This document shows positions 1 through 64,000 of a stretch of 64,000 nucleotides of DNA, in pieces. The notes below the pieces were generated by a model. That model saw nothing but the letters and a program-made list of their open reading frames with translations, was not told where the DNA came from and searched no databases. The position numbers and the translations under genes were made by a program. This DNA is from Microtetraspora malaysiensis (GTDB taxonomy: Bacteria; Actinomycetota; Actinomycetes; Streptosporangiales; Streptosporangiaceae), in NCBI RefSeq assembly GCF_001528665.1, contig NZ_BBYJ01000005.1, positions 124,001 to 188,000 on the forward strand. The letters are read 5' to 3'. The first letter of the stretch is position 1; the number at the start of each line of letters is the position of its first letter.

Positions 1-1131
1 CCGCGCGCCGACGAGTGTCGGAGTCGCTGCCTGTAGTGCTTCAGGCACATGGCCCCGGTGCTCCTCCGCGAGCTCCTTGAGCGTGCCGGCCAGAGCCTTC
101 GGCAACGGGTGACCGTCGAGGATCATGCGCGGATAGAGCCGCTCGGCCATGTCGATCGCAAAATCGTCGGTTACCGGATATCGCATCGCCAGCACCGCGC
201 ACCCCAGCCGGTCAGCGACCAGGTTCGCGAGGGCGCCGACCGGCCGGGGCGTCGGCTCGGCAGCAGCCGGGCGATCGCCGTGATCCGGCAGTTCGAGGAG
301 TCGGTGTTGTACACGCAGCGCCGCCGCAGCCGACCAGCACGCTGACAGCGTCACCAGCCTGACGCCGCGCGCCACCACGAGCAGTTCCACCAGGTCCCCT
401 GCCGAAACCCGGTCCGGTTGCCCGGTCTCCGTCTCCAGCAGCAGTTCACCCGGTGTCCCGTGGCCGGACACGTGGATCAGATCCCAGCCTTCGGGCCGCG
501 CCAGCACGGACTGGAGCCGCTTCCGGGTCACCCCGTACTGCAGACTGCGGAACTCGACCCCACGTCCCGTCCGAGCCGCCTCGGTGAAGCACGAGTACAG
601 TGCCTGCCGCTCGCGGCGCAGGTTCAGCGTCCTGCTGCTCTCCGGCAGGCTGAACAGCGCGAGAACCCGCACCGGCCGACCGCCGGGCGGCTCCGGCTCG
701 GCGACGGGAGGTTCCGCGCTGCGGTCGCACTGCCACACCAGTGTCACGTCCTGCAGGGCGAGGGGCCTTCCTCGCACCCACGCGAGCTCCAGCGGCAGGT
801 TCTGCAGGTACGGCGCATGCGTGGGCGCCACCACCTGGACCGCCGCGGGAGCCGCCGCGCACAGCGCGTCGGCGACCGGCCCGAGCACCTCCTCAACCAG
901 CCACTCCCCCACGTTGCGGACGATCTCCTCTTCCCGGATCTCGCGCAGGTCCGGGGCGGCATGGCGCTGGAGATATCCCAGGAGATCAAGGGACGCCTCA
1001 TACTGCGGGCTATCCGGGTTCAGGCGTACGTCGTGGCGGGCGAGTACTCGGCCGTCGGCCCCGGTCAGCGTCCAGCACCATCGGTCCAACCCCACGACAT
1101 CCTGGGCCTCGAGCCGGAGTGCGGCCATCAT
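1..1131 (-). CDS. CHAT-domain protease-like protein (cut by left edge)
   Basis: The minus-strand frame stays open from 1131 to the window edge (377 codons, C-terminus not seen). The C-terminal half carries the CHAT (caspase-HetF) signature: His220-V-S-G-His224-G ('HVSGHG') and, after a hydrophobic strand, Cys265 in 'LSACWS'. His224/Cys265 would be the catalytic dyad (family knowledge). The N-terminal ~150 residues are acidic and unrecognised. The start is the first of two adjacent ATGs (1131/1128), with a strong GGAGGGAG ribosome site upstream. It lies 24 bp after the TPR-like gene at 1156-2040, so the two are probably cotranscribed and act as partners. CHAT enzymes are typically released by a helical-repeat sensor; that role here is inference. 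Confidence 0.8.
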   Translation of the reverse strand, partial: MMAALRLEAQDVVGLDRWCWTLTGADGRVLARHDVRLNPDSPQYEASLDLLGYLQRHAAPDLREIREEEIVRNVGEWLVEEVLGPVADALCAAAPAAVQVVAPTHAPYLQNLPLELAWVRGRPLALQDVTLVWQCDRSAEPPVAEPEPPGGRPVRVLALFSLPESSRTLNLRRERQALYSCFTEAARTGRGVEFRSLQYGVTRKRLQSVLARPEGWDLIHVSGHGTPGELLLETETGQPDRVSAGDLVELLVVARGVRLVTLSACWSAAAALRVQHRLLELPDHGDRPAAAEPTPRPVGALANLVADRLGCAVLAMRYPVTDDFAIDMAERLYPRMILDGHPLPKALAGTLKELAEEHRGHVPEALQAATPTLVGAR

Positions 1132-1155
1132 CGCCACTCCCTCCTTCGTACGGTC

Positions 1156-2040
1156 TCAGATCCGGCGCCGACGCCAGCCTCGGCGCGGGCGAGCGTCCTC
1201 GAGCGCCCGGCCGAGCGCGCGGGCGTGCGCCGGGTACGCGATCCGCAGCATGCCCACCGCTTCGGCGAGTTGGGGATGAAGGTCGGCGATCGTCCCCTGG
1301 GGGAGCAGCGCGACGAGGTCCGCCGCCAGCTTGGCCACCTCTACCGCGCGAGCGGGCTCCTTGACCAAGCCAAGACAACGCAGGTACTGGATATAGGTGT
1401 TGGCGAGTTCCCACATGCTCAGCGGGTCGGCCGGCGTGAGCGCCTTCAGGCGTATCTCCACCGCACGCGAGGCCGACAGAGCGGGGACCATCGGGTCGAC
1501 ATCGGTTCCTCCGCGACGAAATCCGTCGACCAGACGGCTCATCTCGGCGACGGACAAATTGTGGTGCACCGTCCCCAGGGCCCGCAGCGAACGCGGGCCC
1601 GCGGCAATGCTGCGCCCGGCCTCGCGGGCGTCTTCGAGAATGCGGATGCGTTCACCGGGCTTGCCCGCCGCGGCGGCGGCTTCGGCGAGGTCGCATCGGG
1701 CCACGAGTAGCTCCGCCAGTACCGCATCGACGGCAGGGGACTGCTCGTCTGCGTTCCACCCCAGCGTCTTCCGGAACGCGGCGTCGAACTCGGCCACCGC
1801 CTGCCGTCCCGGCCCAAGGGCGCCTGCCGGGTCCCCCGCCGCATGCAGCGCCATGGACAACCGCCACAGCGCCCGGGCCAGGCCGCGGGTGGTGTCGACG
1901 TCCGGACGGTCCCGCAGCGCGTTGCGGTACCTGTCGGCCAGGGACTGCCACTGAGCGGGCGTCGGGCCTCTGCGCGCAGGATCGACCTGCTGCTCGCGGA
2001 GCTGCTCGTACTCGCGGTCCAACCGCTCTCGTGCCTCCAT
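1156..2040 (-). CDS. Alpha-helical TPR-like repeat protein, partner of CHAT protein
   Basis: 294 residues, almost wholly predicted helix, rich in Ala/Arg/Leu, with helix pairs of about 35-40 residues that resemble tetratricopeptide repeats (for example the 'ARALWRLSMALHAAG' and 'ELANTYIQYLRCLG' segments). No catalytic motif is visible. ATG at 2040 is preferred over an in-frame GTG at 2052, because GAGGAG ends 5 nt before the ATG and overlaps the GTG. It precedes the CHAT gene by 24 bp. TPR proteins in such pairs usually sense a trigger and hold the protease (family knowledge); no direct evidence here. The repeat assignment is by eye. Confidence 0.6.
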   Translation of the reverse strand: MEARERLDREYEQLREQQVDPARRGPTPAQWQSLADRYRNALRDRPDVDTTRGLARALWRLSMALHAAGDPAGALGPGRQAVAEFDAAFRKTLGWNADEQSPAVDAVLAELLVARCDLAEAAAAAGKPGERIRILEDAREAGRSIAAGPRSLRALGTVHHNLSVAEMSRLVDGFRRGGTDVDPMVPALSASRAVEIRLKALTPADPLSMWELANTYIQYLRCLGLVKEPARAVEVAKLAADLVALLPQGTIADLHPQLAEAVGMLRIAYPAHARALGRALEDARPRRGWRRRRI

Positions 2041-2064
2041 GACACTCCTCACCCAAGGGCGGTC

Positions 2065-2394
2065 TCAGTTCTCCGCCTGACCCCTCGGCAGCGGCCTACG
2101 GCAGCGTCTTCCAGCACCTCGGCCCGCCCCAACGCTGTCTCCCACAGCTCGGTCGGCGCGGTAAACACCCCGCGGCACCGCGAGCGGGTCCTCCAGGAAC
2201 AACCTGATGTTGAACAACCTGATGTACCGCACGGTTGTCAGTTGTATCGCGAACCCCAGTTGGTGCGACTTTGTCCGGCGCAGCGCGACCAGGTCCCGGT
2301 CCACGTCGTCTAGGTAGAAAAATCGTTCCAGCTCCAACCGCATCGGCACCTTGGCGAAGCTCCCGTACGCTGGCTCATTGGTCAGAAACTCCAC
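2065..2394 (-). pseudogene. Tn3-family transposase N-terminal remnant (DUF4158)
   Basis: The first ~75 codons (2394 down to about 2170) match the start of Tn3-family transposases. They begin 'MEFLT', then 'FFYLDDVDRDLVALRR' and 'QLGFAIQLTTVRY', the DUF4158 landmarks. After 'FLEDP' the similarity stops and the frame runs into unrelated sequence. An intact Tn3 transposase has about 1000 residues, so this is a stub of a lost transposon, lying 24 bp upstream of the TPR-like gene. A second, different DUF4158 piece lies at 56226-56454. Confidence 0.75.
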
Positions 2395-2650
2395 AGCGAT
2401 ACATCAGGAGTGCACGTCGCGCTCTTGATCGAACCGTTGCGAATGCCGAGCTAAGCGATAACTCGCACCAAGATCGTTCTCGGCGCTAATGGCTGTACCG
2501 CTGTTCTTCGGCGCCTCGGGATCGGACAGGTCTCTCCGCTGGATCTCCACCATAAATGAGAAGATAATTGCGTAAAGAATTCTTCTCAATACTGCCGGGA
2601 AAACCGGGAGGAAAGCCGGAGCGAGTGAGGAGTGGCGAGCGTAGGCCCGC
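2395..2650. other. Gene-free spacer of relatively low G+C
   Basis: This 256-bp stretch is visibly richer in A+T than its surroundings (around 2555-2600). It holds no recognisable gene; a short minus-strand reading frame of about 61 codons has no ribosome site or family resemblance. It probably marks the junction of the decayed Tn3 element with the monooxygenase region. Confidence 0.4.
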
Positions 2651-4249
2651 TTACCGGCTCGTGGGGGCTCCGAACCATTGGGTCAGCGCGGCGCGCAAGG
2701 CCGCGCGCTCGTCGGCACCCGGATTCGGCGAATCCGAGGCCCAGGCGACGTAGCAGTCCGGCCGCAGGAGCAGGGCCGTGACCGGAGCTCGATCGTGGAC
2801 GGCGGAGGCGGTCTCAGGAACGCGGGCCGGGACCGCGTCCACCCGGTCCTGCCAGCCGCTGAGCGCTCCGGAGAGTGACGCGTCCGGGGTGAGGTCCAGC
2901 AGCATGGGCCGGGCGTTCTCGGTCAGCGTGGCGAGGCGGACCGGGCCGCTCCCTGTGTCCGGCGTGAGAGTGTCCAGCGTGAGGTCGGGGGCCCACCGGC
3001 CGGTCAGCGGGTGTGCCCCGCCGATGTCGTAGCGGATGTCGGCGCCCGCCATGAGTTCGGCGACGCGTCGTACGGCGTCCCGGTCGGCGAGCAGCTCCGC
3101 GAACAGCGCGCGCAGCGCGGTGACCTCGGCGCCCGGCGCGACCAGGGCGGACTGGGCCTGGGTGTGCATGATCACCCGCTCGGCGGCCGGTCGCCGCTCG
3201 CTCTCGTAGGTGTCCAGCAGTCCGGGCGGCGCCCAGCCGTGGACCTCGGCGGCGAGTTTCCAGCCCAGGTTGACGGCGTCCTGGAGGCCCAGGTTCAGGC
3301 CGGGGCCGCCCATCGCCGAGTGGACGTGGGCGGCGTCGCCGAGCAGCAGCACCCGGCCGGCGCGGAAGCGGTCCGCCAGCCGGGTGTTGCCGCCGACCAG
3401 CCGGCGCAGCATGTGCGGACCCGGGCCGTCGGGCGGCGCGAGCGGCAGGTCGGCCCCGAGCACGCGGCGGACGCTCAGGCGCAGGTCGTCGAGGGTCATG
3501 GGCGCGTCGAAGGCCTCCGCGTCGTCCCCGGCCGTGGGCCACTCCGTCGTGCCCACCAGTGCCGGACGGGAGGGGAAGGGTGCGTACACGAACATGCCGC
3601 GCTCGGTGCGGTGGTGCCGGAACGGCGGGATCGGCCCGTACCCGGGCACGTCGAGCCCTCCGGTCGCCGGGTCGACCAGCGCCGCGGGAACTGCGGCCTG
3701 AGCGGTGCGGTGGACGGTGTCGTCCCTCGTCACGCCGGGGAAGTCGATGCCGGCCAGTTTGCGGGTGCGACTGCGGCCCCCGTCCGCGCCGATGAGGTAG
3801 CGGGCGCGCACCCGGTAGGGGCCGCCCGGGCCGGAGATGTCGGCGTTCACGCCGTCGTCGTCCTGGGTGAGGCCGGTCAGCTCGTGGCCGCGGCGGATCT
3901 CCACGCCGAGCTCGACGGCGCGCTCCTCCAGCACCTGCTCGATGCGGCGTTGCGGCACGGGCAGCCCGTAGAGCGGGTTGTCCTCCAGGACGCTCAGGTC
4001 CAGCGGCAGCGCGCCGAACACGAAGGACGGCCCGGGTCGGGGCGGCTCGGGGCTGCCGCTGAGCCGCCGGTGCAGCCCGCGGCGGTCGAGCATCCGCACG
4101 ACTTGGCCGACCAGGCCGTTGGCCCGGTTCTCCTCGGTGGGCTCGGGCAGGCGTTCCAGCACGAGCGGCCGGATGCCCGCGAGGCTCAGCTCGCAGGCCA
4201 GCATCAGCCCGTTCGGCCCGGCTCCGGCGATGACGACGTCGACGTTCAT
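2651..4249 (-). CDS. FAD-dependent aromatic/polyketide-type monooxygenase
   Basis: 532 residues, the usual length of class A flavoprotein hydroxylases (PheA/TfdB and rifampicin-monooxygenase type). The FAD fold is clear: GxGxxG at residues 9-14 (GAGPNG), the DG motif at 154-160 (GADGGRS) and the FAD/ribityl motif GDAAH at 304-308, followed by 'GGPGLNLGLQDA'. It would use NAD(P)H and O2 to hydroxylate a phenolic or polyketide-like ring in the cytosol; the substrate cannot be told. AAGGA lies just upstream of ATG 4249. The gene starts 36 bp after a TetR gene and is probably controlled by it. No other biosynthetic genes are adjacent, so detoxification or resistance is as likely as biosynthesis. 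Confidence 0.85.
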   Translation of the reverse strand: MNVDVVIAGAGPNGLMLACELSLAGIRPLVLERLPEPTEENRANGLVGQVVRMLDRRGLHRRLSGSPEPPRPGPSFVFGALPLDLSVLEDNPLYGLPVPQRRIEQVLEERAVELGVEIRRGHELTGLTQDDDGVNADISGPGGPYRVRARYLIGADGGRSRTRKLAGIDFPGVTRDDTVHRTAQAAVPAALVDPATGGLDVPGYGPIPPFRHHRTERGMFVYAPFPSRPALVGTTEWPTAGDDAEAFDAPMTLDDLRLSVRRVLGADLPLAPPDGPGPHMLRRLVGGNTRLADRFRAGRVLLLGDAAHVHSAMGGPGLNLGLQDAVNLGWKLAAEVHGWAPPGLLDTYESERRPAAERVIMHTQAQSALVAPGAEVTALRALFAELLADRDAVRRVAELMAGADIRYDIGGAHPLTGRWAPDLTLDTLTPDTGSGPVRLATLTENARPMLLDLTPDASLSGALSGWQDRVDAVPARVPETASAVHDRAPVTALLLRPDCYVAWASDSPNPGADERAALRAALTQWFGAPTSR

Positions 4250-4285
4250 GGGGGGGTCCTTCTCGTACGGGGGAAAGGGGGATTT

Positions 4286-4933
4286 TCAGGGGTGGGACGG
4301 CCCCTTCGGGGGGACCGGCAGGCCGGCCGAGAGCTGACCGAGCGCGTCATGGAGGAGCCGGGCGATCGGGATGGGCGGCTCGGCGTTCAGCCACCGCTCC
4401 ATGACCACCCTGATGGCGACCCCGACGGCGCCCGCCACCAGCCGCGGGTAGAGGTCGAGGGCGGCGTCGGTGCCCGTACGGTCGGCGACCGCGGCGGCGA
4501 GCTCGGCCTCCGCGGCGGCCGCCGCCGCGGCGAAGGCGCCGGTGAGCGCCGGATCATTGATCATCAACCGGACGCCGTCGACCCACTGCCGGTCGGGCGT
4601 GCTCTCGCCGCCGGTGTCCTGGCCGAGCGCGAACCGTGCCGTCACGGCGTTGGCCAGCGCCTCCCAGAGGGGCTCCGACGCCGGGCGTGCCCGCAGCTCC
4701 TCGGCGATCTGCCGGGCCCGGTCGAAATGCCGGGCCACGATCGCCTCGCCCTTGCTGGAGAAGTAGTTGTTGAACGTGCGCGGGGAGACGCCGGCCTCGG
4801 CCGCGATGTCCTCCACCCGGACGTTGTCCAGCCCGCGCTCCACCGCGAGGCGGATGGCCGCCCAGCTCAGCGCGATGCGGGTTTCCTGCTTCTTGCGTTC
4901 GCGCAGTCCCGGACGCTCACTTTCGATGTCCAT
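4286..4933 (-). CDS. TetR-family transcriptional regulator
   Basis: 215 residues with a typical N-terminal TetR helix-turn-helix ('VRVEDIAAEAGVSPRTFNNYFSSK', residues about 35-58) and a variable helical ligand domain (TetR_C type, acidic/Ala-rich). ATG 4933 is the likely start; an upstream in-frame extension to 4981 would read through the inverted repeat at 4954-4968 and is less likely. It lies directly upstream of the FAD monooxygenase gene (36 bp) in the same direction and probably represses both until a substrate or drug binds (inference). Confidence 0.85.
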   Translation of the reverse strand: MDIESERPGLRERKKQETRIALSWAAIRLAVERGLDNVRVEDIAAEAGVSPRTFNNYFSSKGEAIVARHFDRARQIAEELRARPASEPLWEALANAVTARFALGQDTGGESTPDRQWVDGVRLMINDPALTGAFAAAAAAAEAELAAAVADRTGTDAALDLYPRLVAGAVGVAIRVVMERWLNAEPPIPIARLLHDALGQLSAGLPVPPKGPSHP

Positions 4934-4953
4934 GCCGAGTACCGTAGCATTTC

Positions 4954-4968
4954 TTGCGCGATCCGCAA
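4954..4968. promoter_or_regulatory. Inverted repeat TTGCG-N5-CGCAA, candidate TetR operator
   Basis: A perfect 5-bp inverted repeat with a 5-nt centre sits 21 bp upstream of the TetR start. TetR proteins usually bind 15-bp palindromes at their own promoter, so autoregulation of the TetR-monooxygenase pair is the simple reading. Function is inferred from position and symmetry only. Confidence 0.45.
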
Positions 4969-5002
4969 AGATTCTGAGCACGCAAATATGCGTGACGCGT
5001 AA

Positions 5003-5389
5003 TTATCGAGGGATTGTCCATGGCCAGGCGAGGGGCTCCGTGGGCACGGAGCGGAGCGGGGCCCTGGCGGCCCTCTCGCACGGTTCGAGTTCGTGGTCGA
5101 GTCCCACGGCCGAGAGCAGCCGCTCGACCACCGGCGGGATGTGAGTCAGCACGAATGTGCCGCCCTGCTCCCGGGCGTGTTGCTTGATCGGTATGAGCGT
5201 TCGTACGCCGGCGCAGTCCATGAACGACACCTCGCCCATGTCGATCTCGATCTTCGGGATCGCCACCTGCTGGATGACGCGGTCGAGCGTGTCCCACAGG
5301 ATGCCCGCCGTGGTCAGGTCGATCTCACCGCGCGGACGGACGACAGCGTTCGGACCCTCCGCTTCCACCGCGACCTCCAGCCACATCAT
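5003..5389 (-). CDS. STAS-domain anti-sigma factor antagonist
   Basis: 128 residues. The STAS core includes 'RGEIDLTTAGILWDTLDRV', an IDMGEVSFMDCAGVRTL segment around residues 50-68 where the phosphorylatable Ser/Thr normally sits, and a Gly-rich strand. In SpoIIAA-type proteins this site reads D-S-(S/T)-G; here it reads D-C-A-G, so the usual phosphorylated serine is replaced by Cys. It may therefore not be switched by a kinase, or may respond to redox (inference). Start ATG 5389 (or 5386) follows AGGAGGTCGTG. No anti-sigma kinase is adjacent. Confidence 0.8.
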   Translation of the reverse strand: MMWLEVAVEAEGPNAVVRPRGEIDLTTAGILWDTLDRVIQQVAIPKIEIDMGEVSFMDCAGVRTLIPIKQHAREQGGTFVLTHIPPVVERLLSAVGLDHELEPCERAARAPLRSVPTEPLAWPWTIPR

Positions 5390-5720
5390 CACGACCTCCT
5401 GTGCGTCGGCTTGGATGAATGTGGGGGTTATGTCTCCTTCGTAACAGGGAACCCGGCGGGCTGCCTCCCCGTCATTCCCCTGACCTGGTAAAGGCTCGGT
5501 CGCTCGGCGCCGCCGTTCCCGGGCCGTCCGGGCGCGGCGGAGGACGCGGAAAGGCGGGGCGGACCGGGTGTCGGCGTCCTCCGTTACTGTCGTCCGTGGC
5601 GGACGGCGAGGAGGGCCCGGCCCCGCTCGCCCGGCGGTCCTGTCCAAGGGCGGCGCGCGGGCTCTCGCGCCCGGTTCGCGGCCACGTTCGGGAGCCCACG
5701 TTCGGGAAGGGTGAGAGGCG
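5390..5720. other. Divergent intergenic region with a 12-bp direct repeat
   Basis: Spacer between the leftward STAS gene and the rightward BlaI gene. No gene is seen. A direct repeat CCACGTTCGGGA occurs at 5682-5693 and 5696-5707 (period 14), just before the BlaI ribosome site. It could be a regulator site or leader element; no known motif is matched. Confidence 0.4.
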
Positions 5721-6083
5721 ATGCGCGGTCTCGGCGAACTCGAAGCCAAGGTCATGGACGTCCTGTGGTCGGCGAGCGGCCCCCTGCGCGTCCGCGAGGT
5801 GCTCGAACGGCTCGACACGCCGCGCCCCCTGGCCTACACGACGGTCATGACCGTGCTGGACAACCTGCACGGGAAGGGGTGGGTCCGCAGGAACCGCGCC
5901 GGCCGCGCCTACGAGTACACCGCCAGCGAGTCGCGCGCCGAGGCGGGCGCCAAACTGCTGCGCGACGTGCTCGCCTCCAGCGGGGACGCCGAGCGGGTGC
6001 TGCTGCACTTCGCCCGCTCCGCGACCCCGGAGGAGTCCGACATCCTGCGCCGCGCGCTCAACCGGCGGGGAGGCCGCGGATGA
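5721..6083 (+). CDS. BlaI/MecI/CopY-family repressor
   Basis: 120 residues, the normal BlaI size. The winged helix is evident: 'LGELEAKVMDVLWSASGPLRVREVLE', then 'LAYTTVMTVLDNLHGKGWVRR', with the characteristic Y-T-T-V-M-T recognition helix at about residues 40-55; the C-terminal helices dimerise. BlaI repressors are normally cleaved or displaced through a partner M56 protease. That partner follows immediately, its ATG overlapping the TGA of this gene (ATGA). A dyad of BlaI-box type lies at 7045-7063 before the dsbA-like gene, naming a likely target. Start is ATG with GAGAGG upstream. Confidence 0.9.
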   Translation: MRGLGELEAKVMDVLWSASGPLRVREVLERLDTPRPLAYTTVMTVLDNLHGKGWVRRNRAGRAYEYTASESRAEAGAKLLRDVLASSGDAERVLLHFARSATPEESDILRRALNRRGGRG

Positions 6084-7024
6084 CCGTCGCTCTCGGGCTG
6101 CTCGTGGCCACCGTCGTGATCGGCGTCGCCGGCCCGTTCTACCTGCGCACCGCCGTGACGCCGAGCGTGCGGCCGGGGCTCGCCCTGGCGGGCTGGGTCA
6201 GCTCGATCGCCCTGATGGTCCTCACGGCCCTGGTCGCCGCCGTGGTGCTGCTGGCGCCGCGCGCGTACGTCGTCGACGGCCTGATCGGCATGAGCCACAG
6301 CTGCGTCAACGCCGTACGCGCCGACGGCGAGGCGGTGTGGGAGCACGTGGCGCGGGCGGCCGGAGCGGCGGCGGTCTTCTGCGCCCTGGCGTGGGTGGCC
6401 GCGGTGGCCGGGCGCCTGTCGTGGCGGCGCAGGCGGTGGCGCAGGGAGCACCTGGCGCTGCTGCGCGCGGTCTCCCGCTGCGAGCGCTCCGTCCTGTGGG
6501 TGGACGAGGACACGCCGCTCGCGTACAGCGTCGGCGGGCGGGACGGGGCCGTCGTGGCGACCCGGGGCGTCGCCCGGCTCGGCCCGCGCGAGCGTGACGC
6601 GATCCTGTCGCACGAGCGGGCGCACATGCGCGGCCGGCACCACCTCCTGGTGCTGCTCGCCGACGTCGTGGCCGAGGCGCTGCCGTTCGTGCCGCTGTGC
6701 CGCCGCGCGCCCGGAGCCATTCGGGTGCTGGTCGAGCTCGCCGCCGACGCGGCCGCGGCCCGCCTGCACGGCCCCGGGTCCGTACGCGCCGGGCTCCTCG
6801 CCGTGGTCGGCCGGGGTGCGCCGAGCACCGCGCTCGCCATGTCCAGGGACGCGGTCGAGGTGCGGCTCCGCTGGCTCGGCGGGGAGCGGGCGGCGGCGGG
6901 ACGGCCGCCCGGCCGCGCCGGGTACGCTCTCGCGGCGGCGCTCGCCCTGGCGCCCGCGCTCGTCTCGATCGGGGTCGTCGCGCTCGGGGTATTGGCCTAC
7001 TGCCTCAGTGTGCGCCCGGCCTGA
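6080..7024 (+). CDS. BlaR1/MecR1-like M56 family membrane metalloprotease
   Basis: 314 residues. Hydrophobic segments lie near residues 4-22, 34-58 and 95-115, plus a C-terminal one (about 285-310). The zinc motif His178-E-R-A-His182 ('SHERAH') lies in a cytosolic loop, typical of peptidase family M56. No penicillin-binding sensor domain is present, so this is the short actinobacterial form paired with BlaI. Known role of the family: a signal at the membrane triggers cleavage or release of BlaI. Translation is coupled to blaI by a 4-nt overlap. The signal here is unknown; the downstream thiol genes suggest envelope redox or copper stress (inference). Confidence 0.85.
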   Translation: MTVALGLLVATVVIGVAGPFYLRTAVTPSVRPGLALAGWVSSIALMVLTALVAAVVLLAPRAYVVDGLIGMSHSCVNAVRADGEAVWEHVARAAGAAAVFCALAWVAAVAGRLSWRRRRWRREHLALLRAVSRCERSVLWVDEDTPLAYSVGGRDGAVVATRGVARLGPRERDAILSHERAHMRGRHHLLVLLADVVAEALPFVPLCRRAPGAIRVLVELAADAAAARLHGPGSVRAGLLAVVGRGAPSTALAMSRDAVEVRLRWLGGERAAAGRPPGRAGYALAAALALAPALVSIGVVALGVLAYCLSVRPA

Positions 7025-7044
7025 TCCGGCGCTCCCCGGGGTCA

Positions 7045-7063
7045 CTACTATGCTCGATAGTAG
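7045..7063. promoter_or_regulatory. BlaI-box-like dyad CTACTA-N7-TAGTAG
   Basis: A perfect 6-bp inverted repeat, CTACTA at 7045-7050 and TAGTAG at 7058-7063, lies 27 bp before the dsbA-like start and 20 bp after the M56 stop. Actinobacterial BlaI operators are TACTAC/GTAGTA-type dyads (known from Mycobacterium), and the adjacent gene is a BlaI repressor. It is therefore read as the operator that ties the dsbA-ccdA pair to BlaI. Not tested. Confidence 0.6.
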
Positions 7064-7089
7064 ATCACGCCCGGCGACACGGAGGACTT

Positions 7090-7842
7090 ATGGAGACGAA
7101 CGACCGGCGCACCACCGCCAGGCGCACCACCGTGCTGGTCACGGTCCTGATGGTGGTCGCCGTGGCCCTGGTCGTCTCCCTGGTCAGCCGTCCGTCACAG
7201 GAGGAGGCGAAGCGGCCGGCGCCCGCGGCGAGCGCGACTTCCACGGGTGAGGCATCCCCGTCCGGGTCGCCCGCCGCCGAGTCGGGCCCCCTGACCTCGG
7301 CCGCCCGCCGCGCGCCGGACGACCCCCTCGCGATCGGCCGCACCGACGCACCGGTCACGATGGTCGTCTACTCGGACTACCGGTGCCCGTTCTGCGCCAA
7401 GTTCGGCCGGGACACCGAGCCCAAACTGGTCGAGCGCTACGTCGGCAAGGGGACGCTGCGCATCGAGTGGCGCGACTTCCCGATCTTCGGCGAGCAGTCG
7501 ATCAACGCGGCGAAGGCGGCCCGCGCCGCCGGGGCCCAGGGCAAGTACAAGGAGTTCGCCGCCGCGCTCTTCGGCGCCGCGCCGGACCGCGGCCACCCGG
7601 ACCTCACCCCCGCCGTGCTGCGGAAGTTCGCCGAGCAGGCCGGGGTGCCCGACCTCGACCGGTTCGCCAAGGACATGGCGGGCGGCGCGTTCGACAAGGC
7701 GATCGAGAAGGACATGCTCGAGGGCAATGCCCTCGGCGTCCCGAGCACCCCGGCCTTCCTCATCAACGGGCAGCCGCTGCTCGGCGCCCAGCCCATCGAG
7801 GAGTTCACCGCGATGATCGACAAGGCGGCGGCGGGCGGATGA
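7090..7842 (+). CDS. Membrane-anchored DsbA-like thioredoxin-fold protein
   Basis: 250 residues. One N-terminal membrane segment (about 14-34) is followed by a Pro/Ala/Ser-rich linker and a DsbA_2/thioredoxin domain with active site Cys99-P-F-Cys102 and the cis-Pro loop 'GVPSTPAFLING'. It would act outside the membrane as a disulfide oxidase or isomerase, or as a thiol carrier. Start ATG 7090 has GGAGG 6 nt upstream. It is coupled to the ccdA-like gene by ATGA, so a CcdA-type reductant supply to this thioredoxin is likely. A BlaI-type dyad at the promoter suggests repression by the upstream BlaI. Confidence 0.88.
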   Translation: METNDRRTTARRTTVLVTVLMVVAVALVVSLVSRPSQEEAKRPAPAASATSTGEASPSGSPAAESGPLTSAARRAPDDPLAIGRTDAPVTMVVYSDYRCPFCAKFGRDTEPKLVERYVGKGTLRIEWRDFPIFGEQSINAAKAARAAGAQGKYKEFAAALFGAAPDRGHPDLTPAVLRKFAEQAGVPDLDRFAKDMAGGAFDKAIEKDMLEGNALGVPSTPAFLINGQPLLGAQPIEEFTAMIDKAAAGG

Positions 7843-8693
7843 CGCAGGTCGGGTTCCTCGGCGCGTTCCTCGGCGGGCTGCTCTCGCTCGTCAGCCCGTG
7901 CTCGGCGCTGCTGCTGCCGTCGTTCTTCGCGTACGCCTTCGACCGGGTGGGCACGCTGGCCCGGCGCACGGCGGTGTTCTACGCGGGGCTCGCGGTCGTG
8001 CTCGTGCCGCTGGGCGCGGGCGTCGGCGCGGTCGGGGCGCTGATCACCCGCTACCGGGACGTGGCGACCACCGTCGGTGGGGTCGTGCTGATCGTCCTCG
8101 GTGGCGCCGCCGTCCTGGGAAAGGGCTTCGGCGTGGCCGCCGCCGGCCGGGCGGCGGCGCGGATCCGGATCTCCTCCACCGCCTCGGTGTTCGCGCTCGG
8201 CGCGGTCTACGGCCTGGCCGGGTTCTGCTCGGGGCCGCTGCTCGGCAGCGTGCTGACCGTCTCCGCCGCCGGGGGCGCGCCCGCGTACGGCGCGGCGCTG
8301 ATGGCGCTCTACGCGCTCGGCATGGCCGTGCCGCTGTTCGTCCTCGCGCTGCTGTGGGACCGCTTCGACCTCGGCCGCAGGTCCTGGCTGCGGGGCCGGC
8401 CGATCCGCCTCGGCCCGCTGCGCACGCACACCACCAGCCTGGTCTCCGGGCTGCTCTTCATCGCCATCGGCGTGCTGTTCCTCGTCACGGACGGCACCGC
8501 TTCCCTCGGAGGGCTGTCCGGCGTGGACGAGCAGTTCTCACTGCAGGTGTGGCTCCGGGACGTGGCCGGCCACGTGCCCGACGCGGCGCTGCCGCTGGCG
8601 CTCGTCCTGGTCGCCCTGGCCGTCCTCGCGGCGCGCGCCTACCGCGGCCGCGCCGCCCGCTCCCGCGACGACGGCGCGCCCGGCGGCGGATGA
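7839..8693 (+). CDS. CcdA/DsbD-like membrane thiol-disulfide carrier
   Basis: 284 residues with about six hydrophobic segments (DsbD transmembrane domain family). The two conserved membrane cysteines are present: Cys21 in 'SPCSALLLP' and Cys130 in 'GFCSGPLLG'. CcdA proteins move electrons from cytosolic thioredoxin to thiol proteins outside, for cytochrome c maturation or other partners. The gene overlaps the preceding dsbA-like gene by 4 nt, which names its probable partner. A second, longer periplasmic-type loop near residues 210-245 precedes the last helix. Confidence 0.88.
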   Translation: MTQVGFLGAFLGGLLSLVSPCSALLLPSFFAYAFDRVGTLARRTAVFYAGLAVVLVPLGAGVGAVGALITRYRDVATTVGGVVLIVLGGAAVLGKGFGVAAAGRAAARIRISSTASVFALGAVYGLAGFCSGPLLGSVLTVSAAGGAPAYGAALMALYALGMAVPLFVLALLWDRFDLGRRSWLRGRPIRLGPLRTHTTSLVSGLLFIAIGVLFLVTDGTASLGGLSGVDEQFSLQVWLRDVAGHVPDAALPLALVLVALAVLAARAYRGRAARSRDDGAPGGG

Positions 8694-8754
8694 CACCCGC
8701 CGTTCGCGGCTCGCCTGCTTCGGTTCGGCTCCGGCGGCGTCTTATGTTCGGACG

Positions 8755-10059
8755 GTGGATCGACGCAGACGGGTGCCGCGCACCGACACCGTGCTGGCCG
8801 CACCGGAACTGGTCGCGGCGCAGGGACGCCTCGGGAGAGCGGCCGTCAAGGAGGCCGTCGCCGCCGCCCAGCGGCGCGTACGGCACGGCGAGCTGAGCCC
8901 GGACGACGTCGTCCGGGCGGCGGTCGCGGCGCTGCCCGCGCGCGCCGCCGCCCTGCGCCCGGTGATCAACGCTACCGGCGTGCTGTTGCACACCAACCTC
9001 GGCCGGGCGCCGCTGTCGGCGGCGGCGATCGAGGCGGTGACGGCGGCGGCGGGGGCCGCCGACGTGGAGTTCGACCTCGCCACCGGCAGGCGGGCCCGGC
9101 GGGGACGGGACGCGCTCGACGCGCTGGCGCGGGCGGTCCCCGCCGCCGAGGACGCGCACGTCGTCAACAACAACGCCGCCGCGCTCATCCTCGCCGCCAC
9201 CGCGCTGGCCCGGGGGCGCGAGATCGTGGTCAGCCGCGGCGAACTGGTCGAGATCGGGGACGGCTTCCGGATCCCCGACCTGCTGGTCTCGACGGGGGCG
9301 CGGCTGCGCGAGGTCGGCACCACGAACCGGACCTCGCGCGAGGACTACGCCGCGGCGCTCGGCCCGGACACCGGGTTCGTGCTCAAGGTGCACCCGTCGA
9401 ACTACCGGATCGAGGGGTTCACCGGTGCCGCGGGCGTCGCCGAGCTGGCCGGGCTCGGCGTGCCCGTCGTGGCCGACGTCGGCTCCGGCCTGCTCCGCCC
9501 CGAGCCGCTGCTGCCGGACGAGCCGGACGCCGCGACCGCGCTCGGCTCCGGCGCCGACCTGGTCACGGCCAGCGGCGACAAACTGCTCGGCGGCCCGCAG
9601 GCCGGGCTGCTGCTCGGCCGCCGCGCCCTGGTCGAGCGGTGCCGGCGGCACCCGCTCGCCCGCGCCCTGCGCGTGGACAAGCTCACCCTGGCCGCGCTGG
9701 AGGCCACCCTGCGCGGCCCCGCGACACCGGTCGCCGAGGCGCTGCGCGCCGACCCGGAGGAGCTGGCCGCCCGCGCGGCGGCCCTCGCGGGCACGCTCGC
9801 CCGGGCCGGCCTCGACGCGCGCGCCGTGCCCAGCGCGGCGGCCGTGGGCGGCGGCGGAGCGCCCGGCATCACACTGCCGAGCGCGGCGGTGAGCCTGCCC
9901 GTACGGCTCGCCGCGCCGCTGCGCACCGGCGAGCCGCCCGTCGTCGGCCGGATCGAGGGCGGGCGGCTCCTCCTCGACCTGCGCGCCGTACCGGCGGCGC
10001 GGGACGGCGACGTGGCGCGGGCCGCGCTGGCCGCGCACGCGGCTCCGGAGGGGGAGTGA
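8755..10059 (+). CDS. selA: L-seryl-tRNA(Sec) selenium transferase SelA
   Basis: 434 residues (family 430-465). PLP-dependent fold with the lysine of the cofactor site at about residue 276 ('ASGDKLLGGPQAG') and strong family landmarks 'RPVINATGVLLHTNLGRAPLS' and 'GTTNRT'. It converts Ser-tRNA(Sec) to Sec-tRNA(Sec) using selenophosphate. Start GTG 8755 has no ribosome site, but TATGTT ends 6 nt before it, which fits leaderless transcription. selB starts within its stop codon (TGATG). Neither selC (tRNA-Sec), selD nor a clear selenoprotein gene is in the window, so these must lie elsewhere. Confidence 0.95.
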   Translation: MDRRRRVPRTDTVLAAPELVAAQGRLGRAAVKEAVAAAQRRVRHGELSPDDVVRAAVAALPARAAALRPVINATGVLLHTNLGRAPLSAAAIEAVTAAAGAADVEFDLATGRRARRGRDALDALARAVPAAEDAHVVNNNAAALILAATALARGREIVVSRGELVEIGDGFRIPDLLVSTGARLREVGTTNRTSREDYAAALGPDTGFVLKVHPSNYRIEGFTGAAGVAELAGLGVPVVADVGSGLLRPEPLLPDEPDAATALGSGADLVTASGDKLLGGPQAGLLLGRRALVERCRRHPLARALRVDKLTLAALEATLRGPATPVAEALRADPEELAARAAALAGTLARAGLDARAVPSAAAVGGGGAPGITLPSAAVSLPVRLAAPLRTGEPPVVGRIEGGRLLLDLRAVPAARDGDVARAALAAHAAPEGE

Positions 10060-11843
10060 TGCACGTCGTCGCCACCGCCGGTCACGTGGATCACGGCAAG
10101 TCCACGCTCGTGCGCGCCCTCACCGGGATGGAGCCGGACCGGCTGGAGGAGGAGCGGCGGCGCGGCCTGACGATCGAGCTCGGCTACGCGTGGACGTCGC
10201 TTCCCTCCGGGGAGCGGCTCGCGTTCGTGGACGTGCCCGGGCACGAGCGATTCCTGGCCACGATGCTGGCCGGAGTGGGACCGGCGCCCGCCGTGATGTT
10301 CGTCGTCGCCGCCGACGAGGGCTGGATGCCCCAGTCGGAGGAGCACCTGGCCGCCCTGGAGGCCCTCGGGGTACGGCACGGCCTGCTCGCGGTCACGCGG
10401 GCCGACCTCGCCGATCCGGGGCCCGCGACGGCGCAGGCGGCGGCGCGGCTGGCCCGCGCCGGACTGGGCGGCGTGGAGCGGGTCGCGGTGAGCGGGCGCA
10501 CCGGCGAAGGGCTGGACGGCCTGCGGGCGGTGCTGGACCGCCTCGTGGCCCGGCTGCCCGCGCCCGACCCCCGCGCACCGGTGCGCGTGTGGATCGACCG
10601 CGTGTTCACCGTGCGGGGGAGCGGCACCGTCGTGACGGGGACGCTGCCCGCCGGGACGGTCGCGGTCGGCGACGAGCTGGCGCTGCCCTCCGGCGCGGCG
10701 CGGGTGCGGGCGGTCGAATGCCTGAAGGAGGCGGTGCCGTCCGTGGCCGGGGTCGCGCGGGTGGCGCTCAACCTGCGCTCCTCCGCCGCGCCGCAACGCG
10801 GCCAGGTGCTCGTGACCCCGGGCGCGTGGACGTGGACCGACGTCGTGGACGTCCGGATCCGCCGGGTCGGCCCGGCCGCCGACCCGGGGGAGGGCGGGCC
10901 GGCCCTGCCGGCGCGGCTGACCGCGCACATCGGGTCGGCGGCCGCGGTGTGCGACGTGCGGCCGCTCGGCGGGCCGATCGCCCGGCTCCGCCTGGGCCGT
11001 CCGCTGCCGCTGCACCTGGGCGACGTGCTGCTCCTGCGCGACCCGGGACACAGCGCGGCCGTCCGGGTGCTGGCCGGGGCGACGGTGCTCGACCCCCGGC
11101 CGCCCGCGCTGCGGCGTAGAGGCGCGGCCGGGGAGCGCGCCGCCGAGCTCGCGGAGGCCGCGCCGGACGCCCGATCCCTGCTGCGTACGCACCGGCTGCT
11201 GCGTACGGCGGACCTGCGCGCCATGGGGTGCGCGCCCGAGGGCGAGCCGGTGTCCGGGGACTGGCACGCCGATCCGGCCCACTGGACCCGGCTCCGGGAG
11301 CGGTTGCCCGGCGCGGTCGGCCGGTACGCGGCCGAGCACCCCCTGGAGCCCGGGATGCCGGTCGAGGTCGCCCGGCGCGCGCTCGGCCTGCCCGACCGGC
11401 GGCTCGTCGCGTCCCTCGTCGCGCCGCCGCTCGCCGTCCACGACGGGCGGATCGTGACCGGGCCCGGTGACCGGGCCGCGGCGCTGCCCCCGGCCGTCGC
11501 CGCGGCGGTCGAGCGGCTGCGCGCCGAGCTCGCCGCCCGGCCCTTCCTCGCGCCGGAGGCGGGACGGCTGGCAGAGCTGGGCCTCGGCCCCAAGGAGGTG
11601 GCGGCGGCGGTGCGCACCGGCGCGCTGCTGCGGGTGGCCGAGGGCGTGGTGCTCCCGGCCGGCGCGGACCTGCGTGCGGCGGAGCTGCTCGCCCGCCTGC
11701 CGCAGCCGTTCACCGTCAGCGAGGCGCGGCGGGCGCTGGACAGCAGCCGCCGCGTCATGGTGCCGCTGCTCGAACATCTCGACCGGCGCGGGCTCACCGA
11801 ACGCGTCGACGACCTGCGCCGGCGGTGCCGTACGCCCTCCTGA
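10059..11843 (+). CDS. selB: Selenocysteine-specific elongation factor SelB
   Basis: 594 residues. G domain with G1 GHVDHGKS (residues 8-15), G3 DVPGHE and a TRAD motif at the G4 position; beta-barrel domains 2-3 follow, then winged-helix repeats (last ~200 residues) that bind SECIS RNA. It delivers Sec-tRNA(Sec) to UGA codons marked by a SECIS hairpin. The start ATG overlaps the selA TGA by one base. Arrangement selA-selB is the usual bacterial operon. Confidence 0.95.
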   Translation: MHVVATAGHVDHGKSTLVRALTGMEPDRLEEERRRGLTIELGYAWTSLPSGERLAFVDVPGHERFLATMLAGVGPAPAVMFVVAADEGWMPQSEEHLAALEALGVRHGLLAVTRADLADPGPATAQAAARLARAGLGGVERVAVSGRTGEGLDGLRAVLDRLVARLPAPDPRAPVRVWIDRVFTVRGSGTVVTGTLPAGTVAVGDELALPSGAARVRAVECLKEAVPSVAGVARVALNLRSSAAPQRGQVLVTPGAWTWTDVVDVRIRRVGPAADPGEGGPALPARLTAHIGSAAAVCDVRPLGGPIARLRLGRPLPLHLGDVLLLRDPGHSAAVRVLAGATVLDPRPPALRRRGAAGERAAELAEAAPDARSLLRTHRLLRTADLRAMGCAPEGEPVSGDWHADPAHWTRLRERLPGAVGRYAAEHPLEPGMPVEVARRALGLPDRRLVASLVAPPLAVHDGRIVTGPGDRAAALPPAVAAAVERLRAELAARPFLAPEAGRLAELGLGPKEVAAAVRTGALLRVAEGVVLPAGADLRAAELLARLPQPFTVSEARRALDSSRRVMVPLLEHLDRRGLTERVDDLRRRCRTPS

Positions 11844-11855
11844 TCAGGCATGCCC

Positions 11856-11884
11856 GATTTTGCGATCAATGGGCGATTTACAAT
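11856..11884 (+). promoter_or_regulatory. Possible promoter of the formaldehyde dehydrogenase gene
   Basis: A good -10 hexamer TACAAT (11879-11884) lies in the AT-richer spacer after selB; the -35 region (around 11856-11861) is weak. The leader to the fdhA ATG would be about 88 nt. This suggests fdhA is transcribed apart from selAB. Confidence 0.35.
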
Positions 11885-11978
11885 GAAGTGAGCTGCAATC
11901 TTCGGGCCGGATCCGGGGGTTCCGCGGTTCCCTCGGGCCGGGCCTGACCGGGTACGCCCGGGACGGGGAGGGGCAGAC

Positions 11979-13202
11979 ATGCCTGGGAACAAGGGCGTCG
12001 TATACGAGGGTCCGGGCACGGTCGAAGTGCACGCCATCGATTATCCCGAGTTCGAGCTGAAGGACGGCCCCGGCGTGAACCCGGCCAACGTGGGCCGCAA
12101 GGTTCCGCACGGCGCGATCGTCAAGGCGATCGCCACCAACATCTGCGGCAGCGACCAGCACATGGTGCGCGGCCGGACGACCGCCCCCCAGGGCCTCGTC
12201 CTCGGGCACGAGATCACCGGCGAGGTCGCCGAGGTCGGCCCGGACGTCGAGTTCGTCAAAGTCGGCGACATGGTCTCGGTGCCCTTCAACATCTCCTGCG
12301 GCCGCTGCCGCAACTGCAAGGAGGGCAAGACCGGCATCTGCGAGAACGTCAACCCGGACCGGCCCGGATCGGCGTACGGGTACGTCGACATGGGCGGCTG
12401 GGTCGGCGGCCAGGCGGAGTACGTGCTGGTGCCGTACGCCGACTGGAACCTGCTGAAGTTCCCGGACCGGGACCAGGCGATGGAGAAGATCCTCGACCTC
12501 GCCATGCTGGCCGACATCTTCCCCACCGGGTTCCACGGCTGCGTCACGGCCGGGGTCGGGCCGGGCTCGACCGTCTACATCGCGGGCGCGGGGCCGGTCG
12601 GACTGGCCGCGGCCGCGTCGGCGTTCCTGCTCGGGGCGGCGGTCGTCATCGTCGGCGATCTCAACAAGGAACGGCTGGCCCAGGCCCACGGCTTCGGCTG
12701 CGAGACCGCCGACGTGTCGCAGGGCGAGCCGCGCGAGCACATCGAGCGCATCCTCGGAGTGCCCGAGGTGGACTGCGCCGTGGACGCGGTGGGCTTCGAG
12801 GCGCGCGGCCACGGGCGCGAGGCCGGCACGGAGCACCCCGCCACCGTGCTCAACACGATTATGGACGTGACCCGGGCGGGCGGCGCCGTGGGCATCCCCG
12901 GCCTCTACGTCACCGGCGACCCCGGCGCCAAGGACGAGGCGGCCCGGCAGGGCTCGCTGTCGATCAGGATCGGCCTCGGCTGGGCCAAGTCGCTGGCGTT
13001 CGCCACCGGGCAGTGCCCGGTCATGCGCTACAACCGCCAGCTCATGATGGCGATCCTGCACGACCGGGTACGCATCGCCGACGCGGTGAACGCCACGCCG
13101 ATCCCGCTTGACCAGGCGCCGCGCGGCTACGCGGAGTTCGACAGGGGCGCGGCCCGCAAGTACGTGCTCGACCCGCACGGGATGCTCGCCGCGGCCGCCT
13201 GA
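11979..13202 (+). CDS. fdhA: Glutathione-independent formaldehyde dehydrogenase
   Basis: 407 residues, very close in layout to Pseudomonas putida FdhA (about 399). Catalytic zinc ligands Cys56 ('NICGSDQHMVRGRTT'), His77-Glu78 and a later Asp; structural zinc cysteines 107, 110, 113 and 121; Rossmann GAGPVG. The diagnostic strings 'VDCAVDAVGFEARGHG' and 'GLGWAKS' separate it from other zinc alcohol dehydrogenases. It oxidises formaldehyde (and some aldehydes by dismutation) with tightly bound NAD. Strong GGGGAGGGG ribosome site. It follows selB by 135 bp and converges on glpK. Confidence 0.92.
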   Translation: MPGNKGVVYEGPGTVEVHAIDYPEFELKDGPGVNPANVGRKVPHGAIVKAIATNICGSDQHMVRGRTTAPQGLVLGHEITGEVAEVGPDVEFVKVGDMVSVPFNISCGRCRNCKEGKTGICENVNPDRPGSAYGYVDMGGWVGGQAEYVLVPYADWNLLKFPDRDQAMEKILDLAMLADIFPTGFHGCVTAGVGPGSTVYIAGAGPVGLAAAASAFLLGAAVVIVGDLNKERLAQAHGFGCETADVSQGEPREHIERILGVPEVDCAVDAVGFEARGHGREAGTEHPATVLNTIMDVTRAGGAVGIPGLYVTGDPGAKDEAARQGSLSIRIGLGWAKSLAFATGQCPVMRYNRQLMMAILHDRVRIADAVNATPIPLDQAPRGYAEFDRGAARKYVLDPHGMLAAAA

Positions 13203-13208
13203 CGCCGA

Positions 13209-13222
13209 CGGGTCAGCACCCG
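13209..13222. terminator. Small hairpin between convergent genes
   Basis: CGGGT-CAGC-ACCCG, a perfect 5-bp stem with 4-nt loop, fills most of the 21-bp gap between the convergent fdhA and glpK stops. No T-run. It could serve as a weak bidirectional terminator. Confidence 0.35.
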
Positions 13223-13223
13223 C

Positions 13224-14708
13224 TCACGACCCGAACTTCCGCACGGCGTCCACCGCGTCCAGCCAGCGGCGGTACCCGTCGCCGGGCAGCGGCCGCGGCG
13301 TGAACACCTGGCGGCCCTCGCCCGCCTCGGCCACCTCGGCGAGGTCGCGCCAGACCCCGGCGCCGAGCCCGGCCAGGAAGGCCGCGCCCATCGCGGTGGT
13401 TTCGGTCGTCCTCGGCCGGACGACCGGCCGCCCGAGGAGGTCGGCCTGGATCTGGCAGAGCAGGTCGTTGGCCGCGGCCCCGCCGTCCACGGCGAGCCGG
13501 TCCACCGGGATGCTCGCCGTCCCGGTCACCGCCTCCACGACGTCGCGGATCTGGTACGCGATGCCGTCCAGGACGGCGCGGGCGACGTGCGCGTCGGTGG
13601 TGCCCCGGGTGATGCCGAGGATCGCGCCCCTGGCGTGCGGGTCCCAGTGCGGTGTGCCGATGCCGGTGAGCGCGGGGACGAAGACCACCCCCTCGCTGCC
13701 CGGCACGGACGCGGCCAGCCGCTCGCTGTCGGCGGAGCGCTCGATCAGCCGCAACCCGTCGCGCAACCACTGCACCGCCGCCCCGGTGACGAACACCGAC
13801 CCCTCCAGGGCGTACTGGACCGGCCGCCCTTCGAGCTGCCAGGCGACGGTGGACAGCAGCCCGGCGCCGGCCGGGGCGATCCGGTCGCCCGTGTTGACCA
13901 GTAGGAAGCTGCCGGTGCCGTACGTGCACTTCATCGCGCCGGGCGTGAACCCGGCCTGCCCGAACAGCGCCGCCTGCTGGTCGCCGGCCACGCCGGAAAT
14001 GGGCACGTCGAGCCCAAGGAAGTGCGCGGGATCGGTGCGGCCGATGCTCCCGCTGGACGGGACGATCTCCGGCAGCGCTGACGGCGGCACCCCGAAGAGC
14101 TCGGCCAGTTCGGGTGACCAGCACGCCGAGACGAGGTCGAGCAGCAGCGTCCGCGAGGCGTTGGACGGGTCGGTCGCGTGCAGCCGCCCGCCGGTCAGCC
14201 GGGCCAGCAGGTAGGAGTCGACCGTCCCGACCGCGACCCGGCCCGCGCGCACCCCGGCCCACACGTCGGGCACGTTCGCGCTCAGCCAGGCGAGCTTGGT
14301 CGCCGAGAAGTACGGGTCGAGAGGGAGCCCGGTGAGCTCGCGGACCCGCGGCTCGTGCTCGCGCAGCCGGTCGCACTCCCCGGCGGAGCGGCGGTCCTGC
14401 CACACGATCGCTCGGGTGGCCGGGCGCAGCGTGTCGCGCTCCCACAGGACGACGGTCTCGCGCTGGTTCGTCAGCCCCACGCAGGAGACCGCCGCCGGCT
14501 CGCCCCGGTCCGCCGCGGCGGCGGCCAGGGCGTCGGAGGCGGCGGTGAGCGTGGCCGCCCAGATCTCGTCGGGGTCGTGCTCCACCAGGCCGGGGGCGGG
14601 GAAGTGCTGCGGGAACTCACGCTGGCCGCGCGCCACCACCCGCCCGTCCTCGGCGACCAGCAGACAGGTGACGCCGGTCGTCCCGGCGTCGATGGCGAGG
14701 ACGGTCAC
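13224..14708 (-). CDS. glpK: Glycerol kinase (GlpK-type FGGY kinase)
   Basis: 494 residues, FGGY kinase family. Residues that contact glycerol in E. coli GlpK are kept: R-E in 'TNQRETVVLWE', Tyr in 'DPYFSATK' and Asp in 'GVAGDQQAALFG'. The phosphate loop reads 'DAGTTG' rather than 'DQGTTS'. Start is a GTG that overlaps the glpD stop (GTGA). It is the last gene of a ten-gene operon with a sugar-type ABC importer but no glycerol facilitator, so the true substrate may be glycerol released from an imported compound, or a related polyol as for EryA. Product would be the 3-phosphate. Confidence 0.88.
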   Translation of the reverse strand: MTVLAIDAGTTGVTCLLVAEDGRVVARGQREFPQHFPAPGLVEHDPDEIWAATLTAASDALAAAAADRGEPAAVSCVGLTNQRETVVLWERDTLRPATRAIVWQDRRSAGECDRLREHEPRVRELTGLPLDPYFSATKLAWLSANVPDVWAGVRAGRVAVGTVDSYLLARLTGGRLHATDPSNASRTLLLDLVSACWSPELAELFGVPPSALPEIVPSSGSIGRTDPAHFLGLDVPISGVAGDQQAALFGQAGFTPGAMKCTYGTGSFLLVNTGDRIAPAGAGLLSTVAWQLEGRPVQYALEGSVFVTGAAVQWLRDGLRLIERSADSERLAASVPGSEGVVFVPALTGIGTPHWDPHARGAILGITRGTTDAHVARAVLDGIAYQIRDVVEAVTGTASIPVDRLAVDGGAAANDLLCQIQADLLGRPVVRPRTTETTAMGAAFLAGLGAGVWRDLAEVAEAGEGRQVFTPRPLPGDGYRRWLDAVDAVRKFGS

Positions 14709-16468
14709 GCGGCACCGCTCCCGCGGCCGGCCAGCGCGCCGAGCAGCGGCACCAGCTCGGAGTCGTCCGAGGCGGCGAGCGCCGATCGGCGCACCTCGGC
14801 CGCCCGCACGTACTCCTCCGACTGCTCCCGCGCCCACTCCGCGCCGCGGCCGAGTGCCCCCGCGAGCAGCTCGGCGACGCGCGGGGCCGCCGCGGCGCCG
14901 CCGTCTGGGGTCTCCAGCCCGGCCCTGCTGCGCCGCAGCAGCACGTCGTCCACAGTCATCGCGGCCTCGTGCCGGGCCGCGTAGAGGACCTCGGCGGCCA
15001 GCAGCGAGGGTGCGCCCGGCACCGGCGCGAGCAGTTCGGGATCGCGCCGCCCCATGGCGAGCAGCGCCGGATAGTCCGAGCCGTAGCGGCGGGCCAGCCG
15101 TTCCACCGCGGAGACCGGTAGCCCGGCCGCGGCCGCGGCCGCGTCGCGGCGGGTCCAGGACTGGGCGAAACCGTTCGCGCCGACCAGCGAGAGGTGCTCG
15201 GTGGCGGAGGGGCGCACGGCGCGCAGCCCGGCCGCGACCGCGTCCACCGCGTCGCGGGCCATCACCCGGTACGTGGTGAGCTTGCCGCCGGCGACGACCA
15301 CGCAGCCGGGCGCGACCTCCCGTACCACGTGCTCGCGGCTGATCGCCTGGGTGTCCTGCCGGTCGGGCTGGTCCACCAGCGGCCGCAGGCCGGCGTACAC
15401 GCCGACCACGTCCGACGGCCGCAGCGGCTCGCGCAGCCACTGGTTGGCCTGGTCGAGCAGGTAGCGGACGTCGGCGCCGGTCGGCAGCACCGGCCCGGGG
15501 CCGATCTCCCACGGCGTGTCGGTGGTGCCGAGCAGCACGACGTCGCCGGTCGGGATGACGAACAGCACCGAGCTGGGCGTACGCGCGATGAGGGCGCTGT
15601 CCAGCGGCAGCCGCTCCCGGGAGAACACCAGGTGGACGCCCTTGGAGGCGCGCACCCGCACGTCGCCCGCGCCGAGCATCTTCTGGGCGAGCCCGGACCA
15701 GGGGCCGGTCGCGAGGACCACCCGCCGGGCCCGGACCCGGAACTCCGCTCCCGTCAGCGCGTCCACGCAGGTCGCGACGGTGTGGTCGGAGCGGCTCGCC
15801 AGGCCGGTGACCTTCACCCGGCTGAGCACGGTGGCGCCCTCGCGGGCCGCCGTACGGGCCAGGGTCAGGACGAGGCGGGCGTCGTCGACGTGGCCGTCCT
15901 CGTAGCGGAGCGCGCCGACCGCGGCGTCCGGCCGGAGCTGCGGCACCTGCCGGAGCAGGCCGCGCCGGCTCAGGTGCCGGTGCCGGCGGAAGCCGTGTCG
16001 GTCGCCCATGCCCGCCAGCGCGTCGTACAGCGTGAGCCCGGCCCCGACGTACCCGCGCTCCCACACCCGGCGGGTGAGCGGGTAGAGGAAGGACATCCGG
16101 CGCACGAGGTGCGGTGCCAGGTCCTGGAGCAGCCCGCGCTCGTGCAGCGCCTCGCGCACCAGGCCGAACTCCATCTGCTCCAGGTAGCGCACACCGCCGT
16201 GGAGCAGGCGGCTGGAGTTGCTCGACGTGCCGGAGGCGAGGTCGCCGCCCTCGACGAGCGCGGTGGTCAGGCCCCGCGAGGCCGCGTCGAGCGCGGCCCC
16301 GGTGCCGGTCGCGCCGCCGCCCACCACCAGGACGTCGAGCAGGTCGCGGCTCAGCTCGGCCAGGTCGGCGTCCCTGCGCAGCGGGTCGAGCGCGGCCCCC
16401 GCCCCAAAGGGCAGGTCGGCCGCGAACGGCTCCGGCGTTTCCTCGGCGTTCATCGTGTGCTGTGTCAT
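14705..16468 (-). CDS. glpD: FAD-dependent glycerol-3-phosphate dehydrogenase
   Basis: 587 residues, GlpD size. N-terminal FAD motif GGGATGTGAALDAASRG (about residues 49-65), then 'SRLLHGGVRYLEQ' and the downstream 'AGGKLTTYR', all GlpD signatures; C-terminal helical DAO_C domain. It oxidises glycerol 3-phosphate to dihydroxyacetone phosphate and passes electrons to quinone at the membrane. The GTG start of glpK overlaps its stop. ATG 16468 has GGGGGA upstream. EryB of erythritol catabolism is a close relative, so a different polyol phosphate cannot be excluded. Confidence 0.9.
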   Translation of the reverse strand: MTQHTMNAEETPEPFAADLPFGAGAALDPLRRDADLAELSRDLLDVLVVGGGATGTGAALDAASRGLTTALVEGGDLASGTSSNSSRLLHGGVRYLEQMEFGLVREALHERGLLQDLAPHLVRRMSFLYPLTRRVWERGYVGAGLTLYDALAGMGDRHGFRRHRHLSRRGLLRQVPQLRPDAAVGALRYEDGHVDDARLVLTLARTAAREGATVLSRVKVTGLASRSDHTVATCVDALTGAEFRVRARRVVLATGPWSGLAQKMLGAGDVRVRASKGVHLVFSRERLPLDSALIARTPSSVLFVIPTGDVVLLGTTDTPWEIGPGPVLPTGADVRYLLDQANQWLREPLRPSDVVGVYAGLRPLVDQPDRQDTQAISREHVVREVAPGCVVVAGGKLTTYRVMARDAVDAVAAGLRAVRPSATEHLSLVGANGFAQSWTRRDAAAAAAGLPVSAVERLARRYGSDYPALLAMGRRDPELLAPVPGAPSLLAAEVLYAARHEAAMTVDDVLLRRSRAGLETPDGGAAAAPRVAELLAGALGRGAEWAREQSEEYVRAAEVRRSALAASDDSELVPLLGALAGRGSGAA

Positions 16469-16478
16469 GCGCGTCCCC

Positions 16479-17525
16479 CTACCAGCGCCGCTGGACCTCT
16501 TCGGCCCATCCGAACAGATCGCCTACCTCGATCACGGCACCGTCGTCGGCGACGACGGTGCCGCTGTAGTGCCCGAACGCCTGGTCCTCTCGGCTGCGCA
16601 TCAGGTAGAGCCGCCGCACGTCGGCCGAGCGGACGTACTCGGGGGTGAACACCAGGTCCACCCGCTCGCCGGTGATCCGCCAGGGGGCCATCCAGTCCGA
16701 GGTGTCGTAGTGCCAGACCAGCTCCTCGCTGATCTTGTGCAGTCGGCCGTCGATGACCAGGCCGTTCTCGACGCTGCCGGTGCCGTCGGTCCACTTGCCG
16801 CCGATCTGGATCGCGATCTCGCGGTCGCCGGCCCGGCCGTACCCGGCCCCCCAGTTCCACACGATGTCGCCCGGCCAGCGACCCCGGCCGAGGTCCTGCG
16901 TGGCCCGCGCCTCCTCCGGCGAGAACCGGATCCGCCGCCCGTTGACCGTCACGGTGCCCTCGGCGGGCCGGCCCACGTCCTTCACCGTGTACTGGAACCG
17001 GTGCGACGACCACGGGACCACCACGCTCAGGCTCTCGCGGTCCGGGATCCGGTGGACCAGCAGGTCGGCGTCGAACTCAGCCGAACGCACCCGCAGCCGG
17101 GTGCCCTCGGCGGTCTCGTCCACCGCGATCCGCACCGCGCCCCGGCCGATCCGCACGCTGCCCTCGCCGCCGCGCGGCGAGAACGACAGGCCGTGGCCGG
17201 GCACGAGCAGGCTCCGGCTCGCCACGTCCCGCCGGGTCGTCCGGTCCAGGTACCACACGGACTCGCCCGCCAGGTAGTCCAGGCTGGACGCGCTGAAGGC
17301 GAAGATGTGCTCGGGCGTGGCGACGCACCAGTAGTCCCAGCGCATCGTGCGGCCCCAGCCGCGGATGTTGGCCCGGTGCAGCGGGGCGCGGCTCCAGCCC
17401 ACCGCCTCGGGATTGAGCCGCCCGTCGGGACGGCACAGATCCACCCGGCGGGTGATCTCGCGCTCGGCCACCCTGCGCGCGGAGGCGCTCATCGGCACGG
17501 CCGCCGGGGCCGTGGCGCCCGTCAT
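16479..17525 (-). CDS. DUF2804 family protein
   Basis: 348 residues. It fits the DUF2804 pattern from the start: 'EITRRVDLCRPDGRLNPEAVGWSR', then 'GRTMRWDYWCV', and the Trp/Tyr/Asp-rich strands 'DIVWNWGAGYGR' and 'YDTSDWMAPWRITG'. The family is beta-rich (lipocalin-like), has no known activity, and is usually thought to bind or act on lipidic or hydrophobic ligands. ATG 17525 overlaps the aldehyde dehydrogenase stop by 4 nt and GlpD starts 11 bp further on. Its place between an aldehyde dehydrogenase and GlpD suggests a catabolic or ligand-binding job in the same pathway (inference). Confidence 0.75.
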   Translation of the reverse strand: MTGATAPAAVPMSASARRVAEREITRRVDLCRPDGRLNPEAVGWSRAPLHRANIRGWGRTMRWDYWCVATPEHIFAFSASSLDYLAGESVWYLDRTTRRDVASRSLLVPGHGLSFSPRGGEGSVRIGRGAVRIAVDETAEGTRLRVRSAEFDADLLVHRIPDRESLSVVVPWSSHRFQYTVKDVGRPAEGTVTVNGRRIRFSPEEARATQDLGRGRWPGDIVWNWGAGYGRAGDREIAIQIGGKWTDGTGSVENGLVIDGRLHKISEELVWHYDTSDWMAPWRITGERVDLVFTPEYVRSADVRRLYLMRSREDQAFGHYSGTVVADDGAVIEVGDLFGWAEEVQRRW

Positions 17526-18979
17526 CGGCCCAACCCCAGGCTGACGTACTTGCGCTCCACAAAGTCCTCCACTCCGTGATGGCCGCCCTCGCGGCCGTAC
17601 CCGCTGCCCTTGACCCCGCCGAACGGTCCTTGCGGCGGCGCGAGCGGTGCGCCGTTGATCGAGAGGATTCCGAAGCGCAGTGCCTCGCCGACCCGCACCA
17701 CACGGGCCAGGTCTCGCGTCCACACGTACGCAGCCAGCCCGTACGGCGTGGCGTTCGCCCGCGCGACGACGGCGTCCTCGGTGTCCCGCGTGTCCCCGGA
17801 GAAGGTGAGCACCGGCGCGAGCGGGCCGAACGTCTCCTCCCGGCAGACGAGCATGTCGTCGCGGACGTCCGCCAGCACGACGGGCGGGTGGAACTGCCCG
17901 TCCGGCTCGCCCGGCTCCCGTGCCGTCACCCGGCGGGCGCCGCCCGCCAGCGCGTCCTCGACGTGCCGCCGCACCTTGGCGACCGCCCGCTCGTCGATCA
18001 GCGGGCCCATGGTGACCCCGTCCGCGGCGCCGTCGCCGACGACGATCGCGTCCGCCAGGCGGGCCAGTTCCGTGGTGAACTCCTCGGCGACGCTCTCGTG
18101 GACGTAGATCCGGTTGGGCGAGGTGCAGGCCTGGCCCGCGTTCATGAACTTGGCCCGGGCGACGCCCGCGGCGGCCGCCGCCACGTCCGCGTCGGGGAAG
18201 ATCAGCACGGGGGCGTGGCCGCCCAGCTCGACGCTGAGTCGCTTCACGTCGTCGGCACTCTGCCGGATGAGCCGCCGGCCGACCGCCGTCGATCCGGTGA
18301 ACGAGATCTTCCGCACCCGCGGGTCGGCCATGACGACGTCGGCGAACGCCTGCGGGCGGGTCGTGGTGACCAGGTTGAACACGCCCGCGGGGAAGCCCGC
18401 GTCGGCCAGACACTCGGCCACCGCGACCGCCGACATCGGGGTCAGCTCGGACGGCTTGAGCACGACCGTGCACCCCGCGGCCAGCGCCGGGCCGAGCTTG
18501 CGGGTGACCATCGACACGGGGAAGTTCCACGGGGTGATGCCCGCGACGACACCCACCGGCTCGGGCAGCACCATGATCCTGGTGTCCGCGCTGGTGGAGG
18601 GGATCGTCTCGCCGTACACGCGGCGGGTCTCCTCGGCGGACCACAGGAGGTGGTCGGCTCCCGCGACCACCTCGCCGACGGCCTCGCCCAGCGGCTTGCC
18701 CTGCTCCGCCGTCAGCGTCGCCCCGATCTCGGGCGCCCGCTCGGCCAGCAGGGCGGCGGCCCGCCGCATGATCGCGGCGCGCTCGTGGGCCGGCATCGCC
18801 CGCCAGCCCGGCAGCGCGGCCGCCGCCGCGTCCACCGCCTCGGCGACGACCTCGGGGCCGCACTCGGCCGCCTGCGCCACCGTCTCACCGGTGGCCGGGT
18901 TCACCACTGGGAACGTCTCCGTCGTCGTGTGCCAGCGCCCTGCGACGAGGGCCTTTCCTGTCTTCATTCCTGCCTTCAT
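17522..18979 (-). CDS. NAD(P)-dependent aldehyde dehydrogenase (SSADH/KGSADH type)
   Basis: 485 residues. Aldehyde dehydrogenase landmarks: 'GITPWNFPVSMVTRKLGPALAAG', 'SFTGSTAVGR', catalytic Glu in 'VELGGHAPV', catalytic Cys in 'NAGQACTSPNR', and 'EETFGP'. The 'GQACTSPNRIYV' context resembles succinate-semialdehyde and alpha-ketoglutarate-semialdehyde dehydrogenases, which end oxidative sugar-acid pathways. With the enolase-superfamily dehydratase in the same operon, a semialdehyde from a sugar acid is a reasonable substrate (inference). ATG 18979 overlaps the GntR stop by 4 nt. Confidence 0.88.
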   Translation of the reverse strand: MKAGMKTGKALVAGRWHTTTETFPVVNPATGETVAQAAECGPEVVAEAVDAAAAALPGWRAMPAHERAAIMRRAAALLAERAPEIGATLTAEQGKPLGEAVGEVVAGADHLLWSAEETRRVYGETIPSTSADTRIMVLPEPVGVVAGITPWNFPVSMVTRKLGPALAAGCTVVLKPSELTPMSAVAVAECLADAGFPAGVFNLVTTTRPQAFADVVMADPRVRKISFTGSTAVGRRLIRQSADDVKRLSVELGGHAPVLIFPDADVAAAAAGVARAKFMNAGQACTSPNRIYVHESVAEEFTTELARLADAIVVGDGAADGVTMGPLIDERAVAKVRRHVEDALAGGARRVTAREPGEPDGQFHPPVVLADVRDDMLVCREETFGPLAPVLTFSGDTRDTEDAVVARANATPYGLAAYVWTRDLARVVRVGEALRFGILSINGAPLAPPQGPFGGVKGSGYGREGGHHGVEDFVERKYVSLGLGR

Positions 18980-19650
18980 CGGTTTCCGCCTATGACGTGG
19001 ATCAGCGCGTCCATTGCGGCCATCTCGTGGGCGTGCTGCAGCTCGCTCGCGCGGGCGATGTCCCCGGCGACGAGCGCGTCCCTTATGGCCATGTGCTCGG
19101 CGTGCGAGTGCGGCAGCCGCCAGGGCACCAGCCGGAAGCCGCGCTGCGCGGTCTCGGTCTTGGCCCACAGCCCCTGGAGCATCCGGTGCACGATCCGGGA
19201 CTCCTCCGTGTCGCACAACAGCGAGTGGTAGCGCCGGTTGAGCCGGGCGAATGCGGCGACGTCGCCGTCCGCGATCGCCCGCTCGGAGGCGGCGAGCACC
19301 TCGTCCACGGCGGCCAGCCGCGCGCCGGACAGCGGCGCCGCGTGCAGCTCGAGCGCGAGCGCGGTCAGCGCCGCCCGGATGCTGTACAGCTCCCGCACGT
19401 TGGCTACGGTGAACTCGGCGACCACCGCGCCGATGTGCGGCCGCTCGACCAGCCATTCCTCCGACACGAGCTGCTTGATGGCCTCCCGCACGGGGGTGTC
19501 GCTGACGCCCACGGCCTCCGCCACCACCCTTGTGATGATCTTGGTCCCCGGGGGGGTCTGGCCGGACATGATCATCTGCTTGATGTGCTCTGCGGCGAGC
19601 TCGGCCTTGGTCCGGAACGGCCGTTCCGGCGTGAGGAACGTTTCTGTCAT
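18976..19650 (-). CDS. GntR-family regulator, FCD (FadR) subfamily
   Basis: N-terminal winged helix ('GTKIITRVVAEAVGVSDTPVREAIKQLVSEEWLV') and C-terminal all-helical FCD domain with the metal/ligand residues of the type D..N/R...H...H ('ARLNRRYHSLL', 'SHAEHMAIRDAL'). 224 residues from ATG 19650; an in-frame GTG at 19662 overlaps the GAGGAG ribosome site and is less likely. It lies in the middle of the operon it probably controls. FCD regulators are relieved by a pathway intermediate, often a sugar acid. Its best operator candidate is the palindrome at 25152-25178. Confidence 0.88.
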   Translation of the reverse strand: MTETFLTPERPFRTKAELAAEHIKQMIMSGQTPPGTKIITRVVAEAVGVSDTPVREAIKQLVSEEWLVERPHIGAVVAEFTVANVRELYSIRAALTALALELHAAPLSGARLAAVDEVLAASERAIADGDVAAFARLNRRYHSLLCDTEESRIVHRMLQGLWAKTETAQRGFRLVPWRLPHSHAEHMAIRDALVAGDIARASELQHAHEMAAMDALIHVIGGNR

Positions 19651-19665
19651 CGTTTGCGACACTCC

Positions 19666-20826
19666 TCAGACCCGTTGGACAGTCAGCGGTTCGATCACCG
19701 CGTGGTCCAGCTCTACACCCAGACCCGGGCCCTCAGGAACGGCTACGAAGCCCGTGGAATCCGGCAGAAGCGGCTCGGTGAGCATCACGTGGAAGACCTC
19801 GGGGACGATCACCGGAGGGTCGTACGGGTACTCCAGCCAGTCGCAGGTCGGCAGCGAGGCGGAAAGGTGCAGGTTGCCCGCCACGCCGAGCCCGGTCGCC
19901 CACGCGTGCGGAACGACCCGGCGCTGCCGCGCCGCCGCCATGGCGCCGAAGTCGCGCAGGGCGGCGATGTCCTCGCTCTCGTTGGCGTCCGGCTGGTAGA
20001 TGGTGAAGCAGTCGTCCTCCAGGAGGCGGACGAGCTGGCCGATGCCCCTGTTGTGCTCGCCTCCCGCGATCGGGACCGGGGAGATCGCGGTCAGCTCGCG
20101 CAACGCCCGGTAATCGTGCCGGGGCAGCGGCTCCTCCAGCCAGGTCACGCCGAGCGCGGCCAGCTCCCGCGCGGTGGTGAGCGCCCGGTCGAAGTCCCAC
20201 ATCATCCGGCTGCCGTCCGGCCGGTAGCGCCAGCGGGCCGCGGCCTGGTTGGCGTCCACCATGATGGCGACGCCGGAGCCGACCGCCTCGCGCACCGCCG
20301 CCACCTGGGCGACGTCCTCGGCCACCGTGTCGGCGTGGATCCGCAGCTTGAGCCCGGTAAAGCCCTCGGACACCACGCGCAGCGCGTCCGCGACCCGCTG
20401 CGCCGGGTCGCGGACCTCGCCGAAGCTCGCGTACGCGCGCACCCGGTCGGCGTGCCCGCCCCACAGCTTGTGCAGCGGCCGTCCGCACGCCTTGCCGACG
20501 GCGTCCCAGACCGCCACGCCCACCACCCATGGGCGTGGGAAGACGTACTCGGCGACGTAGCGGAGGTGGTTGGCGATGTGCTGGGTGGCGAACAGGTCCA
20601 TCCCGACCAGCCGCGGCCGGATCCAGCCCCTGATCGTCTCCAGGAGCAGCGGCCCGGTCGAGTGGCCCATGTCGCCGCCGGACACGCCGACGACCCCCTC
20701 GTCCGTCTCGACCTCGACGATCACAGCGGACATGCTGCGGTGCGCGCCCTCCGGAGCCCAGGAGGGGACGAAGGGGCGCGGATAGGGCAGCTCGATGAGC
20801 CGAGCCCGGACATCGCGGATCCTCAT
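19666..20826 (-). CDS. Enolase-superfamily (mandelate racemase group) acid-sugar dehydratase
   Basis: 386 residues, normal for the MR/MLE barrel enzymes. Magnesium ligands: Asp in 'MVDANQA', Glu in 'WLEEPLP', Glu in 'IAGGEHN'. The MR-type catalytic pair is present: Asp in 'QPDANE' and His in 'VVPHAW'; a K-x-R motif ('LKLRIH') supplies the opposite base. Members abstract the proton next to a carboxylate; most in catabolic operons dehydrate sugar acids to 2-keto-3-deoxy acids. The exact substrate cannot be read from sequence. ATG 20826 overlaps the upstream permease stop by 4 nt. Confidence 0.85.
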   Translation of the reverse strand: MRIRDVRARLIELPYPRPFVPSWAPEGAHRSMSAVIVEVETDEGVVGVSGGDMGHSTGPLLLETIRGWIRPRLVGMDLFATQHIANHLRYVAEYVFPRPWVVGVAVWDAVGKACGRPLHKLWGGHADRVRAYASFGEVRDPAQRVADALRVVSEGFTGLKLRIHADTVAEDVAQVAAVREAVGSGVAIMVDANQAAARWRYRPDGSRMMWDFDRALTTARELAALGVTWLEEPLPRHDYRALRELTAISPVPIAGGEHNRGIGQLVRLLEDDCFTIYQPDANESEDIAALRDFGAMAAARQRRVVPHAWATGLGVAGNLHLSASLPTCDWLEYPYDPPVIVPEVFHVMLTEPLLPDSTGFVAVPEGPGLGVELDHAVIEPLTVQRV

Positions 20827-21656
20827 CCCTTCGTGGCTCCGTCCGCGAGCCCCTTGACGAGGTACTTCTGCACCACCAGCGCGAAGATCACCACGGGGAG
20901 GACGGTGAGCACGCCCACGGCCGCGAGCGGGCCCCACAGGCCGCCGTTCTCGGTGTCGGCCGCGATGCCGGCGATGGCCACCGGGATGGTGACCGCCTTG
21001 TCGTTGGTGAGGATCAGCGCGAAGAGCAGCTCCTCCCAGGCGAGGATGATGCAGTAGATCATCGTGGAGATGAGCCCGGGCAGGCTGCACGGCACGATGA
21101 TCCGGAAGAAGGCGCCGAACCGGCCGCAGCCGTCCAGCATCGCCGCCTCCTCCAGCTCCTTGGGCAGGCTCCGGAAGAACGCCCGCATCAGCCAGACCAC
21201 GTACGGCACCAGGAACGTCACGTAGGCGAGGATCACGGTGATGTACTGGTCGGTCAGGCCGAGCCGCCGCGCCACCAGGAACATCGGCACGACCAACGCG
21301 ATCGGCGGCACCGCGCGCGAGGCGAGGATGACGCCCGCCATGACGCCCGCGCCGCGCATCCGCATGCGGGTCAGCGCGTACCCGGCCATCGCCCCGGCGA
21401 CCATGGAGACGATCGCCGACCCGGCCGCCACGATGACGGTGTTCACCATGCGCGGCAGGATCCGGGCCTGGTGGAAGTAGCTCGTGTAGTTGTCGAAGGT
21501 CAGCTCGCTGAACCAGCGCGGCGGCACCGTGAAGATGTCGCGCGGCAGCTTGAACGAGATGCCGACCATGTAGATCACGGGGAAGAGGAAGACGAGCGTG
21601 GCCAGGATCGCCCCGCCGATCGCCGCCGCCCGTCCCAGGCGGCCGCTGCTCACCAT
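20823..21656 (-). CDS. ABC sugar transporter permease (MalG type)
   Basis: 277 residues, six hydrophobic segments (first about 12-32), with the inner-membrane EAA loop 'ELEEAAMLDGCGRFGAFFRIIVP' that contacts the ATPase. It pairs with the permease at 21650-22609, overlapping it by 7 nt. This is the carbohydrate uptake CUT1 family, whose ATPase (MsiK-like) is often encoded elsewhere in actinomycetes; no ATPase is present in this operon. Confidence 0.9.
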   Translation of the reverse strand: MVSSGRLGRAAAIGGAILATLVFLFPVIYMVGISFKLPRDIFTVPPRWFSELTFDNYTSYFHQARILPRMVNTVIVAAGSAIVSMVAGAMAGYALTRMRMRGAGVMAGVILASRAVPPIALVVPMFLVARRLGLTDQYITVILAYVTFLVPYVVWLMRAFFRSLPKELEEAAMLDGCGRFGAFFRIIVPCSLPGLISTMIYCIILAWEELLFALILTNDKAVTIPVAIAGIAADTENGGLWGPLAAVGVLTVLPVVIFALVVQKYLVKGLADGATKG

Positions 21657-22609
21657 CGGTTCTCCAGATAACGGCTCAGGCGGAACAGGAAGTAGGTGAT
21701 GATCATGGTGATGACCAGGACGATCGTGGCCATGGACGACGCCGACCCGAACTCCAGCCCGCGGAACCCCTTCTCGTAGATGTAGAGGTTCACCACGTCG
21801 GTGGCCTGGCCGGGACCGCCCTTGGTCGCGGCGAGCGCGATGTCGAACATCTTGACCGCGCCCAACCACCGGACGATGAAGGCCGCCGCGATCACCGGGA
21901 CCAGCAGCGGCACCGTGACATGCCGCAGCGTCTGCCAGCGTGACGCGCCGTCCGATTTCGCCGCCTCGTACACGTCGGACGGCAGGGCCATGATGCCCGC
22001 CGACGCGACCAGGACGACGAACGGCGTCCACCGCCAGCTGTCGATCACGATGAGGCTGACCATGGCGAGGGTGGGGTCGCCGATCCACTCGACCGGCCCG
22101 ACGCCCACCAGGCCGAGGGCGTAGTTGACCACGCCCCACAGCGGGTCGAGCAGCATCCGCCAGACACCGCCCGCGACCACCGGGGCGACCACCATCGGGA
22201 TGAGGAACAGCGCGCGCAGCACGCCCCGGCCGCGCCACTCCACGTTCAGCAGGAACGCGATGGCGAAGCCGAGCACGAGCTGCACCGGCAGGGCGATCAC
22301 CAGGTAGATCCCGGTGACCTTGAGCGACTCCAGGAACCCGGGGTCGTTGATCACCGTCTCGTAGTTCTTCAGCCCGACCCAGTCGCCCGGCTGGAACGTG
22401 GACAGGTCGAAGTCGGACAGGCTCACCCAGACCGTGTAGATGATCGGGTACAGCAGCATGCCGGCCAGTAGGACGATCGCCGGGGTGAGGAACACCCACG
22501 CCGTCCCCGGCTCGCCGAGGCGGAGCCCGCGCCGCCGGAGCGGACCCCCGGAACCCCGGGCGGGGCCGGCGGCCCTCGCCCGGGACGACGGGGTTCGCAC
22601 CGCACTCAC
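21650..22609 (-). CDS. ABC sugar transporter permease (MalF type)
   Basis: 319 residues. An arginine-rich N-terminus (about 30 residues) precedes six membrane helices; the EAA loop reads 'DVYEAAKSDGASRWQTLRHVTVP'. Start GTG 22609 overlaps the stop of the binding-protein gene (GTGA). It forms the channel with the MalG-type partner. CUT1 family importers take mono- to oligosaccharides, polyols or glycerol-phosphate compounds (UgpA is in this family), in keeping with the glpD-glpK genes downstream. Confidence 0.9.
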   Translation of the reverse strand: MSAVRTPSSRARAAGPARGSGGPLRRRGLRLGEPGTAWVFLTPAIVLLAGMLLYPIIYTVWVSLSDFDLSTFQPGDWVGLKNYETVINDPGFLESLKVTGIYLVIALPVQLVLGFAIAFLLNVEWRGRGVLRALFLIPMVVAPVVAGGVWRMLLDPLWGVVNYALGLVGVGPVEWIGDPTLAMVSLIVIDSWRWTPFVVLVASAGIMALPSDVYEAAKSDGASRWQTLRHVTVPLLVPVIAAAFIVRWLGAVKMFDIALAATKGGPGQATDVVNLYIYEKGFRGLEFGSASSMATIVLVITMIITYFLFRLSRYLENRW

Positions 22610-23970
22610 TGCGGGTAGCCCTTGGACTTCAGCAGTGCGGAGATGTCGGTGGCCGCCTGGTGGATCGCCTCCTGGGCCGTGGCCTGGCCGGAGACGGCCC
22701 GACTGGTCTGCAGCGCGAGGATCTGCTGCACGGCGTCGGACTCGGGCAGGCGCGGGCGCCACATCTGGCCCTTGGCGATGGCGTCGTAGCCGGCCGAGAT
22801 GGCGTCGTAGACGGGCTTCAGCCACGGCGTGGGCGGCGTGCCGTTCAGCGTGGAGTCACGTGCCGGGAACGTTCCCAGATTCGCGCCGACCCACTGCTCG
22901 CCCTCCTTGGAGGTCATCCATTGGAGGAAGGTCCACGCGGCGGCCTGGTGCGTCGACTTCTTGGCCACGCCCGCCGTCCAGATGCCGCGGTGCGCGCCCG
23001 GCCCCGCGCTGCCGGCCGGCAGGGTGGTGACCCCGACCTCGTCCTCCTTGAGAGTGGTCGTCGCCGTGTCGATGGCCGTGCCCTTGTAGACGCTGCCCCA
23101 CATGAACATCGTCGCGACCTTGCCCTGGCGGAACGCCTCGAGGGGCTCGTTGAACTGGTACGTGGCCGCGCCGGGAGGGGCGTACTTCAGCATGTCGACC
23201 TGCGTCTGCAGCGCCTTGACGCCGGTCTCGTTGTCGAACTGGACTTTCAGGTTCTCGTCGAGCAGCTTCCCGCCGTCGGAGTTCAGCACGGTCTGCCAGA
23301 TCGTGGGCGTCAGCGGGTCCTTGGTGAAGTAGGTGCCGACCGCCCAGGAGTCGGTCTTGCCGTCGCCGGTGGTGTCCTGGACGAGTTTGGCCGCGTCCGT
23401 GAAGTACTGCTCCCAGGTCGTCTCCGCCGTCGGCTCGTCGACCTTGGCCTTCTTGTACAGCGACCGGTTGTAGAACATCAGCAGCAGGTTCGACCGGACC
23501 GGCACGCCGTACTGGTGGCCGTCCCACTCGCCCGCGGCCAGGGCGGCGGAGTTGATGTCGTCCCACTCGTAGCTCGCGTCGGTGAACTTCGCGAGGTCGG
23601 TCTTCAGGTCGACCAGGCCGCCGGTCTTGGCGAGCTGCGGCATCCACGGGTCGTCGCCCAGCACGACGTCGTACGTCGCGGTCGGGCCGGTCAGCTCCAG
23701 CATCGACTTGGCGAGCTGGTCGTTGTACGGCACGCCGTCCACGGTGACCTTGATGTTCGGGTACTTCTTGGTGAACTCGGGGACGAGCTGGTCCTGCCAC
23801 TGCTTGGCGAAGGCGTCGTTGGCGAGGACCCGGATCGCGACGGGGTTCTGCGCGGTGCCCAGGCCGCCGCCGTCCGCCGCGGGGGCGTCATCGCCTCCGG
23901 ACGAGCCACAGGCGGTGACGGTGAGGCTGAAGACGGCGGCGGTCGCCGCCAGCCGGAGATATCGGCGCAT
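22606..23970 (-). CDS. ABC transporter sugar-binding lipoprotein
   Basis: 454 residues, family 1 extracellular solute-binding protein. Signal peptide with lipobox V-T-A-Cys21, then a Gly/Asp-rich linker. Typical features follow: 'PNIKVTVDGVPYNDQLAKSM', 'YNRSLYKKAKVDEP', 'EAFRQGKVATMFMW'. It would be tethered outside the membrane and give the importer its specificity. ATG 23970 with GAGGAG 9 nt upstream. Ligand unknown; a sugar acid, polyol or glycoside is suggested by the downstream enzymes. Confidence 0.9.
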   Translation of the reverse strand: MRRYLRLAATAAVFSLTVTACGSSGGDDAPAADGGGLGTAQNPVAIRVLANDAFAKQWQDQLVPEFTKKYPNIKVTVDGVPYNDQLAKSMLELTGPTATYDVVLGDDPWMPQLAKTGGLVDLKTDLAKFTDASYEWDDINSAALAAGEWDGHQYGVPVRSNLLLMFYNRSLYKKAKVDEPTAETTWEQYFTDAAKLVQDTTGDGKTDSWAVGTYFTKDPLTPTIWQTVLNSDGGKLLDENLKVQFDNETGVKALQTQVDMLKYAPPGAATYQFNEPLEAFRQGKVATMFMWGSVYKGTAIDTATTTLKEDEVGVTTLPAGSAGPGAHRGIWTAGVAKKSTHQAAAWTFLQWMTSKEGEQWVGANLGTFPARDSTLNGTPPTPWLKPVYDAISAGYDAIAKGQMWRPRLPESDAVQQILALQTSRAVSGQATAQEAIHQAATDISALLKSKGYPQ

Positions 23971-24011
23971 GGCCGGTTCTCCTCTCAAGGGTTTTACGGG
24001 GGATAGGGGGA

Positions 24012-25142
24012 TCAGGCCCAGGGATCGATCGCGAGTTTGACGATGTCCCGGCCATCGAGGGAGAAGCCGCCGCCGAGCGCGGTGAGCGCCTCGCCCACCC
24101 GCTCCAGGGGCACGCGGTGACTGACCACACGGTCGTACGGTCGGCCGCCGCGCTCCAGGATGAGCAGCGCTTCGTGGTACCTGCGCTGCATGTCGGGGCC
24201 GGCGCCGTAGACGCCGGCGATGGTGATGTCCCGCTTCAGCAGGTCGCCGAAGGGGTTGAAGGGGACGGTGCCCCGGTCGGTGAAGTTGCCCAGCTCGGCC
24301 AGGACGCCTCCGTCGGCCACCAGCCCGATGGCCTCCATGAAGGCGTGCGGGGAGCCGCTCGCGCCGATCACACAGTCGGCGCCGGGTGCGTCCAGCGCGT
24401 CGAAGACCGCCCGCCGCCGCCCGGGGACGTCGGCCACCTGGGCGATGTCCACGACGACGTCGGCGCCGAGCGCCTCGGCCAGCTCCAGCCGAGCCGTGGG
24501 GGCGCCGACGGCGACGACCCGGGATGCCCCGGCGGCGCGCGCGGCGACCACGGCCATCAGGCCGATCGCGCCGACGCCCTGCACGACGACCGTCGAGCCG
24601 AGGCGGACCCCGCCGCGCTCGACGCCGTGCAGCGCGACTGACAACGGCTCCTGGAGCACCGCGACCTCGGGCGGCAGGTCCGTACGGTGGAACACCGTGC
24701 CCGCGTTGGCCGCGTGCAGGTACTCGGCGAACCCGCCGGTCAGATGGGGCGGGGTCGTCACCGGGGACTTGAAGCCGTAGGAGGGGCGGCGGCCGGGGCA
24801 GTTCGCCGGGCGGCGCCGCACCTGGCACTGGTGGCAGTGGCCGCAGCTCACGGCGGGGAAAACGCCGACGCGGTCGCCGACGGCGACGGGACGGCCGCGG
24901 TGGTCGGCGGTCACCCCCTCGCCGAGCGCGGCGACGGTGCCGACGATCTCGTGCCCGAGCAGTGCGGGGAAGGCGATGCTCGGCAGCCGCCCTTGGTAGA
25001 CGTGCGCGTCGGTGCCGCAGACGCCGCACAGCTCGACCTTGAGCGTGAACTCGCCCGGCCCGGGGGCCGGCACCTCATAGGACCTGATCCGCACCTCGCC
25101 GGCGGCGTCGACGACGATCGCTGCTCGCGACGTGGCACTCAT
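24012..25142 (-). CDS. Zinc-dependent alcohol/polyol dehydrogenase (MDR family)
   Basis: 376 residues. Catalytic zinc site Cys in 'CGVCGTDAHVY' and His-Glu in 'LLGHEIVG'. The structural zinc lobe keeps a 'CGHCHQCQ' stretch and a final Cys ('ANCPG'). The Rossmann motif is GVGAIG. Likely oxidises a sugar or polyol with NAD(P). It is the first gene of the operon; GGAGGG lies 6 nt before ATG 25142, and the perfect palindrome of 25152-25178 covers its promoter. 41 bp separate it from the binding-protein gene. Confidence 0.85.
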   Translation of the reverse strand: MSATSRAAIVVDAAGEVRIRSYEVPAPGPGEFTLKVELCGVCGTDAHVYQGRLPSIAFPALLGHEIVGTVAALGEGVTADHRGRPVAVGDRVGVFPAVSCGHCHQCQVRRRPANCPGRRPSYGFKSPVTTPPHLTGGFAEYLHAANAGTVFHRTDLPPEVAVLQEPLSVALHGVERGGVRLGSTVVVQGVGAIGLMAVVAARAAGASRVVAVGAPTARLELAEALGADVVVDIAQVADVPGRRRAVFDALDAPGADCVIGASGSPHAFMEAIGLVADGGVLAELGNFTDRGTVPFNPFGDLLKRDITIAGVYGAGPDMQRRYHEALLILERGGRPYDRVVSHRVPLERVGEALTALGGGFSLDGRDIVKLAIDPWA

Positions 25143-25151
25143 CCAGGCCCT

Positions 25152-25178
25152 CCATATTCTGGATTCTATAGAATATGG
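25152..25178. promoter_or_regulatory. Perfect palindromes at the operon promoter, candidate GntR operator
   Basis: CCATATTC (25152-25159) and GAATATGG (25171-25178) form 8-bp arms around 11 nt. Overlapping the right half is a perfect 12-bp palindrome ATTCTATAGAAT (25163-25174). On the minus strand TAGAAT would serve as a -10 box, giving a leader of about 14 nt. Binding there would block transcription of all ten genes. FCD-type GntR proteins bind short AT-centred palindromes, and one is encoded in the operon. Confidence 0.6.
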
Positions 25179-25295
25179 CCGTGACGATACGGACCTGTTG
25201 TGATTCGTGGCAACATGTGCGTTACGTCCGTTATCGAGATGTTTCCTGCGCCGCAACGGCCCCATAGGCGCCAGAGAGCTGCGGAGCGGGCGGGG

Positions 25296-26003
25296 TCAGG
25301 CGGCCGGCACCCCTGAACGGGAGAGCCGGTCGGCGAGCCGGATCGGCTCGGGCAGACGGTACTCGGGAGTGAGCCGCAGCACGTGCCGGCAGGCGTTGTC
25401 GAGGCCGATCCGGTGCCCCTGGGACACGTAGACCGGCTTGACACCCGTACGCGTGCGCAGCGCCCGCCCGACCACCTCGTCGCGCTCCACGATCGGCGCC
25501 CACGCGCCGCGCTCCGAGGCGGGGACCTCGTAGCGGCCGACGAACGCCGTCTTGGCCACCCCGATCGCGGGCAGCCCGGTCAGCACGCCGACATGGCAGG
25601 CCAGGCCGAACCGGCGCGGGTGGGCCAGGCCGTACCCGTCGCAGACCAGCAGCTCGGGCGTGACCCGCACCCGGTCGAGCGCGCTCAGCAGCGGCGGCAG
25701 CTCGCGGAAGGCGAACAGGCCCGGCACGTACGGGAACCGGGCGCGCTCCCGCACGACGACCTGGTCCACCACGTCGAGGGTCCGCGCGTCCAGGACCACC
25801 ACGGCCGCGGTGAGGCGGTCGCCCTCGTCCTGGCCCTCATACGCGACGTCGAGGCCCGCGACGTACCGGACGGTCTCCGGCCCGGGGTCGGCGAGGTCCA
25901 CGAAGGGGCGCAGCCGCTCCTGCTCCGCCTCCGCGTCCGCCACGGTGTGCGGCCACGCCTCCGGCATCTCCGGCCGTTCTGCCACGCCCGCGCCCTGCTC
26001 CAT
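25296..26003 (-). CDS. nfi: Endonuclease V (deoxyinosine 3' endonuclease)
   Basis: 235 residues. Family motifs: 'YVAGLDVAY' (catalytic Asp), 'PYVPGLFAFRELP', Asp in 'LLVCDGYGLAHPRRFGLACH' and 'GVAKTAFVG'. It nicks DNA 3' to deoxyinosine (deaminated adenine) as a repair step. ATG 26003 follows GGAAGG. Divergent from the exonuclease gene at 26087, a neighbour that could also serve repair. Confidence 0.92.
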   Translation of the reverse strand: MEQGAGVAERPEMPEAWPHTVADAEAEQERLRPFVDLADPGPETVRYVAGLDVAYEGQDEGDRLTAAVVVLDARTLDVVDQVVVRERARFPYVPGLFAFRELPPLLSALDRVRVTPELLVCDGYGLAHPRRFGLACHVGVLTGLPAIGVAKTAFVGRYEVPASERGAWAPIVERDEVVGRALRTRTGVKPVYVSQGHRIGLDNACRHVLRLTPEYRLPEPIRLADRLSRSGVPAA

Positions 26004-26086
26004 CGGCCGCCTTCCGCCGCTCGTTCCGTACGTGCCGCGCGAGGCGGGGGTGCGAAAGTGTCGGTGGCGACTGTTATATCGCGATC

Positions 26087-26869
26087 ATGACCACTTCCCC
26101 CGCGGTCGCGCCCGAGGGACTGCCCCGGCTCACCTGGCGGCAGGCCAACGCCCGTGACCTCCGCACCAAGGGGCAGCTCGCGAAGCGACGCCGCCTGCCG
26201 GTCAGACCGCCCGTCGCGCTCGTCGTCATCGACGGCCGCGAGTTCGAACTCTACCGCGACCATGACACGATTGATCTCGAGGCCGAACGCTGGAGGGCGA
26301 TCCGGTGGGCCGACGCGATGCTCCGGTCCAACGCCGTCATCCTCGACACCGAGACCACCGGCACCGACCCGAACACCGACCGCGCGGTGCAGGTCAGCGT
26401 CGTCGACATGCGCGGCGACGTCCTGCTCGACACGCTGGTCGACCCCGGTGTGCCCATCCCGGCCGACGCGTCCGCGATCCACGGCTACCACGACCGCGAC
26501 GTCGCCGGGCAGCCCGCCTTCGGCGAGGTCCTGCCTCAGCTGAGCACGGTGCTCACCGCGCCCGACCGGCCGGTGATCGTCTACAACAGCCGGTACGACG
26601 GACGCCTCCTGCGCGCCGAGGTCGCCCGCGTCCGCAGCCTCGACTACGCCATGGCCTGGTCGCGCGGCTTCTCCTGGAAGTGCGCGATGACCGTGTACGG
26701 CTGGTTCAGAGGCCAGTGGGACGAGCGGCGCGGAGACTGGCGCCGGCACGCGCTGCCCGGCGGCGACCACAACGCGGTCGGCGACTGCCGCGCGGTGCTG
26801 CGGCTCATCGAGACCATGGCCGAGGCGGTGGACGACCCGCCCCTCGACCCGGACGCCCTCGACGACTGA
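26087..26869 (+). CDS. DEDDh-type 3'-5' exonuclease domain protein
   Basis: 260 residues. The DnaQ-like exonuclease core is seen: 'VILDTETTGTDPN' (ExoI Asp/Glu), 'VIVYNSRYDGRLL' (ExoII Asp) and 'DHNAVGDCRAVLRLI' (ExoIII His/Asp). An N-terminal ~75-residue basic region ('ARDLRTKGQLAKRRRLPV') is not part of the usual domain and may contact nucleic acid. Likely trims DNA or RNA ends; substrate unknown. Divergently arranged with nfi. Confidence 0.85.
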   Translation: MTTSPAVAPEGLPRLTWRQANARDLRTKGQLAKRRRLPVRPPVALVVIDGREFELYRDHDTIDLEAERWRAIRWADAMLRSNAVILDTETTGTDPNTDRAVQVSVVDMRGDVLLDTLVDPGVPIPADASAIHGYHDRDVAGQPAFGEVLPQLSTVLTAPDRPVIVYNSRYDGRLLRAEVARVRSLDYAMAWSRGFSWKCAMTVYGWFRGQWDERRGDWRRHALPGGDHNAVGDCRAVLRLIETMAEAVDDPPLDPDALDD

Positions 26870-26983
26870 GGGACCGCCCGCCCCCGCATTCCGGTCGAAT
26901 GCCACGAATTCCCGGCATCCGGCCCGGTTCGGTACGAGATGATCCAGAAGAGTGCGGGGTGCCAAGACGATCGGGGGAAGCGC

Positions 26984-27727
26984 GTGGCGGAGTACCGGGA
27001 GCCGTACCGGATCGCGGGGCTGTGGGTGCGCGTGCTCCTGCTCGTCGTGCTGGTGTGGGGCGGCTTCGTCACCCTGCTCAGCGTCGCGCCCCGCGAACGC
27101 GACCTCGCCGATCTGCGCGCCGACCTCGCCGCCGGACGGGTCACCTACGTGATCTCCACGGGCGGCGGCGGCGACGCGCGCGCCGAGCTGTGGGAGGTGC
27201 GTTGGTCCACGGCCCCGCTGTTCTGGTACCGGGCGCGGTCGCCGTGGCCGGGCGACGTTCCCTACACGCAGGCCGGCCTTCTCGCCGACGTCGCCCCGGA
27301 GATCTCCGACGCCGACGCCTATGTGCCCGACCCGCGCCCGGTGGTACGGCGGGCCGAGGACGGGTCCCGCCGCGGGATCTTCCCCTCCTGGCCGTTCCGG
27401 GTGCCCCTGCCCCACGGGAGCTGGGCGGTCGCGACCGCCTGGATCGCCACGCTCCTCATCATGCTGGGCACCGCCCGGCCCCGGCTCGGCAACCGCTGGG
27501 CCTGGTTCTGGCTGTTCACCGTCGGAACGATCGGCGCCGTCGCCTACCTGCTCTCCGAGCCCCGATCGCTGTGGCGCGGGCTCGGCCCGCAGGACCCGCC
27601 GCCGTCCCCGCTCGGAGGCGGTCAAGGGTGCCTTCTCGCCTTCTGCCTCCAGTTCCCCGTCCCGTTCGCGCTCTACGGGGCGGGGGTCGCGTTCCCCGCG
27701 CTGATCGACGTCCTCATCGGGTCCTGA
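26984..27727 (+). CDS. Predicted membrane protein, function unknown
   Basis: 247 residues from GTG 26984 (GGGGGAAG just before). One hydrophobic segment near residues 13-33, an external-type loop of about 110 residues rich in Trp/Pro/Asp, then three hydrophobic segments ('AVATAWIATLLIML', 'WAWFWLFTVGTIGAVAYLL', 'AFCLQFPVPFALYGAGVAF'). No family recognised. Its 3' end overlaps the 3' end of the MarR gene by 14 bp (convergent). Confidence 0.6.
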   Translation: MAEYREPYRIAGLWVRVLLLVVLVWGGFVTLLSVAPRERDLADLRADLAAGRVTYVISTGGGGDARAELWEVRWSTAPLFWYRARSPWPGDVPYTQAGLLADVAPEISDADAYVPDPRPVVRRAEDGSRRGIFPSWPFRVPLPHGSWAVATAWIATLLIMLGTARPRLGNRWAWFWLFTVGTIGAVAYLLSEPRSLWRGLGPQDPPPSPLGGGQGCLLAFCLQFPVPFALYGAGVAFPALIDVLIGS

Positions 27728-28214
27728 CGCCGGTCGGCGCCGGATCGTGCGGGGCGTGGCCGTTGTTGGCGGCGTTGGCGGCGGCGATCACGCGCATGAG
27801 CGACTCGTGCAGGTGCTGGAGCTCGTCCAGTCCCATGCCGAGCCGGGCCACGATCGCCGGCGGGATCCTCTTCGCGTCGGACCGGAGGTCACGGCCCGCC
27901 TCGGTGAGGACGACGGCGAGGGCGCGCTCGTCCTCGGGGTCGCGCTCACGCCGGACCAGCCCGGCCGCCTCCAGGCGCTTCAGGAGCGGGGAGAGGGTGC
28001 CCGGGTCGAGCTGGAGCATCCGGCTGAGGTCCTTCACGGCCAGGGGCGCGTGCTCCCAGAGCGCCAGCATGACGAGATACTGCGGATGGGTGAGGCCCAT
28101 CGGCTCCAGCAGTGGACGGTAGACCGCGATGACGTTCCTGGACGCGACGGACAGTGCGAAACACACCTGGCGTTCCAGGGACAACGGGTCCTGAATGTCG
28201 GCGAAGCCGGTCAC
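27714..28214 (-). CDS. OhrR-like MarR-family regulator
   Basis: 166 residues. It resembles organic-hydroperoxide sensor OhrR: 'QVCFALSVASRNVIAVYRPLLEPMGLTHPQYLVMLALWE' at the N-terminus with the reactive Cys18, then the winged helix 'LDPGTLSPLLKRLEAAGLVRRERDPEDERAL'. Known mechanism: oxidation of the Cys releases DNA. GTG 28214 is preferred to GTG 28220, because GGAGG lies 5 nt before it. No ohr peroxidase gene is adjacent; the divergent neighbour is a tiny membrane protein. A palindrome lies at 28254-28268. Confidence 0.82.
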   Translation of the reverse strand: MTGFADIQDPLSLERQVCFALSVASRNVIAVYRPLLEPMGLTHPQYLVMLALWEHAPLAVKDLSRMLQLDPGTLSPLLKRLEAAGLVRRERDPEDERALAVVLTEAGRDLRSDAKRIPPAIVARLGMGLDELQHLHESLMRVIAAANAANNGHAPHDPAPTGVRTR

Positions 28215-28253
28215 ATGCACCTCCGTACGACGGGCGTGGTATAAAAATTAGTA

Positions 28254-28268
28254 CACAAATGATTTGTG
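28254..28268. promoter_or_regulatory. Palindrome CACAAAT-G-ATTTGTG, candidate OhrR operator
   Basis: A perfect 7-1-7 inverted repeat lies in the AT-rich spacer between the divergent OhrR-like gene and the small membrane-protein gene, flanked by ATTAGT (28247-28252) and ACTAAT (28274-28279), themselves inverted. Its place over both promoters fits a MarR-type operator. Confidence 0.55.
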
Positions 28269-28343
28269 CACCAACTAATCGCTGAGTCCGTGAGCCGCCG
28301 ACCCCGGAAGGCCGGAGCGGCTCACCTGACCGGAGGTAAGGTC

Positions 28344-28535
28344 GTGGCCCCTTTGCGGCGGAAGAGTCTCGAAGAGCGGATCGCCGAGCGCCAGGCGCAG
28401 CGGCCGCCCCTCGTCGAGAAGGGCAAGTACTTCGAGCACGGCCCGGCCAAGTTCATCTTCATCTTCCTGGTCGTCTTCGTGATCCTCGGCCACATCCTCG
28501 GCCTGGTCCTGCTGATGTGGATGGACATCGGCTGA
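28344..28535 (+). CDS. Small single-span membrane protein
   Basis: 63 residues from GTG 28344, which has GGAGGTAAGG upstream; an ATG further 5' would need reading through the operator zone. Basic N-terminus ('PLRRKSLEERIAERQAQRPP') and one strong C-terminal hydrophobic segment ('FIFIFLVVFVILGHILGLVLLMW'). No family recognised. Divergent from the OhrR-like regulator with a palindrome between, so probably its target. Confidence 0.6.
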   Translation: MAPLRRKSLEERIAERQAQRPPLVEKGKYFEHGPAKFIFIFLVVFVILGHILGLVLLMWMDIG

Positions 28536-28674
28536 GTCTCAGCCCGACAGCCCGACAGCCCGACAGCCGGGCGGCCGGGCGGCCGCGCCGGAACGGTGTC
28601 AGGGGTGCAGCGGCAGCCCCTTGAGGACCTTGTCCACGTCGTTCCTGCCGCCGTGGACCGCCAGACCCACCAGC

Positions 28675-28794
28675 CGCAACTCGGCGGCCGAGGCGGGGTT
28701 CGCCGACCAGAGCCACCTCACCCGCTGGTTCGTCCGCTGTTTCGGGATCACCCCCGGCCGCTACCGAGACGCGACGCGGACGGCGTGCGGCTGA
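28675..28794 (+). pseudogene. AraC-family regulator C-terminal remnant
   Basis: A 39-codon stretch reads 'AAEAGFADQSHLTRWFVRCFG' (split here) followed by 'ITPGRYR' and a stop at 28792-28794: the second helix-turn-helix of AraC proteins, with no start or N-terminal domain. The rest of 28536-28914 holds no intact gene. A minus-strand reading across 28599-28700 also looks partly coding and ends at 28599, so two decayed genes may meet here. Confidence 0.6.
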
Positions 28795-28864
28795 CCGAGG
28801 CCGCCACCGCCGGCTGATCGGTTACATCCGCCCCGCCACGGGCAGTCGAAAGTCCTCGGCGAAA

Positions 28865-28879
28865 GGGACGAGACGTCCC
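28865..28879. promoter_or_regulatory. Dyad GGGACG-N3-CGTCCC before the M50 protease gene
   Basis: Perfect 6-bp arms, 35 bp upstream of the start at 28915. It recalls the GGGAC...GTCCC core of DosR/DevR boxes, but the spacing is one base longer than the consensus, so this is only a candidate. The downstream genes are of DosR-regulon type. Confidence 0.35.
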
Positions 28880-28914
28880 TGCCGGGACCGGCCGTTCGGG
28901 CGGATGGTGGAAGT

Positions 28915-30033
28915 ATGAAGCAGAGTCTGCGGCTCGGGCGGATCGCCGGGATCCCGGTGGGCGTCCACTGGTCGGTGCTGGTGATCGCGGCGCTGATCGC
29001 GGTCAGCCTCGCCGGCGCCGTGCTGCCCGGCGCGGTGCCCGGCCAGGCTCCCCGGTTGTACTGGGTGCTCGCCGTGGTGACCGCCGTGCTGTTCTTCGCC
29101 TCGCTGCTGGCCCACGAGCTGGCGCACGCGCTGGTCGCCCGGTGGCGGGCCATCCCCGTGCGGTCGATCACGCTGTGGCTCTTCGGCGGCGTCACGCAGA
29201 TGGAGGGCGAGGCGCGGACGCCGCGCGGCGAGCTGGAGATCTCCCTGGTCGGCCCGCTGACCAGCCTGGCCGTCGGGGGGATCGCCTTCGTCGTGGCCGT
29301 GTACGCGCCCGGGCCGCGCCTGGTGATGTCCGCCCTCATGTGGCTGGCGCTGATGAACCTGCTGCTCGGGGTCTTCAACCTGCTCCCCGGCGCGCCGCTC
29401 GACGGCGGCCGGGCGCTGCACGCCGTGGTGTGGTGGCGCACCGGCGACCGCTTCCGGGCCGACCGGGCCGCCGCGCGGGCCGGGCAGGGACTCGGGCTCC
29501 TGCTGATCGCCGCGGGCGTGGCCGAGGTGCTGTTCACCACGTGGGCGGGCGGCCTCTGGCTCATGATCATCGGATGGTTCCTGGCCGGCGCGGCGGGCAC
29601 CGAGATGACCGCGCGCTCGGCGCGTGAGGGGCTCGCCGGCGTCCGGATCAAGGACGTGATGACCCCGCTGCCCGACCTCGCCCCGGCCTGGCTCGACGTC
29701 GGGGAGTTCGTCTCCAGCGTCGCGTCCCGATCGCACCAGACGGTGTTCCCCGTGGTCGCGTTCGGGGGTGAGCCCGTCGGATCTGTCACGCTGGAGGAAC
29801 TGGCCGCCGTGCCGCCCGCCCGGCGCGGCTCCACCCGTCTGGGCGACCTGGCCCGGCCGCTGGCGCCCGAGCGGGTGGTCGGCCCCGACGCCGAGGCGAT
29901 CGTGCTGCTCGAACGCCCGGCCCTCGGCCAGCTGGCCGCCGTCGTCACCGAGGGGGGACAGATCACCGGCATGGTCACCGCCCAGGACATGACCCGGATG
30001 ATCCGGCTGGCACTCCTGCGCCGGTCCGGCTGA
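28915..30033 (+). CDS. Site-2 protease family zinc metalloprotease with CBS domains
   Basis: 372 residues. Six or so hydrophobic segments; zinc site His67-E-L-A-His71 and the second motif 'NLLPGAPLDGGR' (Asp ligand), diagnostic for peptidase M50. A pair of CBS domains occupies the C-terminal ~130 residues ('RIKDVMTP' onward, 'VTAQDMTRMI'). CBS-bearing M50 proteases cut membrane substrates under control of a nucleotide or energy signal. The M. tuberculosis relative Rv2625c belongs to the dormancy (DosR) regulon. A universal stress protein gene follows after 38 bp. Confidence 0.88.
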   Translation: MKQSLRLGRIAGIPVGVHWSVLVIAALIAVSLAGAVLPGAVPGQAPRLYWVLAVVTAVLFFASLLAHELAHALVARWRAIPVRSITLWLFGGVTQMEGEARTPRGELEISLVGPLTSLAVGGIAFVVAVYAPGPRLVMSALMWLALMNLLLGVFNLLPGAPLDGGRALHAVVWWRTGDRFRADRAAARAGQGLGLLLIAAGVAEVLFTTWAGGLWLMIIGWFLAGAAGTEMTARSAREGLAGVRIKDVMTPLPDLAPAWLDVGEFVSSVASRSHQTVFPVVAFGGEPVGSVTLEELAAVPPARRGSTRLGDLARPLAPERVVGPDAEAIVLLERPALGQLAAVVTEGGQITGMVTAQDMTRMIRLALLRRSG

Positions 30034-30071
30034 ACCAGGGCCCGGCGGAGCGCGCGACGAGAGGAGACGGC

Positions 30072-30890
30072 ATGCGAGCCGACCAGCGGCCCGTGGTGGT
30101 CGGATACGACGGATCGGCGCTCAGCGAGACGGCCCTGCGCCTCGGGGTGCGCGAGGCGCTGCTGCGGTACGCGCCCCTGGTGGTGACCCACGCCTGGCAG
30201 TGGCCGTTCCAGGTCAAGCCGAGCGACCCGTCGATCGTCGAGACCGTACGGCTCTCGGCCGAGCACACCCTCGGCAAGGGCGTCACCCTGGCCACCACGA
30301 TGGCGCCGCGCCTGGAGGTCCGGGGCCGGCTGGAGCAGGGGTCACCGGCGTCGGTCCTGCTCACCGATGCGGCGGCCGAGGAGCTGATCCTCCTCGGCAC
30401 GCGGGGGACGGGCGGCTTCGAGCGGCTCAAGATCGGCTCCACCGCCGTCCAGGTCGCCGGGCACGCGCCCTGCCCGGTGATCCTCATCGGCGAGCCGGGC
30501 GCGGCCTCCGGCCCCGTCGTCGTCGGCGTGGACGACTCGCCGCTGGGCGGCAGGGTGCTCGGCTTCGCCATGGAGGAGGCGTCGCTGCGCCGTGCCGAGC
30601 TGCTGGCCGTACACGCCTGGGCGGAGGACGAGGGGCCGCCCCGCGAGGTGGGCGCCCGGTTCCAGCGGATCGTGGCGCCCTGGTGCGAGAAGTATCCGCA
30701 GGTGCGGGTCTCCACCTCGTTCGCGGAGCGGGCGGCGGCCGAGGTCCTGGTGTCCGAGAGCAAGGAGGCCGCGCTGGTCGTCATCGGCAACCGCGGGCAC
30801 CGCGAGCCGGCGAGGGTGACGCTCGGCCTGGTCACCCAGGCCGTGCTGCACGACGCGCGCTGCCCCGTCGCGGTGATTCCCCAGAGCTGA
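30072..30890 (+). CDS. Tandem universal stress protein
   Basis: 272 residues with two UspA domains. The first starts 'RPVVVGYDGSALSETAL' and ends with the ATP loop 'LGTRGTGGFERLKIGSTA'; the second starts 'GPVVVGVDDSPLGGRVL' and ends with 'IGNRGHREPARVTLGLVTQAVLHDARCPVAVIP'. The second loop departs from G-2X-G-9X-G(S/T), so only the first may bind ATP. Cytosolic; members rise in hypoxia or stationary phase. Follows the M50-CBS gene in the same direction with a GAGGAG site. Confidence 0.9.
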   Translation: MRADQRPVVVGYDGSALSETALRLGVREALLRYAPLVVTHAWQWPFQVKPSDPSIVETVRLSAEHTLGKGVTLATTMAPRLEVRGRLEQGSPASVLLTDAAAEELILLGTRGTGGFERLKIGSTAVQVAGHAPCPVILIGEPGAASGPVVVGVDDSPLGGRVLGFAMEEASLRRAELLAVHAWAEDEGPPREVGARFQRIVAPWCEKYPQVRVSTSFAERAAAEVLVSESKEAALVVIGNRGHREPARVTLGLVTQAVLHDARCPVAVIPQS

Positions 30891-30914
30891 CGGCCCGGAG
30901 CCCCTGGAGACCCG

Positions 30915-31922
30915 CTAGAGGCGCAGCAGCGGCATCAGGCGGTCGCGCCCGCGCCGCTCCTGGAGCAGCAGCTCGCCCGCCGGGCGGCGCGGAGCGCGCG
31001 GCACCACCGGGCCGTACCCCAGCCTGATGATCATCTGCGCGTGCCCGCGCGCGTGCCTCGGGTCCGTACGGCGGCGCATGTCACGCAGGTCGAGCGGCTG
31101 GTTGAGGAACGACGCGGAGATCCCGTGGCAGGTGGCCATGAGGAGCACCCGCTGCAGCGCCTGGCCCGCGTGCAGCCAGTCGACCGGCCGGTCGCCCCGG
31201 GTGGTGAGCACGGCGAGCTGCGGGTGCGACTCGAAGCGCTCCACCCGGCGGTCCCGTCCCCGGTGGCCCAGCCCGAAGTCGCGCACCGGCGCCGGGTCGC
31301 GGTCCGCGCGCGGCCCGTGCACGTGGCGCGGGACGCCGTCGAACAGCGCGCGCCCGGCCGTCCACGCCGCCAGTTCGGCGAGGTAGCTCTTGTCCCGCTC
31401 GATCTCGTCGTCGGCCAGCGCGACCTGTTCGAGGAGCTCGTTCGCCGCCGCGCCGTCCAGGGGGAGCAGGTTCGCGCCCTCGCGGGTGGCCGCGATGCGC
31501 AGGCCGGCCATGACCGAGGGCGGGATCATCCGGTCCTCGAACGGCTCGCGGTTGGTCCGGCGCACCCGGATCGCCGAGTAGAGGGCGCGCTCCGTCGCGT
31601 TGGCCGGCGTCGAATCGGTCATCCGGATCGAGGCGAGCAGCTCGGGCTCGTCCGGATCGGGCAGCAGCGACACCGTCGGGCGGTGGCCGCCGACCCTGAC
31701 CGCCAGCCGGAGGTTGAACAGTGCGGCGCCGCAGCTCAGATGCATCGAACGGCCCCTGGGGTCGCTCACCCGCAGCCTGCGGCTCGGGTCGCACAGCAGC
31801 TCGGCCAGGTCGTGCCCGGAGGTCCGCAGGCGCCACGGCTGGGTGTTGAGCACGGACGGGGCCTGCTCAGCCGCCACCAGAAGGTACTGAACGCCGAGAT
31901 CGGACGCCAGGGGCGAGAGCAT
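30915..31922 (-). CDS. Acg-family nitroreductase-like FMN protein
   Basis: 335 residues from ATG 31922, which has GAGGAGG 6 nt upstream; longer starts lack a site. It matches the actinobacterial Acg group: '[19 protein letters not shown]' at the N-terminus, '[11 protein letters not shown]' in the middle and '[19 protein letters not shown]' near the end. Acg proteins keep the nitroreductase fold but may store FMN rather than reduce substrates (known for Rv2032). Convergent with the universal stress protein gene; such genes are co-induced in dormancy. Confidence 0.82.
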
Positions 31923-32054
31923 CGTTGGCCTCCTCGAGATAGACGGATCTCGTACAGGGCCAGACTTCGCCGTATCCGCCGGGGAGACCAGTGCCGACGG
32001 CCCCCGCGCCGCCGGGACTTTGGTCATCAGGCCCCGCCCGACCGGGAGAACCGG

Positions 32055-32969
32055 TCAGGCGGGCTCGTGCAGCCAGCAGGCGACCGGCCCGAACTCGGGC
32101 TCGCGCTCCCTGCAGACGTCCATCACCTTCGGGCAGCGGGGGTGGAACCGGCAGCCGGTCGGAGGCGAGGCCGGGTCGGGCACGTCCCCCGGGAGTTCCG
32201 CCGGGAGCACTCCGGCCCCGTCCGGCGCCGGGATCGCGCCGAGCAGCGCCCGCGTGTACGGGTGCCGCGGGTCGGCCCAGACCTCGTCGGTCCGGCCGGT
32301 CTCCACGATCTTGCCCAGGTACATCACCGCGATCCGGTCGGCGATCAGCCGTACCACGGACAGGTCGTGGCTGATGAAGAGCAGCCCGGCGCCCGACTCG
32401 ACCGCGAGGTCGCGCATCAGGCGGGCGACCTGCGCCTGCGCCGACGCGTCGAGCGCCGAGATCGGCTCGTCGCCGATCAGCAGGGACGGCCGGGCGGCCA
32501 GGGCCCGGGCGATCGCGATGCGCTGGCGCTGGCCGCCGGAGAACTCGTGCGGGTACCGCGTGGCGAACTCGCGCGGCAGTCCGACGCGGTCGAGCAGGTC
32601 GGCCGGCGTGGTCGAGGTGTCGGCCGCCGTGCGCAGCCCGTCGGCGATCTGGTCGCCCACCCGCCGCCGCGGGTTCAGCGACGCGTACGGGTCCTGGAAG
32701 ACCATCTGGATGCCGGTCAGGGACGAGTCCCTGCGGCGCAGGCCGAGCGGCGCCACCGGGCGGCCCTGGAACGAGACGGTCCCCGAGGCCGGGCGGCCGA
32801 TCCCGCACACCGTGCGGGCCAGCGTCGACTTGCCGCACCCGGACTCGCCGACCAGGCCGACCACCTCTCCGGCGGCCACGCTCAGGCTGGCCCCGGCGAC
32901 GGCCCGCACCACGGGGCGGCCGGGCGTGCGGTGCTCGACGACCAGGTCGTCCACCTTCAGCAGTGTCAT
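32055..32969 (-). CDS. Peptide/nickel ABC transporter ATPase (DppF/OppF type)
   Basis: 304 residues. Walker [10 protein letters not shown], signature FSGGQRQR, Walker B '[12 protein letters not shown]', then the oligopeptide-transporter C-terminal region with Cys-rich '[15 protein letters not shown]'. The ATG overlaps the stop of the partner ATPase (ATGA). Last gene of the five-gene importer operon (35779-37380 down to 32055). Confidence 0.9.
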
Positions 32970-33820
32970 GCCGGCTCTCCTTCGGACGGTTCGGCCCCGG
33001 CGGTCGCGGCCGCCGCGTTCCCGGCGTTCTCGGGCAGCGATTCGAGCAGCGCCCGCGTGTACGCGTGGCGCGGCTCGACCAGCACCTGGCCGCGCGGCCC
33101 CGTCTCCACCATCAGGCCGTCCTTCATCACGCTCACCTCGTCCGCGACCGCCGACATCACGCCGAGGTCGTGGGTGACCAGCAGCACGGCCAGGCCGAGG
33201 TCGTCGCACAGGCCGCGCAGCAGCCGCAGGATGCCCGCCTGGACGGTCACGTCGAGCGCCGTCGTCGGCTCGTCCGCGATGAGCACCTTGGGCGCGCAGG
33301 CGAGCGCCACCGCGATCGCGATGCGCTGCCGCATGCCGCCGGAGAACTGGTGCGGGTAGCGGCCGATCGCCTCCTCCGGCCCGGGGATGCGGACCTTGCG
33401 CATCAGGTCGATCGCCCGCTCCCGCGCCTCGCCCCGGCTCAGCCGCAGGTGGTGGCGCATGTGCTCGGTGAGCTGCCGCCCGACCGTCAGCATGGGGTGC
33501 AGGCTGGTCGCCGGGTCCTGGAAGACCATGGCGACCTCGGCCCCCCGTACGGCGTTGAGCTGCTTGGGAGGCAGGGACAGCAGGTCACGCCCGGCCAGCG
33601 CGATCCGGCCCGACACGCGGGCCCCGTGCGGCAGCAGGCCGAGCACGGCGAGGCCGGTCATGGTCTTGCCGGAGCCGCTCTCGCCGGCCAGGCCGTGGAC
33701 CCGGCCCGGCTCCAGCGTGAGGTCGACGCCGCGCAGGATCTCCTTGCCGCCGATGGCGACGGTGAGCCCCTCGATGGCGAGGACGCCGTTGCCCGCGGCC
33801 GTCTCGTGTCGCTCGCTCAA
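32966..33820 (-). CDS. Peptide/nickel ABC transporter ATPase (DppD/OppD type)
   Basis: 284 residues. Walker A GESGSGKT, signature FSGGMRQR, Walker B '[12 protein letters not shown]'. The start is a TTG (33820) that overlaps the permease stop as TTGA, with AAGGAG 8 nt upstream, so it is set by translational coupling. Its C-terminus lacks the longer Cys-rich tail seen in the DppF partner. Confidence 0.88.
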
Positions 33821-34698
33821 ATGGCACGCTCCTTGATGGCGCGGGCGGTACGGGGGTCGAGCGCGTCGCGCAGCGTGTCCCCGAGGAAGTTGAACGCGAG
33901 CACCACGGTCAGGATGGCGAGACCGGGGAAGGTCGCCACCCACCAGCTGTCGAAGACCTCCACGCCGGAGGCGACCATCGCGCCCCACTCGGGCGACGGC
34001 GGCTTGGCGCCGAGGCCCAGGAAGGACAGGCCGGACAGCAGCAGCAGCGCGGTGCCGATGTCGAGCGTCGCCAGCACCATGACGGGACCGGTGACGTTGG
34101 GCAGGACGTCCACGCGCAGCGAACGCCAGGCCGAGAAGCCGAGCAGCCGGCCGCTCACCACGAACTCCCGCTCGCGGATGCCGAGCACCAGGCCGCGCGT
34201 CACTCGGGCGTAGGCGGGCCAGGCCACGACGAGCACGGCCAGCACGGCGTTGCCGAGGCTCGCGCCGAGCGCGGCGGCCACCACCATGGCGAGGATGATC
34301 GTGGGGAAGGCGAACACCAGGTCCGCCAGCCGCATGATCGTCTCGTCCACCCATTTGCCGAAATATCCGGCGCAGGCGCCGAGCAGACCGCCGATCAGCA
34401 CCGACAGCGCCACCAGCAGCAGCGTCAGCGGGATCGACACCCTGGCGCCGTACAGCACGCGGCTGAGAATGTCGCGGCCGAGTTGGTCGGTGCCGAACCA
34501 GTGGCCGGGGCCGGGCGGGGCCAGCCGGGGCAGCTCCTGGGCGAGCGGGTCGTGGGGGGCGAGCACCGGCGCGGCCAGCGCGATCACGATCCAGGCGATC
34601 GCCACCACACCGCCGGCGATCGCCAGCGGCCGCCGCCACGCCTCGGGCAGCCGCCGGATCAGCCCCCCTGTCCGCGGCGCCGTCTGCCGTCGTCTCAC
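33817..34698 (-). CDS. Peptide/nickel ABC transporter permease (DppC type)
   Basis: 293 residues. OppC N-terminal helix, then five membrane segments; the family motif 'HWFGTDQLGRDILSRVLYGARVSI' and EAA-like loop 'FVVSGRLLGFSAWRSLRVDVLPN' are present. GTG 34698 overlaps the DppB stop (GTGA). Forms the channel with the DppB partner. Confidence 0.9.
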   Translation of the reverse strand: MRRRQTAPRTGGLIRRLPEAWRRPLAIAGGVVAIAWIVIALAAPVLAPHDPLAQELPRLAPPGPGHWFGTDQLGRDILSRVLYGARVSIPLTLLLVALSVLIGGLLGACAGYFGKWVDETIMRLADLVFAFPTIILAMVVAAALGASLGNAVLAVLVVAWPAYARVTRGLVLGIREREFVVSGRLLGFSAWRSLRVDVLPNVTGPVMVLATLDIGTALLLLSGLSFLGLGAKPPSPEWGAMVASGVEVFDSWWVATFPGLAILTVVLAFNFLGDTLRDALDPRTARAIKERAI

Positions 34699-35804
34699 GA
34701 CAGTCTCACTCTCGGGTCGATGACGCCGTACAGAACGTCCACGATCAGGTTGATGACGAGGTAGACCACGCCCACCACCAGGCCGACGCCCATGACGGCG
34801 GGCAGGTCCAGGGAGGTCGCGCTCTTGTAGGCGTACTGGCCGACGCCGGGCCAGGCGAAGATCGCCTCGACGAGCACGGTGCCGGACAGCAGGCTGCCGA
34901 AGGCGAGGCCCGCGACCGTGATGACCGGGACCAGCGCCGGACGCAGGACGTATCGGAACAGGATGACCCGGCCGGGCAGGCCCTTGGCGCGGGCCGCGCG
35001 GACGTAGTCCTGGCCGAGCACCTCCAGCACCGCCGAACGGGTGAACCGGGTGAGCAGGCCGATCGTGTACAGCGCGAGGACCAGCGCCGGGGTGACCAGG
35101 TGGCCGGCCGCCGAGGCGAACACGTCCCACTGGCCCGCCAGAGCCGCGTCGACCGTGTACAGGCCGGTGGCGTGCGGCGGTGGCGTCATGCCGGGGTCGA
35201 TCCGGCCGCTGCCCGGCGTGATCTGCAGCCGGTAGAAGAACACGTAGAACGCGACGAGGGCGAGCCAGAACGTCGGCACCGAGATGCCGAACAGGCTGGT
35301 CACGCGCAGGATGTGGTCCGCCAGGCGGTCCCGGCGCAGCGCGGCGACGACGCCGAAGCCGACACCGAGGACCAGCGAGATCAGGATGGCCGCGCCGGCC
35401 AGCTCCAGCGTCGCGGGCACGAACTCGGCCAGGTCGTCGGCCACCGGGCGGTGGCTCTGCTGGCTCTGCCCGAAGTCCCCGTGCAGCACGCCGGACAGGT
35501 GCACCAGGTACTGCTGGGGCAGCGGCTTGTCCAGTCCGTGGTCCGCGCGCCATTGCGCGACGATCGCCGGGTCGCCGATGGCGCGCTGGCCCAGGTTGGC
35601 CGCGGCCGGGTCGCCGGGGACGAGGTTCGTCAGGATGAACGTGACGAGCGTGATTCCCAGGGCGAGCAGCAGCGCCGTGATGATCCTGCGGACCAGGAAA
35701 CGGGCGAACGGATGCCGGCGGGCGACGCGGCCCCGGACAGCCTTCCGGCTGTCCGGGGCCGCGCCGCCCGCGCGGTCCTTACTTGGCGCCGAGGTCGGCG
35801 ACAT
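34695..35804 (-). CDS. Peptide/nickel ABC transporter permease (DppB type)
   Basis: 369 residues. An unusual hydrophilic N-terminus of ~35 residues precedes 'FLVRRIITALLLALGITLVTFIL', the usual DppB start, and six helices; EAA loop 'DYVRAARAKGLPGRVILFRYVLRPA'. The only in-frame start is ATG 35804, which overlaps the binding-protein gene by 26 bp, so the extra N-terminus is real or initiation is unusual. A 16-bp-stem hairpin lies inside its first codons (35727-35762). Confidence 0.85.
   Translation of the reverse strand: MSPTSAPSKDRAGGAAPDSRKAVRGRVARRHPFARFLVRRIITALLLALGITLVTFILTNLVPGDPAAANLGQRAIGDPAIVAQWRADHGLDKPLPQQYLVHLSGVLHGDFGQSQQSHRPVADDLAEFVPATLELAGAAILISLVLGVGFGVVAALRRDRLADHILRVTSLFGISVPTFWLALVAFYVFFYRLQITPGSGRIDPGMTPPPHATGLYTVDAALAGQWDVFASAAGHLVTPALVLALYTIGLLTRFTRSAVLEVLGQDYVRAARAKGLPGRVILFRYVLRPALVPVITVAGLAFGSLLSGTVLVEAIFAWPGVGQYAYKSATSLDLPAVMGVGLVVGVVYLVINLIVDVLYGVIDPRVRLS
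35727..35762. terminator. Strong intra-operon hairpin (16-bp stem, TTCC loop)
   Basis: Arms 35727-35742 and 35747-35762 are perfect inverse complements, all but a few pairs G-C. It forms 16 nt after the binding-protein stop codon in the mRNA, while lying inside the first codons of the permease. No T-run follows. It most likely shields the binding-protein message from 3' decay or causes partial termination, giving more binding protein than permease. Confidence 0.6.
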
Positions 35805-37380
35805 TGATCGTCCACACGGGGTGGTACTGCAGGCCGGTGACGGACCCGGCCGTCACGATGTTCTGGCCCGGCTGGATCAGCGGGATGAACGGCCCGGAGG
35901 CGTTGAGCTTCGTCTGCACGTCGGTGTACGCCTGCTTGCGGTCGTCGTCGGTCACCGCGGTGGCGGCCTTCTCGCCCGCGGCCTCCAGCTCCTTGTCCGA
36001 GTCCGCCTTCCAGCCGGCGCGCAGGCCGACCAGCTTGCCCGGCAGGAACGACAGGTAGTTGCTGGGGTCGGGGAAGTCCGGGCCCCAGTACCAGAGGCCG
36101 AGCTCCTCCTTGCCGTTGCGGTAGTTGTCCAGGGCCGTGGTGACCGGCGCGGGCGCGATCTCCACGGTGATGCCGACCTCCTTGAGGTTGGCCTGGATGC
36201 GCTCGGCCAGCGGCTGGAAGGACAGGCCGTTCACGGTCAGCTCGCTCGGGTACTCCAGCTTGACCGTCGGGTTGGCCACGCCGCTCTCCTTGAGCGCCGC
36301 CTTCGCGCCCTCGACGTCGCGCTTGGTGGCCTGGTCGGCCGGGAGCGCGCCGAGGAACATCGACGGGATGATGCCCGCCGCCTGGGTCGAGCCCTCACCG
36401 GCCAGCTCCAGCAGGCCCGTGTAGTCGACGCCCTTGCGCAGCGCCTCGACGAACTTGGGGTTGGAGGTGACCTTGCTGACGCCCGGGTCCTGGTTGGCCA
36501 GCAGGAAGAACACGTACGCCGAGGTGGTCCGCTGGACCTGGAGCCCGCCGCCGATGCCGCCCACCTGGTCGCCGGACAGGTTCAGCGCGACCTGGCTGTC
36601 GCCGCGCTGCACGTTGAGCTTCTGCGTCGCCGACTCGACGTTGCGCAGGACGACCTTGTCGTAGACGGGCTTCTTGGCGCCCCAGTACTTGTCGTTCTTC
36701 TTGAGCACCACCTGGCTGCTCACGTTGAACGACTCGATCGTGTACGGCCCGGAGCCGGCCGAGGCGGAGTTGAGGTACTGCTCGGCCTTGTCGTCCGGGG
36801 TCGCGGTCGCGCCGTTCTCCTTGGCGACCTTGGAGTTCAGGATGCCCAGCGCCGGGTTCGGCAGGATGTACGGCAGCGCCGGGTTGGGGGCCTTCGAGGT
36901 CAGCGTGACGGTGGTGTCGTCGGTCTTGGCCACCTCGACGCCGTCGAGCAGGAAGGAGGGGGTGCCCTTCATGTCGCGCACGCGGGTCAGCGAGAAGAGG
37001 ACGTCGTCGGCGGTGACGGGGGTGCCGTCGGCGAACGTGGCGTCCTTGCGCAGCTTGAGCGTGAGCTCCTTGCCGTCGGACGACATCTCGTACGACTCGG
37101 CGAGGGACGGGACCGGCTTGGTGACGTCCGCGCCCTCGAAGGTGAGGAGCGTGTCGTAGGCCGCCTTGTCCACGATCAGACCGGTCGGCTCGTACGTGCG
37201 GCCCGGGTCGGCCGTCTTGAGATCGAAGGATGTGTCGATCACGAGGGTCTTGCCCGCGCTGCTCTGCCCCTGCGTGGCGGACGAGCCGCCGCTGGAGCAC
37301 GCGGCGAGGGCGAGAGCACCGGTGAGCACGACCGGCAGCAGGGCGGTGGTCGCCCGCCGGCGCCGCGAACGGAGCGCCAT
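35779..37380 (-). CDS. Peptide/nickel ABC transporter substrate-binding lipoprotein
   Basis: 533 residues, family 5 solute-binding protein. Signal peptide 'RRRRATTALLPVVLTGALA' with lipobox L-A-A-Cys28; core features 'LAESYEMSSDGKELTLKLRKDATFADGTPVTADDVLFSL' (around residues 90-128) and 'GSGPYTIESF'. ATG 37380 with GGAGG 8 nt upstream. First gene of the importer operon, divergent from an Lrp-type regulator at 37502. Substrate: oligopeptide, nickel chelate or similar; not decidable. Confidence 0.9.
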   Translation of the reverse strand: MALRSRRRRATTALLPVVLTGALALAACSSGGSSATQGQSSAGKTLVIDTSFDLKTADPGRTYEPTGLIVDKAAYDTLLTFEGADVTKPVPSLAESYEMSSDGKELTLKLRKDATFADGTPVTADDVLFSLTRVRDMKGTPSFLLDGVEVAKTDDTTVTLTSKAPNPALPYILPNPALGILNSKVAKENGATATPDDKAEQYLNSASAGSGPYTIESFNVSSQVVLKKNDKYWGAKKPVYDKVVLRNVESATQKLNVQRGDSQVALNLSGDQVGGIGGGLQVQRTTSAYVFFLLANQDPGVSKVTSNPKFVEALRKGVDYTGLLELAGEGSTQAAGIIPSMFLGALPADQATKRDVEGAKAALKESGVANPTVKLEYPSELTVNGLSFQPLAERIQANLKEVGITVEIAPAPVTTALDNYRNGKEELGLWYWGPDFPDPSNYLSFLPGKLVGLRAGWKADSDKELEAAGEKAATAVTDDDRKQAYTDVQTKLNASGPFIPLIQPGQNIVTAGSVTGLQYHPVWTINVADLGAK

Positions 37381-37501
37381 ATCTGTATCCTCCGAAAATG
37401 TGCCATGTGAGACGTTTAGCAGATGATGGTGCAGGAGTGTCCGACAGAAAGTCCAGCGTGTGCCGGGATGCTGAGACAAATCTGATGAGGGGGAAACTGC
37501 C

Positions 37502-38137
37502 GTGACCGAAATGTCAAGCTACCCGACGCCTGGGACCACTCCTTCTGGACGTATCGGCATCGGCCTGGAACTCGACTCGACACATCTCAAGATCCTTGAG
37601 GTGCTGCGGGAGAACGGCCGGATCTCTGTCTCCGCCCTCGCTGACCGGGTCGGCATCTCCCGCGCGAACGCCTACACCCGGTTCGAGGCGCTGCGCGCCG
37701 AAGGGGCGATCAAGGGCTTCACCGCCGAGATCGACCATGTCCGGGCCGGTCTCGGCATCACCGCGCTGATCTTCGTGACCGTGCGGCAGCAGATGTGGCG
37801 CCAGTTCCGTGCGCAGCTCGCCCAGATGCCCGAGGTGGAGTACTGCGCGATCACCACGGGCCAGCACGACGCCATGATCCAGGTGCGGATGACCGACGTC
37901 GCCGCCGTGCACAGCCTGGTGACCGAGCGCCTGGCGAACATCCCGGCGGTCAAGGCCACCGAGACCGTCTTCATCCTCGACGAGGTGATCAAGCGGCCGT
38001 ACATCCTGCCGACCGACCGGCGGCCCGCCCCGCGGCGGCCCGCACCCGAGGCGTCGGGTGACGGGGTGCCGCTGGGCAAGATGCGTTTCGAGGGCGTCTC
38101 CGAGGGCCGGGCCGGGCTGCAGCGGGACAAGGGCTAG
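37502..38137 (+). CDS. Lrp/AsnC-family transcriptional regulator
   Basis: 211 residues from GTG 37502 (GAGGGGG upstream). N-terminal helix-turn-helix 'ILEVLRENGRISVSALADRVGISRANAYTRFEAL', then the RAM/AsnC ligand domain with 'VEYCAITTGQHDAMIQVRM'. A Pro/Arg-rich tail of ~35 residues is extra. Divergent from the peptide ABC operon with a 121-bp spacer, so it likely senses an amino acid or peptide and controls that importer. Confidence 0.85.
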   Translation: MTEMSSYPTPGTTPSGRIGIGLELDSTHLKILEVLRENGRISVSALADRVGISRANAYTRFEALRAEGAIKGFTAEIDHVRAGLGITALIFVTVRQQMWRQFRAQLAQMPEVEYCAITTGQHDAMIQVRMTDVAAVHSLVTERLANIPAVKATETVFILDEVIKRPYILPTDRRPAPRRPAPEASGDGVPLGKMRFEGVSEGRAGLQRDKG

Positions 38138-38161
38138 CGCCCCCGACGGGGACGTGCGGGG

Positions 38162-38506
38162 TCAGCGGACCTCGGCGCACACGCTGACGTGGGTCCTGTC
38201 GTCGCCCTCGAACTGGAACTCCTCGACGAGGTGCAGCAGCCCGTCGGGGCGGGTCTCGATCCGGCTGGTGCTCCGGCCGCCCGCGTGCCCGCCCTTCTTG
38301 AGGTGGTGGATGTAGGTGATCTCCAGGCGGTCGTCGTCCCGGCTGCCGACGAAGTGCCCGTGGGTCACCGTGTCGCCGAAGTAGCTGCCCCAGACGATGC
38401 CGTCCTCCTCGAGGTAGACGAACTCGGTCGGCGCGTCCGGGTCCACCTCGCTCGCGGTCGAGCTGACCATCACGAACCGGCGGTTGTTGAGATTTCTGTC
38501 GTCCAT
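38162..38506 (-). CDS. Small conserved protein of the family often labelled N-acetylglutamate synthase
   Basis: 114 residues beginning 'MDDRNLNNRRFVMVSS', with 'VWGSYFGDTVTHGHFVG' and 'LEITYIHHLKKGG', a beta-rich single domain. Databases often call such proteins N-acetylglutamate synthase, but no GNAT motif is visible and the length is too short, so that name is doubtful. ATG 38506 has GGAGG only one base upstream, a poor spacing. Probably a stand-alone gene. Confidence 0.65.
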   Translation of the reverse strand: MDDRNLNNRRFVMVSSTASEVDPDAPTEFVYLEEDGIVWGSYFGDTVTHGHFVGSRDDDRLEITYIHHLKKGGHAGGRSTSRIETRPDGLLHLVEEFQFEGDDRTHVSVCAEVR

Positions 38507-38706
38507 GCCTCCGCATCGTGCCGATTCGTCCGCGGTTCGCAAACGATGCTGGACGTTTCGCTGGCCGGGCGCCCCTGACGGCCGCCTTCCGTCCAGCCGG
38601 GTCGTGACGTCCGTGGTGAGGGCGCAGACGCGCGAGCGCGGCCGGTGGGTGGGCGGTGTCGTGCCGAGGCCTGAGCCCGAAGGCGCGCGGCCGCTTCGCC
38701 GCCGAC

Positions 38707-38772
38707 TTTCCGTACCGGAAATTCGACTGTTGACGGATTGGAAAGTCTGGGAGAGCCTTTCCAGTATGGAAA
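38707..38772. promoter_or_regulatory. Two TTTCC-N5-GGAAA dyads at the promoter of the membrane/regulator pair
   Basis: The same 15-bp dyad occurs at 38707-38721 and 38758-38772, 51 bp apart, the second covering the ATG at 38766. A further GGAAAG half-site is at 38740-38745 and a TTGACG at 38730-38735. Paired identical dyads around a promoter suggest cooperative repression, probably by the winged-helix protein encoded two genes down. Confidence 0.55.
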
Positions 38773-39224
38773 GAGACAAGGACGCGTTACGTCCCTCCCC
38801 CGAAGAGGCCGCCGCCGCGCTGAAGGCCGCGCAGCAGGCCAGTTCCGCCGGATACACCCCGATCCCCGCGTGGTTCTTTCCCACGCTCGGCCTGCTGGTG
38901 GGCGGCGTCCTGATGCTCCAGGCGCTGCACGAGATCGTCGGCCTCGCACTGATCGTCGCCCTGGTTGTCGGCTACCTGGCGATCGAGCGCGTCTACAACA
39001 AGCAGGTCGACAGGTCCGGCGTCGCGCCGCGGGAGCTCACGATGCGCCAGCAGCTGGTCCTCGCGGCGCCGCTGCTCCTGCTCTGGATCGCCGGCCAGCT
39101 CCTCGACGACCGGTGGGGCCCGGTGGTCTGGGTGGTCATCGCCGTCACCGGCGCCTGCTGGACGATCGGCTACGGCATCCTCCACAACCGGCGGGCACGG
39201 GAACGGGCACGGGCATCGGCATGA
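38766..39224 (+). CDS. Four-span membrane protein of unknown function
   Basis: 152 residues. A charged N-terminus ('MERDKDALRPSPEEAAAALKAAQQ') is followed by four hydrophobic segments in two pairs around a basic loop. ATG 38766; upstream GGGAGAG is the only ribosome site. The next gene, a winged-helix regulator, starts in its stop codon (ATGA). Membrane protein/ArsR-like pairs of this kind are common in actinomycetes and probably autoregulated; no function is known to me. Confidence 0.7.
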   Translation: MERDKDALRPSPEEAAAALKAAQQASSAGYTPIPAWFFPTLGLLVGGVLMLQALHEIVGLALIVALVVGYLAIERVYNKQVDRSGVAPRELTMRQQLVLAAPLLLLWIAGQLLDDRWGPVVWVVIAVTGACWTIGYGILHNRRARERARASA

Positions 39225-39550
39225 AGTCCACCGACACGGCTGACGACAGGGCCGCCGGCGGCTTCGACGCCACCATCCACGCGCCCAACCGGCTGCGGAT
39301 CTGCGCCCTGCTGGGGGCGGCCGAGAAGGTCGAGTTCGGCGTGGTGCAGGAGCGGCTGCAGGTCAGCGCCTCGGTGCTGAGCAAGCATGTCAGCGTGTTG
39401 ATGGAGGCCGGGTACGTCGAGCAGACCAAGGCCGTGCGCGACACCCGTCAGCGGGTGTGGCTGTCCCTCACGAAGTCGGGCCGCGCCGCCTACCACGCGC
39501 ACGTCGCGGCCCTGCGCGCCATCGTCGGCGATCCGCACGAGCAGGACTGA
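39221..39550 (+). CDS. Winged-helix (MarR/ArsR-like) transcriptional regulator
   Basis: 109 residues, single winged-helix domain: 'HAPNRLRICALLGAAEKVEFGVVQERLQVSASVLSKHVSVLMEAGYV' then wing 'KAVRDTRQRVWLSLTKSGRAAYHAH'. This fits the short 'transcriptional regulator, winged helix DNA-binding' group. Coupled to the membrane gene by ATGA. Likely ligand of the TTTCC-N5-GGAAA sites. Confidence 0.82.
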   Translation: MKSTDTADDRAAGGFDATIHAPNRLRICALLGAAEKVEFGVVQERLQVSASVLSKHVSVLMEAGYVEQTKAVRDTRQRVWLSLTKSGRAAYHAHVAALRAIVGDPHEQD

Positions 39551-39642
39551 CAGCAGGGCCGGCGAAGGCTTGATTTGCGGGACGCGTCCCGGGTTGGATT
39601 CTCTCGGGATCGTCGGCCTCTCGGAACAGTTGGAGGTTGCGG

Positions 39643-40548
39643 ATGGAGCTCGGTCTGGCGCTGGCGCAGTACGGGCGGTTCGCCTCACTGGAGTCCGTGC
39701 GGCGGGTGGCACGAGAGGCCGAGGAACTCGGCTTCGCCAGTCTATGGGTGGGGGACCGGCTGCTCACCCCGCTCCACCCGCGCGACCGCTATCCCGGCGG
39801 CGGAGGGACGATCCCCGCCGAGCACCTGGTCTTCCTCGACCCGTTCGCCGTGCTCTCCGTGGCCGCCGCGGACACCCGGCGGGTACGGCTCGGTACCAGC
39901 ACGCTGAACGCCTGCTGGTACCCGCCGATGCTGCTGGCCCGCTCGCTGACCACGATCGACGCGCTGAGCGGGGGCCGGATGATCGCGGGCTTCGGGCTCG
40001 GCTGGTCCTCCGATGAGTACGCGGCCGTGGGTGTGCCGTGGAAGTCGCGCGGGGAGCGGCTCGACGCCACGCTCGACCTGCTGCGCGCCGCCTGGACCGA
40101 CGACCCGGTCAGCTACGCCGACGAGCGGTGGCAGGTCCCGCCGAGCCGGGTCTTCCCCAAGCCGCCCGGCGGGATGCCGATCTACCTGGCCGGTTTCGCT
40201 TCTAGCGCACTTGAGCGCGTCGGTCGCCGGGCCGACGGCTGGCTCGGCGCCGCCCTGCCGATCCCGGTCCTGACCGGGATGTGGGCCGTGATCCGCCGGG
40301 CCGCGGAGGCCGCGGGACGCGATCCCGAGGCCCTGCGCATGGTGCTGCGGGCCAACCCGATCGTCACGGACGCGCCCGCGCCGGAGGCGCACGTCCCCGG
40401 CATGGGGACCGTGGCGCAGATTTCGGACTACCTGGCCGCGGCGGCCGAGGCGGGCGCGGACGAGATCCTGCTCGACCTCCAGCTCACCGCCCGGGACGAC
40501 GACCACCTGCTCGACCTCGCCCGGGCGTTCCGCGCGGCATTCTCCTGA
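39643..40548 (+). CDS. LLM-class (F420/FMN-dependent) oxidoreductase
   Basis: 301 residues of the luciferase-like barrel: 'VAREAEELGFASLWVGDRLL', 'TRRVRLGTSTLNACWYPPMLLARSLTTIDALSGGRMIAGFGLGW' and 'PIYLAGFASSALERVGRRADGW'. The TIGR03619/F420-type features suggest coenzyme F420 rather than FMN, usual in actinomycetes. ATG 39643 with GGAGG 7 nt upstream. Substrate unknown; neighbours give no clue. Confidence 0.85.
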   Translation: MELGLALAQYGRFASLESVRRVAREAEELGFASLWVGDRLLTPLHPRDRYPGGGGTIPAEHLVFLDPFAVLSVAAADTRRVRLGTSTLNACWYPPMLLARSLTTIDALSGGRMIAGFGLGWSSDEYAAVGVPWKSRGERLDATLDLLRAAWTDDPVSYADERWQVPPSRVFPKPPGGMPIYLAGFASSALERVGRRADGWLGAALPIPVLTGMWAVIRRAAEAAGRDPEALRMVLRANPIVTDAPAPEAHVPGMGTVAQISDYLAAAAEAGADEILLDLQLTARDDDHLLDLARAFRAAFS

Positions 40549-40632
40549 CCATGGACTTCAGGGTCTGACGATCGGTTTCGCGTGTGACGCGATGAAGGAA
40601 AGTTACAGAAGCTTCACGGCTTGTGGAGATAA

Positions 40633-40661
40633 TTGACGCCATCGCCGCTTCGCCATAAAGT
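40633..40661 (+). promoter_or_regulatory. Sigma-70-type promoter TTGACG-N17-TAAAGT
   Basis: TTGACG at 40633-40638 and TAAAGT at 40656-40661 with optimal 17-bp spacing lie 55 bp before the binding-protein start. This is the clearest housekeeping-type promoter seen in the window and would drive the ABC-GNAT operon. Confidence 0.55.
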
Positions 40662-40716
40662 CCGGGAAAAGTTCCGACTGTCCAGCCCCGATAAAAAGAC
40701 CCCCACGGAGCGGTCC

Positions 40717-42531
40717 ATGAAGCGTGTAGCAGCGGTTGTGTCGTTGCTCAGCCTTGCCGCCGTCACCGCGACGGCCTGCAGCAGCACCAGTAAGGGTGGA
40801 AGCTCGGCCTCCGGTGGCGGCGTCTTCACCACCATCGACGGCTTCAAGCCCGGTCTCGACGTCAACGGGCCGATCAACCCGTGGAACCCCAAGGGCAACA
40901 TGTTCCAGGGGTACAACGCGATGAAGCTCGGGTGGGTCAAGAACACCCTGACCGACCCGAACCAGTTCTACCCCGGCATCGCGGCGACCTGGGAGATCGC
41001 GCCCGACAACTCCTCGGTCACGTTGCACCTGCAGCCGAACAACAAGTGGTCCGACGGCAAGCCGGTCACCGCCGAGGACGTCAAGCTCTCCATCGCCCTC
41101 GCGTACACGCAGGGCAGCACGGCCTTCTCCACCGCCCCCGGCGCCGCGGGCGCGGCCTCCGACGTGGAGATCGTCGACGACCACACGGTCAAGATCACCC
41201 AGGACATGAGCAACCCCAGCGTCACGTTCGTTCGTGGCGTAATGGACAGCTTCGTCGTCCCGGCGCACATCTGGAAGGACGCGATCCCCGCGAACTTCTG
41301 GGACACCCTCAAGGCGTCCCGCGGCGAGGGCGCCGAGGCCGACAAGGCCCGCGCCGAAATCACCGCGCTGTCGGACAAGGTGCTCGCCTTCGCCCCCGCC
41401 AAGGACGTCTCCTCCGGCCCGTACACGCTGGAGCGGATGAACCCGGGCGAGGCCCTTCTCGTCAAGAACAAGAACTTCTACAACGCCGCCAATGTCGGCC
41501 CCGACCAGGTCAAGCTGCTCAACTACACAGGTAACGAGCAGATTTGGAACTACCTGATTTCGGGTAAGCTCGACAATGCGCCGTTCACCGCGGTGCCGGC
41601 CGACGTGATGAAGCGGATCGGCCAGACGCCTGGAAACGCGGTCGTCAAGGGCTTCTCGCCCGTCTCGGTCGCCATGGCGTTCAACCAGTCCAAGAAGCCC
41701 TACGACAACGTCCACGTGCGCAGGGGCCTCGCCTACCTGATCAACCGGGACGAGGTCACCAAGATCGCCTCTCCGGAGGGCGGCACCCCGGCGCTGACCA
41801 CCACGGGCATCCACCAGAAGCCCGCGGAGGCGTGGCTCGGCTCCGAACTGAGCCAGCTCGAGCCGTACAAGCTCGACGTGGCCAAGGCGGAGAAGGAGTT
41901 CAAGGAAGCCGGTCTGAAGAAGACCGGCGGCAAGTGGACGCTTCCCGACGGGAAGCCGTGGAAGTTCACGATCAACGTGCCGGCGCCGTTCTCCGACTGG
42001 GTGTCCGCGGCCAAGGCCGTGACCAGCCAGCTCAACGAGGCGGGCGTCAGCGCCGAGGTGCTCACCAGCGCCGACTACCCGCTCTACCTTTCGGAGCTGG
42101 CGGCGGGCAAGTACGACGTCGGCTTCTGGCTCGTGGCCCTCGGCCCCGCGCCGTACAACATCTACCAGCGCCTTTACGGCGCCTCCAACGGTTGGTCCAT
42201 CCTCGGCGGCAAGATCAAGCACTCTGCCCCGGGCAAGGACGGCAACTGGATGGGCAGCCCCGAGACGATCAATGTCGAGGGCGTCGGGAAGGTCAACCCC
42301 GGCGAGCTCACCGGCAAGCTGAACACCGCTCCCGAGTCCGAGCAGAAGGCGATCATCAGCCAGCTCGCCAAGGCGGCCAACCAGGACCTTCCCGTTATCC
42401 AGCTGTGGGACTACGTCAACACGCAGTTCATCAACACGTCGCGGTTCACCGGCTTCCCGGAGAACGACAGCGAGGCGCTCCGCCTCACCTCCGGCGTGTG
42501 GCTCCAGCTCGGAATGATCAAGAAGAAGTAG
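40717..42531 (+). CDS. Oligopeptide-type ABC substrate-binding lipoprotein (putative muropeptide importer)
   Basis: 604 residues, family 5 solute-binding protein, longer than most DppA. Signal peptide with Cys21 after 'AAVTATA'; core 'GIAATWEIAPDNSSVTLHLQPNNKWSDGKPVTAEDVKLSI' (around residues 87-126) and 'RRGLAYLINRDEV'. ATG 40717 with GGAG 7 nt upstream. Heads an operon with two permeases, two ATPases and a GNAT gene; namZ, murQ and an AmiE-like gene follow nearby. Import of MurNAc-containing sugar or peptide is inferred from that context (MppA in E. coli is a family 5 protein for murein peptides). Confidence 0.85.
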   Translation: MKRVAAVVSLLSLAAVTATACSSTSKGGSSASGGGVFTTIDGFKPGLDVNGPINPWNPKGNMFQGYNAMKLGWVKNTLTDPNQFYPGIAATWEIAPDNSSVTLHLQPNNKWSDGKPVTAEDVKLSIALAYTQGSTAFSTAPGAAGAASDVEIVDDHTVKITQDMSNPSVTFVRGVMDSFVVPAHIWKDAIPANFWDTLKASRGEGAEADKARAEITALSDKVLAFAPAKDVSSGPYTLERMNPGEALLVKNKNFYNAANVGPDQVKLLNYTGNEQIWNYLISGKLDNAPFTAVPADVMKRIGQTPGNAVVKGFSPVSVAMAFNQSKKPYDNVHVRRGLAYLINRDEVTKIASPEGGTPALTTTGIHQKPAEAWLGSELSQLEPYKLDVAKAEKEFKEAGLKKTGGKWTLPDGKPWKFTINVPAPFSDWVSAAKAVTSQLNEAGVSAEVLTSADYPLYLSELAAGKYDVGFWLVALGPAPYNIYQRLYGASNGWSILGGKIKHSAPGKDGNWMGSPETINVEGVGKVNPGELTGKLNTAPESEQKAIISQLAKAANQDLPVIQLWDYVNTQFINTSRFTGFPENDSEALRLTSGVWLQLGMIKKK

Positions 42532-42535
42532 GTTC

Positions 42536-43576
42536 ATGACGCTCATCGGGGTCCCGGGACGTTCCGGGGGAATCGCCGTCGTGCGACGGCTCGCGGGCCA
42601 TCTGGCCCGCGGGCTCGTCATGATCCTGGTGGTCACCACGATCAGTTTCCTGATCATCAGGAACATCCCCGGTGACCCCATGGCGGCCAAGTACGAGAAG
42701 CTCGTCGAACAGGGCATGTCGCCCGAGGCGGCCCAGCAGGCGGTCAACGTCCTGTACGGGTTCATGCCGACCGGCAGCATGTGGGAGCAGTACCTCGACT
42801 ACATGAAGGGGCTGGCCCGGCTCGACCTCGGCCAGTCGCTCACCGTGCCGGGCACCGGCGTGGGGACCGTGCTCATGTCCGCGGCCAAGTGGACGCTGAT
42901 CCCGGTCCTCGCCGGCACCCTGCTGAGCTTCCTGGTCGGGATCATCCTCGGCGTGTACGCCGCCATCAAGCGCCAGGGCAAGCTCGGCGACCTGCTCGCG
43001 ATCTCCGGATCGCTGCTGCACGGCGTGCCGCAGTACGTGCTGGCGCTGCTGCTCGGCGCGATCTTCACGACGCTGATCCCCATCCTCCCCGCGGGAGGAA
43101 CGGCCGACATCATGTTCGAGCCAGGGTTCAACGCCGGCTACATCGGCTCGCTGATCCAGCACGCCACGCTTCCTGTCGTGACGTACGCGCTGGCGAGCTA
43201 CGGCGGCTGGATCCTGGCGATGAAGTCGAGCGTCGTCACCGTGCTCGGCGACGACTTCATCCTCGCCGCCGAACTGCGCGGCATGAAGCGGTCGATCATC
43301 TTCAGGTACATCGCGCGCAACGCGATCCTGCCCCTGTTCACGATCCTCGCGCTGTCGCTGGGCATGCTGTTCGGCGGCGCGATCTTCATCGAGCGGATCT
43401 TCAACTATCCGGGGCTCGGCCTGATGCTGATCGACAGCATCACCGGGCGCGACTACGCCCTGATGGGCGGGGCCTTCCTGCTCATCACGGTGGCGATCAT
43501 CATCGCGAACATCGCGGCCGACCTGCTGTACACCGTCATCGACCCCCGGGTCAGAAGCGGAGGTGAGGCGGCATGA
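42536..43576 (+). CDS. Oligopeptide-type ABC permease (OppB type)
   Basis: 346 residues, six membrane segments; 'RNIPGDPMAAKYE' after the first helix as in OppB, EAA loop 'DFILAAELRGMKRSIIFRYIARNAILP', and C-terminal 'DLLYTVIDPRVRSG'. Starts 4 bp after the binding-protein stop and overlaps the next permease by 4 nt. Confidence 0.9.
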   Translation: MTLIGVPGRSGGIAVVRRLAGHLARGLVMILVVTTISFLIIRNIPGDPMAAKYEKLVEQGMSPEAAQQAVNVLYGFMPTGSMWEQYLDYMKGLARLDLGQSLTVPGTGVGTVLMSAAKWTLIPVLAGTLLSFLVGIILGVYAAIKRQGKLGDLLAISGSLLHGVPQYVLALLLGAIFTTLIPILPAGGTADIMFEPGFNAGYIGSLIQHATLPVVTYALASYGGWILAMKSSVVTVLGDDFILAAELRGMKRSIIFRYIARNAILPLFTILALSLGMLFGGAIFIERIFNYPGLGLMLIDSITGRDYALMGGAFLLITVAIIIANIAADLLYTVIDPRVRSGGEAA

Positions 43577-44481
43577 CCGCGAGCACGATCATGCCGGAGG
43601 CGCGCAGCGCCTCGGCCGCCCTGCGCCGCAACTTCTGGCGCGGCGTCTGGCGGGTCATGAAGCGCAAGCCCAGCCGCATGGTCGGCGTGGTCATCATGGC
43701 CGGGTTCGCCTTCATGGGGATCTTCGGGCCGATGCTCTACCCGGAGCGGCTCCCGCGCGACACGAACGCGCTGTACGCCGCGCCGAGCTGGGCGCACCCG
43801 TTCGGCACCGACTTCGAGGGCACCGACGTGCTCGCGCTGGTCGTGACCGGAGCGCGGTACGTGCTGCTGACCGGCCTGGTCACCGCGGTGATCACGGTCG
43901 TGCTCGGCGCGGGCATCGGGTTGTTCGCCGGGTTCAGGCGCGGCCGCTGGGACACCGTGCTCATGCGGATCACCGACATGAAGCTGACCATCCCCGGTCT
44001 GCCGCTGCTGCTCGTGCTGTCCACGATCTGGAAGTTCACCAGCGCCATCGAGATGGGCCTCGTGCTCGGCCTGCTCGGCTGGGGCGGCGTCGCCCGCGCG
44101 GTGCGCTCCCAGACGCTCTCGCTGCGTGAGCGCGGATTCGTGGAGGCGGCCCGCGGGCTCGGCCTGTCCACGCCGCACATCATCGGCAGGGAGCTGCTGC
44201 CCAGCATGGCCCCGTACATCGCGATGAACATGCTCATCGCGGTCACCGGAGCCGTGTACGCGCAGGTCGGCCTCTTCTTCCTCGGCGTGCTGCCGTTCGA
44301 GGCCAACAACTGGGGCGTGATGCTCAACCTCGCCGTTTTCGGGGGCGGCGCGCTGACCACGACCGCGGCCCTGCCGTACCTTCTGGCGCCGCTGCTGGCG
44401 ATCCTGCTGCTCACCCTGGGCATCGTGCTCGTCGTCGACGCCATGGACGAGATCTTCAACCCCCGCCTGCGTGAGGAGTGA
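43573..44481 (+). CDS. Oligopeptide-type ABC permease (OppC type)
   Basis: 302 residues. OppC N-terminal segment 'MKRKPSRMVGVVIMAGFAFM', then 'HPFGTDFEGTDVLALVVTGARYVLLTG' and EAA loop 'GFVEAARGLGLSTPHIIGRELLPS'. ATG at 43573 overlaps the OppB stop (ATGA). Partner of the permease at 42536. Confidence 0.9.
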   Translation: MTASTIMPEARSASAALRRNFWRGVWRVMKRKPSRMVGVVIMAGFAFMGIFGPMLYPERLPRDTNALYAAPSWAHPFGTDFEGTDVLALVVTGARYVLLTGLVTAVITVVLGAGIGLFAGFRRGRWDTVLMRITDMKLTIPGLPLLLVLSTIWKFTSAIEMGLVLGLLGWGGVARAVRSQTLSLRERGFVEAARGLGLSTPHIIGRELLPSMAPYIAMNMLIAVTGAVYAQVGLFFLGVLPFEANNWGVMLNLAVFGGGALTTTAALPYLLAPLLAILLLTLGIVLVVDAMDEIFNPRLREE

Positions 44482-44484
44482 CCG

Positions 44485-45525
44485 GTGCCCGTGACTGACA
44501 AGAGGGCGCCGGGCGTCCGTATCAGCGACCTGTCCGTCGTCTACCGCACCGGCGCGGGCGAACTGCCCGCCGTCCGGGGCGTCGACCTGGAGCTCGTACC
44601 CGGGACGATCACCGGCGTGGTCGGCGAGTCCGGCTCCGGCAAGTCCACCCTGGCGCTGTCGATGCTCAACGCGGTGCAGCCGCCCGGCCGGATCAGGTCG
44701 GGAAGCGTGGACATCGACGGCCTCGGCGACGTCGTGACCCTGGGCGGCGAAGACCTGCGCAAGACGCGCGGCCGGCACGTCGGCTACGTCTTCCAGGCCG
44801 CGCAGAACTCGCTCAACCCGCTCAAGACGATCGGCAAGCAGCTCCTCGACCTGGGGCGCTCGCACGAGGTCGACGACCTGCCCGGCCTGGTCAAGGAGGC
44901 GCGGAGCCTCCTCGACCGGATGGGCCTGGACGGGGCGCGGGTCCTCGACTCCTACCAGCACGAGCTGTCCGGCGGCATGCGCCAGCGTGTCGGCATCATG
45001 CTCGCACTGGTGCTCAACGCCCACGTCGTCGTCCTGGACGAGCCCACCACGGCGCTCGACATGATCACCCAGGCGACCATCCTGCGGATCATCCGCGAGG
45101 TCCACGAGGAGCGCGGTCTCACCACGCTCGTCATCACCCACGACCTCGGCGTCGTCGCCGAGATCGCCGACCGGCTCGCCGTCATGTACGGCGGTCGCCT
45201 GGTCGAGCAGGGCCCGACCAGGGAGGTGCTGGGCGCGCCCAGGCACCCGTACACGCGGGGCCTGCTCCAGGCGATCCCGCGACTGGTCGGCGACATCGAC
45301 GAGGCCAGGGCGCTGCCCGGCCGCCCGCCGACGCTGGGCACCATCCCGCCCGACGGGTGCGTGTTCCGCGAGCGCTGCGACGTCCGCATGGACGTGTGCG
45401 AGACCGGCGAGCCGCCCGTCCTCACCATCGGACCGCGCATCGTGGCCTGCCACACGGCGGCCGGCGAGGGGGAGCAGAAGGAGACCGTCACGACGGGACC
45501 CACGAGAGGGGAGGAGCAGGCATGA
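44485..45525 (+). CDS. Oligopeptide-type ABC ATPase (OppD type)
   Basis: 346 residues from GTG 44485. Walker [10 protein letters not shown], signature LSGGMRQR, Walker B '[12 protein letters not shown]', C-terminal oligo_HPY-type region 'GCVFRERCDVRMDVC'. Q-loop reads 'VFQAAQNSLNP' where most OppD have 'FQDP', a small variation. Followed with 4-nt overlap by the second ATPase. Confidence 0.9.
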   Translation: MPVTDKRAPGVRISDLSVVYRTGAGELPAVRGVDLELVPGTITGVVGESGSGKSTLALSMLNAVQPPGRIRSGSVDIDGLGDVVTLGGEDLRKTRGRHVGYVFQAAQNSLNPLKTIGKQLLDLGRSHEVDDLPGLVKEARSLLDRMGLDGARVLDSYQHELSGGMRQRVGIMLALVLNAHVVVLDEPTTALDMITQATILRIIREVHEERGLTTLVITHDLGVVAEIADRLAVMYGGRLVEQGPTREVLGAPRHPYTRGLLQAIPRLVGDIDEARALPGRPPTLGTIPPDGCVFRERCDVRMDVCETGEPPVLTIGPRIVACHTAAGEGEQKETVTTGPTRGEEQA

Positions 45526-46532
45526 TCACCGGCAAGGGCATCACCAAGACGTTCCGGCAGCGCGGCAGCATGCTCGGCGCCCGGGAGGTCCCGGCGCTGC
45601 GCGGCGTCGACTTCTCCATGGAGAAGGGCGGAGCGGTCTCGTTCATCGGCGAGTCCGGCTGCGGCAAGACCACCCTCGGCCGCATCCTCGCCGGCCTGGA
45701 GAGCTACGACTCCGGCGAGATCGCCATCGACGGCGTCCCGATGTCGTCGCTGAGCCACCGCCAGCGCCAGTCGCACTTCCGGCGGATCCAGCTCATCCAC
45801 CAGGACCCGTACTCCGCGCTCAACCCGGCGCGGACCATTCACCAGACGCTGGACGCGCCGCTGACCCTGCGGGCCAAGCAGACCGGCCGCTCCCGCTCCT
45901 GGATCGACGAGCGGGCCGAGGAGCTGCTCGGCCTCGTCGGCCTCGACCCGGGCTACGTGCTGTCGCGCTATCCGCACCAGCTCTCCGGAGGCATGCGCCA
46001 GCGCGTGGTCATCGCCCGCGCGCTGACCGTCGACCCCGACATGCTCGTCGCCGACGAGGCCACCTCGATGATCGACGTGTCGCTGCGGCTCGGCATCCTG
46101 GCCCTGCTCAAGGACCTGCGTGACCGGCTCGGCGTGAGCGTGCTGTTCATCACGCACGACGTGGCGACCGCCCGCTACATCGGCCTGGACGGCGAGCTGT
46201 ACGTGATCTACCGGGGCCAGGTCGTCGAGCGCGGCCCGGTCGAGACGGTCATCGCCGACCCGGTCCACCCGTACACGCAGTCGCTGCTGTCGGCCATCCC
46301 GGTGCTGCACGGCCTGGAGGTGCCCGGCGCCGAGCGTGTGACGCCGACCGAGGCGATCGACCCGAACCGCAAGGACACGGGCTGCCTCTTCGCGCCCCGC
46401 TGCCCGTTCCGCACCGACCGCTGCGAGGCCGAGACGCCCGTGCTCGGGCACGACGGCGGCACGGTGCAGGAACACGCCTGCTTCCATCCGCGGCGCCGCA
46501 GCGTCGTCGCCACCCCGGCGGTTCAGGCGTGA
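45522..46532 (+). CDS. Oligopeptide-type ABC ATPase (OppF type)
   Basis: 336 residues. Walker A GESGCGKTT, Q-loop 'IHQDPYSALNP', signature LSGGMRQR. Walker B plus D-loop reads 'MLVADEATSMID' instead of the usual DEPTSALD; the catalytic Glu is kept. C-terminal 'GCLFAPRCPFRTDRC' as in oligopeptide ATPases. The GNAT gene begins inside its stop codon (GTGA), tying that enzyme to the transporter. Confidence 0.9.
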   Translation: MITGKGITKTFRQRGSMLGAREVPALRGVDFSMEKGGAVSFIGESGCGKTTLGRILAGLESYDSGEIAIDGVPMSSLSHRQRQSHFRRIQLIHQDPYSALNPARTIHQTLDAPLTLRAKQTGRSRSWIDERAEELLGLVGLDPGYVLSRYPHQLSGGMRQRVVIARALTVDPDMLVADEATSMIDVSLRLGILALLKDLRDRLGVSVLFITHDVATARYIGLDGELYVIYRGQVVERGPVETVIADPVHPYTQSLLSAIPVLHGLEVPGAERVTPTEAIDPNRKDTGCLFAPRCPFRTDRCEAETPVLGHDGGTVQEHACFHPRRRSVVATPAVQA

Positions 46533-47416
46533 CCGGGAACCTGGGCGTCCGCGACGCGTCGGGGGACGTCGCGGCCCTCGGTGAGCTGGCCGCGGCCGCG
46601 CTCGCCTTCGACGCGGCCGAGGCGCCGCGGCTGGTCGCCCGGCTCGCCGCGCCTCCGGCCGACCGCCGCTGGACCGCGCTCGCGACCCCCGACCTCGACG
46701 CCGCCGTCCTCACCTCGGTGTCCACCCGCGACCCGTCCGTCGGGCACATCGACCTGCTCGCCGTCCACCCCGGAGCCCGGGGCGCCGGACGCGGGCGGGC
46801 GCTGGTCGAGGCGGCGCAGGAGTGGCTGCGCGGCGAGGGCGTCACCACGGTCCGCGTCGCGGGCAACCCGCCCTGCTACGCCTGGCCCGGCGTCGACGTG
46901 CGCTACACGGCCGCCGCCTGCCTGTTCGAGTCCCTCGGCTACGAGCGCGAGCAGGTCGCCTGGAACATGACCGCCGACCTGTCCGGCGCCGCCTGCGACG
47001 AGGGGGCGGTCGCCGCCGACGTCGAGCGGCTGGCCGGCAAGGGCGTCGCCGTACGCGCGGCGGGTCCCGGCGAGCGGGCCGCCGTGGCGGCGTTCGTCCG
47101 CGATGAGTGGAACGCGAGCTGGGCCTGGGAGGCCGAGCAGGCCACCGGCTGCCACTACGCGTCCCGCGACGGCGAGATCATCGGCTTCGCCGCGTGGGGG
47201 GCCAGGCCCGCCTGGTTCGGCCCCATGGGCACCGCCCCCGCGGCGCGCGGGCTCGGCGTCGGCGGCGTGCTGTTGCGCCGCTGTCTGGCCGAGATGCGCG
47301 CGGCGGGCCTGGCGAGCGCGCAGATCTCCTGGGTGGGCCCCCTGCGGTTCTACTCCGGAGCGGTGGGGGCCCGGGCCGAGCGCGTCTTCTGGCTCTACCG
47401 CCGGGACCTGCGGTGA
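46529..47416 (+). CDS. Tandem GNAT-family N-acetyltransferase
   Basis: 295 residues with two GNAT folds. The first keeps the acetyl-CoA loop 'VHPGARGAGRGRALVEAA' (about residues 76-93); the second has 'TAPAARGLGVGGVLLRRCLAEM' (about 231-252). Start GTG 46529 overlaps the ATPase stop. Cotranslation with an importer next to namZ/murQ suggests that it acts on an imported amino sugar or amino acid (inference). Tandem-GNAT neighbours of muramic-acid genes are seen in other bacteria, but no substrate is established. It converges on namZ with a 10-bp gap. Confidence 0.8.
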   Translation: MTGNLGVRDASGDVAALGELAAAALAFDAAEAPRLVARLAAPPADRRWTALATPDLDAAVLTSVSTRDPSVGHIDLLAVHPGARGAGRGRALVEAAQEWLRGEGVTTVRVAGNPPCYAWPGVDVRYTAAACLFESLGYEREQVAWNMTADLSGAACDEGAVAADVERLAGKGVAVRAAGPGERAAVAAFVRDEWNASWAWEAEQATGCHYASRDGEIIGFAAWGARPAWFGPMGTAPAARGLGVGGVLLRRCLAEMRAAGLASAQISWVGPLRFYSGAVGARAERVFWLYRRDLR

Positions 47417-47426
47417 CGGCCGGATG

Positions 47427-48590
47427 TCACGGGTAGAGCAGCTTCCCGCCGTACAACCAGGCCTCCGGGTGGCAGGGGGAGGGGCACAGGTCGCGGGGGT
47501 CGTCCCCCGCGTCCGTCCGCTCGCGCAGCGACGGGGAGCCCCACAGCAGGTCGATGAAGTGCCGGCCGCCCTCCACGCCGGTCCCGGCGGGGTCGGCGGT
47601 GGTCCAGGCGAACTGCTCCGGCCACCGCGAGCGCAGCAGGTGCAGGATCGACACCCCGGTCAGCACCGGCTGGAACGCCTCGGCGTCGTGCACGTGCACC
47701 TGGACGCCGCGCACCGCCGCGCCGGCGTGCTTGTGGAACGCCGGCGTGAACCAGGTGTCGCGGAACCGCACGCCGGGCAGGCCGAGCCCGTTCAGCCCGG
47801 CGGCGAAGCCGCCGTCCAGCCAGGGCGCGCCGACCAGCTCGAACGGTCGCGTGGTGCCCCGGCCCTCGGACGCGGACGTGCCCTCGACCAGGCCGGTGCC
47901 CGGGTAGACCAGCGCGGTGTCCGGGGTCGGCATGTTCACCGACGGCATGATCCACGGCAGACCGGTGTCGGCGAAGCGCATGGAGCGCCGCCAGCCCTCC
48001 AGCACGACAACGGTCAGATCGACGCCGATCGACTCGTTCAAGAGGAGCGCCAGCTCGCCCAGGGTCAGGCCGTGCCGCACCGGGAGGGGCGCCCGGCCCA
48101 CGAAACTCGCGCAGGACGGCTCAAGCGCCGGGCCCTCGGCCCGGGTGCCGCCCAGCGGGTTGGGCCGATCGAGCACCGCGAAGCGCAGCCCCAGCCGGGC
48201 CGCCGACGCCATGAGGTCGTGCATCGTCCACACGAACGTGTAGAAGCGCGTCCCCACGTCGGCGATGTCGAAGACGAGCGTGTCCACGCCCGAGGCCGCC
48301 ACCACCGCGTCCAGGGCGTCGCCGCTCCTGCCGTACGTGTCGAGGACCGGGAGCCCGGTCGCCGGGTCCTGACCCGCGTCCTCGCCGAAACCCGCCTGCG
48401 CCGTGCCCCGGATCCCGTGCTCGGGACCGAACAGCGCGGCCAGTGGAACCCCCGCCGCCTGCAGCGCCGCGGCGGTCGGGGTCAGATCGGGAAGAACCCC
48501 GGTCGGGTTGGTGACGAGACCGATCCGGCCCCCACGTAGGAGATCGGGATCGTTCGCGAGCCGCTCGGCGCCGGTTCGTACGTGTGACAT
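47427..48590 (-). CDS. namZ: Exo-beta-N-acetylmuramidase NamZ (DUF1343)
   Basis: 387 residues. DUF1343/NamZ landmarks: 'RIGLVTNPTG' near the start, 'LFGPEHGIRGTAQAG', 'DTLVFDIADVGTRFYTFVWTMH', 'VLDRPNPLGG', 'WIMPSVNMPTPDTALVYPGTGLVEGT', and 'GVQVHVHD' near the end. Known activity (B. subtilis YbbC): release of terminal MurNAc from peptidoglycan fragments. Unlike that secreted enzyme, no signal peptide is seen from ATG 48590 (GGAGA upstream), nor in the short upstream frame, so it should act in the cytosol on imported fragments. Divergent from murQ with a 67-bp spacer. Confidence 0.9.
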   Translation of the reverse strand: MSHVRTGAERLANDPDLLRGGRIGLVTNPTGVLPDLTPTAAALQAAGVPLAALFGPEHGIRGTAQAGFGEDAGQDPATGLPVLDTYGRSGDALDAVVAASGVDTLVFDIADVGTRFYTFVWTMHDLMASAARLGLRFAVLDRPNPLGGTRAEGPALEPSCASFVGRAPLPVRHGLTLGELALLLNESIGVDLTVVVLEGWRRSMRFADTGLPWIMPSVNMPTPDTALVYPGTGLVEGTSASEGRGTTRPFELVGAPWLDGGFAAGLNGLGLPGVRFRDTWFTPAFHKHAGAAVRGVQVHVHDAEAFQPVLTGVSILHLLRSRWPEQFAWTTADPAGTGVEGGRHFIDLLWGSPSLRERTDAGDDPRDLCPSPCHPEAWLYGGKLLYP

Positions 48591-48596
48591 GATCCC

Positions 48597-48610
48597 ATTC
48601 TCCGAAGAAT
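48597..48610. promoter_or_regulatory. Inverted repeat ATTCT-N4-AGAAT in the namZ-murQ spacer
   Basis: A perfect 5-bp dyad overlaps the namZ ribosome site in the 67-bp divergent spacer. A CATAAT hexamer follows at 48616-48621 and could be a -10 box toward murQ. A regulator or an mRNA hairpin is possible; no MurR gene is nearby. Confidence 0.3.
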
Positions 48611-48657
48611 CTTTGCATAATGGAACCATCCGGTGAAAATTAGCGACATGGAACGAG

Positions 48658-49581
48658 ATGATTGAACCACTCGCCGACCTGTCCACCGAGCAGAGCGATC
48701 CGCGTTACAGCGAGATCGACCGGCTGCCCACCGAACAGGTCGCCAGGCTCATGAACGCGGCCGACGCCAAGGTCCCCGCGGCGGTCGCCGTGGCGATCCC
48801 GGAGATCTCGGCCGCCATCGACGCGATCGTCGCCCGCATGAAGCAGGGGGGACGACTCTTCTACGTGGGCGCCGGGACCTCCGGCCGCCTCGCCGTGCTC
48901 GACGCGTCCGAATGTCCGCCCACCTTCGGCACCGACCCCGAGCTCGTCCAGGGCATCATCGCGGGCGGCGTGCCCGCGCTGACCCGCTCGGTCGAGGGAG
49001 CCGAAGACGACGACGCCGCCGGAGCCGCGGCCATCGCCGGCAAGGAGGTGGGCCCGCTCGACAGCGTCGTGGGGGTCTCCGCCAGCGGGCGGGCGCCGTA
49101 CGTGATCGGGGCCGTCGGGGAGGCCGCCCGCAGGGGCGCGCTGACCGCCGGGCTGTCCTGCAACCGGGACTCGGCGCTTTCCGCGGCGTCCGAGCACCGG
49201 ATCGAGGTGATCGTCGGGCCCGAGATCGTGACCGGGTCGACCCGCCTCAAGGCCGGGACCGCGACGAAGCTGGTCCTGAACATGATCTCCACGATCGCGA
49301 TGGTCCGGCTCGGCCGGACGTACGGGAACTCGATGATCGAGGTCTCCGCGGCCAACTCCAAGCTCGTCGACCGGGCCGCCCGCATGGTGGGCGACATCAC
49401 CGGCGCGGGCCTGGACACCGCCCACGCGACCCTGGAGGCGGCGGGCTGGCAGGTCAAGGCGGCCGTGCTCATGATCGAGCACGACCTCGCGGCCGACGAC
49501 GCCAGGGCGCTCCTGCGGGCCAACGGCGACCAGCTGGAGGCGGCCAGGCAGGCCGCGTCCGGGGGAGTGGTCGGTGCCTGA
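48658..49581 (+). CDS. murQ: N-acetylmuramic acid 6-phosphate etherase
   Basis: 307 residues, MurQ length. SIS-domain enzyme with all family strings: 'TEQSDPRYSEIDRLPTEQVARLMNAAD', 'GRLFYVGAGTSGRLAVLDASECPPTFGT', 'GVSASGRAPYV', 'TGSTRLKAGTATKLVLNMIST', 'GNSMIEVSAAN'. It cleaves the lactyl ether of MurNAc-6-P to GlcNAc-6-P and lactate. ATG 48658 has only a weak ribosome site. The kinase that makes MurNAc-6-P is not in the window. Coupled to the serine hydrolase gene by an 8-bp overlap. Confidence 0.95.
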   Translation: MIEPLADLSTEQSDPRYSEIDRLPTEQVARLMNAADAKVPAAVAVAIPEISAAIDAIVARMKQGGRLFYVGAGTSGRLAVLDASECPPTFGTDPELVQGIIAGGVPALTRSVEGAEDDDAAGAAAIAGKEVGPLDSVVGVSASGRAPYVIGAVGEAARRGALTAGLSCNRDSALSAASEHRIEVIVGPEIVTGSTRLKAGTATKLVLNMISTIAMVRLGRTYGNSMIEVSAANSKLVDRAARMVGDITGAGLDTAHATLEAAGWQVKAAVLMIEHDLAADDARALLRANGDQLEAARQAASGGVVGA

Positions 49582-50671
49582 CCCGGGAGACTCCGGCGGC
49601 CCGGACGCGAGCCTGCGGGGAATTCTCGCGGACGCCGTCCCCACCGCCTGCTCGGCGGCGGTCGCCGTGATCGCCGTGGACGGAGCTGTCGTCGCCGCTG
49701 CCGCGGCGGGTGAGGCCGTACGTTATTCAGGAGCTACGGAGGCGCTCCTGGACAAACGTCCGCCCGCCCGCCGCGACTCGGTCTTCGACCTCGCCTCGAT
49801 CACCAAGCTGTTCACCACCACCGCCATCCTGTCGCTGGTGGAGGACGGCCTCCTCAAGCTCGACGAGCCGGTCGCCACCTGGCTACCGGCGGCGTACGGA
49901 GGGCACCGCGCGACCACGCTGCGGCACCTGCTCACCCACACGGCCGGCCTGCCGCCGAGCCGCCGGGCCCACGAGGAGATCCCCGGCGACGGCCCCGCCG
50001 TGCGTGCCGCGCGGATGGAGCTGATCCTCACCACCCGGCCGGATCACCCCCTCGGGGAGCGGTACGTCTACTCGGACGTCGGCATGGTGACGGCGGGCCG
50101 GGTGGCCGAGATCGCCGGGGGAGCCCCCCTCGACGAGCTCGTACGCACCCGTGTCATCGGGCCGCTCGGCCTGACGAGCACCTGCTACCGCCCCCCGGCC
50201 GAGCTGCTCCCGCGTGTCGTCGCGACCGAGTACCAGGCCGACCGCCCCGGCCCCGGCTGCATCAGGGGCGAGGTCCACGACGAGACCGCGTACGGCCTCG
50301 GCGGGGTCGCCGGGCACGCCGGGCTGTTCTCCACGGCGGACGACCTGGTCCGCTTCGGGGAGACCCTGCGCACCGGGGGCGGGCCGATCCTGCGCCCGGA
50401 CACGGTGGCGGAGATGACCCGCGACCAGGGCGTCACGGGGGCGGCGTTCGACCACGGGCTCGGCGTCCGCATCGGCGACCCCGCCATCGTGGGGCCGCTC
50501 GGCCGTGCCTACGGCCACTCCGGGTTCACCGGGACCTCCCTCGTCGTCGACCCCGAACGGGCGCTGACCGTCGTCCTGCTGACCAACAACGTCCACCCCG
50601 TACGCGGCCGGCCGGGCATCCGCGACCTGCGCCACGCCGTCGCCGCCGAGGCGCTCCGGATCGCGTCCTGA
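49574..50671 (+). CDS. Beta-lactamase-fold serine hydrolase, AmiE-like
   Basis: 365 residues. Class C beta-lactamase/esterase fold: nucleophile motif Ser75-I-T-Lys78, second motif 'YVYSDVG' (Tyr), third motif 'HSGFTGT' at the KTG position. No signal peptide or membrane anchor, so cytosolic. In B. subtilis a homologue of this fold (AmiE/YbbE) sits in the murQ-namZ operon and splits MurNAc from its peptide. The same neighbourhood here supports an N-acetylmuramyl-L-alanine amidase role (inference). GTG 49574 overlaps the murQ end by 8 bp. Confidence 0.82.
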   Translation: MPDPGDSGGPDASLRGILADAVPTACSAAVAVIAVDGAVVAAAAAGEAVRYSGATEALLDKRPPARRDSVFDLASITKLFTTTAILSLVEDGLLKLDEPVATWLPAAYGGHRATTLRHLLTHTAGLPPSRRAHEEIPGDGPAVRAARMELILTTRPDHPLGERYVYSDVGMVTAGRVAEIAGGAPLDELVRTRVIGPLGLTSTCYRPPAELLPRVVATEYQADRPGPGCIRGEVHDETAYGLGGVAGHAGLFSTADDLVRFGETLRTGGGPILRPDTVAEMTRDQGVTGAAFDHGLGVRIGDPAIVGPLGRAYGHSGFTGTSLVVDPERALTVVLLTNNVHPVRGRPGIRDLRHAVAAEALRIAS

Positions 50672-50690
50672 CCGGAGCGCCGTCCGGCGT

Positions 50691-51167
50691 TCACGACCAG
50701 AGCTCAAGCGCCAGGCGCACCACGAGCCGGTCCTTCTCCTTCTCCGCCTCGGGCAGCAGGCGGTAGGGCAGCCGCTGCTCCGGCGACGCCCGCCGCCCGT
50801 TGCGTACGAGCCATGCCTCGTGCACGGCGTGGCTCGCGGACTCCATGAACTCCTCGCCCGACAGGTCGGCCCCGCGCCTGCGGCCCTCCGTCACCAGCCT
50901 GACCGCGACGATCGCCGACTCCCGGTTCTCCTGTTGCCAGTCGGCCGGCAGATCCCGGTAACCGGTGTTGGCGATGTCCACCCGGTCGGCGCCGTGCCGT
51001 CTCACCCAGGCCCGATCGGCGGTCGTCCTGATCTGCGGCTCGTAGCCGCCGCCCGGCAGCCGGCGTCCCGCGCGCCACGCGTCATGCAGACGGCCGGCCA
51101 GCCGCTCCACCTTCCGGGCCCGCGGCCCCCTGAAGAGGCCGCGGGAGACGCGCCCGATGCTCCTCAT
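50691..51167 (-). CDS. RyR-domain-like small protein
   Basis: 158 residues, very Arg/Glu-rich. The C-terminal half ('HEAWLVRNGRRASPEQRLPYRLLPEAEKEKDRLVVR', around residues 115-150) resembles the RyR domain pattern: a Trp, then Pro-Tyr-x-x-Leu, Glu-Lys-x-x-Asp-Arg. RyR-domain proteins in bacteria are often encoded near signalling or ABC-system genes with unknown role. ATG 51167 with AAAGGTGG upstream. Convergent with the AmiE-like gene. Confidence 0.55.
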   Translation of the reverse strand: MRSIGRVSRGLFRGPRARKVERLAGRLHDAWRAGRRLPGGGYEPQIRTTADRAWVRRHGADRVDIANTGYRDLPADWQQENRESAIVAVRLVTEGRRRGADLSGEEFMESASHAVHEAWLVRNGRRASPEQRLPYRLLPEAEKEKDRLVVRLALELWS

Positions 51168-51281
51168 GGCCGATAGCCACCTTTTTGTGGGTACTTGTCG
51201 CGGGATGTGGTGGCCGGAACCATGGTCATGGGCGGTCGCGCGGCCGTCGAAATCCGGTGCGAAGGGAGGCGTAGCCGTGGC

Positions 51282-51632
51282 TCAGGAAACCCGCTGGGAC
51301 TCGGCCAGCCTGTCCAGGCGCCGGTGGCCCCAGTCGGAGATCGGAGCCAACGCTTCGGACAGCTCCCGGCCGAAATCGGTCAGGGAGTACACGGTCTTCA
51401 GCGGCCGGACATCGTGCACCTCCCGGTGGACGAGTCCGTCGGCCTCCATCTCCCGGAGTGTCTGAGTCAGCACCTTCTCGGTGAGGCCGGGCAGCCGTCG
51501 GCGCAGTTCGCCGGGCCGGTACGGGCGCGATTCCAGAAGCCAGAGCAGGATCGTCTTCCACTTGCCGTCGATCACCGCGATCGCGGCGGTCACTCCGCAG
51601 ACATTCAGGTCCTGGGCGCGGCTGCGCGTCAT
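51282..51632 (-). CDS. HxlR-family transcriptional regulator
   Basis: 116 residues from ATG 51632. Winged helix with the HxlR hallmarks: Cys near the start ('DLNVCGVTAAIAVIDGKWKTILLWLL'), 'RPGELRRRLPGLTEKVLTQTLREMEADGLVHREV', and 'TVYSLTDFGRELSEALAPISDWG'. Such regulators often respond to aldehydes or redox through that Cys. Divergent from the imine reductase-like gene (49-bp spacer), its likely target. Confidence 0.9.
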   Translation of the reverse strand: MTRSRAQDLNVCGVTAAIAVIDGKWKTILLWLLESRPYRPGELRRRLPGLTEKVLTQTLREMEADGLVHREVHDVRPLKTVYSLTDFGRELSEALAPISDWGHRRLDRLAESQRVS

Positions 51633-51681
51633 CTTCGTCCCATTCGTTGCCGTTCGTTGATTTCCATGCAGGAGTTGAACC

Positions 51682-52569
51682 ATGACGTCACATACCGACC
51701 AGTCTGCCGTCACCGTGCTCGGACTGGGGCCGATGGGCCGGTCCTTGGCCGGCGCCTTCCTCGACGCCGGCCTGCGAACCACCGTCTGGAACCGGACGCC
51801 GGGCCGGGACCGGGAACTGGTCGAAAGGGGCGCGGTGAGCGCCCCGTCCCCCGAAGAGGCGGTCGCCGCGAGCGGGCTGACCGTGATCTGCGTGGTGAAC
51901 TACGACGCGGTGGACGCCGTCGTACGGCACGACGCGGTCGCCGCCGCGCTCAAGGGACGCGCCCTCGTGAACCTGACCGCCGACACCCCCGACCGCGCCC
52001 GCGACACCGCCGCCTGGGCGGCCGAGCACGGCATCGGGTACCTCGACGGCGCGATCATGACGCCGACCCCGACCATCGGCACACCGGCCGCCGTGTTCCT
52101 CCACAGCGGCCCGAAGGAGCTCTACCTGGAGCGCCGGCCGGTGCTGGACGCCCTGGGCGGCACCCACACCCACCTCGGCGAGGACGTCGGCCGGGCGGCC
52201 GCGTACGACATCGCGCTGCTCGACATCTTCTGGACCGCGATGGCGGGATACGCGCACGCCCTGGCGATGGCTAGGGCCGAAGGGATCACCGCGCGGGAAC
52301 TGGCGCCGTTCGCCAAGGGCATCGGCGCGATCCTCCCCCCGCTCTTCGACCAGTTGGCGGACGACGTGGACAGCGGCACGTTCTCCGGCGAAGGCAACCC
52401 GATCACCTCGGCGGCGTCGTCCGTGGCCCACATCGTCCACGCCTCCGAGGCCAATGGCATCGACGCGAGCGTGCTGCGCGCCGTCGACGACCTGGCCCGG
52501 CGCGCCATCGCCCAAGGCCACGGCACGGACGGGTTCATCCGGGTCACCGAGATCCTCAACTCTCGCTGA
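51682..52569 (+). CDS. Imine reductase-like NAD(P)-dependent oxidoreductase
   Basis: 295 residues. N-terminal Rossmann GLGPMG (residues 14-19) and 'TTVWNRTPGRDRELVERGA', then helical dimer domain with 'GRAAAYDIALLDIFWTAMAGYAHALAMA'. Asp176 sits where the proton donor Asp of (R)-type imine reductases is found. Relatives also include 3-hydroxyisobutyrate dehydrogenases, but the catalytic Lys of that group is not evident. Cytosolic, NADPH preferred in the family. Divergent from the HxlR regulator. Confidence 0.85.
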   Translation: MTSHTDQSAVTVLGLGPMGRSLAGAFLDAGLRTTVWNRTPGRDRELVERGAVSAPSPEEAVAASGLTVICVVNYDAVDAVVRHDAVAAALKGRALVNLTADTPDRARDTAAWAAEHGIGYLDGAIMTPTPTIGTPAAVFLHSGPKELYLERRPVLDALGGTHTHLGEDVGRAAAYDIALLDIFWTAMAGYAHALAMARAEGITARELAPFAKGIGAILPPLFDQLADDVDSGTFSGEGNPITSAASSVAHIVHASEANGIDASVLRAVDDLARRAIAQGHGTDGFIRVTEILNSR

Positions 52570-52676
52570 GGGGAGTTCCCCGGGGCGTGGTGCTCGCCGT
52601 CCGAGAGTGGCGCTGCGCTGCACTCCGCTCCGCTTTCCCGCCGCACCGACCATCGCCGACATTTCAGGGGACCGCC

Positions 52677-52812
52677 GGCCCACCTCTGTCTCGTTGAAGG
52701 CGTGGAGGACGTCGCGGCCCGCGGCGTCCTCGTCGCGGATGCCGGCAGTGCGGAGCTTGTCGAAGACCAGGGCGTGCCAGGGTTCGAAGGCTTCGGCGGC
52801 AGCCTGCACCAC
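52677..52812 (-). pseudogene. Possible TetR-type regulator C-terminal remnant
   Basis: A short minus-strand stretch reads 'AAAEAFEPWHALVFDKLRTAGI' then loses sense, resembling the last helices of AcrR/TetR proteins. No start, no DNA-binding domain. The remainder of 52570-52914 shows no gene. It lies upstream of the truncated monooxygenase on the same strand, so both may come from one decayed pair. Confidence 0.35.
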
Positions 52813-52914
52813 GAAACATGATCTGGCAGCGGATCCGGTTCCAGTCTTGCGGGCCTACTCTTGCCGACCCTGAGCAGGCGTTCCACTGATGGGGCCGCCG
52901 TCACCGCCGGGGCG

Positions 52915-53337
52915 TCAGGCGGTGATGCGGGCGTCCCAGTCGATGTGGTGCCGGTGCACGGGAGCGAACATCTGCTCGGGGGTCGGGAACGCCGCCTGGC
53001 CTTCGGCCTTGCCCGCCTTCGCCTTGTTCTTGGCGGCGGCATCCCCGGCGATCACCGACACGCGGGGGCGGCGCAGCCGCTCGTACGCCGTGAACGCCTC
53101 CTCGGCGGTGGGCAGGTCACGCAGGCAGCGGGCCAGTTCGACGGCGCTCTCGGCGGCCAGTGACGCGCCCTGGCCGGAGCTTGAGGAGGGGGCGTGCGCG
53201 GCGTCACCGACCAGCACCATCCGGCCCCGGTGCCATGCCGGCACGTCGGGCATCGCCTCCATCGGGCCGACGGCCATCAGGTCCTCGGGGGCGGTGCGGG
53301 CGAGGAGGGTCTCGCCGCCAACGTGGTCGACGGCCAC
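52915..53337 (-). pseudogene. FAD monooxygenase C-terminal fragment
   Basis: 140 codons hold only the back half of a class A flavin monooxygenase: 'RGRMVLVGDAAHAPSSSSGQGASLAAESAVELARCL' (the GDAAH motif) and 'AFTAYERLRRPRV'. The N-terminal FAD-binding GxGxxG and substrate domain are absent; upstream sequence belongs to another gene fragment on the opposite strand. An active enzyme is not possible. Confidence 0.75.
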
Positions 53338-53457
53338 TCCCGCGTCGCCGCGCTGGAGACCGAGTACCTCCGCGCGGTGGCCGTCGCCGAACGCGACTGG
53401 CTGCGCGCGGTGATCGACGACCTGCGCTCAGGCCGCCTCGCATGGCAAGGCGCCTGA
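53320..53457 (+). pseudogene. Regulator-like C-terminal fragment (PadR-type?)
   Basis: An open stretch ending at TGA 53455-53457 reads 'ALETEYLRAVAVAERDWLRAVIDDLRSGRLAW', amphipathic helices like the tail of a PadR- or similar winged-helix regulator. No start or DNA-binding part is present. The family assignment is a guess from the helix pattern. Confidence 0.3.
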
Positions 53458-53924
53458 CGCGCCCGCGACCGCTGCTCGGCAAGGCCGAGGTATTCAGCAT
53501 GAGGCTCCGATCGCGCCGCACGTCTGCCGACATGATCGACTTGGCGGAGGCCTCAGGGCATACCGCCATGCGGGCTTGACCTGGCCGGATGATCAGTCGG
53601 CACCCGCAGTATCCAGAGCCAGGGACGACTTCAGTTCAGGGAGGACTGGGCGGAGGGTCTCGTGCGGCGGCTCTGGGAGCTCGTCACGGCGGCTTCGTGA
53701 GTGGCGTCGACGAGGGCTCGGATACCAAGCGGCTGGGCAGGCGATGCCCCCTGGTTCACGCCGGACGAACTGCCCGCGCTCACGCTCAGCAGGTTCGCCC
53801 GCGCCCTGCTCCGCGCCGTCGGCCGGCTCTGACAGCTCCGTCCGCCCGGCAGACCACGTCCGCAACCAGCCAGGAACGCGGTCGCTTCTCACGAACAGCC
53901 ACGATGCTGAGGTTGCGACGCGGT
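53458..53924. other. Degenerate region without intact gene
   Basis: 467 bp with short, interrupted reading frames only. One plus-strand stretch at 53749-53832 ('PWFTPDELPALTLSRFARALLR', then stop) could be the tail of a Nudix-type protein. Nothing else is recognisable. Confidence 0.4.
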
Positions 53925-55040
53925 TCAGGCAATGAGCAGGCGGAGGCCAAGCTCTGCCGCGTCGAGGTCGGCGAGGTCGCGGTTACGCTCGGCCCACCGG
54001 CCGGAGGCGAGGTCGTCGCTGAGGCTTCGCACCGCCCGCTGCTCGGCCTCCGGCCCGACCCTCGTCCACACCGACATCGCGCGGCGCACATGATCCTCCA
54101 GATACGCCCCGGGCCGGCGCCAGTATGCCTCGAACAGGCCGTCAGCGCAGTCCCACGGAATGGGCACCGGCTCCGCGCGGGCGCCGATCGCGTCGGCCAT
54201 CCCGGCAAGCGAGGGCCATTGGGTAAAGAGGCCGACGAACTCGGGCAGGTAGTCGCGGGTAAGCCAGAACCGGCGCTGCCATCCGGGCTCGCTGGCGTCG
54301 AATGTGAGTACCACCACGCGGCGGGCCACGCGCCGCATCTCGCGTAGCCCGGCGATCGGGTCCCGCCAGTGGTGAACGGTGGAGACGGCCATTGCGGCGT
54401 CGAAGGACTGGTCCTTGAATGGCAGGCTCTCCGCGGCGGCGGCCACGCACGGTGCCGCGCCAGTGGGTCGCTGCGCCCGCATGACCGCCGACGGCTCTAC
54501 TGCGGTCACGTCGCGGTCGGAGGGCTCGTAGGAGCCGGTGCCAGCCCCGACGTTCAGCACCGTCTGTGCGTCCCCAAGCGCATCCCAGATCTGCGTGGCG
54601 ATCCGCAGCTCGGTGCGCCGGGTCGCGATATAAGCGCCGCCGATCGCGTCGTACAGCCGCGCGCCGAGCATCTCCAGTTGCTCCTCCGGCGTCATCTTCA
54701 TTCCCTTCGCCCGAGCCGTGAGTTCCCTGTCGATGGCCGCCACCATGGCATCAGCGCGATCACGCCGTTCCAGCAGCAGGCCGCGCAGTCGGCGCAGGTG
54801 CGCGACCGCGTCGGTGGACGGGTCGCCGACCAGGTCCGCGACCTCCCGCAGCCCGAAGCCCAGCCGCCGGTAGGCCAGCACCTCCCGCAGCCGCTCCACG
54901 TCGCCCGCCGAGTAGGCCCGGTACCCGGCTGCGGTCCGCGCCGACGGCCGCACGAGCCCGATCTCGTCATAGTGATGCAGCGTGCGGACGGTCACGCCGG
55001 CCAGCTCGGCCACGCGTCCCACGGTCAAGTGCTCCTCCAC
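53925..55040 (-). CDS. MerR regulator fused to SAM-dependent methyltransferase
   Basis: 371 residues. Residues 1-75 are a MerR winged helix ('TVGRVAELAGVTVRTLHHYDEIGLVRPSARTAAGYRAYS'), followed by a dimer helix to ~112 and the TipA-like link 'GMKMTPEEQLEMLG' (113-126). Residues ~150-371 are a class I methyltransferase: SAM loop 'VGAGTGSYEP' (164-173), acidic 'VTAVEPS', and 'FDAAMAVSTVHHW'. The C-terminal domain thus replaces the usual drug-binding domain. The protein may sense or modify its ligand, or use SAM as the signal (inference). ATG 55040. Confidence 0.85.
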   Translation of the reverse strand: MEEHLTVGRVAELAGVTVRTLHHYDEIGLVRPSARTAAGYRAYSAGDVERLREVLAYRRLGFGLREVADLVGDPSTDAVAHLRRLRGLLLERRDRADAMVAAIDRELTARAKGMKMTPEEQLEMLGARLYDAIGGAYIATRRTELRIATQIWDALGDAQTVLNVGAGTGSYEPSDRDVTAVEPSAVMRAQRPTGAAPCVAAAAESLPFKDQSFDAAMAVSTVHHWRDPIAGLREMRRVARRVVVLTFDASEPGWQRRFWLTRDYLPEFVGLFTQWPSLAGMADAIGARAEPVPIPWDCADGLFEAYWRRPGAYLEDHVRRAMSVWTRVGPEAEQRAVRSLSDDLASGRWAERNRDLADLDAAELGLRLLIA

Positions 55041-55180
55041 GCCACCGACTATGCAGCCTGACGACGCGTGAGGGTCAAGCGCCAGGCTCCCGGCAGCACG
55101 TGCGTGACTGGTCGTCGACCAAGATCGACCAATTCACCCAGGGGCCTGAGTGCGCTCCTGTTGTCATCCCGGACGCTGAC

Positions 55181-55531
55181 CTACGCGGGCAGGGCCGCCG
55201 CCTTCCGTAGGGCGGTGACGGCCGCCGTCGGGACGTAGTTCTCGGGCACGCCGTCGACCATGATGATGTCGCCCTCGATGTGCCGCGAGCGCAGCGGCGC
55301 GATCTCCCGGTACGCGGGCGAATCCCACCACGCCCGCGCCTCGGCGATCCCCGGGAACCCGATCATCACGACATGTCCCGGCCAGTCGCCCTCCTTCACC
55401 TCGTGCTGGGTGGCGTGGACGAGATAGCGGCCGCCGTACGGCTCGAAGGTGGTGGGGAGCCGCTCGATGTACTCGGCGATCTCCGGGTGCGGGGCCGCCT
55501 CCTGCAGGTGGGCGATGACGTAGGCGGGCAT
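55181..55531 (-). CDS. DUF1330 family protein
   Basis: 116 residues from ATG 55531 (GGGAGGA 5 nt upstream). 'MPAYVIAHLQEAAPHPEIAEYIERLP', 'GGRYLVHATQHEVKEGDWPGHVVMIGFPGIAEARAWWDSPAY' and 'SRHIEGDIIMVDG' match the DUF1330 dimeric ferredoxin-like fold. No enzyme activity is firmly known. It stands alone between the MerR fusion and transposase debris; 55532-55804 upstream holds no gene. Confidence 0.85.
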   Translation of the reverse strand: MPAYVIAHLQEAAPHPEIAEYIERLPTTFEPYGGRYLVHATQHEVKEGDWPGHVVMIGFPGIAEARAWWDSPAYREIAPLRSRHIEGDIIMVDGVPENYVPTAAVTALRKAAALPA

Positions 55532-55804
55532 GGTGTCCTCCCGGTGGGTCGTGTTCGGTGCGCTGCCGATCTTGGCACGCCCTTCGCGCGGAGGGCGATT
55601 ACCTGCCAGGTAAGCGATCTGGCATCGCAGGCCGGCCACCTTCATCCCATGTAGCGATTCGCGCCGTAGACGGCGATCGCGTGGCGGTATGGGGAGGAGA
55701 CGGTGATGCTGCCCGGCTCATCCGCAAAGTGCTCGTCGCGGTTGGGCGCCGATGGGCGCAGTAGGCGATGGCATCAAGGCCGATATGGATGATGGGAGGC
55801 GGTC

Positions 55805-56071
55805 GTGGTTCGCCGACCGGAAGTGTTCGTCCGGCCGTTAACGATGGAGGAAGGCCGCAAGCTGCAGCGGATCACACGGAGCGCGAAGGAACCGGGGCAA
55901 CTCCACTGGATCGAGTCGGAGTTCGCCGCGTTGCGCTACCACGCGCTGAACGGCGCTGACCACCGTAGTCGTGACGAGCAGAACGCGGCGATCGGTGCCT
56001 ACGTGCGCTGGCGCAACGCCCGAGCACAGCCCATGACCAACTCTGCCGCGAGCTCGCCGATCAGAAGCTGA
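55805..56071 (+). pseudogene. IS630-family transposase, internal deletion remnant
   Basis: Starts with the IS630 helix-turn-helix beginning ('PEVFVRPLTMEEGRKLQRITRSA') and continues in frame directly into the transposase C-terminus ('LHWIESEFAALRYHALNGADH', then 'YVRWRNARA'). The catalytic DDE core of ~230 residues is missing. 88 codons from GTG. A second IS630 C-terminal piece is at 63651-63866. Confidence 0.75.
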
Positions 56072-56225
56072 ACGAGTTACCCGCAAGGTTGCGTGGCGGG
56101 CCACTAAACTCCGCAATGTCTCCCCTGGTGCCTAAGAGGGCATTGCGCGAGTTGATGCCCCTTCCGTCGCTTGAATCAGGTAAGGCGGGCGGTCAAGGCG
56201 TTTCCGGCCATCTTAAGACCCCCCC

Positions 56226-56454
56226 AACGAGCACGCCTGGGAGATCTTGGACCTGCTGGAGCCGGCGGAGTTCTCCGAACATGAACAGGAGGTCTGCGGC
56301 CACCTGGCCCCCGGGGTGTGGTCGACGGTCGAAAGGCTGTGGGCGTTGTTTCGACCGCGCCGTGGTGCACATGCTGCGCGAAGGCACTCTGCTGTCGAGC
56401 GGGATCGCTACGCTGACCCGGCTGATCAGCGAGGAGCGATGGCCGGCAGCTGCG
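56226..56454 (+). pseudogene. Tn3-family transposase fragment (DUF4158), frameshifted
   Basis: 'NEHAWEILDLLEPAEFSEHEQ' then 'GVWSTVERLWALF' in one frame, then after a one-base shift near 56349 'FDRAVVHMLREGTLLSSGIATL' and 'TRLISEER'. Together these follow the DUF4158 order (R-E-H, ALFD, R..LLPG...L.RL). It stops where the alpha/beta hydrolase gene ends. It covers a later part of the domain than the remnant at 2065-2394. Confidence 0.65.
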
Positions 56455-57141
56455 TCAGATCTCAGGGGCCGCGGCGGCCAAAAGCCGGGCGAGCTCGGCA
56501 GGCCGTGTGATCATGGGCCAGTGGCCCGAGTCGATGTCCACAAGGTCAAGGTGTTTGGCCTTGGCCAGCTCGGGCACGTCACCGGCGGCTATCCACTCCT
56601 GAGCCTGGGCGGGGGTGAACTCGGGGCACACGACGAGAACGGGTACGTCGAACCGTCGCTCGTCCGTCATGCGTACCACGCCCTTCGTCACCCCGGCGGG
56701 GACGGCAATCGCCGCGGACGTGAAGTCGCTCCTTGCCTCCTCGCCGAGGTCAGCTGAGTCCGGTCCTTCGAAAGGACCCCAGCCGGGGAAGGGCATGACG
56801 CCGTCCTTCACCTCGAAGAAGTCGGCGTAGGGCCGCCCGTCCGCGGCCGGGAAGCCGCCGATGAACGCGACCTTGGCGACCCGCTCCGGGCACGCGTCGG
56901 CGGCCAGCCAGGCCAGGGTGCAAGCGGCGGAATGCCCCACCACCATGGGCTTTCCTGACGCCGACGCCACCGCGGCGAGCACGGCTGCCACCTGGTCGTC
57001 GAGAGTGGCCGAGGCAGATCCGTCCCCCTGCCCGGGCAGGGTGATCGGTATGGGGCGGTGGCCGAGCGCCTGAAGGACGGGCACGACGTCGTCCCACGCG
57101 GATCCGTCGAGCCACAGGCCGGCGATGAGCAGGATATCCAT
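56455..57141 (-). CDS. Alpha/beta hydrolase
   Basis: 228 residues. Nucleophile elbow G-H-Ser-A-A ('VVGHSAACTLAWLAAD'), oxyanion region 'LIAGLWLDGSAWDDV', and catalytic His in 'DSGHWPMI'. Similar to small esterase/lactonase-like hydrolases of the AB_hydrolase_6 group. ATG 57141. Divergent from the WYL regulator at 57261 (119-bp spacer), which probably controls it. Substrate unknown. Confidence 0.85.
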   Translation of the reverse strand: MDILLIAGLWLDGSAWDDVVPVLQALGHRPIPITLPGQGDGSASATLDDQVAAVLAAVASASGKPMVVGHSAACTLAWLAADACPERVAKVAFIGGFPAADGRPYADFFEVKDGVMPFPGWGPFEGPDSADLGEEARSDFTSAAIAVPAGVTKGVVRMTDERRFDVPVLVVCPEFTPAQAQEWIAAGDVPELAKAKHLDLVDIDSGHWPMITRPAELARLLAAAAPEI

Positions 57142-57260
57142 GGTCAGTTCTCTTTCTTCAGCGCGTTCCGGCGAGGACGGAACGCGGTCAGGACGTCAGG
57201 CTAGGGCCGATTCCGGACGTTCTACTTCCTGTTCATTACGTGACCTCGTAATGTGCTCGT

Positions 57261-58253
57261 GTGCCGACCGATCTCAGTCCCACCGCACGAGCTCTGCGCG
57301 CCATGGAGATTCTCCAGGCCCGCCCTGGCGTGACGGCCGGCGAACTCGCCGCTTGTCTGGGCGTCACGGAGCGGGCCGCGCGCCGGTACGTCGGGATCCT
57401 TCGTGAGGCGGGCATCCCCGTCGAGTCGGTCCGCGGCCCGTATGGCGGATACCAGCTTGGGCGCGGGACGCGGCTGCCTCCGGTCGCCTTCACAGAACCC
57501 GAGGCGCTTGGCCTGGTCATGGCGGTACTCAATGGCCAGCCGGCGGCCACCGACGTCAGCGACCTCGTCGGCGCCGCCCTGGGCAAGGTCATCCGGGCCC
57601 TGCCCGAGAACATCGGACGGCAGGCGGCGGCGCTGCGTGAGTATGCGTCGGCGGCGCCCGACCGGTTCTCGGCCCGTCCGGATCCCGCCACCACCAGCGC
57701 GCTCGTGGCCGCCATCGCGGACCGGCGGCGCGTGGTGGTCGCCTACCAGAGCGAGTCCGGCAACCAGTGGGAGGCCGAGGTCGACCCCTGGGCGGTCGTC
57801 GTCCGTCACGGGCGCTGGTACCTGCTGTGCTATTCCCACCACGCGGACGCCGTCCGCACCTACCGGGTCGACCGCGTCCGCCAGGTTCGGCGGAGCACAC
57901 ACGCGTTCGAGCCGCCCGACGACCTCGACCCGGTGGCGGCGCTGGAGGAGAACCTGGGCACCGGGTGGGAATTCGCCACGCGCGTCGTGTTCGACGCTCC
58001 CCTCGCAGAGGTGGCGCCTTGGATCCGGCCGCCGATGGGAAGGCTCGAACCGTCGGGGGACAGGTGCGTGCTCGTCGGCAGCACGAGCAATCCGACGATG
58101 TACGCGCAGGAGTGGCTGCCGAACGTGCCGTTCCCCTTCCGCATCGAGGGCGGGCCGGAACTGCATGCCGCCGTCGCGAGGCTCGCTTCGCGTCTCACCA
58201 CCGCCCTGGGGGCCAGCCCATGGACGACGTCACGCCCGGGCCGGGGTCTTTAG
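57261..58253 (+). CDS. WYL-domain (DeoR/YafY-like) transcriptional regulator
   Basis: 330 residues from GTG 57261. N-terminal helix-turn-helix ('MEILQARPGVTAGELAACLGVTERAARRYVGILREAGIPVESVRGPYGGYQLG') and central WYL domain ('RWYLLCYSHHADAVRTYRVDRVRQV'), followed by the WCX dimer/ligand part. WYL domains bind nucleic acid or nucleotide ligands and are common in DNA-damage and phage-defence control. The adjacent alpha/beta hydrolase is the probable target. Confidence 0.88.
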   Translation: MPTDLSPTARALRAMEILQARPGVTAGELAACLGVTERAARRYVGILREAGIPVESVRGPYGGYQLGRGTRLPPVAFTEPEALGLVMAVLNGQPAATDVSDLVGAALGKVIRALPENIGRQAAALREYASAAPDRFSARPDPATTSALVAAIADRRRVVVAYQSESGNQWEAEVDPWAVVVRHGRWYLLCYSHHADAVRTYRVDRVRQVRRSTHAFEPPDDLDPVAALEENLGTGWEFATRVVFDAPLAEVAPWIRPPMGRLEPSGDRCVLVGSTSNPTMYAQEWLPNVPFPFRIEGGPELHAAVARLASRLTTALGASPWTTSRPGRGL

Positions 58254-58453
58254 GGATGCGGCTGAGCGAACAATCCCGGCTCGGTCTCCACGAGGATGCC
58301 CTGGCTGACCTGGAGTTCGCGCAGCCGCGTTGTCAGAGCGTCGATCTGCGCCTGTGTCTGCTCGATCTGACAGGTCAGACCTTGCTCGCGGATGTCGATC
58401 TTGTTCAGGAGCCAGGTGCCTGGATCCGGCTCCCGCGGCTTGGTCTTGCTCAT
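58250..58453 (-). CDS. Small coiled-coil protein, unknown
   Basis: 67 residues: 'MSKTKPREPDPGTWLLNKID' then a heptad-like helix 'LTCQIEQTQAQIDALTTRLRELQ'. No ribosome site is obvious. Its 3' end overlaps the WYL stop by 4 bp. It could be the surviving part of a longer gene or a small accessory protein of mobile DNA; no family is recognised. Confidence 0.4.
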   Translation of the reverse strand: MSKTKPREPDPGTWLLNKIDIREQGLTCQIEQTQAQIDALTTRLRELQVSQGILVETEPGLFAQPHP

Positions 58454-58485
58454 GTCGACCGCCACGACGGGGCGGGGGCGCGGGT

Positions 58486-59191
58486 CAAACGGCGTTGGCG
58501 TCGGGCCCCGGCTCGGCATGTCCATCGCGCATCGCTTCGGCCGTGAGGGCCATGCGGTGGCGCTCTATCCCGCAGCGACCACCGGCACGCGGGATACCTG
58601 TCCTCTCTGGCCGAGGCGGGCATCGAAGCCGAGTCCTTCGTCGCCGACGTACGTGACCGCGACCAGATCCTGTCCACTCTGGACGCCATCGCCGACAGGT
58701 TCTCCCGCATCGACGTGCTCTACTACGGGCCCGGCGCGGCCGACCTGCAGGCCCCGCCGACGCCGATCGTCGATACCGACTCGGCGAGCGTGCGAGAAGC
58801 GATGGCCTCGGTGTATCCGGCCGTCGACGTGGTCGGCAAGGTGCTACCCGGCATGATCGAGCGTGGCGACGGCGGGTTGCTGTTCGCCGGCGGCCTCAGC
58901 GCTGTCATGCCCATGCCCGCCCTCGGCGCGCTCGCGCTGTCTTCGGCCGCGCTGCGCAACTACGCCCTGACTCTGAACACGGCACTGGCCGAGAAGGGCG
59001 TCTACGCCGGAAGCCTGATCATCGGTGGGCTTATCGAACGCGGCGACATCTACGAGATGGTCCAGTCCCAGCAGGACCAGTTCGGTGACGTGGGGGCCAG
59101 AACACTCGATCCCGATGGCATCGCCGAAGCGGCTTGGGAGCTGTACTCCCGACGTGACCGCCCAGAAGCGACGTTCAACACCCTCAGCTGA
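58486..59191 (+). pseudogene. Short-chain dehydrogenase/reductase pseudogene (frameshift, no start)
   Basis: A glycine-rich NAD site 'GVGVGPRLGMSIAHRFGREGHAVALYP' lies in one frame; near 58569 the reading moves to another frame, which continues 'HAGYLSSLAEAGIEAESFVADVRDRDQI' and runs to the stop at 59191. The first beta strand and start codon are also missing, and the usual Ser-Tyr-Lys triad is not clear. The longest remaining open frame from an internal ATG (58715) has 158 codons but lacks the cofactor site. Confidence 0.7.
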
Positions 59192-59428
59192 CTCATGGGC
59201 AAGGGAAACCATGCGCCGTGGCCGGCCGAGCCGGTCGATGAATCCGTGTGCGGCGACTTTGCGGCTGGTGGCCGAGACAAGAATCCGGGGCCGATTCCGT
59301 TAGTTCAGCAGGGTCTTGCCCACGGCTGATTTGGCGGGTCACTAGCACCAGCAGTCGCCCCCGCTCCTCTGTCGCAATCGTTGTGCCGGGCTGGCGCCTT
59401 TTGTTTGCGTTTTTGAGCTTTCGTGCCC

Positions 59429-59851
59429 TCATTCAAACGCCCGCCCAACGAACTGTTCGCCGTGCCCGGTCCCCTCATATTTGGAGAGGTCCTCGTTGAT
59501 TCCGACCAGCCGCAAGACCTGTCCTCCAGGGGCTTGGAAGTAGAGGTGCGGATCCGGCACTTCGATTACGTTGACGCCGAAGGCGACAATTTTTTGCCTC
59601 ATCTCTTCGACGTTGTCGGTCTTCAGCTCCAGATAGATCGCTTTCAAAAACCCGCTCTCATCCAGAGCGACGCCCTCGTTCTCGTAGAGAAACGCGATAT
59701 AGAAGTTGCCTCCCATGCGAAAGTCGTCCTTTTGGTCACCCTCTCTCGCTATCTCGCAGCCTAGGACGTCACGATAGAACCTGCGAATTCTGTCCTTTTC
59801 TGTCCGAGGAACTCGAACCGCCGAATGGTTTCCAAAAATTACCTTTGCCAT
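59429..59851 (-). CDS. VOC (glyoxalase/bleomycin-resistance) family protein of low G+C
   Basis: 140 residues, one VOC module pair: 'NHSAVRVPRTEKDRIRRFYRDVLGCEI', 'YIAFLYENEG', 'LYFQAPGGQVLRLVG'. Metal ligands would be His, Glu and similar at strand ends; only some are evident. AAGGAG 6 nt before ATG 59851. Codon use is unlike the neighbours (many A/T-ending codons; by hand count 60 of the 120 bases at 59581-59700 are G+C), so recent transfer from a lower-G+C donor is likely. Function: glyoxalase, dioxygenase or antibiotic-binding; undecided. Confidence 0.8.
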   Translation of the reverse strand: MAKVIFGNHSAVRVPRTEKDRIRRFYRDVLGCEIAREGDQKDDFRMGGNFYIAFLYENEGVALDESGFLKAIYLELKTDNVEEMRQKIVAFGVNVIEVPDPHLYFQAPGGQVLRLVGINEDLSKYEGTGHGEQFVGRAFE

Positions 59852-59944
59852 GATCACTCCTTGTCTGGAATGTAGTCGGTCCGGTGCCGGTAACTAAGAG
59901 CGAGCTTGGGCAACGCTTCCCTTCGGAGTCATTCGGTAGGGTTC

Positions 59945-60439
59945 CTAGACGCGGCGGGCTTTATCTGCGCTGCTTCCGTGAGGGCTGCCGTGGCCGACTT
60001 CGACGTACTCACGCAAGCTCCTCGCGAGAAAGTGGTCCCAGCCGCGAGTGCACATCCCGATGCAGTCCAATTCTGGAGTTAGACCGTGGTGACGGAGCTG
60101 AAGTTCAGACGCGTTGCCATCGACCGGGGTGATGGTGAAGGTCGGACGCGTTCCAACCCAGTCGGGGAGGAAGCTGCATTCGGTTACGGTCCATCGCACC
60201 GATGTGGGCCGCGTTGCCTCATCGACATGTATCACGAGCGGTTCGGGGGAGCTCATGAAGAACCTGAGTTCGCCGCCGGCGTCGCCGGATCCCGTGACAC
60301 GGGTCCACCAGGCGGCGAGGCCGGAGACGCTGGTGAGTGCATCGAACAGCGCTTGAGGAGAGGCCTCCACGCGGATCATCTTCTGATAGTCCGCGCTCGC
60401 TTCGGCAGGCGTTGCGGAGGGTTGTTCAGCGTCCGTCAT
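59945..60439 (-). CDS. SRPBCC/AHSA1-domain protein
   Basis: 164 residues from ATG 60439 (AAGGAA 8 nt upstream). 'DYQKMIRVEASPQALFDALTSVSGLAAWWTRVTGSGDAGGELRF' and 'GWDHFLARSLREYVEVGHGSP' are typical of Aha1/START-like ligand-binding domains. Usually a hydrophobic ligand cavity; biochemical role unknown. Lies between the VOC gene and a decayed region. Confidence 0.8.
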   Translation of the reverse strand: MTDAEQPSATPAEASADYQKMIRVEASPQALFDALTSVSGLAAWWTRVTGSGDAGGELRFFMSSPEPLVIHVDEATRPTSVRWTVTECSFLPDWVGTRPTFTITPVDGNASELQLRHHGLTPELDCIGMCTRGWDHFLARSLREYVEVGHGSPHGSSADKARRV

Positions 60440-60545
60440 TCGATGGATTCCTTTCATTCCGGCTCGTCGTCGGTCTGTCGGTGGTTGCGCGGCTAGGTTC
60501 AGCGCGCCTCATTCCTCGTCCTACCTGATAGACACTGCTTCGCTC

Positions 60546-60698
60546 TCGATTTGGGCGGCCGTCGCCGAATCTTTCGAACCGGGCCAGCTGGTCTGCGACC
60601 CCATATGCGGGGTCGGCACCGTCCTCATCGAGGCCGCCCGCCTCAGCCGGCGCGCCGTCGGCGTCGAACTCGAACCCCGCTGGGCGGACCTCATGTGA
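60546..60698 (+). pseudogene. DNA methyltransferase fragment
   Basis: About 50 codons read 'LVCDPICGVGTVLIEAARLS' and 'RRAVGVELEPRWADLM' then stop. This is the SAM-binding motif I region (D-P-x-C/F-G-x-G-T) of site-specific DNA/RNA methyltransferases. Neither the target-recognition part nor the catalytic motif is present, so it is a fragment. The 286 bp that follow (60699-60984) show no gene. Confidence 0.6.
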
Positions 60699-60984
60699 AC
60701 CGGGATCTGGCGTGGTGGTCGACCTCTATGAGATTGCCCAGCGCGGCGAAACCGTCGTTCACTTCCACGAAGTACTCGCCGCCGGGGGGCTGTCGAGCCG
60801 GACCCAGCGGCCCATCCATCGTGTGTACATATTGGATTCTGTCCAGAAGCGGTACCCGGCTTCGGGCGGAGCGGCGACCGGCGGCCGCAGGTCCCGCCCC
60901 ATCCTCCGGCTCGCTCTCCGGGGCGCCTTCAGGACTCCTCAACTGTGACGGGATCAGTCGTCTGGCATGGTCGTACTCCGCGCA

Positions 60985-61998
60985 TCAGTCAGCGAGAGTC
61001 CTGGGCAAGCCGAACCGCGCGAATACCCCGCTGTCGAACCGGGTGATGGCGCTCACGCGCTCGCCTGCCAGTGTGATGACGAACAGGCCGAACGCGTGTG
61101 CCACCTGGGTGAGCGGGTCGCGGAGGTAGACACCGAATGCCGGTTGGCCGTTGGCGCGGGTCGGCACGAGCCGATAACGGCGACCGTGGCGGAAGGCGAT
61201 CGTGCCGAAGAACCGAGCTGCCAGTTCTCGGCCTTGGTATTCGAGCGGGACCGGAGGCATGCGTACCCAGACGTCGTCGGTCATCAACGCGACGACGGCC
61301 TGGACGTCGCTGTCCTCGAACGCTTGAACCAGCCGACTGAGCACTTCCTGCTCGGCGGGCGAGTTCGCCGCCGGAGTCGGCTGGTCCGTCTTGGGTAGCT
61401 CCCGGGCAAGGGTTGCCCGGGCCCGCTTAAGGGCGCTGGCAACCGACTGATCGGTGGTGTCCAGCATCTCGGCGACTTGACGGGCGGGAAAGTCCAGCAC
61501 CTCACACAAGATCAATGCGGCTCTCTGGCGAGGCGGGAGAAGTTGCAACGCCGTGATGAACGCGAGAGAAACGGCCTCGCGTGCCTCATAACGGGCCTCC
61601 GGGCCGGCTGCGGTGTCGGGAAGGTCGGCGAGTAGCACGTCGGGGTAGGGCTCCAGCCAGACCACCTCTCCTCGGCGGGTCGGCTCGGGCGCCTCGACAT
61701 CTAGCCCTGTCAGATCGGCGGGCGGGCGCCGGCTGGCCGTGCGCAACAAGTTCAGGCAACGGTTGGTGGCAATCCGGTACAGCCACGTGCGGAAAGACGC
61801 TCGTCCCTCGAACCCGGCCAGACCACGCCAGGCGGCGGCGAGGGTCTCCTGCAGGGCGTCCTCGGCGTCGGCGAGCGAGCCCAAGAACCGGTAGCAATGG
61901 ATCTGCACCTCGCCTCGATACCGGCCGACCAGCTGCTCGAACGCCGCCTCGTCCCCGGAGCGGGCCCGCTCGATCAAGTCAATGCTCAACGGCGCCAT
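60985..61998 (-). CDS. ECF sigma factor with SnoaL-like C-terminal domain
   Basis: 337 residues from ATG 61998. Sigma region 2 ('AFEQLVGRYRGEVQIHCYRFLGSLADAEDALQETLAAAWRG', 'RTWLYRIATNRCLN') and region 4 ('LPPRQRAALILCEVLDFPARQVAEMLDTTDQSVASALKRARATL'), then a ~120-residue SnoaL/NTF2-like extension ('VQAVVALMTDDVWVRMPPVPLEYQGRELAARFF'). ECF41/SigJ-like groups use this extension as a built-in activity control instead of an anti-sigma factor (known). No partner enzyme (carboxymuconolactone decarboxylase, DUF1348) is adjacent. Confidence 0.9.
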   Translation of the reverse strand: MAPLSIDLIERARSGDEAAFEQLVGRYRGEVQIHCYRFLGSLADAEDALQETLAAAWRGLAGFEGRASFRTWLYRIATNRCLNLLRTASRRPPADLTGLDVEAPEPTRRGEVVWLEPYPDVLLADLPDTAAGPEARYEAREAVSLAFITALQLLPPRQRAALILCEVLDFPARQVAEMLDTTDQSVASALKRARATLARELPKTDQPTPAANSPAEQEVLSRLVQAFEDSDVQAVVALMTDDVWVRMPPVPLEYQGRELAARFFGTIAFRHGRRYRLVPTRANGQPAFGVYLRDPLTQVAHAFGLFVITLAGERVSAITRFDSGVFARFGLPRTLAD

Positions 61999-62134
61999 CC
62001 TCGCGCACCTCGCCCTTCCTCTTCCGGTCCTCCGTATGTGTAGACACCGGCCTGCCCGGAAGCTGGGCGGTGCAGCGCCCAATCGCAGGACCAGCCGGTG
62101 TCAGTACATGCACGGGTGAAGCGCTCCGGCGCGC

Positions 62135-62344
62135 TTTCAGCATGGCCTCGATGTCGTCGCGGACGACGTCGGCCTTCGCGGCGGACTTGTCGTTGTCGGT
62201 GAACTCGTGGACGACAGTCCAGCCATGCCGGGCTGCTGTTGCCCGGTTGAGCTTGTGTTGATCCTGAACTCCACGTTCGTCCCGCCTGGTGTCAGCGGAG
62301 ACGCAAGCGTGGGAGGCGACGGGGATGTGGGATGGCTCAGGCAA
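62135..62344 (-). pseudogene. Serine recombinase N-terminal remnant
   Basis: About 70 codons read 'SADTRRDERGVQDQHKLNR', 'GWTVVHEFTDNDKSAAK' and 'RDDIEAMLKA', the order seen in the catalytic domain of large serine recombinases/resolvases (S-x-D, E-R-G-V-x-x-Q, D-N-D-x-S-A). The rest of the catalytic domain and the DNA-binding part are gone. It marks a decayed integrated element. Confidence 0.6.
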
Positions 62345-62620
62345 GGCGACCTCCGCAAGAATTATTGCGTCAAGCGAAGGCCTACCAGCAGTGGTTGCCG
62401 GTCAGTTTCGCCAGCGCTCCGGGGCCGATCGAGCCTGGAATGTCAGGGAGAAGTAACCGAAGGTGCGTCGCAGGGCGTCCGCGGAGATGGCGGGCGCGCC
62501 GTTGCGGTCGACCAGGTCCGCCTCGGCCGCGAACTCATCCGGCATCGGGTCGTGTGCTTTGAGATCATGACTGTATTCGCTGCGGCGGACCGAGTCGTTG
62601 GCCTCTACCCCCCAGGGAAA
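62345..62620. other. Spacer before the phosphotransferase gene, no intact gene
   Basis: 276 bp. A minus-strand frame across 62402-62560 ('DEFAAEADLVDRNGAPAISADALRRTFGYFSL') looks partly coding and could be the tail of a lost gene, but no family is recognised. AGGGA before ATG 62621 is the only expression signal seen. Confidence 0.35.
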
Positions 62621-63469
62621 ATGAACTCTTTCACCTACGTCGAATCGTCCGAGTCCCACCCCGAGATCCCACTCGTCGGCGGTGACGTCACCGAGGGGGT
62701 TGTGCGGGTCGGCGACACTGTGCGCCGGCCGGTCGGCCCCAACGCCCCGCTTGTCCACGCGTTGCTGGGCCATCTGGAGGAAGCCGGGTACCCGGGCGCG
62801 CCGCGGTTCCTCGGCATCGACGCGGCCGGGCGCGAGGTACTGACCTTCGTTCCCGGCGAGGTCGCGGGGCGGCCGAGGCCGGCGTGGCTCGCCGACGAGG
62901 AGCGGCTGGCCTCCGTCGGGCGCCTCGTACGCGGCTACCACGCCGCCGTCGCGGGGTTCGTCATCCCTGAAGGGGTGCGGCCGAGCCGGGGGCTCTCGGA
63001 GCCGCCGGGTATGCCGCCCGCGCCGCGATACCCGGCTGAGGTGGTCGGGCACAGGGATTACACGCCAGACAACATCGTGTTCCGGGACGGTGAGGCGGCC
63101 GCGCTGATCGACTTCGACCTCGCCAGGCCGACCACCCGGGTAGATGAGGTGTCCAACGCGATGATGTACTGGGCGCCGTTGTGCGACCCCGTCGATGCCG
63201 ACCCGCTGTTGCGGAAGGTGGACGTGCCGCGCCGCTGCCGGATCCTGGCCGACGCCTACGGGATGTCGGACGTCGACCGTTCCCGGCTCGTCGAGATGCT
63301 CACGCTGGGGACCCGGCGGGCGTGGTTCCTGATGAAGCAGAGAGCCGAGGAGCAGGGCGGTGGCTGGGCGAGGATGTGGGATGAGGGCATCGGGGATGAG
63401 ATCAAGCGGCGCGAGGCCTGGCTGGATCGCCATGGCGCGGCCATCGATGCGGCGCTGAGCACACCGTAA
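62621..63469 (+). CDS. Aminoglycoside phosphotransferase (APH)-family kinase
   Basis: 282 residues. Kinase-like fold: N-terminal 'EIPLVGGDVTEGVVRVGDTVRRP', catalytic loop His144-R-Asp146-Y-T-P-D-Asn151, and metal motif Asp164-F-Asp166. Such enzymes phosphorylate small hydroxyl compounds (aminoglycosides, choline, homoserine and others). A stand-alone gene in decayed DNA may be a resistance gene, but the substrate cannot be told. ATG 62621. Confidence 0.85.
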   Translation: MNSFTYVESSESHPEIPLVGGDVTEGVVRVGDTVRRPVGPNAPLVHALLGHLEEAGYPGAPRFLGIDAAGREVLTFVPGEVAGRPRPAWLADEERLASVGRLVRGYHAAVAGFVIPEGVRPSRGLSEPPGMPPAPRYPAEVVGHRDYTPDNIVFRDGEAAALIDFDLARPTTRVDEVSNAMMYWAPLCDPVDADPLLRKVDVPRRCRILADAYGMSDVDRSRLVEMLTLGTRRAWFLMKQRAEEQGGGWARMWDEGIGDEIKRREAWLDRHGAAIDAALSTP

Positions 63470-63650
63470 TCCCGTCAGTGCCACGGTTTGTGCCACACCG
63501 GGCCAATTCCAAGATCATCACTGCGCCGTAGTTCTGGCCACCCTCGTCGGTGGGGATCTAGTGCCGCATCAGCTGGGGTTTGCCCCGCTTCGTCGCGACA
63601 TGCCGATCAAGGTCCCACCGCGATCGGCGTGATCGCCTCACACTCTGCTC

Positions 63651-63866
63651 ATGGCCAAGCGGGTTCGCGCACCCAGGGTGCGCGGCACCTACCTCAACCG
63701 GATCGAGGCCCAGTTCACCGCGCTGCGCGAGTCCACCCTCAACGGCACCGACGACGCCGACCACCGGGAGCAGGCCAGCATGATCCGCCGCTACATCGCC
63801 TGGCGAAACCGCAACACCGACAACCCCCGCCTACGCGCCGTCGTCGGCAGGGCCAACGTCGCCTGA
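63651..63866 (+). pseudogene. IS630-family transposase C-terminal remnant
   Basis: 71 codons: 'RVRGTYLNRIEAQFTALRESTLNGTDDADHREQASMIRRYIAWRNRN' (split: about residues 10-55), the typical end of IS630 transposases ('W(I/L)E..FTALR...G.D...H.EQ...IRRYI.WRN'). The DDE core and N-terminus are absent; 63470-63650 upstream contains no other part. The minus-strand GNAT gene ends inside it. Confidence 0.75.
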
Positions 63867-64000
63867 GGCTCCGTCGAGTTTCTTGAGCATCTTCACCGAG
63901 GTCGTCTGGTAGCCGAGCGACTCGTAAAGGCCACGCGCGCCTGTGTTGAACCCAAAGACGCTGAGACCCAGAGTATGAGCGCCCTGCGCCCGGGCGTATT
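63831..64000 (-). CDS. GNAT acetyltransferase C-terminus (cut by right edge)
   Basis: The minus-strand frame from the window edge reads 'YARAQGAHTLGLSVFGFNTGARGLYESLGYQTTSVKM' (split here), then 'LKKL', a typical GNAT end (N...A..LYESLGY). It then continues 'DGASGDVGPADDGA' to a stop at 63831, inside the IS630 remnant. The extra tail suggests that the natural stop was lost when the IS element inserted. Confidence 0.7.
   Translation of the reverse strand, partial: YARAQGAHTLGLSVFGFNTGARGLYESLGYQTTSVKMLKKLDGASGDVGPADDGA

Follow-up and report, generated by a model that had tools for sequence, protein, structure and literature searches.

A caspase-clan protease linked to an overlapping mini-protein/three-TM gene pair in actinobacteria: a candidate protease-controlled membrane-effector system

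A caspase-clan protease of Microtetraspora malaysiensis is genetically tied to a pair of overlapping genes that encode a mini-protein and a membrane protein with, on the best reading of the sequences, three transmembrane (TM) segments. The pair keeps company with very different caspase-like proteases in many actinobacteria of the soil, and it looks like an output module, so far unrecognised, of immune or self-destruct systems in bacteria. We give somewhat less than an even chance to the reading that the locus is a protease-controlled, or protease-gated, membrane-effector system. The targets of bacterial caspase-fold proteases with NLR-like sensors are known in few cases, and a constant small pair that tracks several protease architectures is a concrete candidate for both substrate and effector. 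If true, the reading would give bacterial caspases a non-gasdermin route to killing through the membrane. It would also give annotators two new protein families that were missed by the libraries used, one of them only about 50 residues long.

The window, the whole stretch of 64,000 nucleotides that was analysed, corresponds to G000:C5:124001-188000 in a genome of 8.82 Mb and 53 contigs. The sequence to the left of base 1 was read from the same genome as L003, in which the position equals the window position plus 18000. The features of the locus are the following:

Window 1..1131, minus strand: the in-window part of the gene of P0002, a CHAT-NB-ARC/NACHT-helical protease (ORF translation and Pfam).
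Window 1156..2040, minus strand: P0001, a 294-aa alpha-helical TPR/PPR-like accessory protein (translation; no Pfam, NCBIfam or PADLOC family).
Window 2065..2394, minus strand: N-terminal fragment of a Tn3-type transposase (DUF4158), a 109-aa ORF (Pfam).
L003:14660-14812, extrapolated to -3340 to -3188 and outside the window, minus strand: 50-aa mini-protein gene (50-codon ORF).
L003:14007-14663, extrapolated to -3993 to -3337 and outside the window, minus strand: 218-aa three-TM protein gene (ORF and hydropathy).

The earlier note had described a TPR-like gene followed at 24 bp by a CHAT protease with intact His224 and Cys265, and had read them as a sensor-protease protein divided between two genes. 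The spacing is real. The start codon of P0002 is the ATG at window position 1131 or the GTG at 1137, which puts it 24 or 18 bp, respectively, after the stop of the 294-aa ORF, a gene of the same strand. The CHAT assignment also holds, since Pfam PF12770 matches residues 73-361 (E 3.9e-10, 40.1 bits vs a cut-off of 24), and His224 and Cys265 (1423-aa numbering) are both present and invariant in three orthologues. By eye, the catalytic His and Cys are retained in all nine aligned CHAT domains. The split reading fails because the window edge cuts the CHAT gene. The frame runs to an extrapolated coordinate of about -3140, and the complete gene (L003:14860-19131) encodes 1423 aa in which CHAT, NB-ARC/NACHT and a helical C-terminus form a single chain. 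A separate sensor and protease are thus ruled out.

The NTPase of P0002 occupies residues 448-649 and is matched by the Pfam models NB-ARC (E 1.1e-7, 31.8 bits vs 23.5) and NACHT (28.2 bits vs 26.7), with a P-loop of GMPGVGKT. When a profile of the three orthologues was compared with solved structures, the best relative of the NTPase region was Apaf-1 (E 3.3e-4); a phmmer search of P0002 against the PDB gave no match. Pfam lists no named family and no TPR family in the C-terminal region, and the related L020 and L026 proteins have clear TPRs. None of the PADLOC 2.0.0 models matched at the locus, the only similarity being to PDC-S73, with 23 P-loop residues aligned at E 0.023. By its domains, P0002 is a caspase-clan protease with an NLR-like STAND NTPase in a conflict/death-type architecture, and its proteolytic activity is predicted. 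The placement among the sensor-proteases of conflict and death systems is therefore kept as regards the caspase-clan protease and the death-type architecture, and only its two-gene form is dropped.

P0001 matches zero Pfam and zero NCBIfam families. A three-sequence profile finds a weak designed-PPR match in the PDB (E 1.4e-4) over about 30 residues, and on this weak PPR-like stretch the protein may be called TPR-like. A P0001-type protein is found by phmmer at 3 of 25 related loci, its homologues lying only beside the close relatives L015 and L016. This rules out a general partner, and on this distribution P0001 is a local accessory. The Tn3 remnant was correctly recognised beside the two genes; it is a truncated transposase start (DUF4158, E 5.5e-11, 53 aligned residues) and a passive neighbour outside the system. 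Elsewhere in the window, the frame at 8755-10059, read by eye, presumably encodes the selenocysteine synthase SelA.

The expectation that the informative genes lie beyond the left edge was borne out, since the sequence left of base 1 holds the genes of the mini-protein and the three-TM protein. On one strand, the stop of P0002 is followed by 47 nt, the mini-protein ORF and then the TM gene, which overlaps the mini-protein ORF by 4 nt (ATGA). The mini-proteins match no Pfam or NCBIfam family and the TM proteins no Pfam family; P0003 and P0004 gave no NCBIfam or PADLOC match. By gene content across the loci, it is this pair that makes up the conserved partners of the protease, and not the TPR-like gene. 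Between the TM gene and the gene of an HTH_20 regulator, three head-to-tail units of 91 bp, 98% alike, were observed at L003:13512-13788 (extrapolated to -4488 to -4212).

The mini-protein ORF is real, because synonymous change per site exceeds non-synonymous change. The values are 0.435 vs 0.116 for P0004-L015, 0.415 vs 0.111 for L024-L025 and 0.209 vs 0.090 for L013-L036. Five Micromonospora copies show the excess in 7 of 10 pairs; it is not clear in L026-L027, where changes are very few, nor in L026-L028 and L027-L028. The motif ATACT lies 11-12 nt ahead of the mini-protein start in 20 of 34 loci, against a background of 0.14% per 20-nt window, the related loci not being independent. It is probably the -10 element of a leaderless promoter. 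The copy belonging to the window has a Shine-Dalgarno-like sequence instead.

A search for the TM protein covered 200 genomes of the order and gave five matches, one of them (G140) weak. A CHAT-STAND orthologue adjoins the TM homologue in G070 (convergent) and G165 (divergent), and a receiver-LuxR-CHAT protein lies upstream of it in G177; in all three genomes a 55-64-aa ORF with the mini-protein motif is found upstream of the TM gene. A TM-first survey, in which a four-sequence TM alignment was compared with 84,980 species genomes, gave 22 loci, whose hosts we take from their genus names to be all actinobacteria. The mini-protein ORF stands immediately upstream of the TM gene in every one of the 22. 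Together with G000, G070 and G177 these make 25 non-redundant rows, G165 being the same contig as L019. The protease adjoining the pair is CHAT in 23 rows and a C14 caspase in one (L033); in the remaining row (L034) the pair is present and no CHAT or C14 was found within 10 kb. In L033 one additional small gene separates the caspase from the mini-protein, and a TIR-domain protein is encoded nearby. The TIR-domain proteins at L033:6045-8189 and L096:2894-5266, one of them a TIR-STAND-TPR protein, are encoded next to a caspase or CHAT locus, as is also seen in defence clusters.

A peptide-first survey used the mini-protein profile alone and is independent of the TM search. Among 295 genomes of one genus (Streptomyces-type) 11 matched, 10 of them strongly (E <= 6.3e-7), and all 10 strong matches have adjacent TM and CHAT genes; two are L018 and L021 again. 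Among 200 genomes of the window's order 8 matched, 6 strongly (E < 1e-10), four being known loci. The two remaining strong matches are in G103, where the mini-protein directly follows CHAT and a TM gene was not found, and in G064 (L095), where it precedes an NB-ARC-TPR gene without CHAT in Pfam. Taken together, the 16 strong matches are accompanied by TM and CHAT in 14 cases and by CHAT in 15. Because G103 pairs the mini-protein with CHAT where no TM gene was found, the link of the mini-protein is not to the TM protein alone but also to the protease. In L095 (7732-11362) the mini-protein is followed by an NB-ARC-TPR protein with an unnamed N-terminus of 430 aa, an arrangement that suggests that STAND proteins other than caspases may also use the mini-protein.

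L012 (the same as L019), L108 (L021) and L109 (L018) were dropped as repeat contigs before the counts were made. Distant TM matches in G140/L014 (E 7e-4), G200/L038 and G488/L039 have no mini-protein by eye, and a weak one in G306/L040 (E 2e-4) lies inside a long frame. The mini-protein profile also matched weakly within long frames (370-2431 residues) of L042, L043, L044, L093, L094 and L107. The first three were rejected as mini-proteins, their matches being read as beta-propeller-like repeats in long frames, of the type WAVG..G.I.YDG..W. There may be a resemblance between the mini-protein core and a single hairpin of a propeller blade of this type.

The combined set comprises 34 non-redundant actinobacterial loci (the 25 rows, L087 and L110-L117). 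A caspase-clan protease adjoins the pair in 33 of them, and the mini-protein and TM genes overlap in all 34, the overlap being 8 nt in L022 and L031 and 4 nt in the other 32. Thirty of the 4-nt overlaps were found by script, and those of L113 (7708-7711) and L114 (7961-7964) were taken from ORF coordinates. The protease can stand upstream, downstream, divergent or convergent, and its adjacency is maintained; L113-L117, five of the ten strong Streptomyces-type matches, have mini-protein, TM and CHAT in that order on one strand and represent the fourth arrangement. In the window's own genome CHAT has just two matches in 8.8 Mb, so the adjacency of protease and pair is not due to chance. Genes were called with a purpose-built program, and the HMMs for CHAT, TM and mini-protein were likewise built for the analysis; the CHAT HMM was made from 9 of the loci and matches those by construction. 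Pfam supports P0002, CHAT in L013, L020, L022, L026, L032, L035, L036, L087 and 10 more loci, and C14 in L033, while the CHAT call comes from the purpose-built HMM alone in L011, L019, L027-L029 and L110-L117. Negative protease-to-peptide distances stem from over-long 5' ORF ends.

The proteases that adjoin the pair differ in architecture. CHAT-STAND-TPR proteins are found in L020 and L026, CHAT-STAND with unnamed repeats in P0002, a C-terminal CHAT after TPRs in L032, L035 and L087, receiver-LuxR-CHAT in L013 and L036, and a separate C14 caspase in L033. Since the pair is constant and the protease variable, they are most simply read as a sensor-switch (the protease) and its output (the pair). 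Adjacency alone carries no direction, and the C-terminal tails of several TM proteins are rich in Pro, Ser and Thr and would lie outside the cell if the topology is read correctly. It could thus be argued that the input comes from the TM protein, which would act as a membrane sensor or anchor and signal via the mini-protein to a protease with its substrate elsewhere. We regard this as rather unlikely, since the proteases bring their own variable input modules (STAND/TPR, receiver-LuxR, TPR-S) to a constant pair, and a constant sensor added to variable ones is less economical.

A CHAT-region match is present in 25 of the 200 genomes, from which ten further CHAT-STAND loci were fetched. None of the ten has the mini-protein or the three-TM protein of the cassette, so the protease can work without the pair. 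Another multi-TM protein is encoded directly downstream of the cassette-less CHAT-STAND gene in three of these loci and divergently in a fourth, and L084 has a short holin-like multi-TM neighbour. The four are located as follows:

L081:11004-11579: multi-TM protein, directly downstream.
L082:4412-4987: multi-TM protein, directly downstream.
L083:4418-4975: multi-TM protein, directly downstream.
L085:8796-9326: multi-TM protein, divergent.

If the membrane partner can be exchanged as an output, such neighbours are to be expected, and these four are perhaps an alternative membrane output.

The distribution also bears on the purpose of the triad. Rather than death or defence, it could serve development or stress signalling in mycelial actinobacteria, as the receiver-LuxR-CHAT protein in two loci and the named hosts, all of which we take to be actinobacteria, would suggest. 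We consider this improbable because the occurrence is patchy: the TM protein is present in 5 of the 200 genomes of the order (one distant) and the mini-protein in 11 of the 295 of one genus. Moreover, the TM search found a copy on a plasmid of Streptomyces europaeiscabiei (NZ_CP107864), with the mini-protein annotated as hypothetical WP_327749981.1, a convergent TPR-CHAT gene and two integrase genes in the stretch, which is unlike a core developmental pathway. The TM family was not found in phages and viral contigs.

In the 25-row alignment of the mini-proteins Gly23 and Trp26 are invariant, and R11, G16, D22 and a basic residue at position 45 are nearly so. All 36 mini-proteins examined retain the Trp and, at one column of the tail, a basic residue, which mostly follows hydrophobic residues. 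What lies past it is short, variable and acidic, and the conserved part is the preceding beta core. The predicted structure has three short strands (14-16, 22-25 and 30-32) with pLDDT 86-88 for residues 11-30; overall pLDDT is 72 and pTM 0.40, the ends and tail being of lower confidence. From this model the fold is WW-sized, and nothing beyond size can be claimed. The small size and the conserved basic residue ahead of a variable acidic tail would also suit a precursor from which the protease frees a C-terminal toxin or signal peptide, with the TM protein as exporter or immunity protein. A peptide release model has been proposed for the FxSxx-type peptides of VMAP-ternary systems in the excerpts available of PMC7159879. 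In the FxSxx family the C-terminal peptide is the more conserved part, the reverse of the mini-protein, in which conservation lies in the beta core before the basic residue, and this makes a precursor very improbable.

The TM protein of the orthologue L015, modelled from a 22-row alignment, is all-helical, without strands, at a mean pLDDT of 88. Its helices span 21-54, 61-88, 126-145 and 149-215, the last having 67 residues and ending in the third hydrophobic segment. Hydropathy gives 1-4 windows per member, mostly 3. The invariant L108/R109 fall in region 89-125, which links TM2 to the long helices. SLATT-type membrane effectors were considered as a lead; the SLATT Pfam model was absent among matches at E <= 0.1 for 25 TM members, which may still be distant relatives. 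Foldseek of the model against the PDB gave no match at E <= 0.001 (best 0.09), and VIA-align scored best (Z 9.9) with helical bundles that are unrelated, a value for which the tool itself advises caution; no known pore was matched. Region 89-125 could itself be the cut site, and the gene overlap in every locus suits a chaperone or antidote, so the TM protein may be the substrate and the mini-protein merely its co-translated chaperone or antidote. We hold this to be unlikely, because a pure TM chaperone leaves unexplained the mini-protein by a CHAT gene in G103, where no TM gene was found, and that by a STAND-TPR gene in G064.

In the preferred reading, input comes through the protease, which varies, and output through the mini-protein/TM pair, which is constant. 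The STAND/repeat part of the protease would sense a trigger, most likely a phage or other invader, or damage, and would then oligomerise and activate the CHAT protease. Production of the mini-protein would keep pace with that of the TM protein, and the mini-protein would be both bridge and gate between protease and TM protein. Once the mini-protein is cut, most simply at or near the conserved tail Arg/Lys, or displaced, the TM protein would be freed, oligomerise and permeabilise or depolarise the membrane, so that the cell is stopped or killed. The Arg/Lys need not be P1, since three Craspases cut at L|D, M|K and A|S, which indicates that CHAT sites can be non-conserved (PMC11106740, available in part). 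It may instead be a docking residue, because L095 keeps it without a detectable CHAT. A wider version is possible and rather doubtful: the mini-protein and the three-TM protein would be a shared, unnamed actinobacterial executioner module plugged into CHAT-STAND, TPR-CHAT, receiver-LuxR-CHAT and C14 proteins, in which any sensor cuts the ~50-residue gate at the basic residue, a form of non-gasdermin bacterial pyroptosis.

The locus is set apart from the bacterial gasdermins and from Craspase-Csx30, and is assigned to neither, because its TM protein is all-helical and its partner tiny. The gasdermin fold is alpha/beta, and the L015 model has helices only, with three TM segments. Bacterial gasdermin systems (bGSDM and protease) are alike in that a protease stands beside the membrane-attacking protein it switches on, a logic that is proposed here; bGSDM differs in being inhibited by its own C-terminal part, where here there is a separate mini-protein (excerpts of PMC10989679). 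Craspase (TPR-CHAT/Csx29 with Csx30) likewise has a CHAT protease with a dedicated partner whose cleavage starts the response. On the other hand, its CHAT is activated through an RNA-guided Cas complex, in place of a STAND NTPase within the protease itself, and Csx30 is larger, being cut at residue 434 in one case, than the partner of about 50 aa described here (PMC11106740, in the same excerpts). None of the Pfam-scanned neighbours of the locus was named as a Cas protein.

A description of the mini-protein/TM pair was not found in the literature searched, which was available in part, and this is no proof of its absence in print. The nearest architectures are the NLR/apoptosome-like STAND-caspase proteins of the AP-ATPase clade, in which a STAND NTPase is joined to a caspase-fold protease and repeats; the descriptions in the available parts of PMC7159879 and PMC8195603 cover EACC, EAD, VMAP and FxSxx modules, with no mini-protein/three-TM pair among them. 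EACC2-caspase proteins with C-terminal multi-TM regions also join a caspase domain to a possible membrane-pore output, according to the excerpts of PMC8195603. There the caspase and the TM region form one protein, whereas here they are encoded by separate genes with a mini-protein between them.
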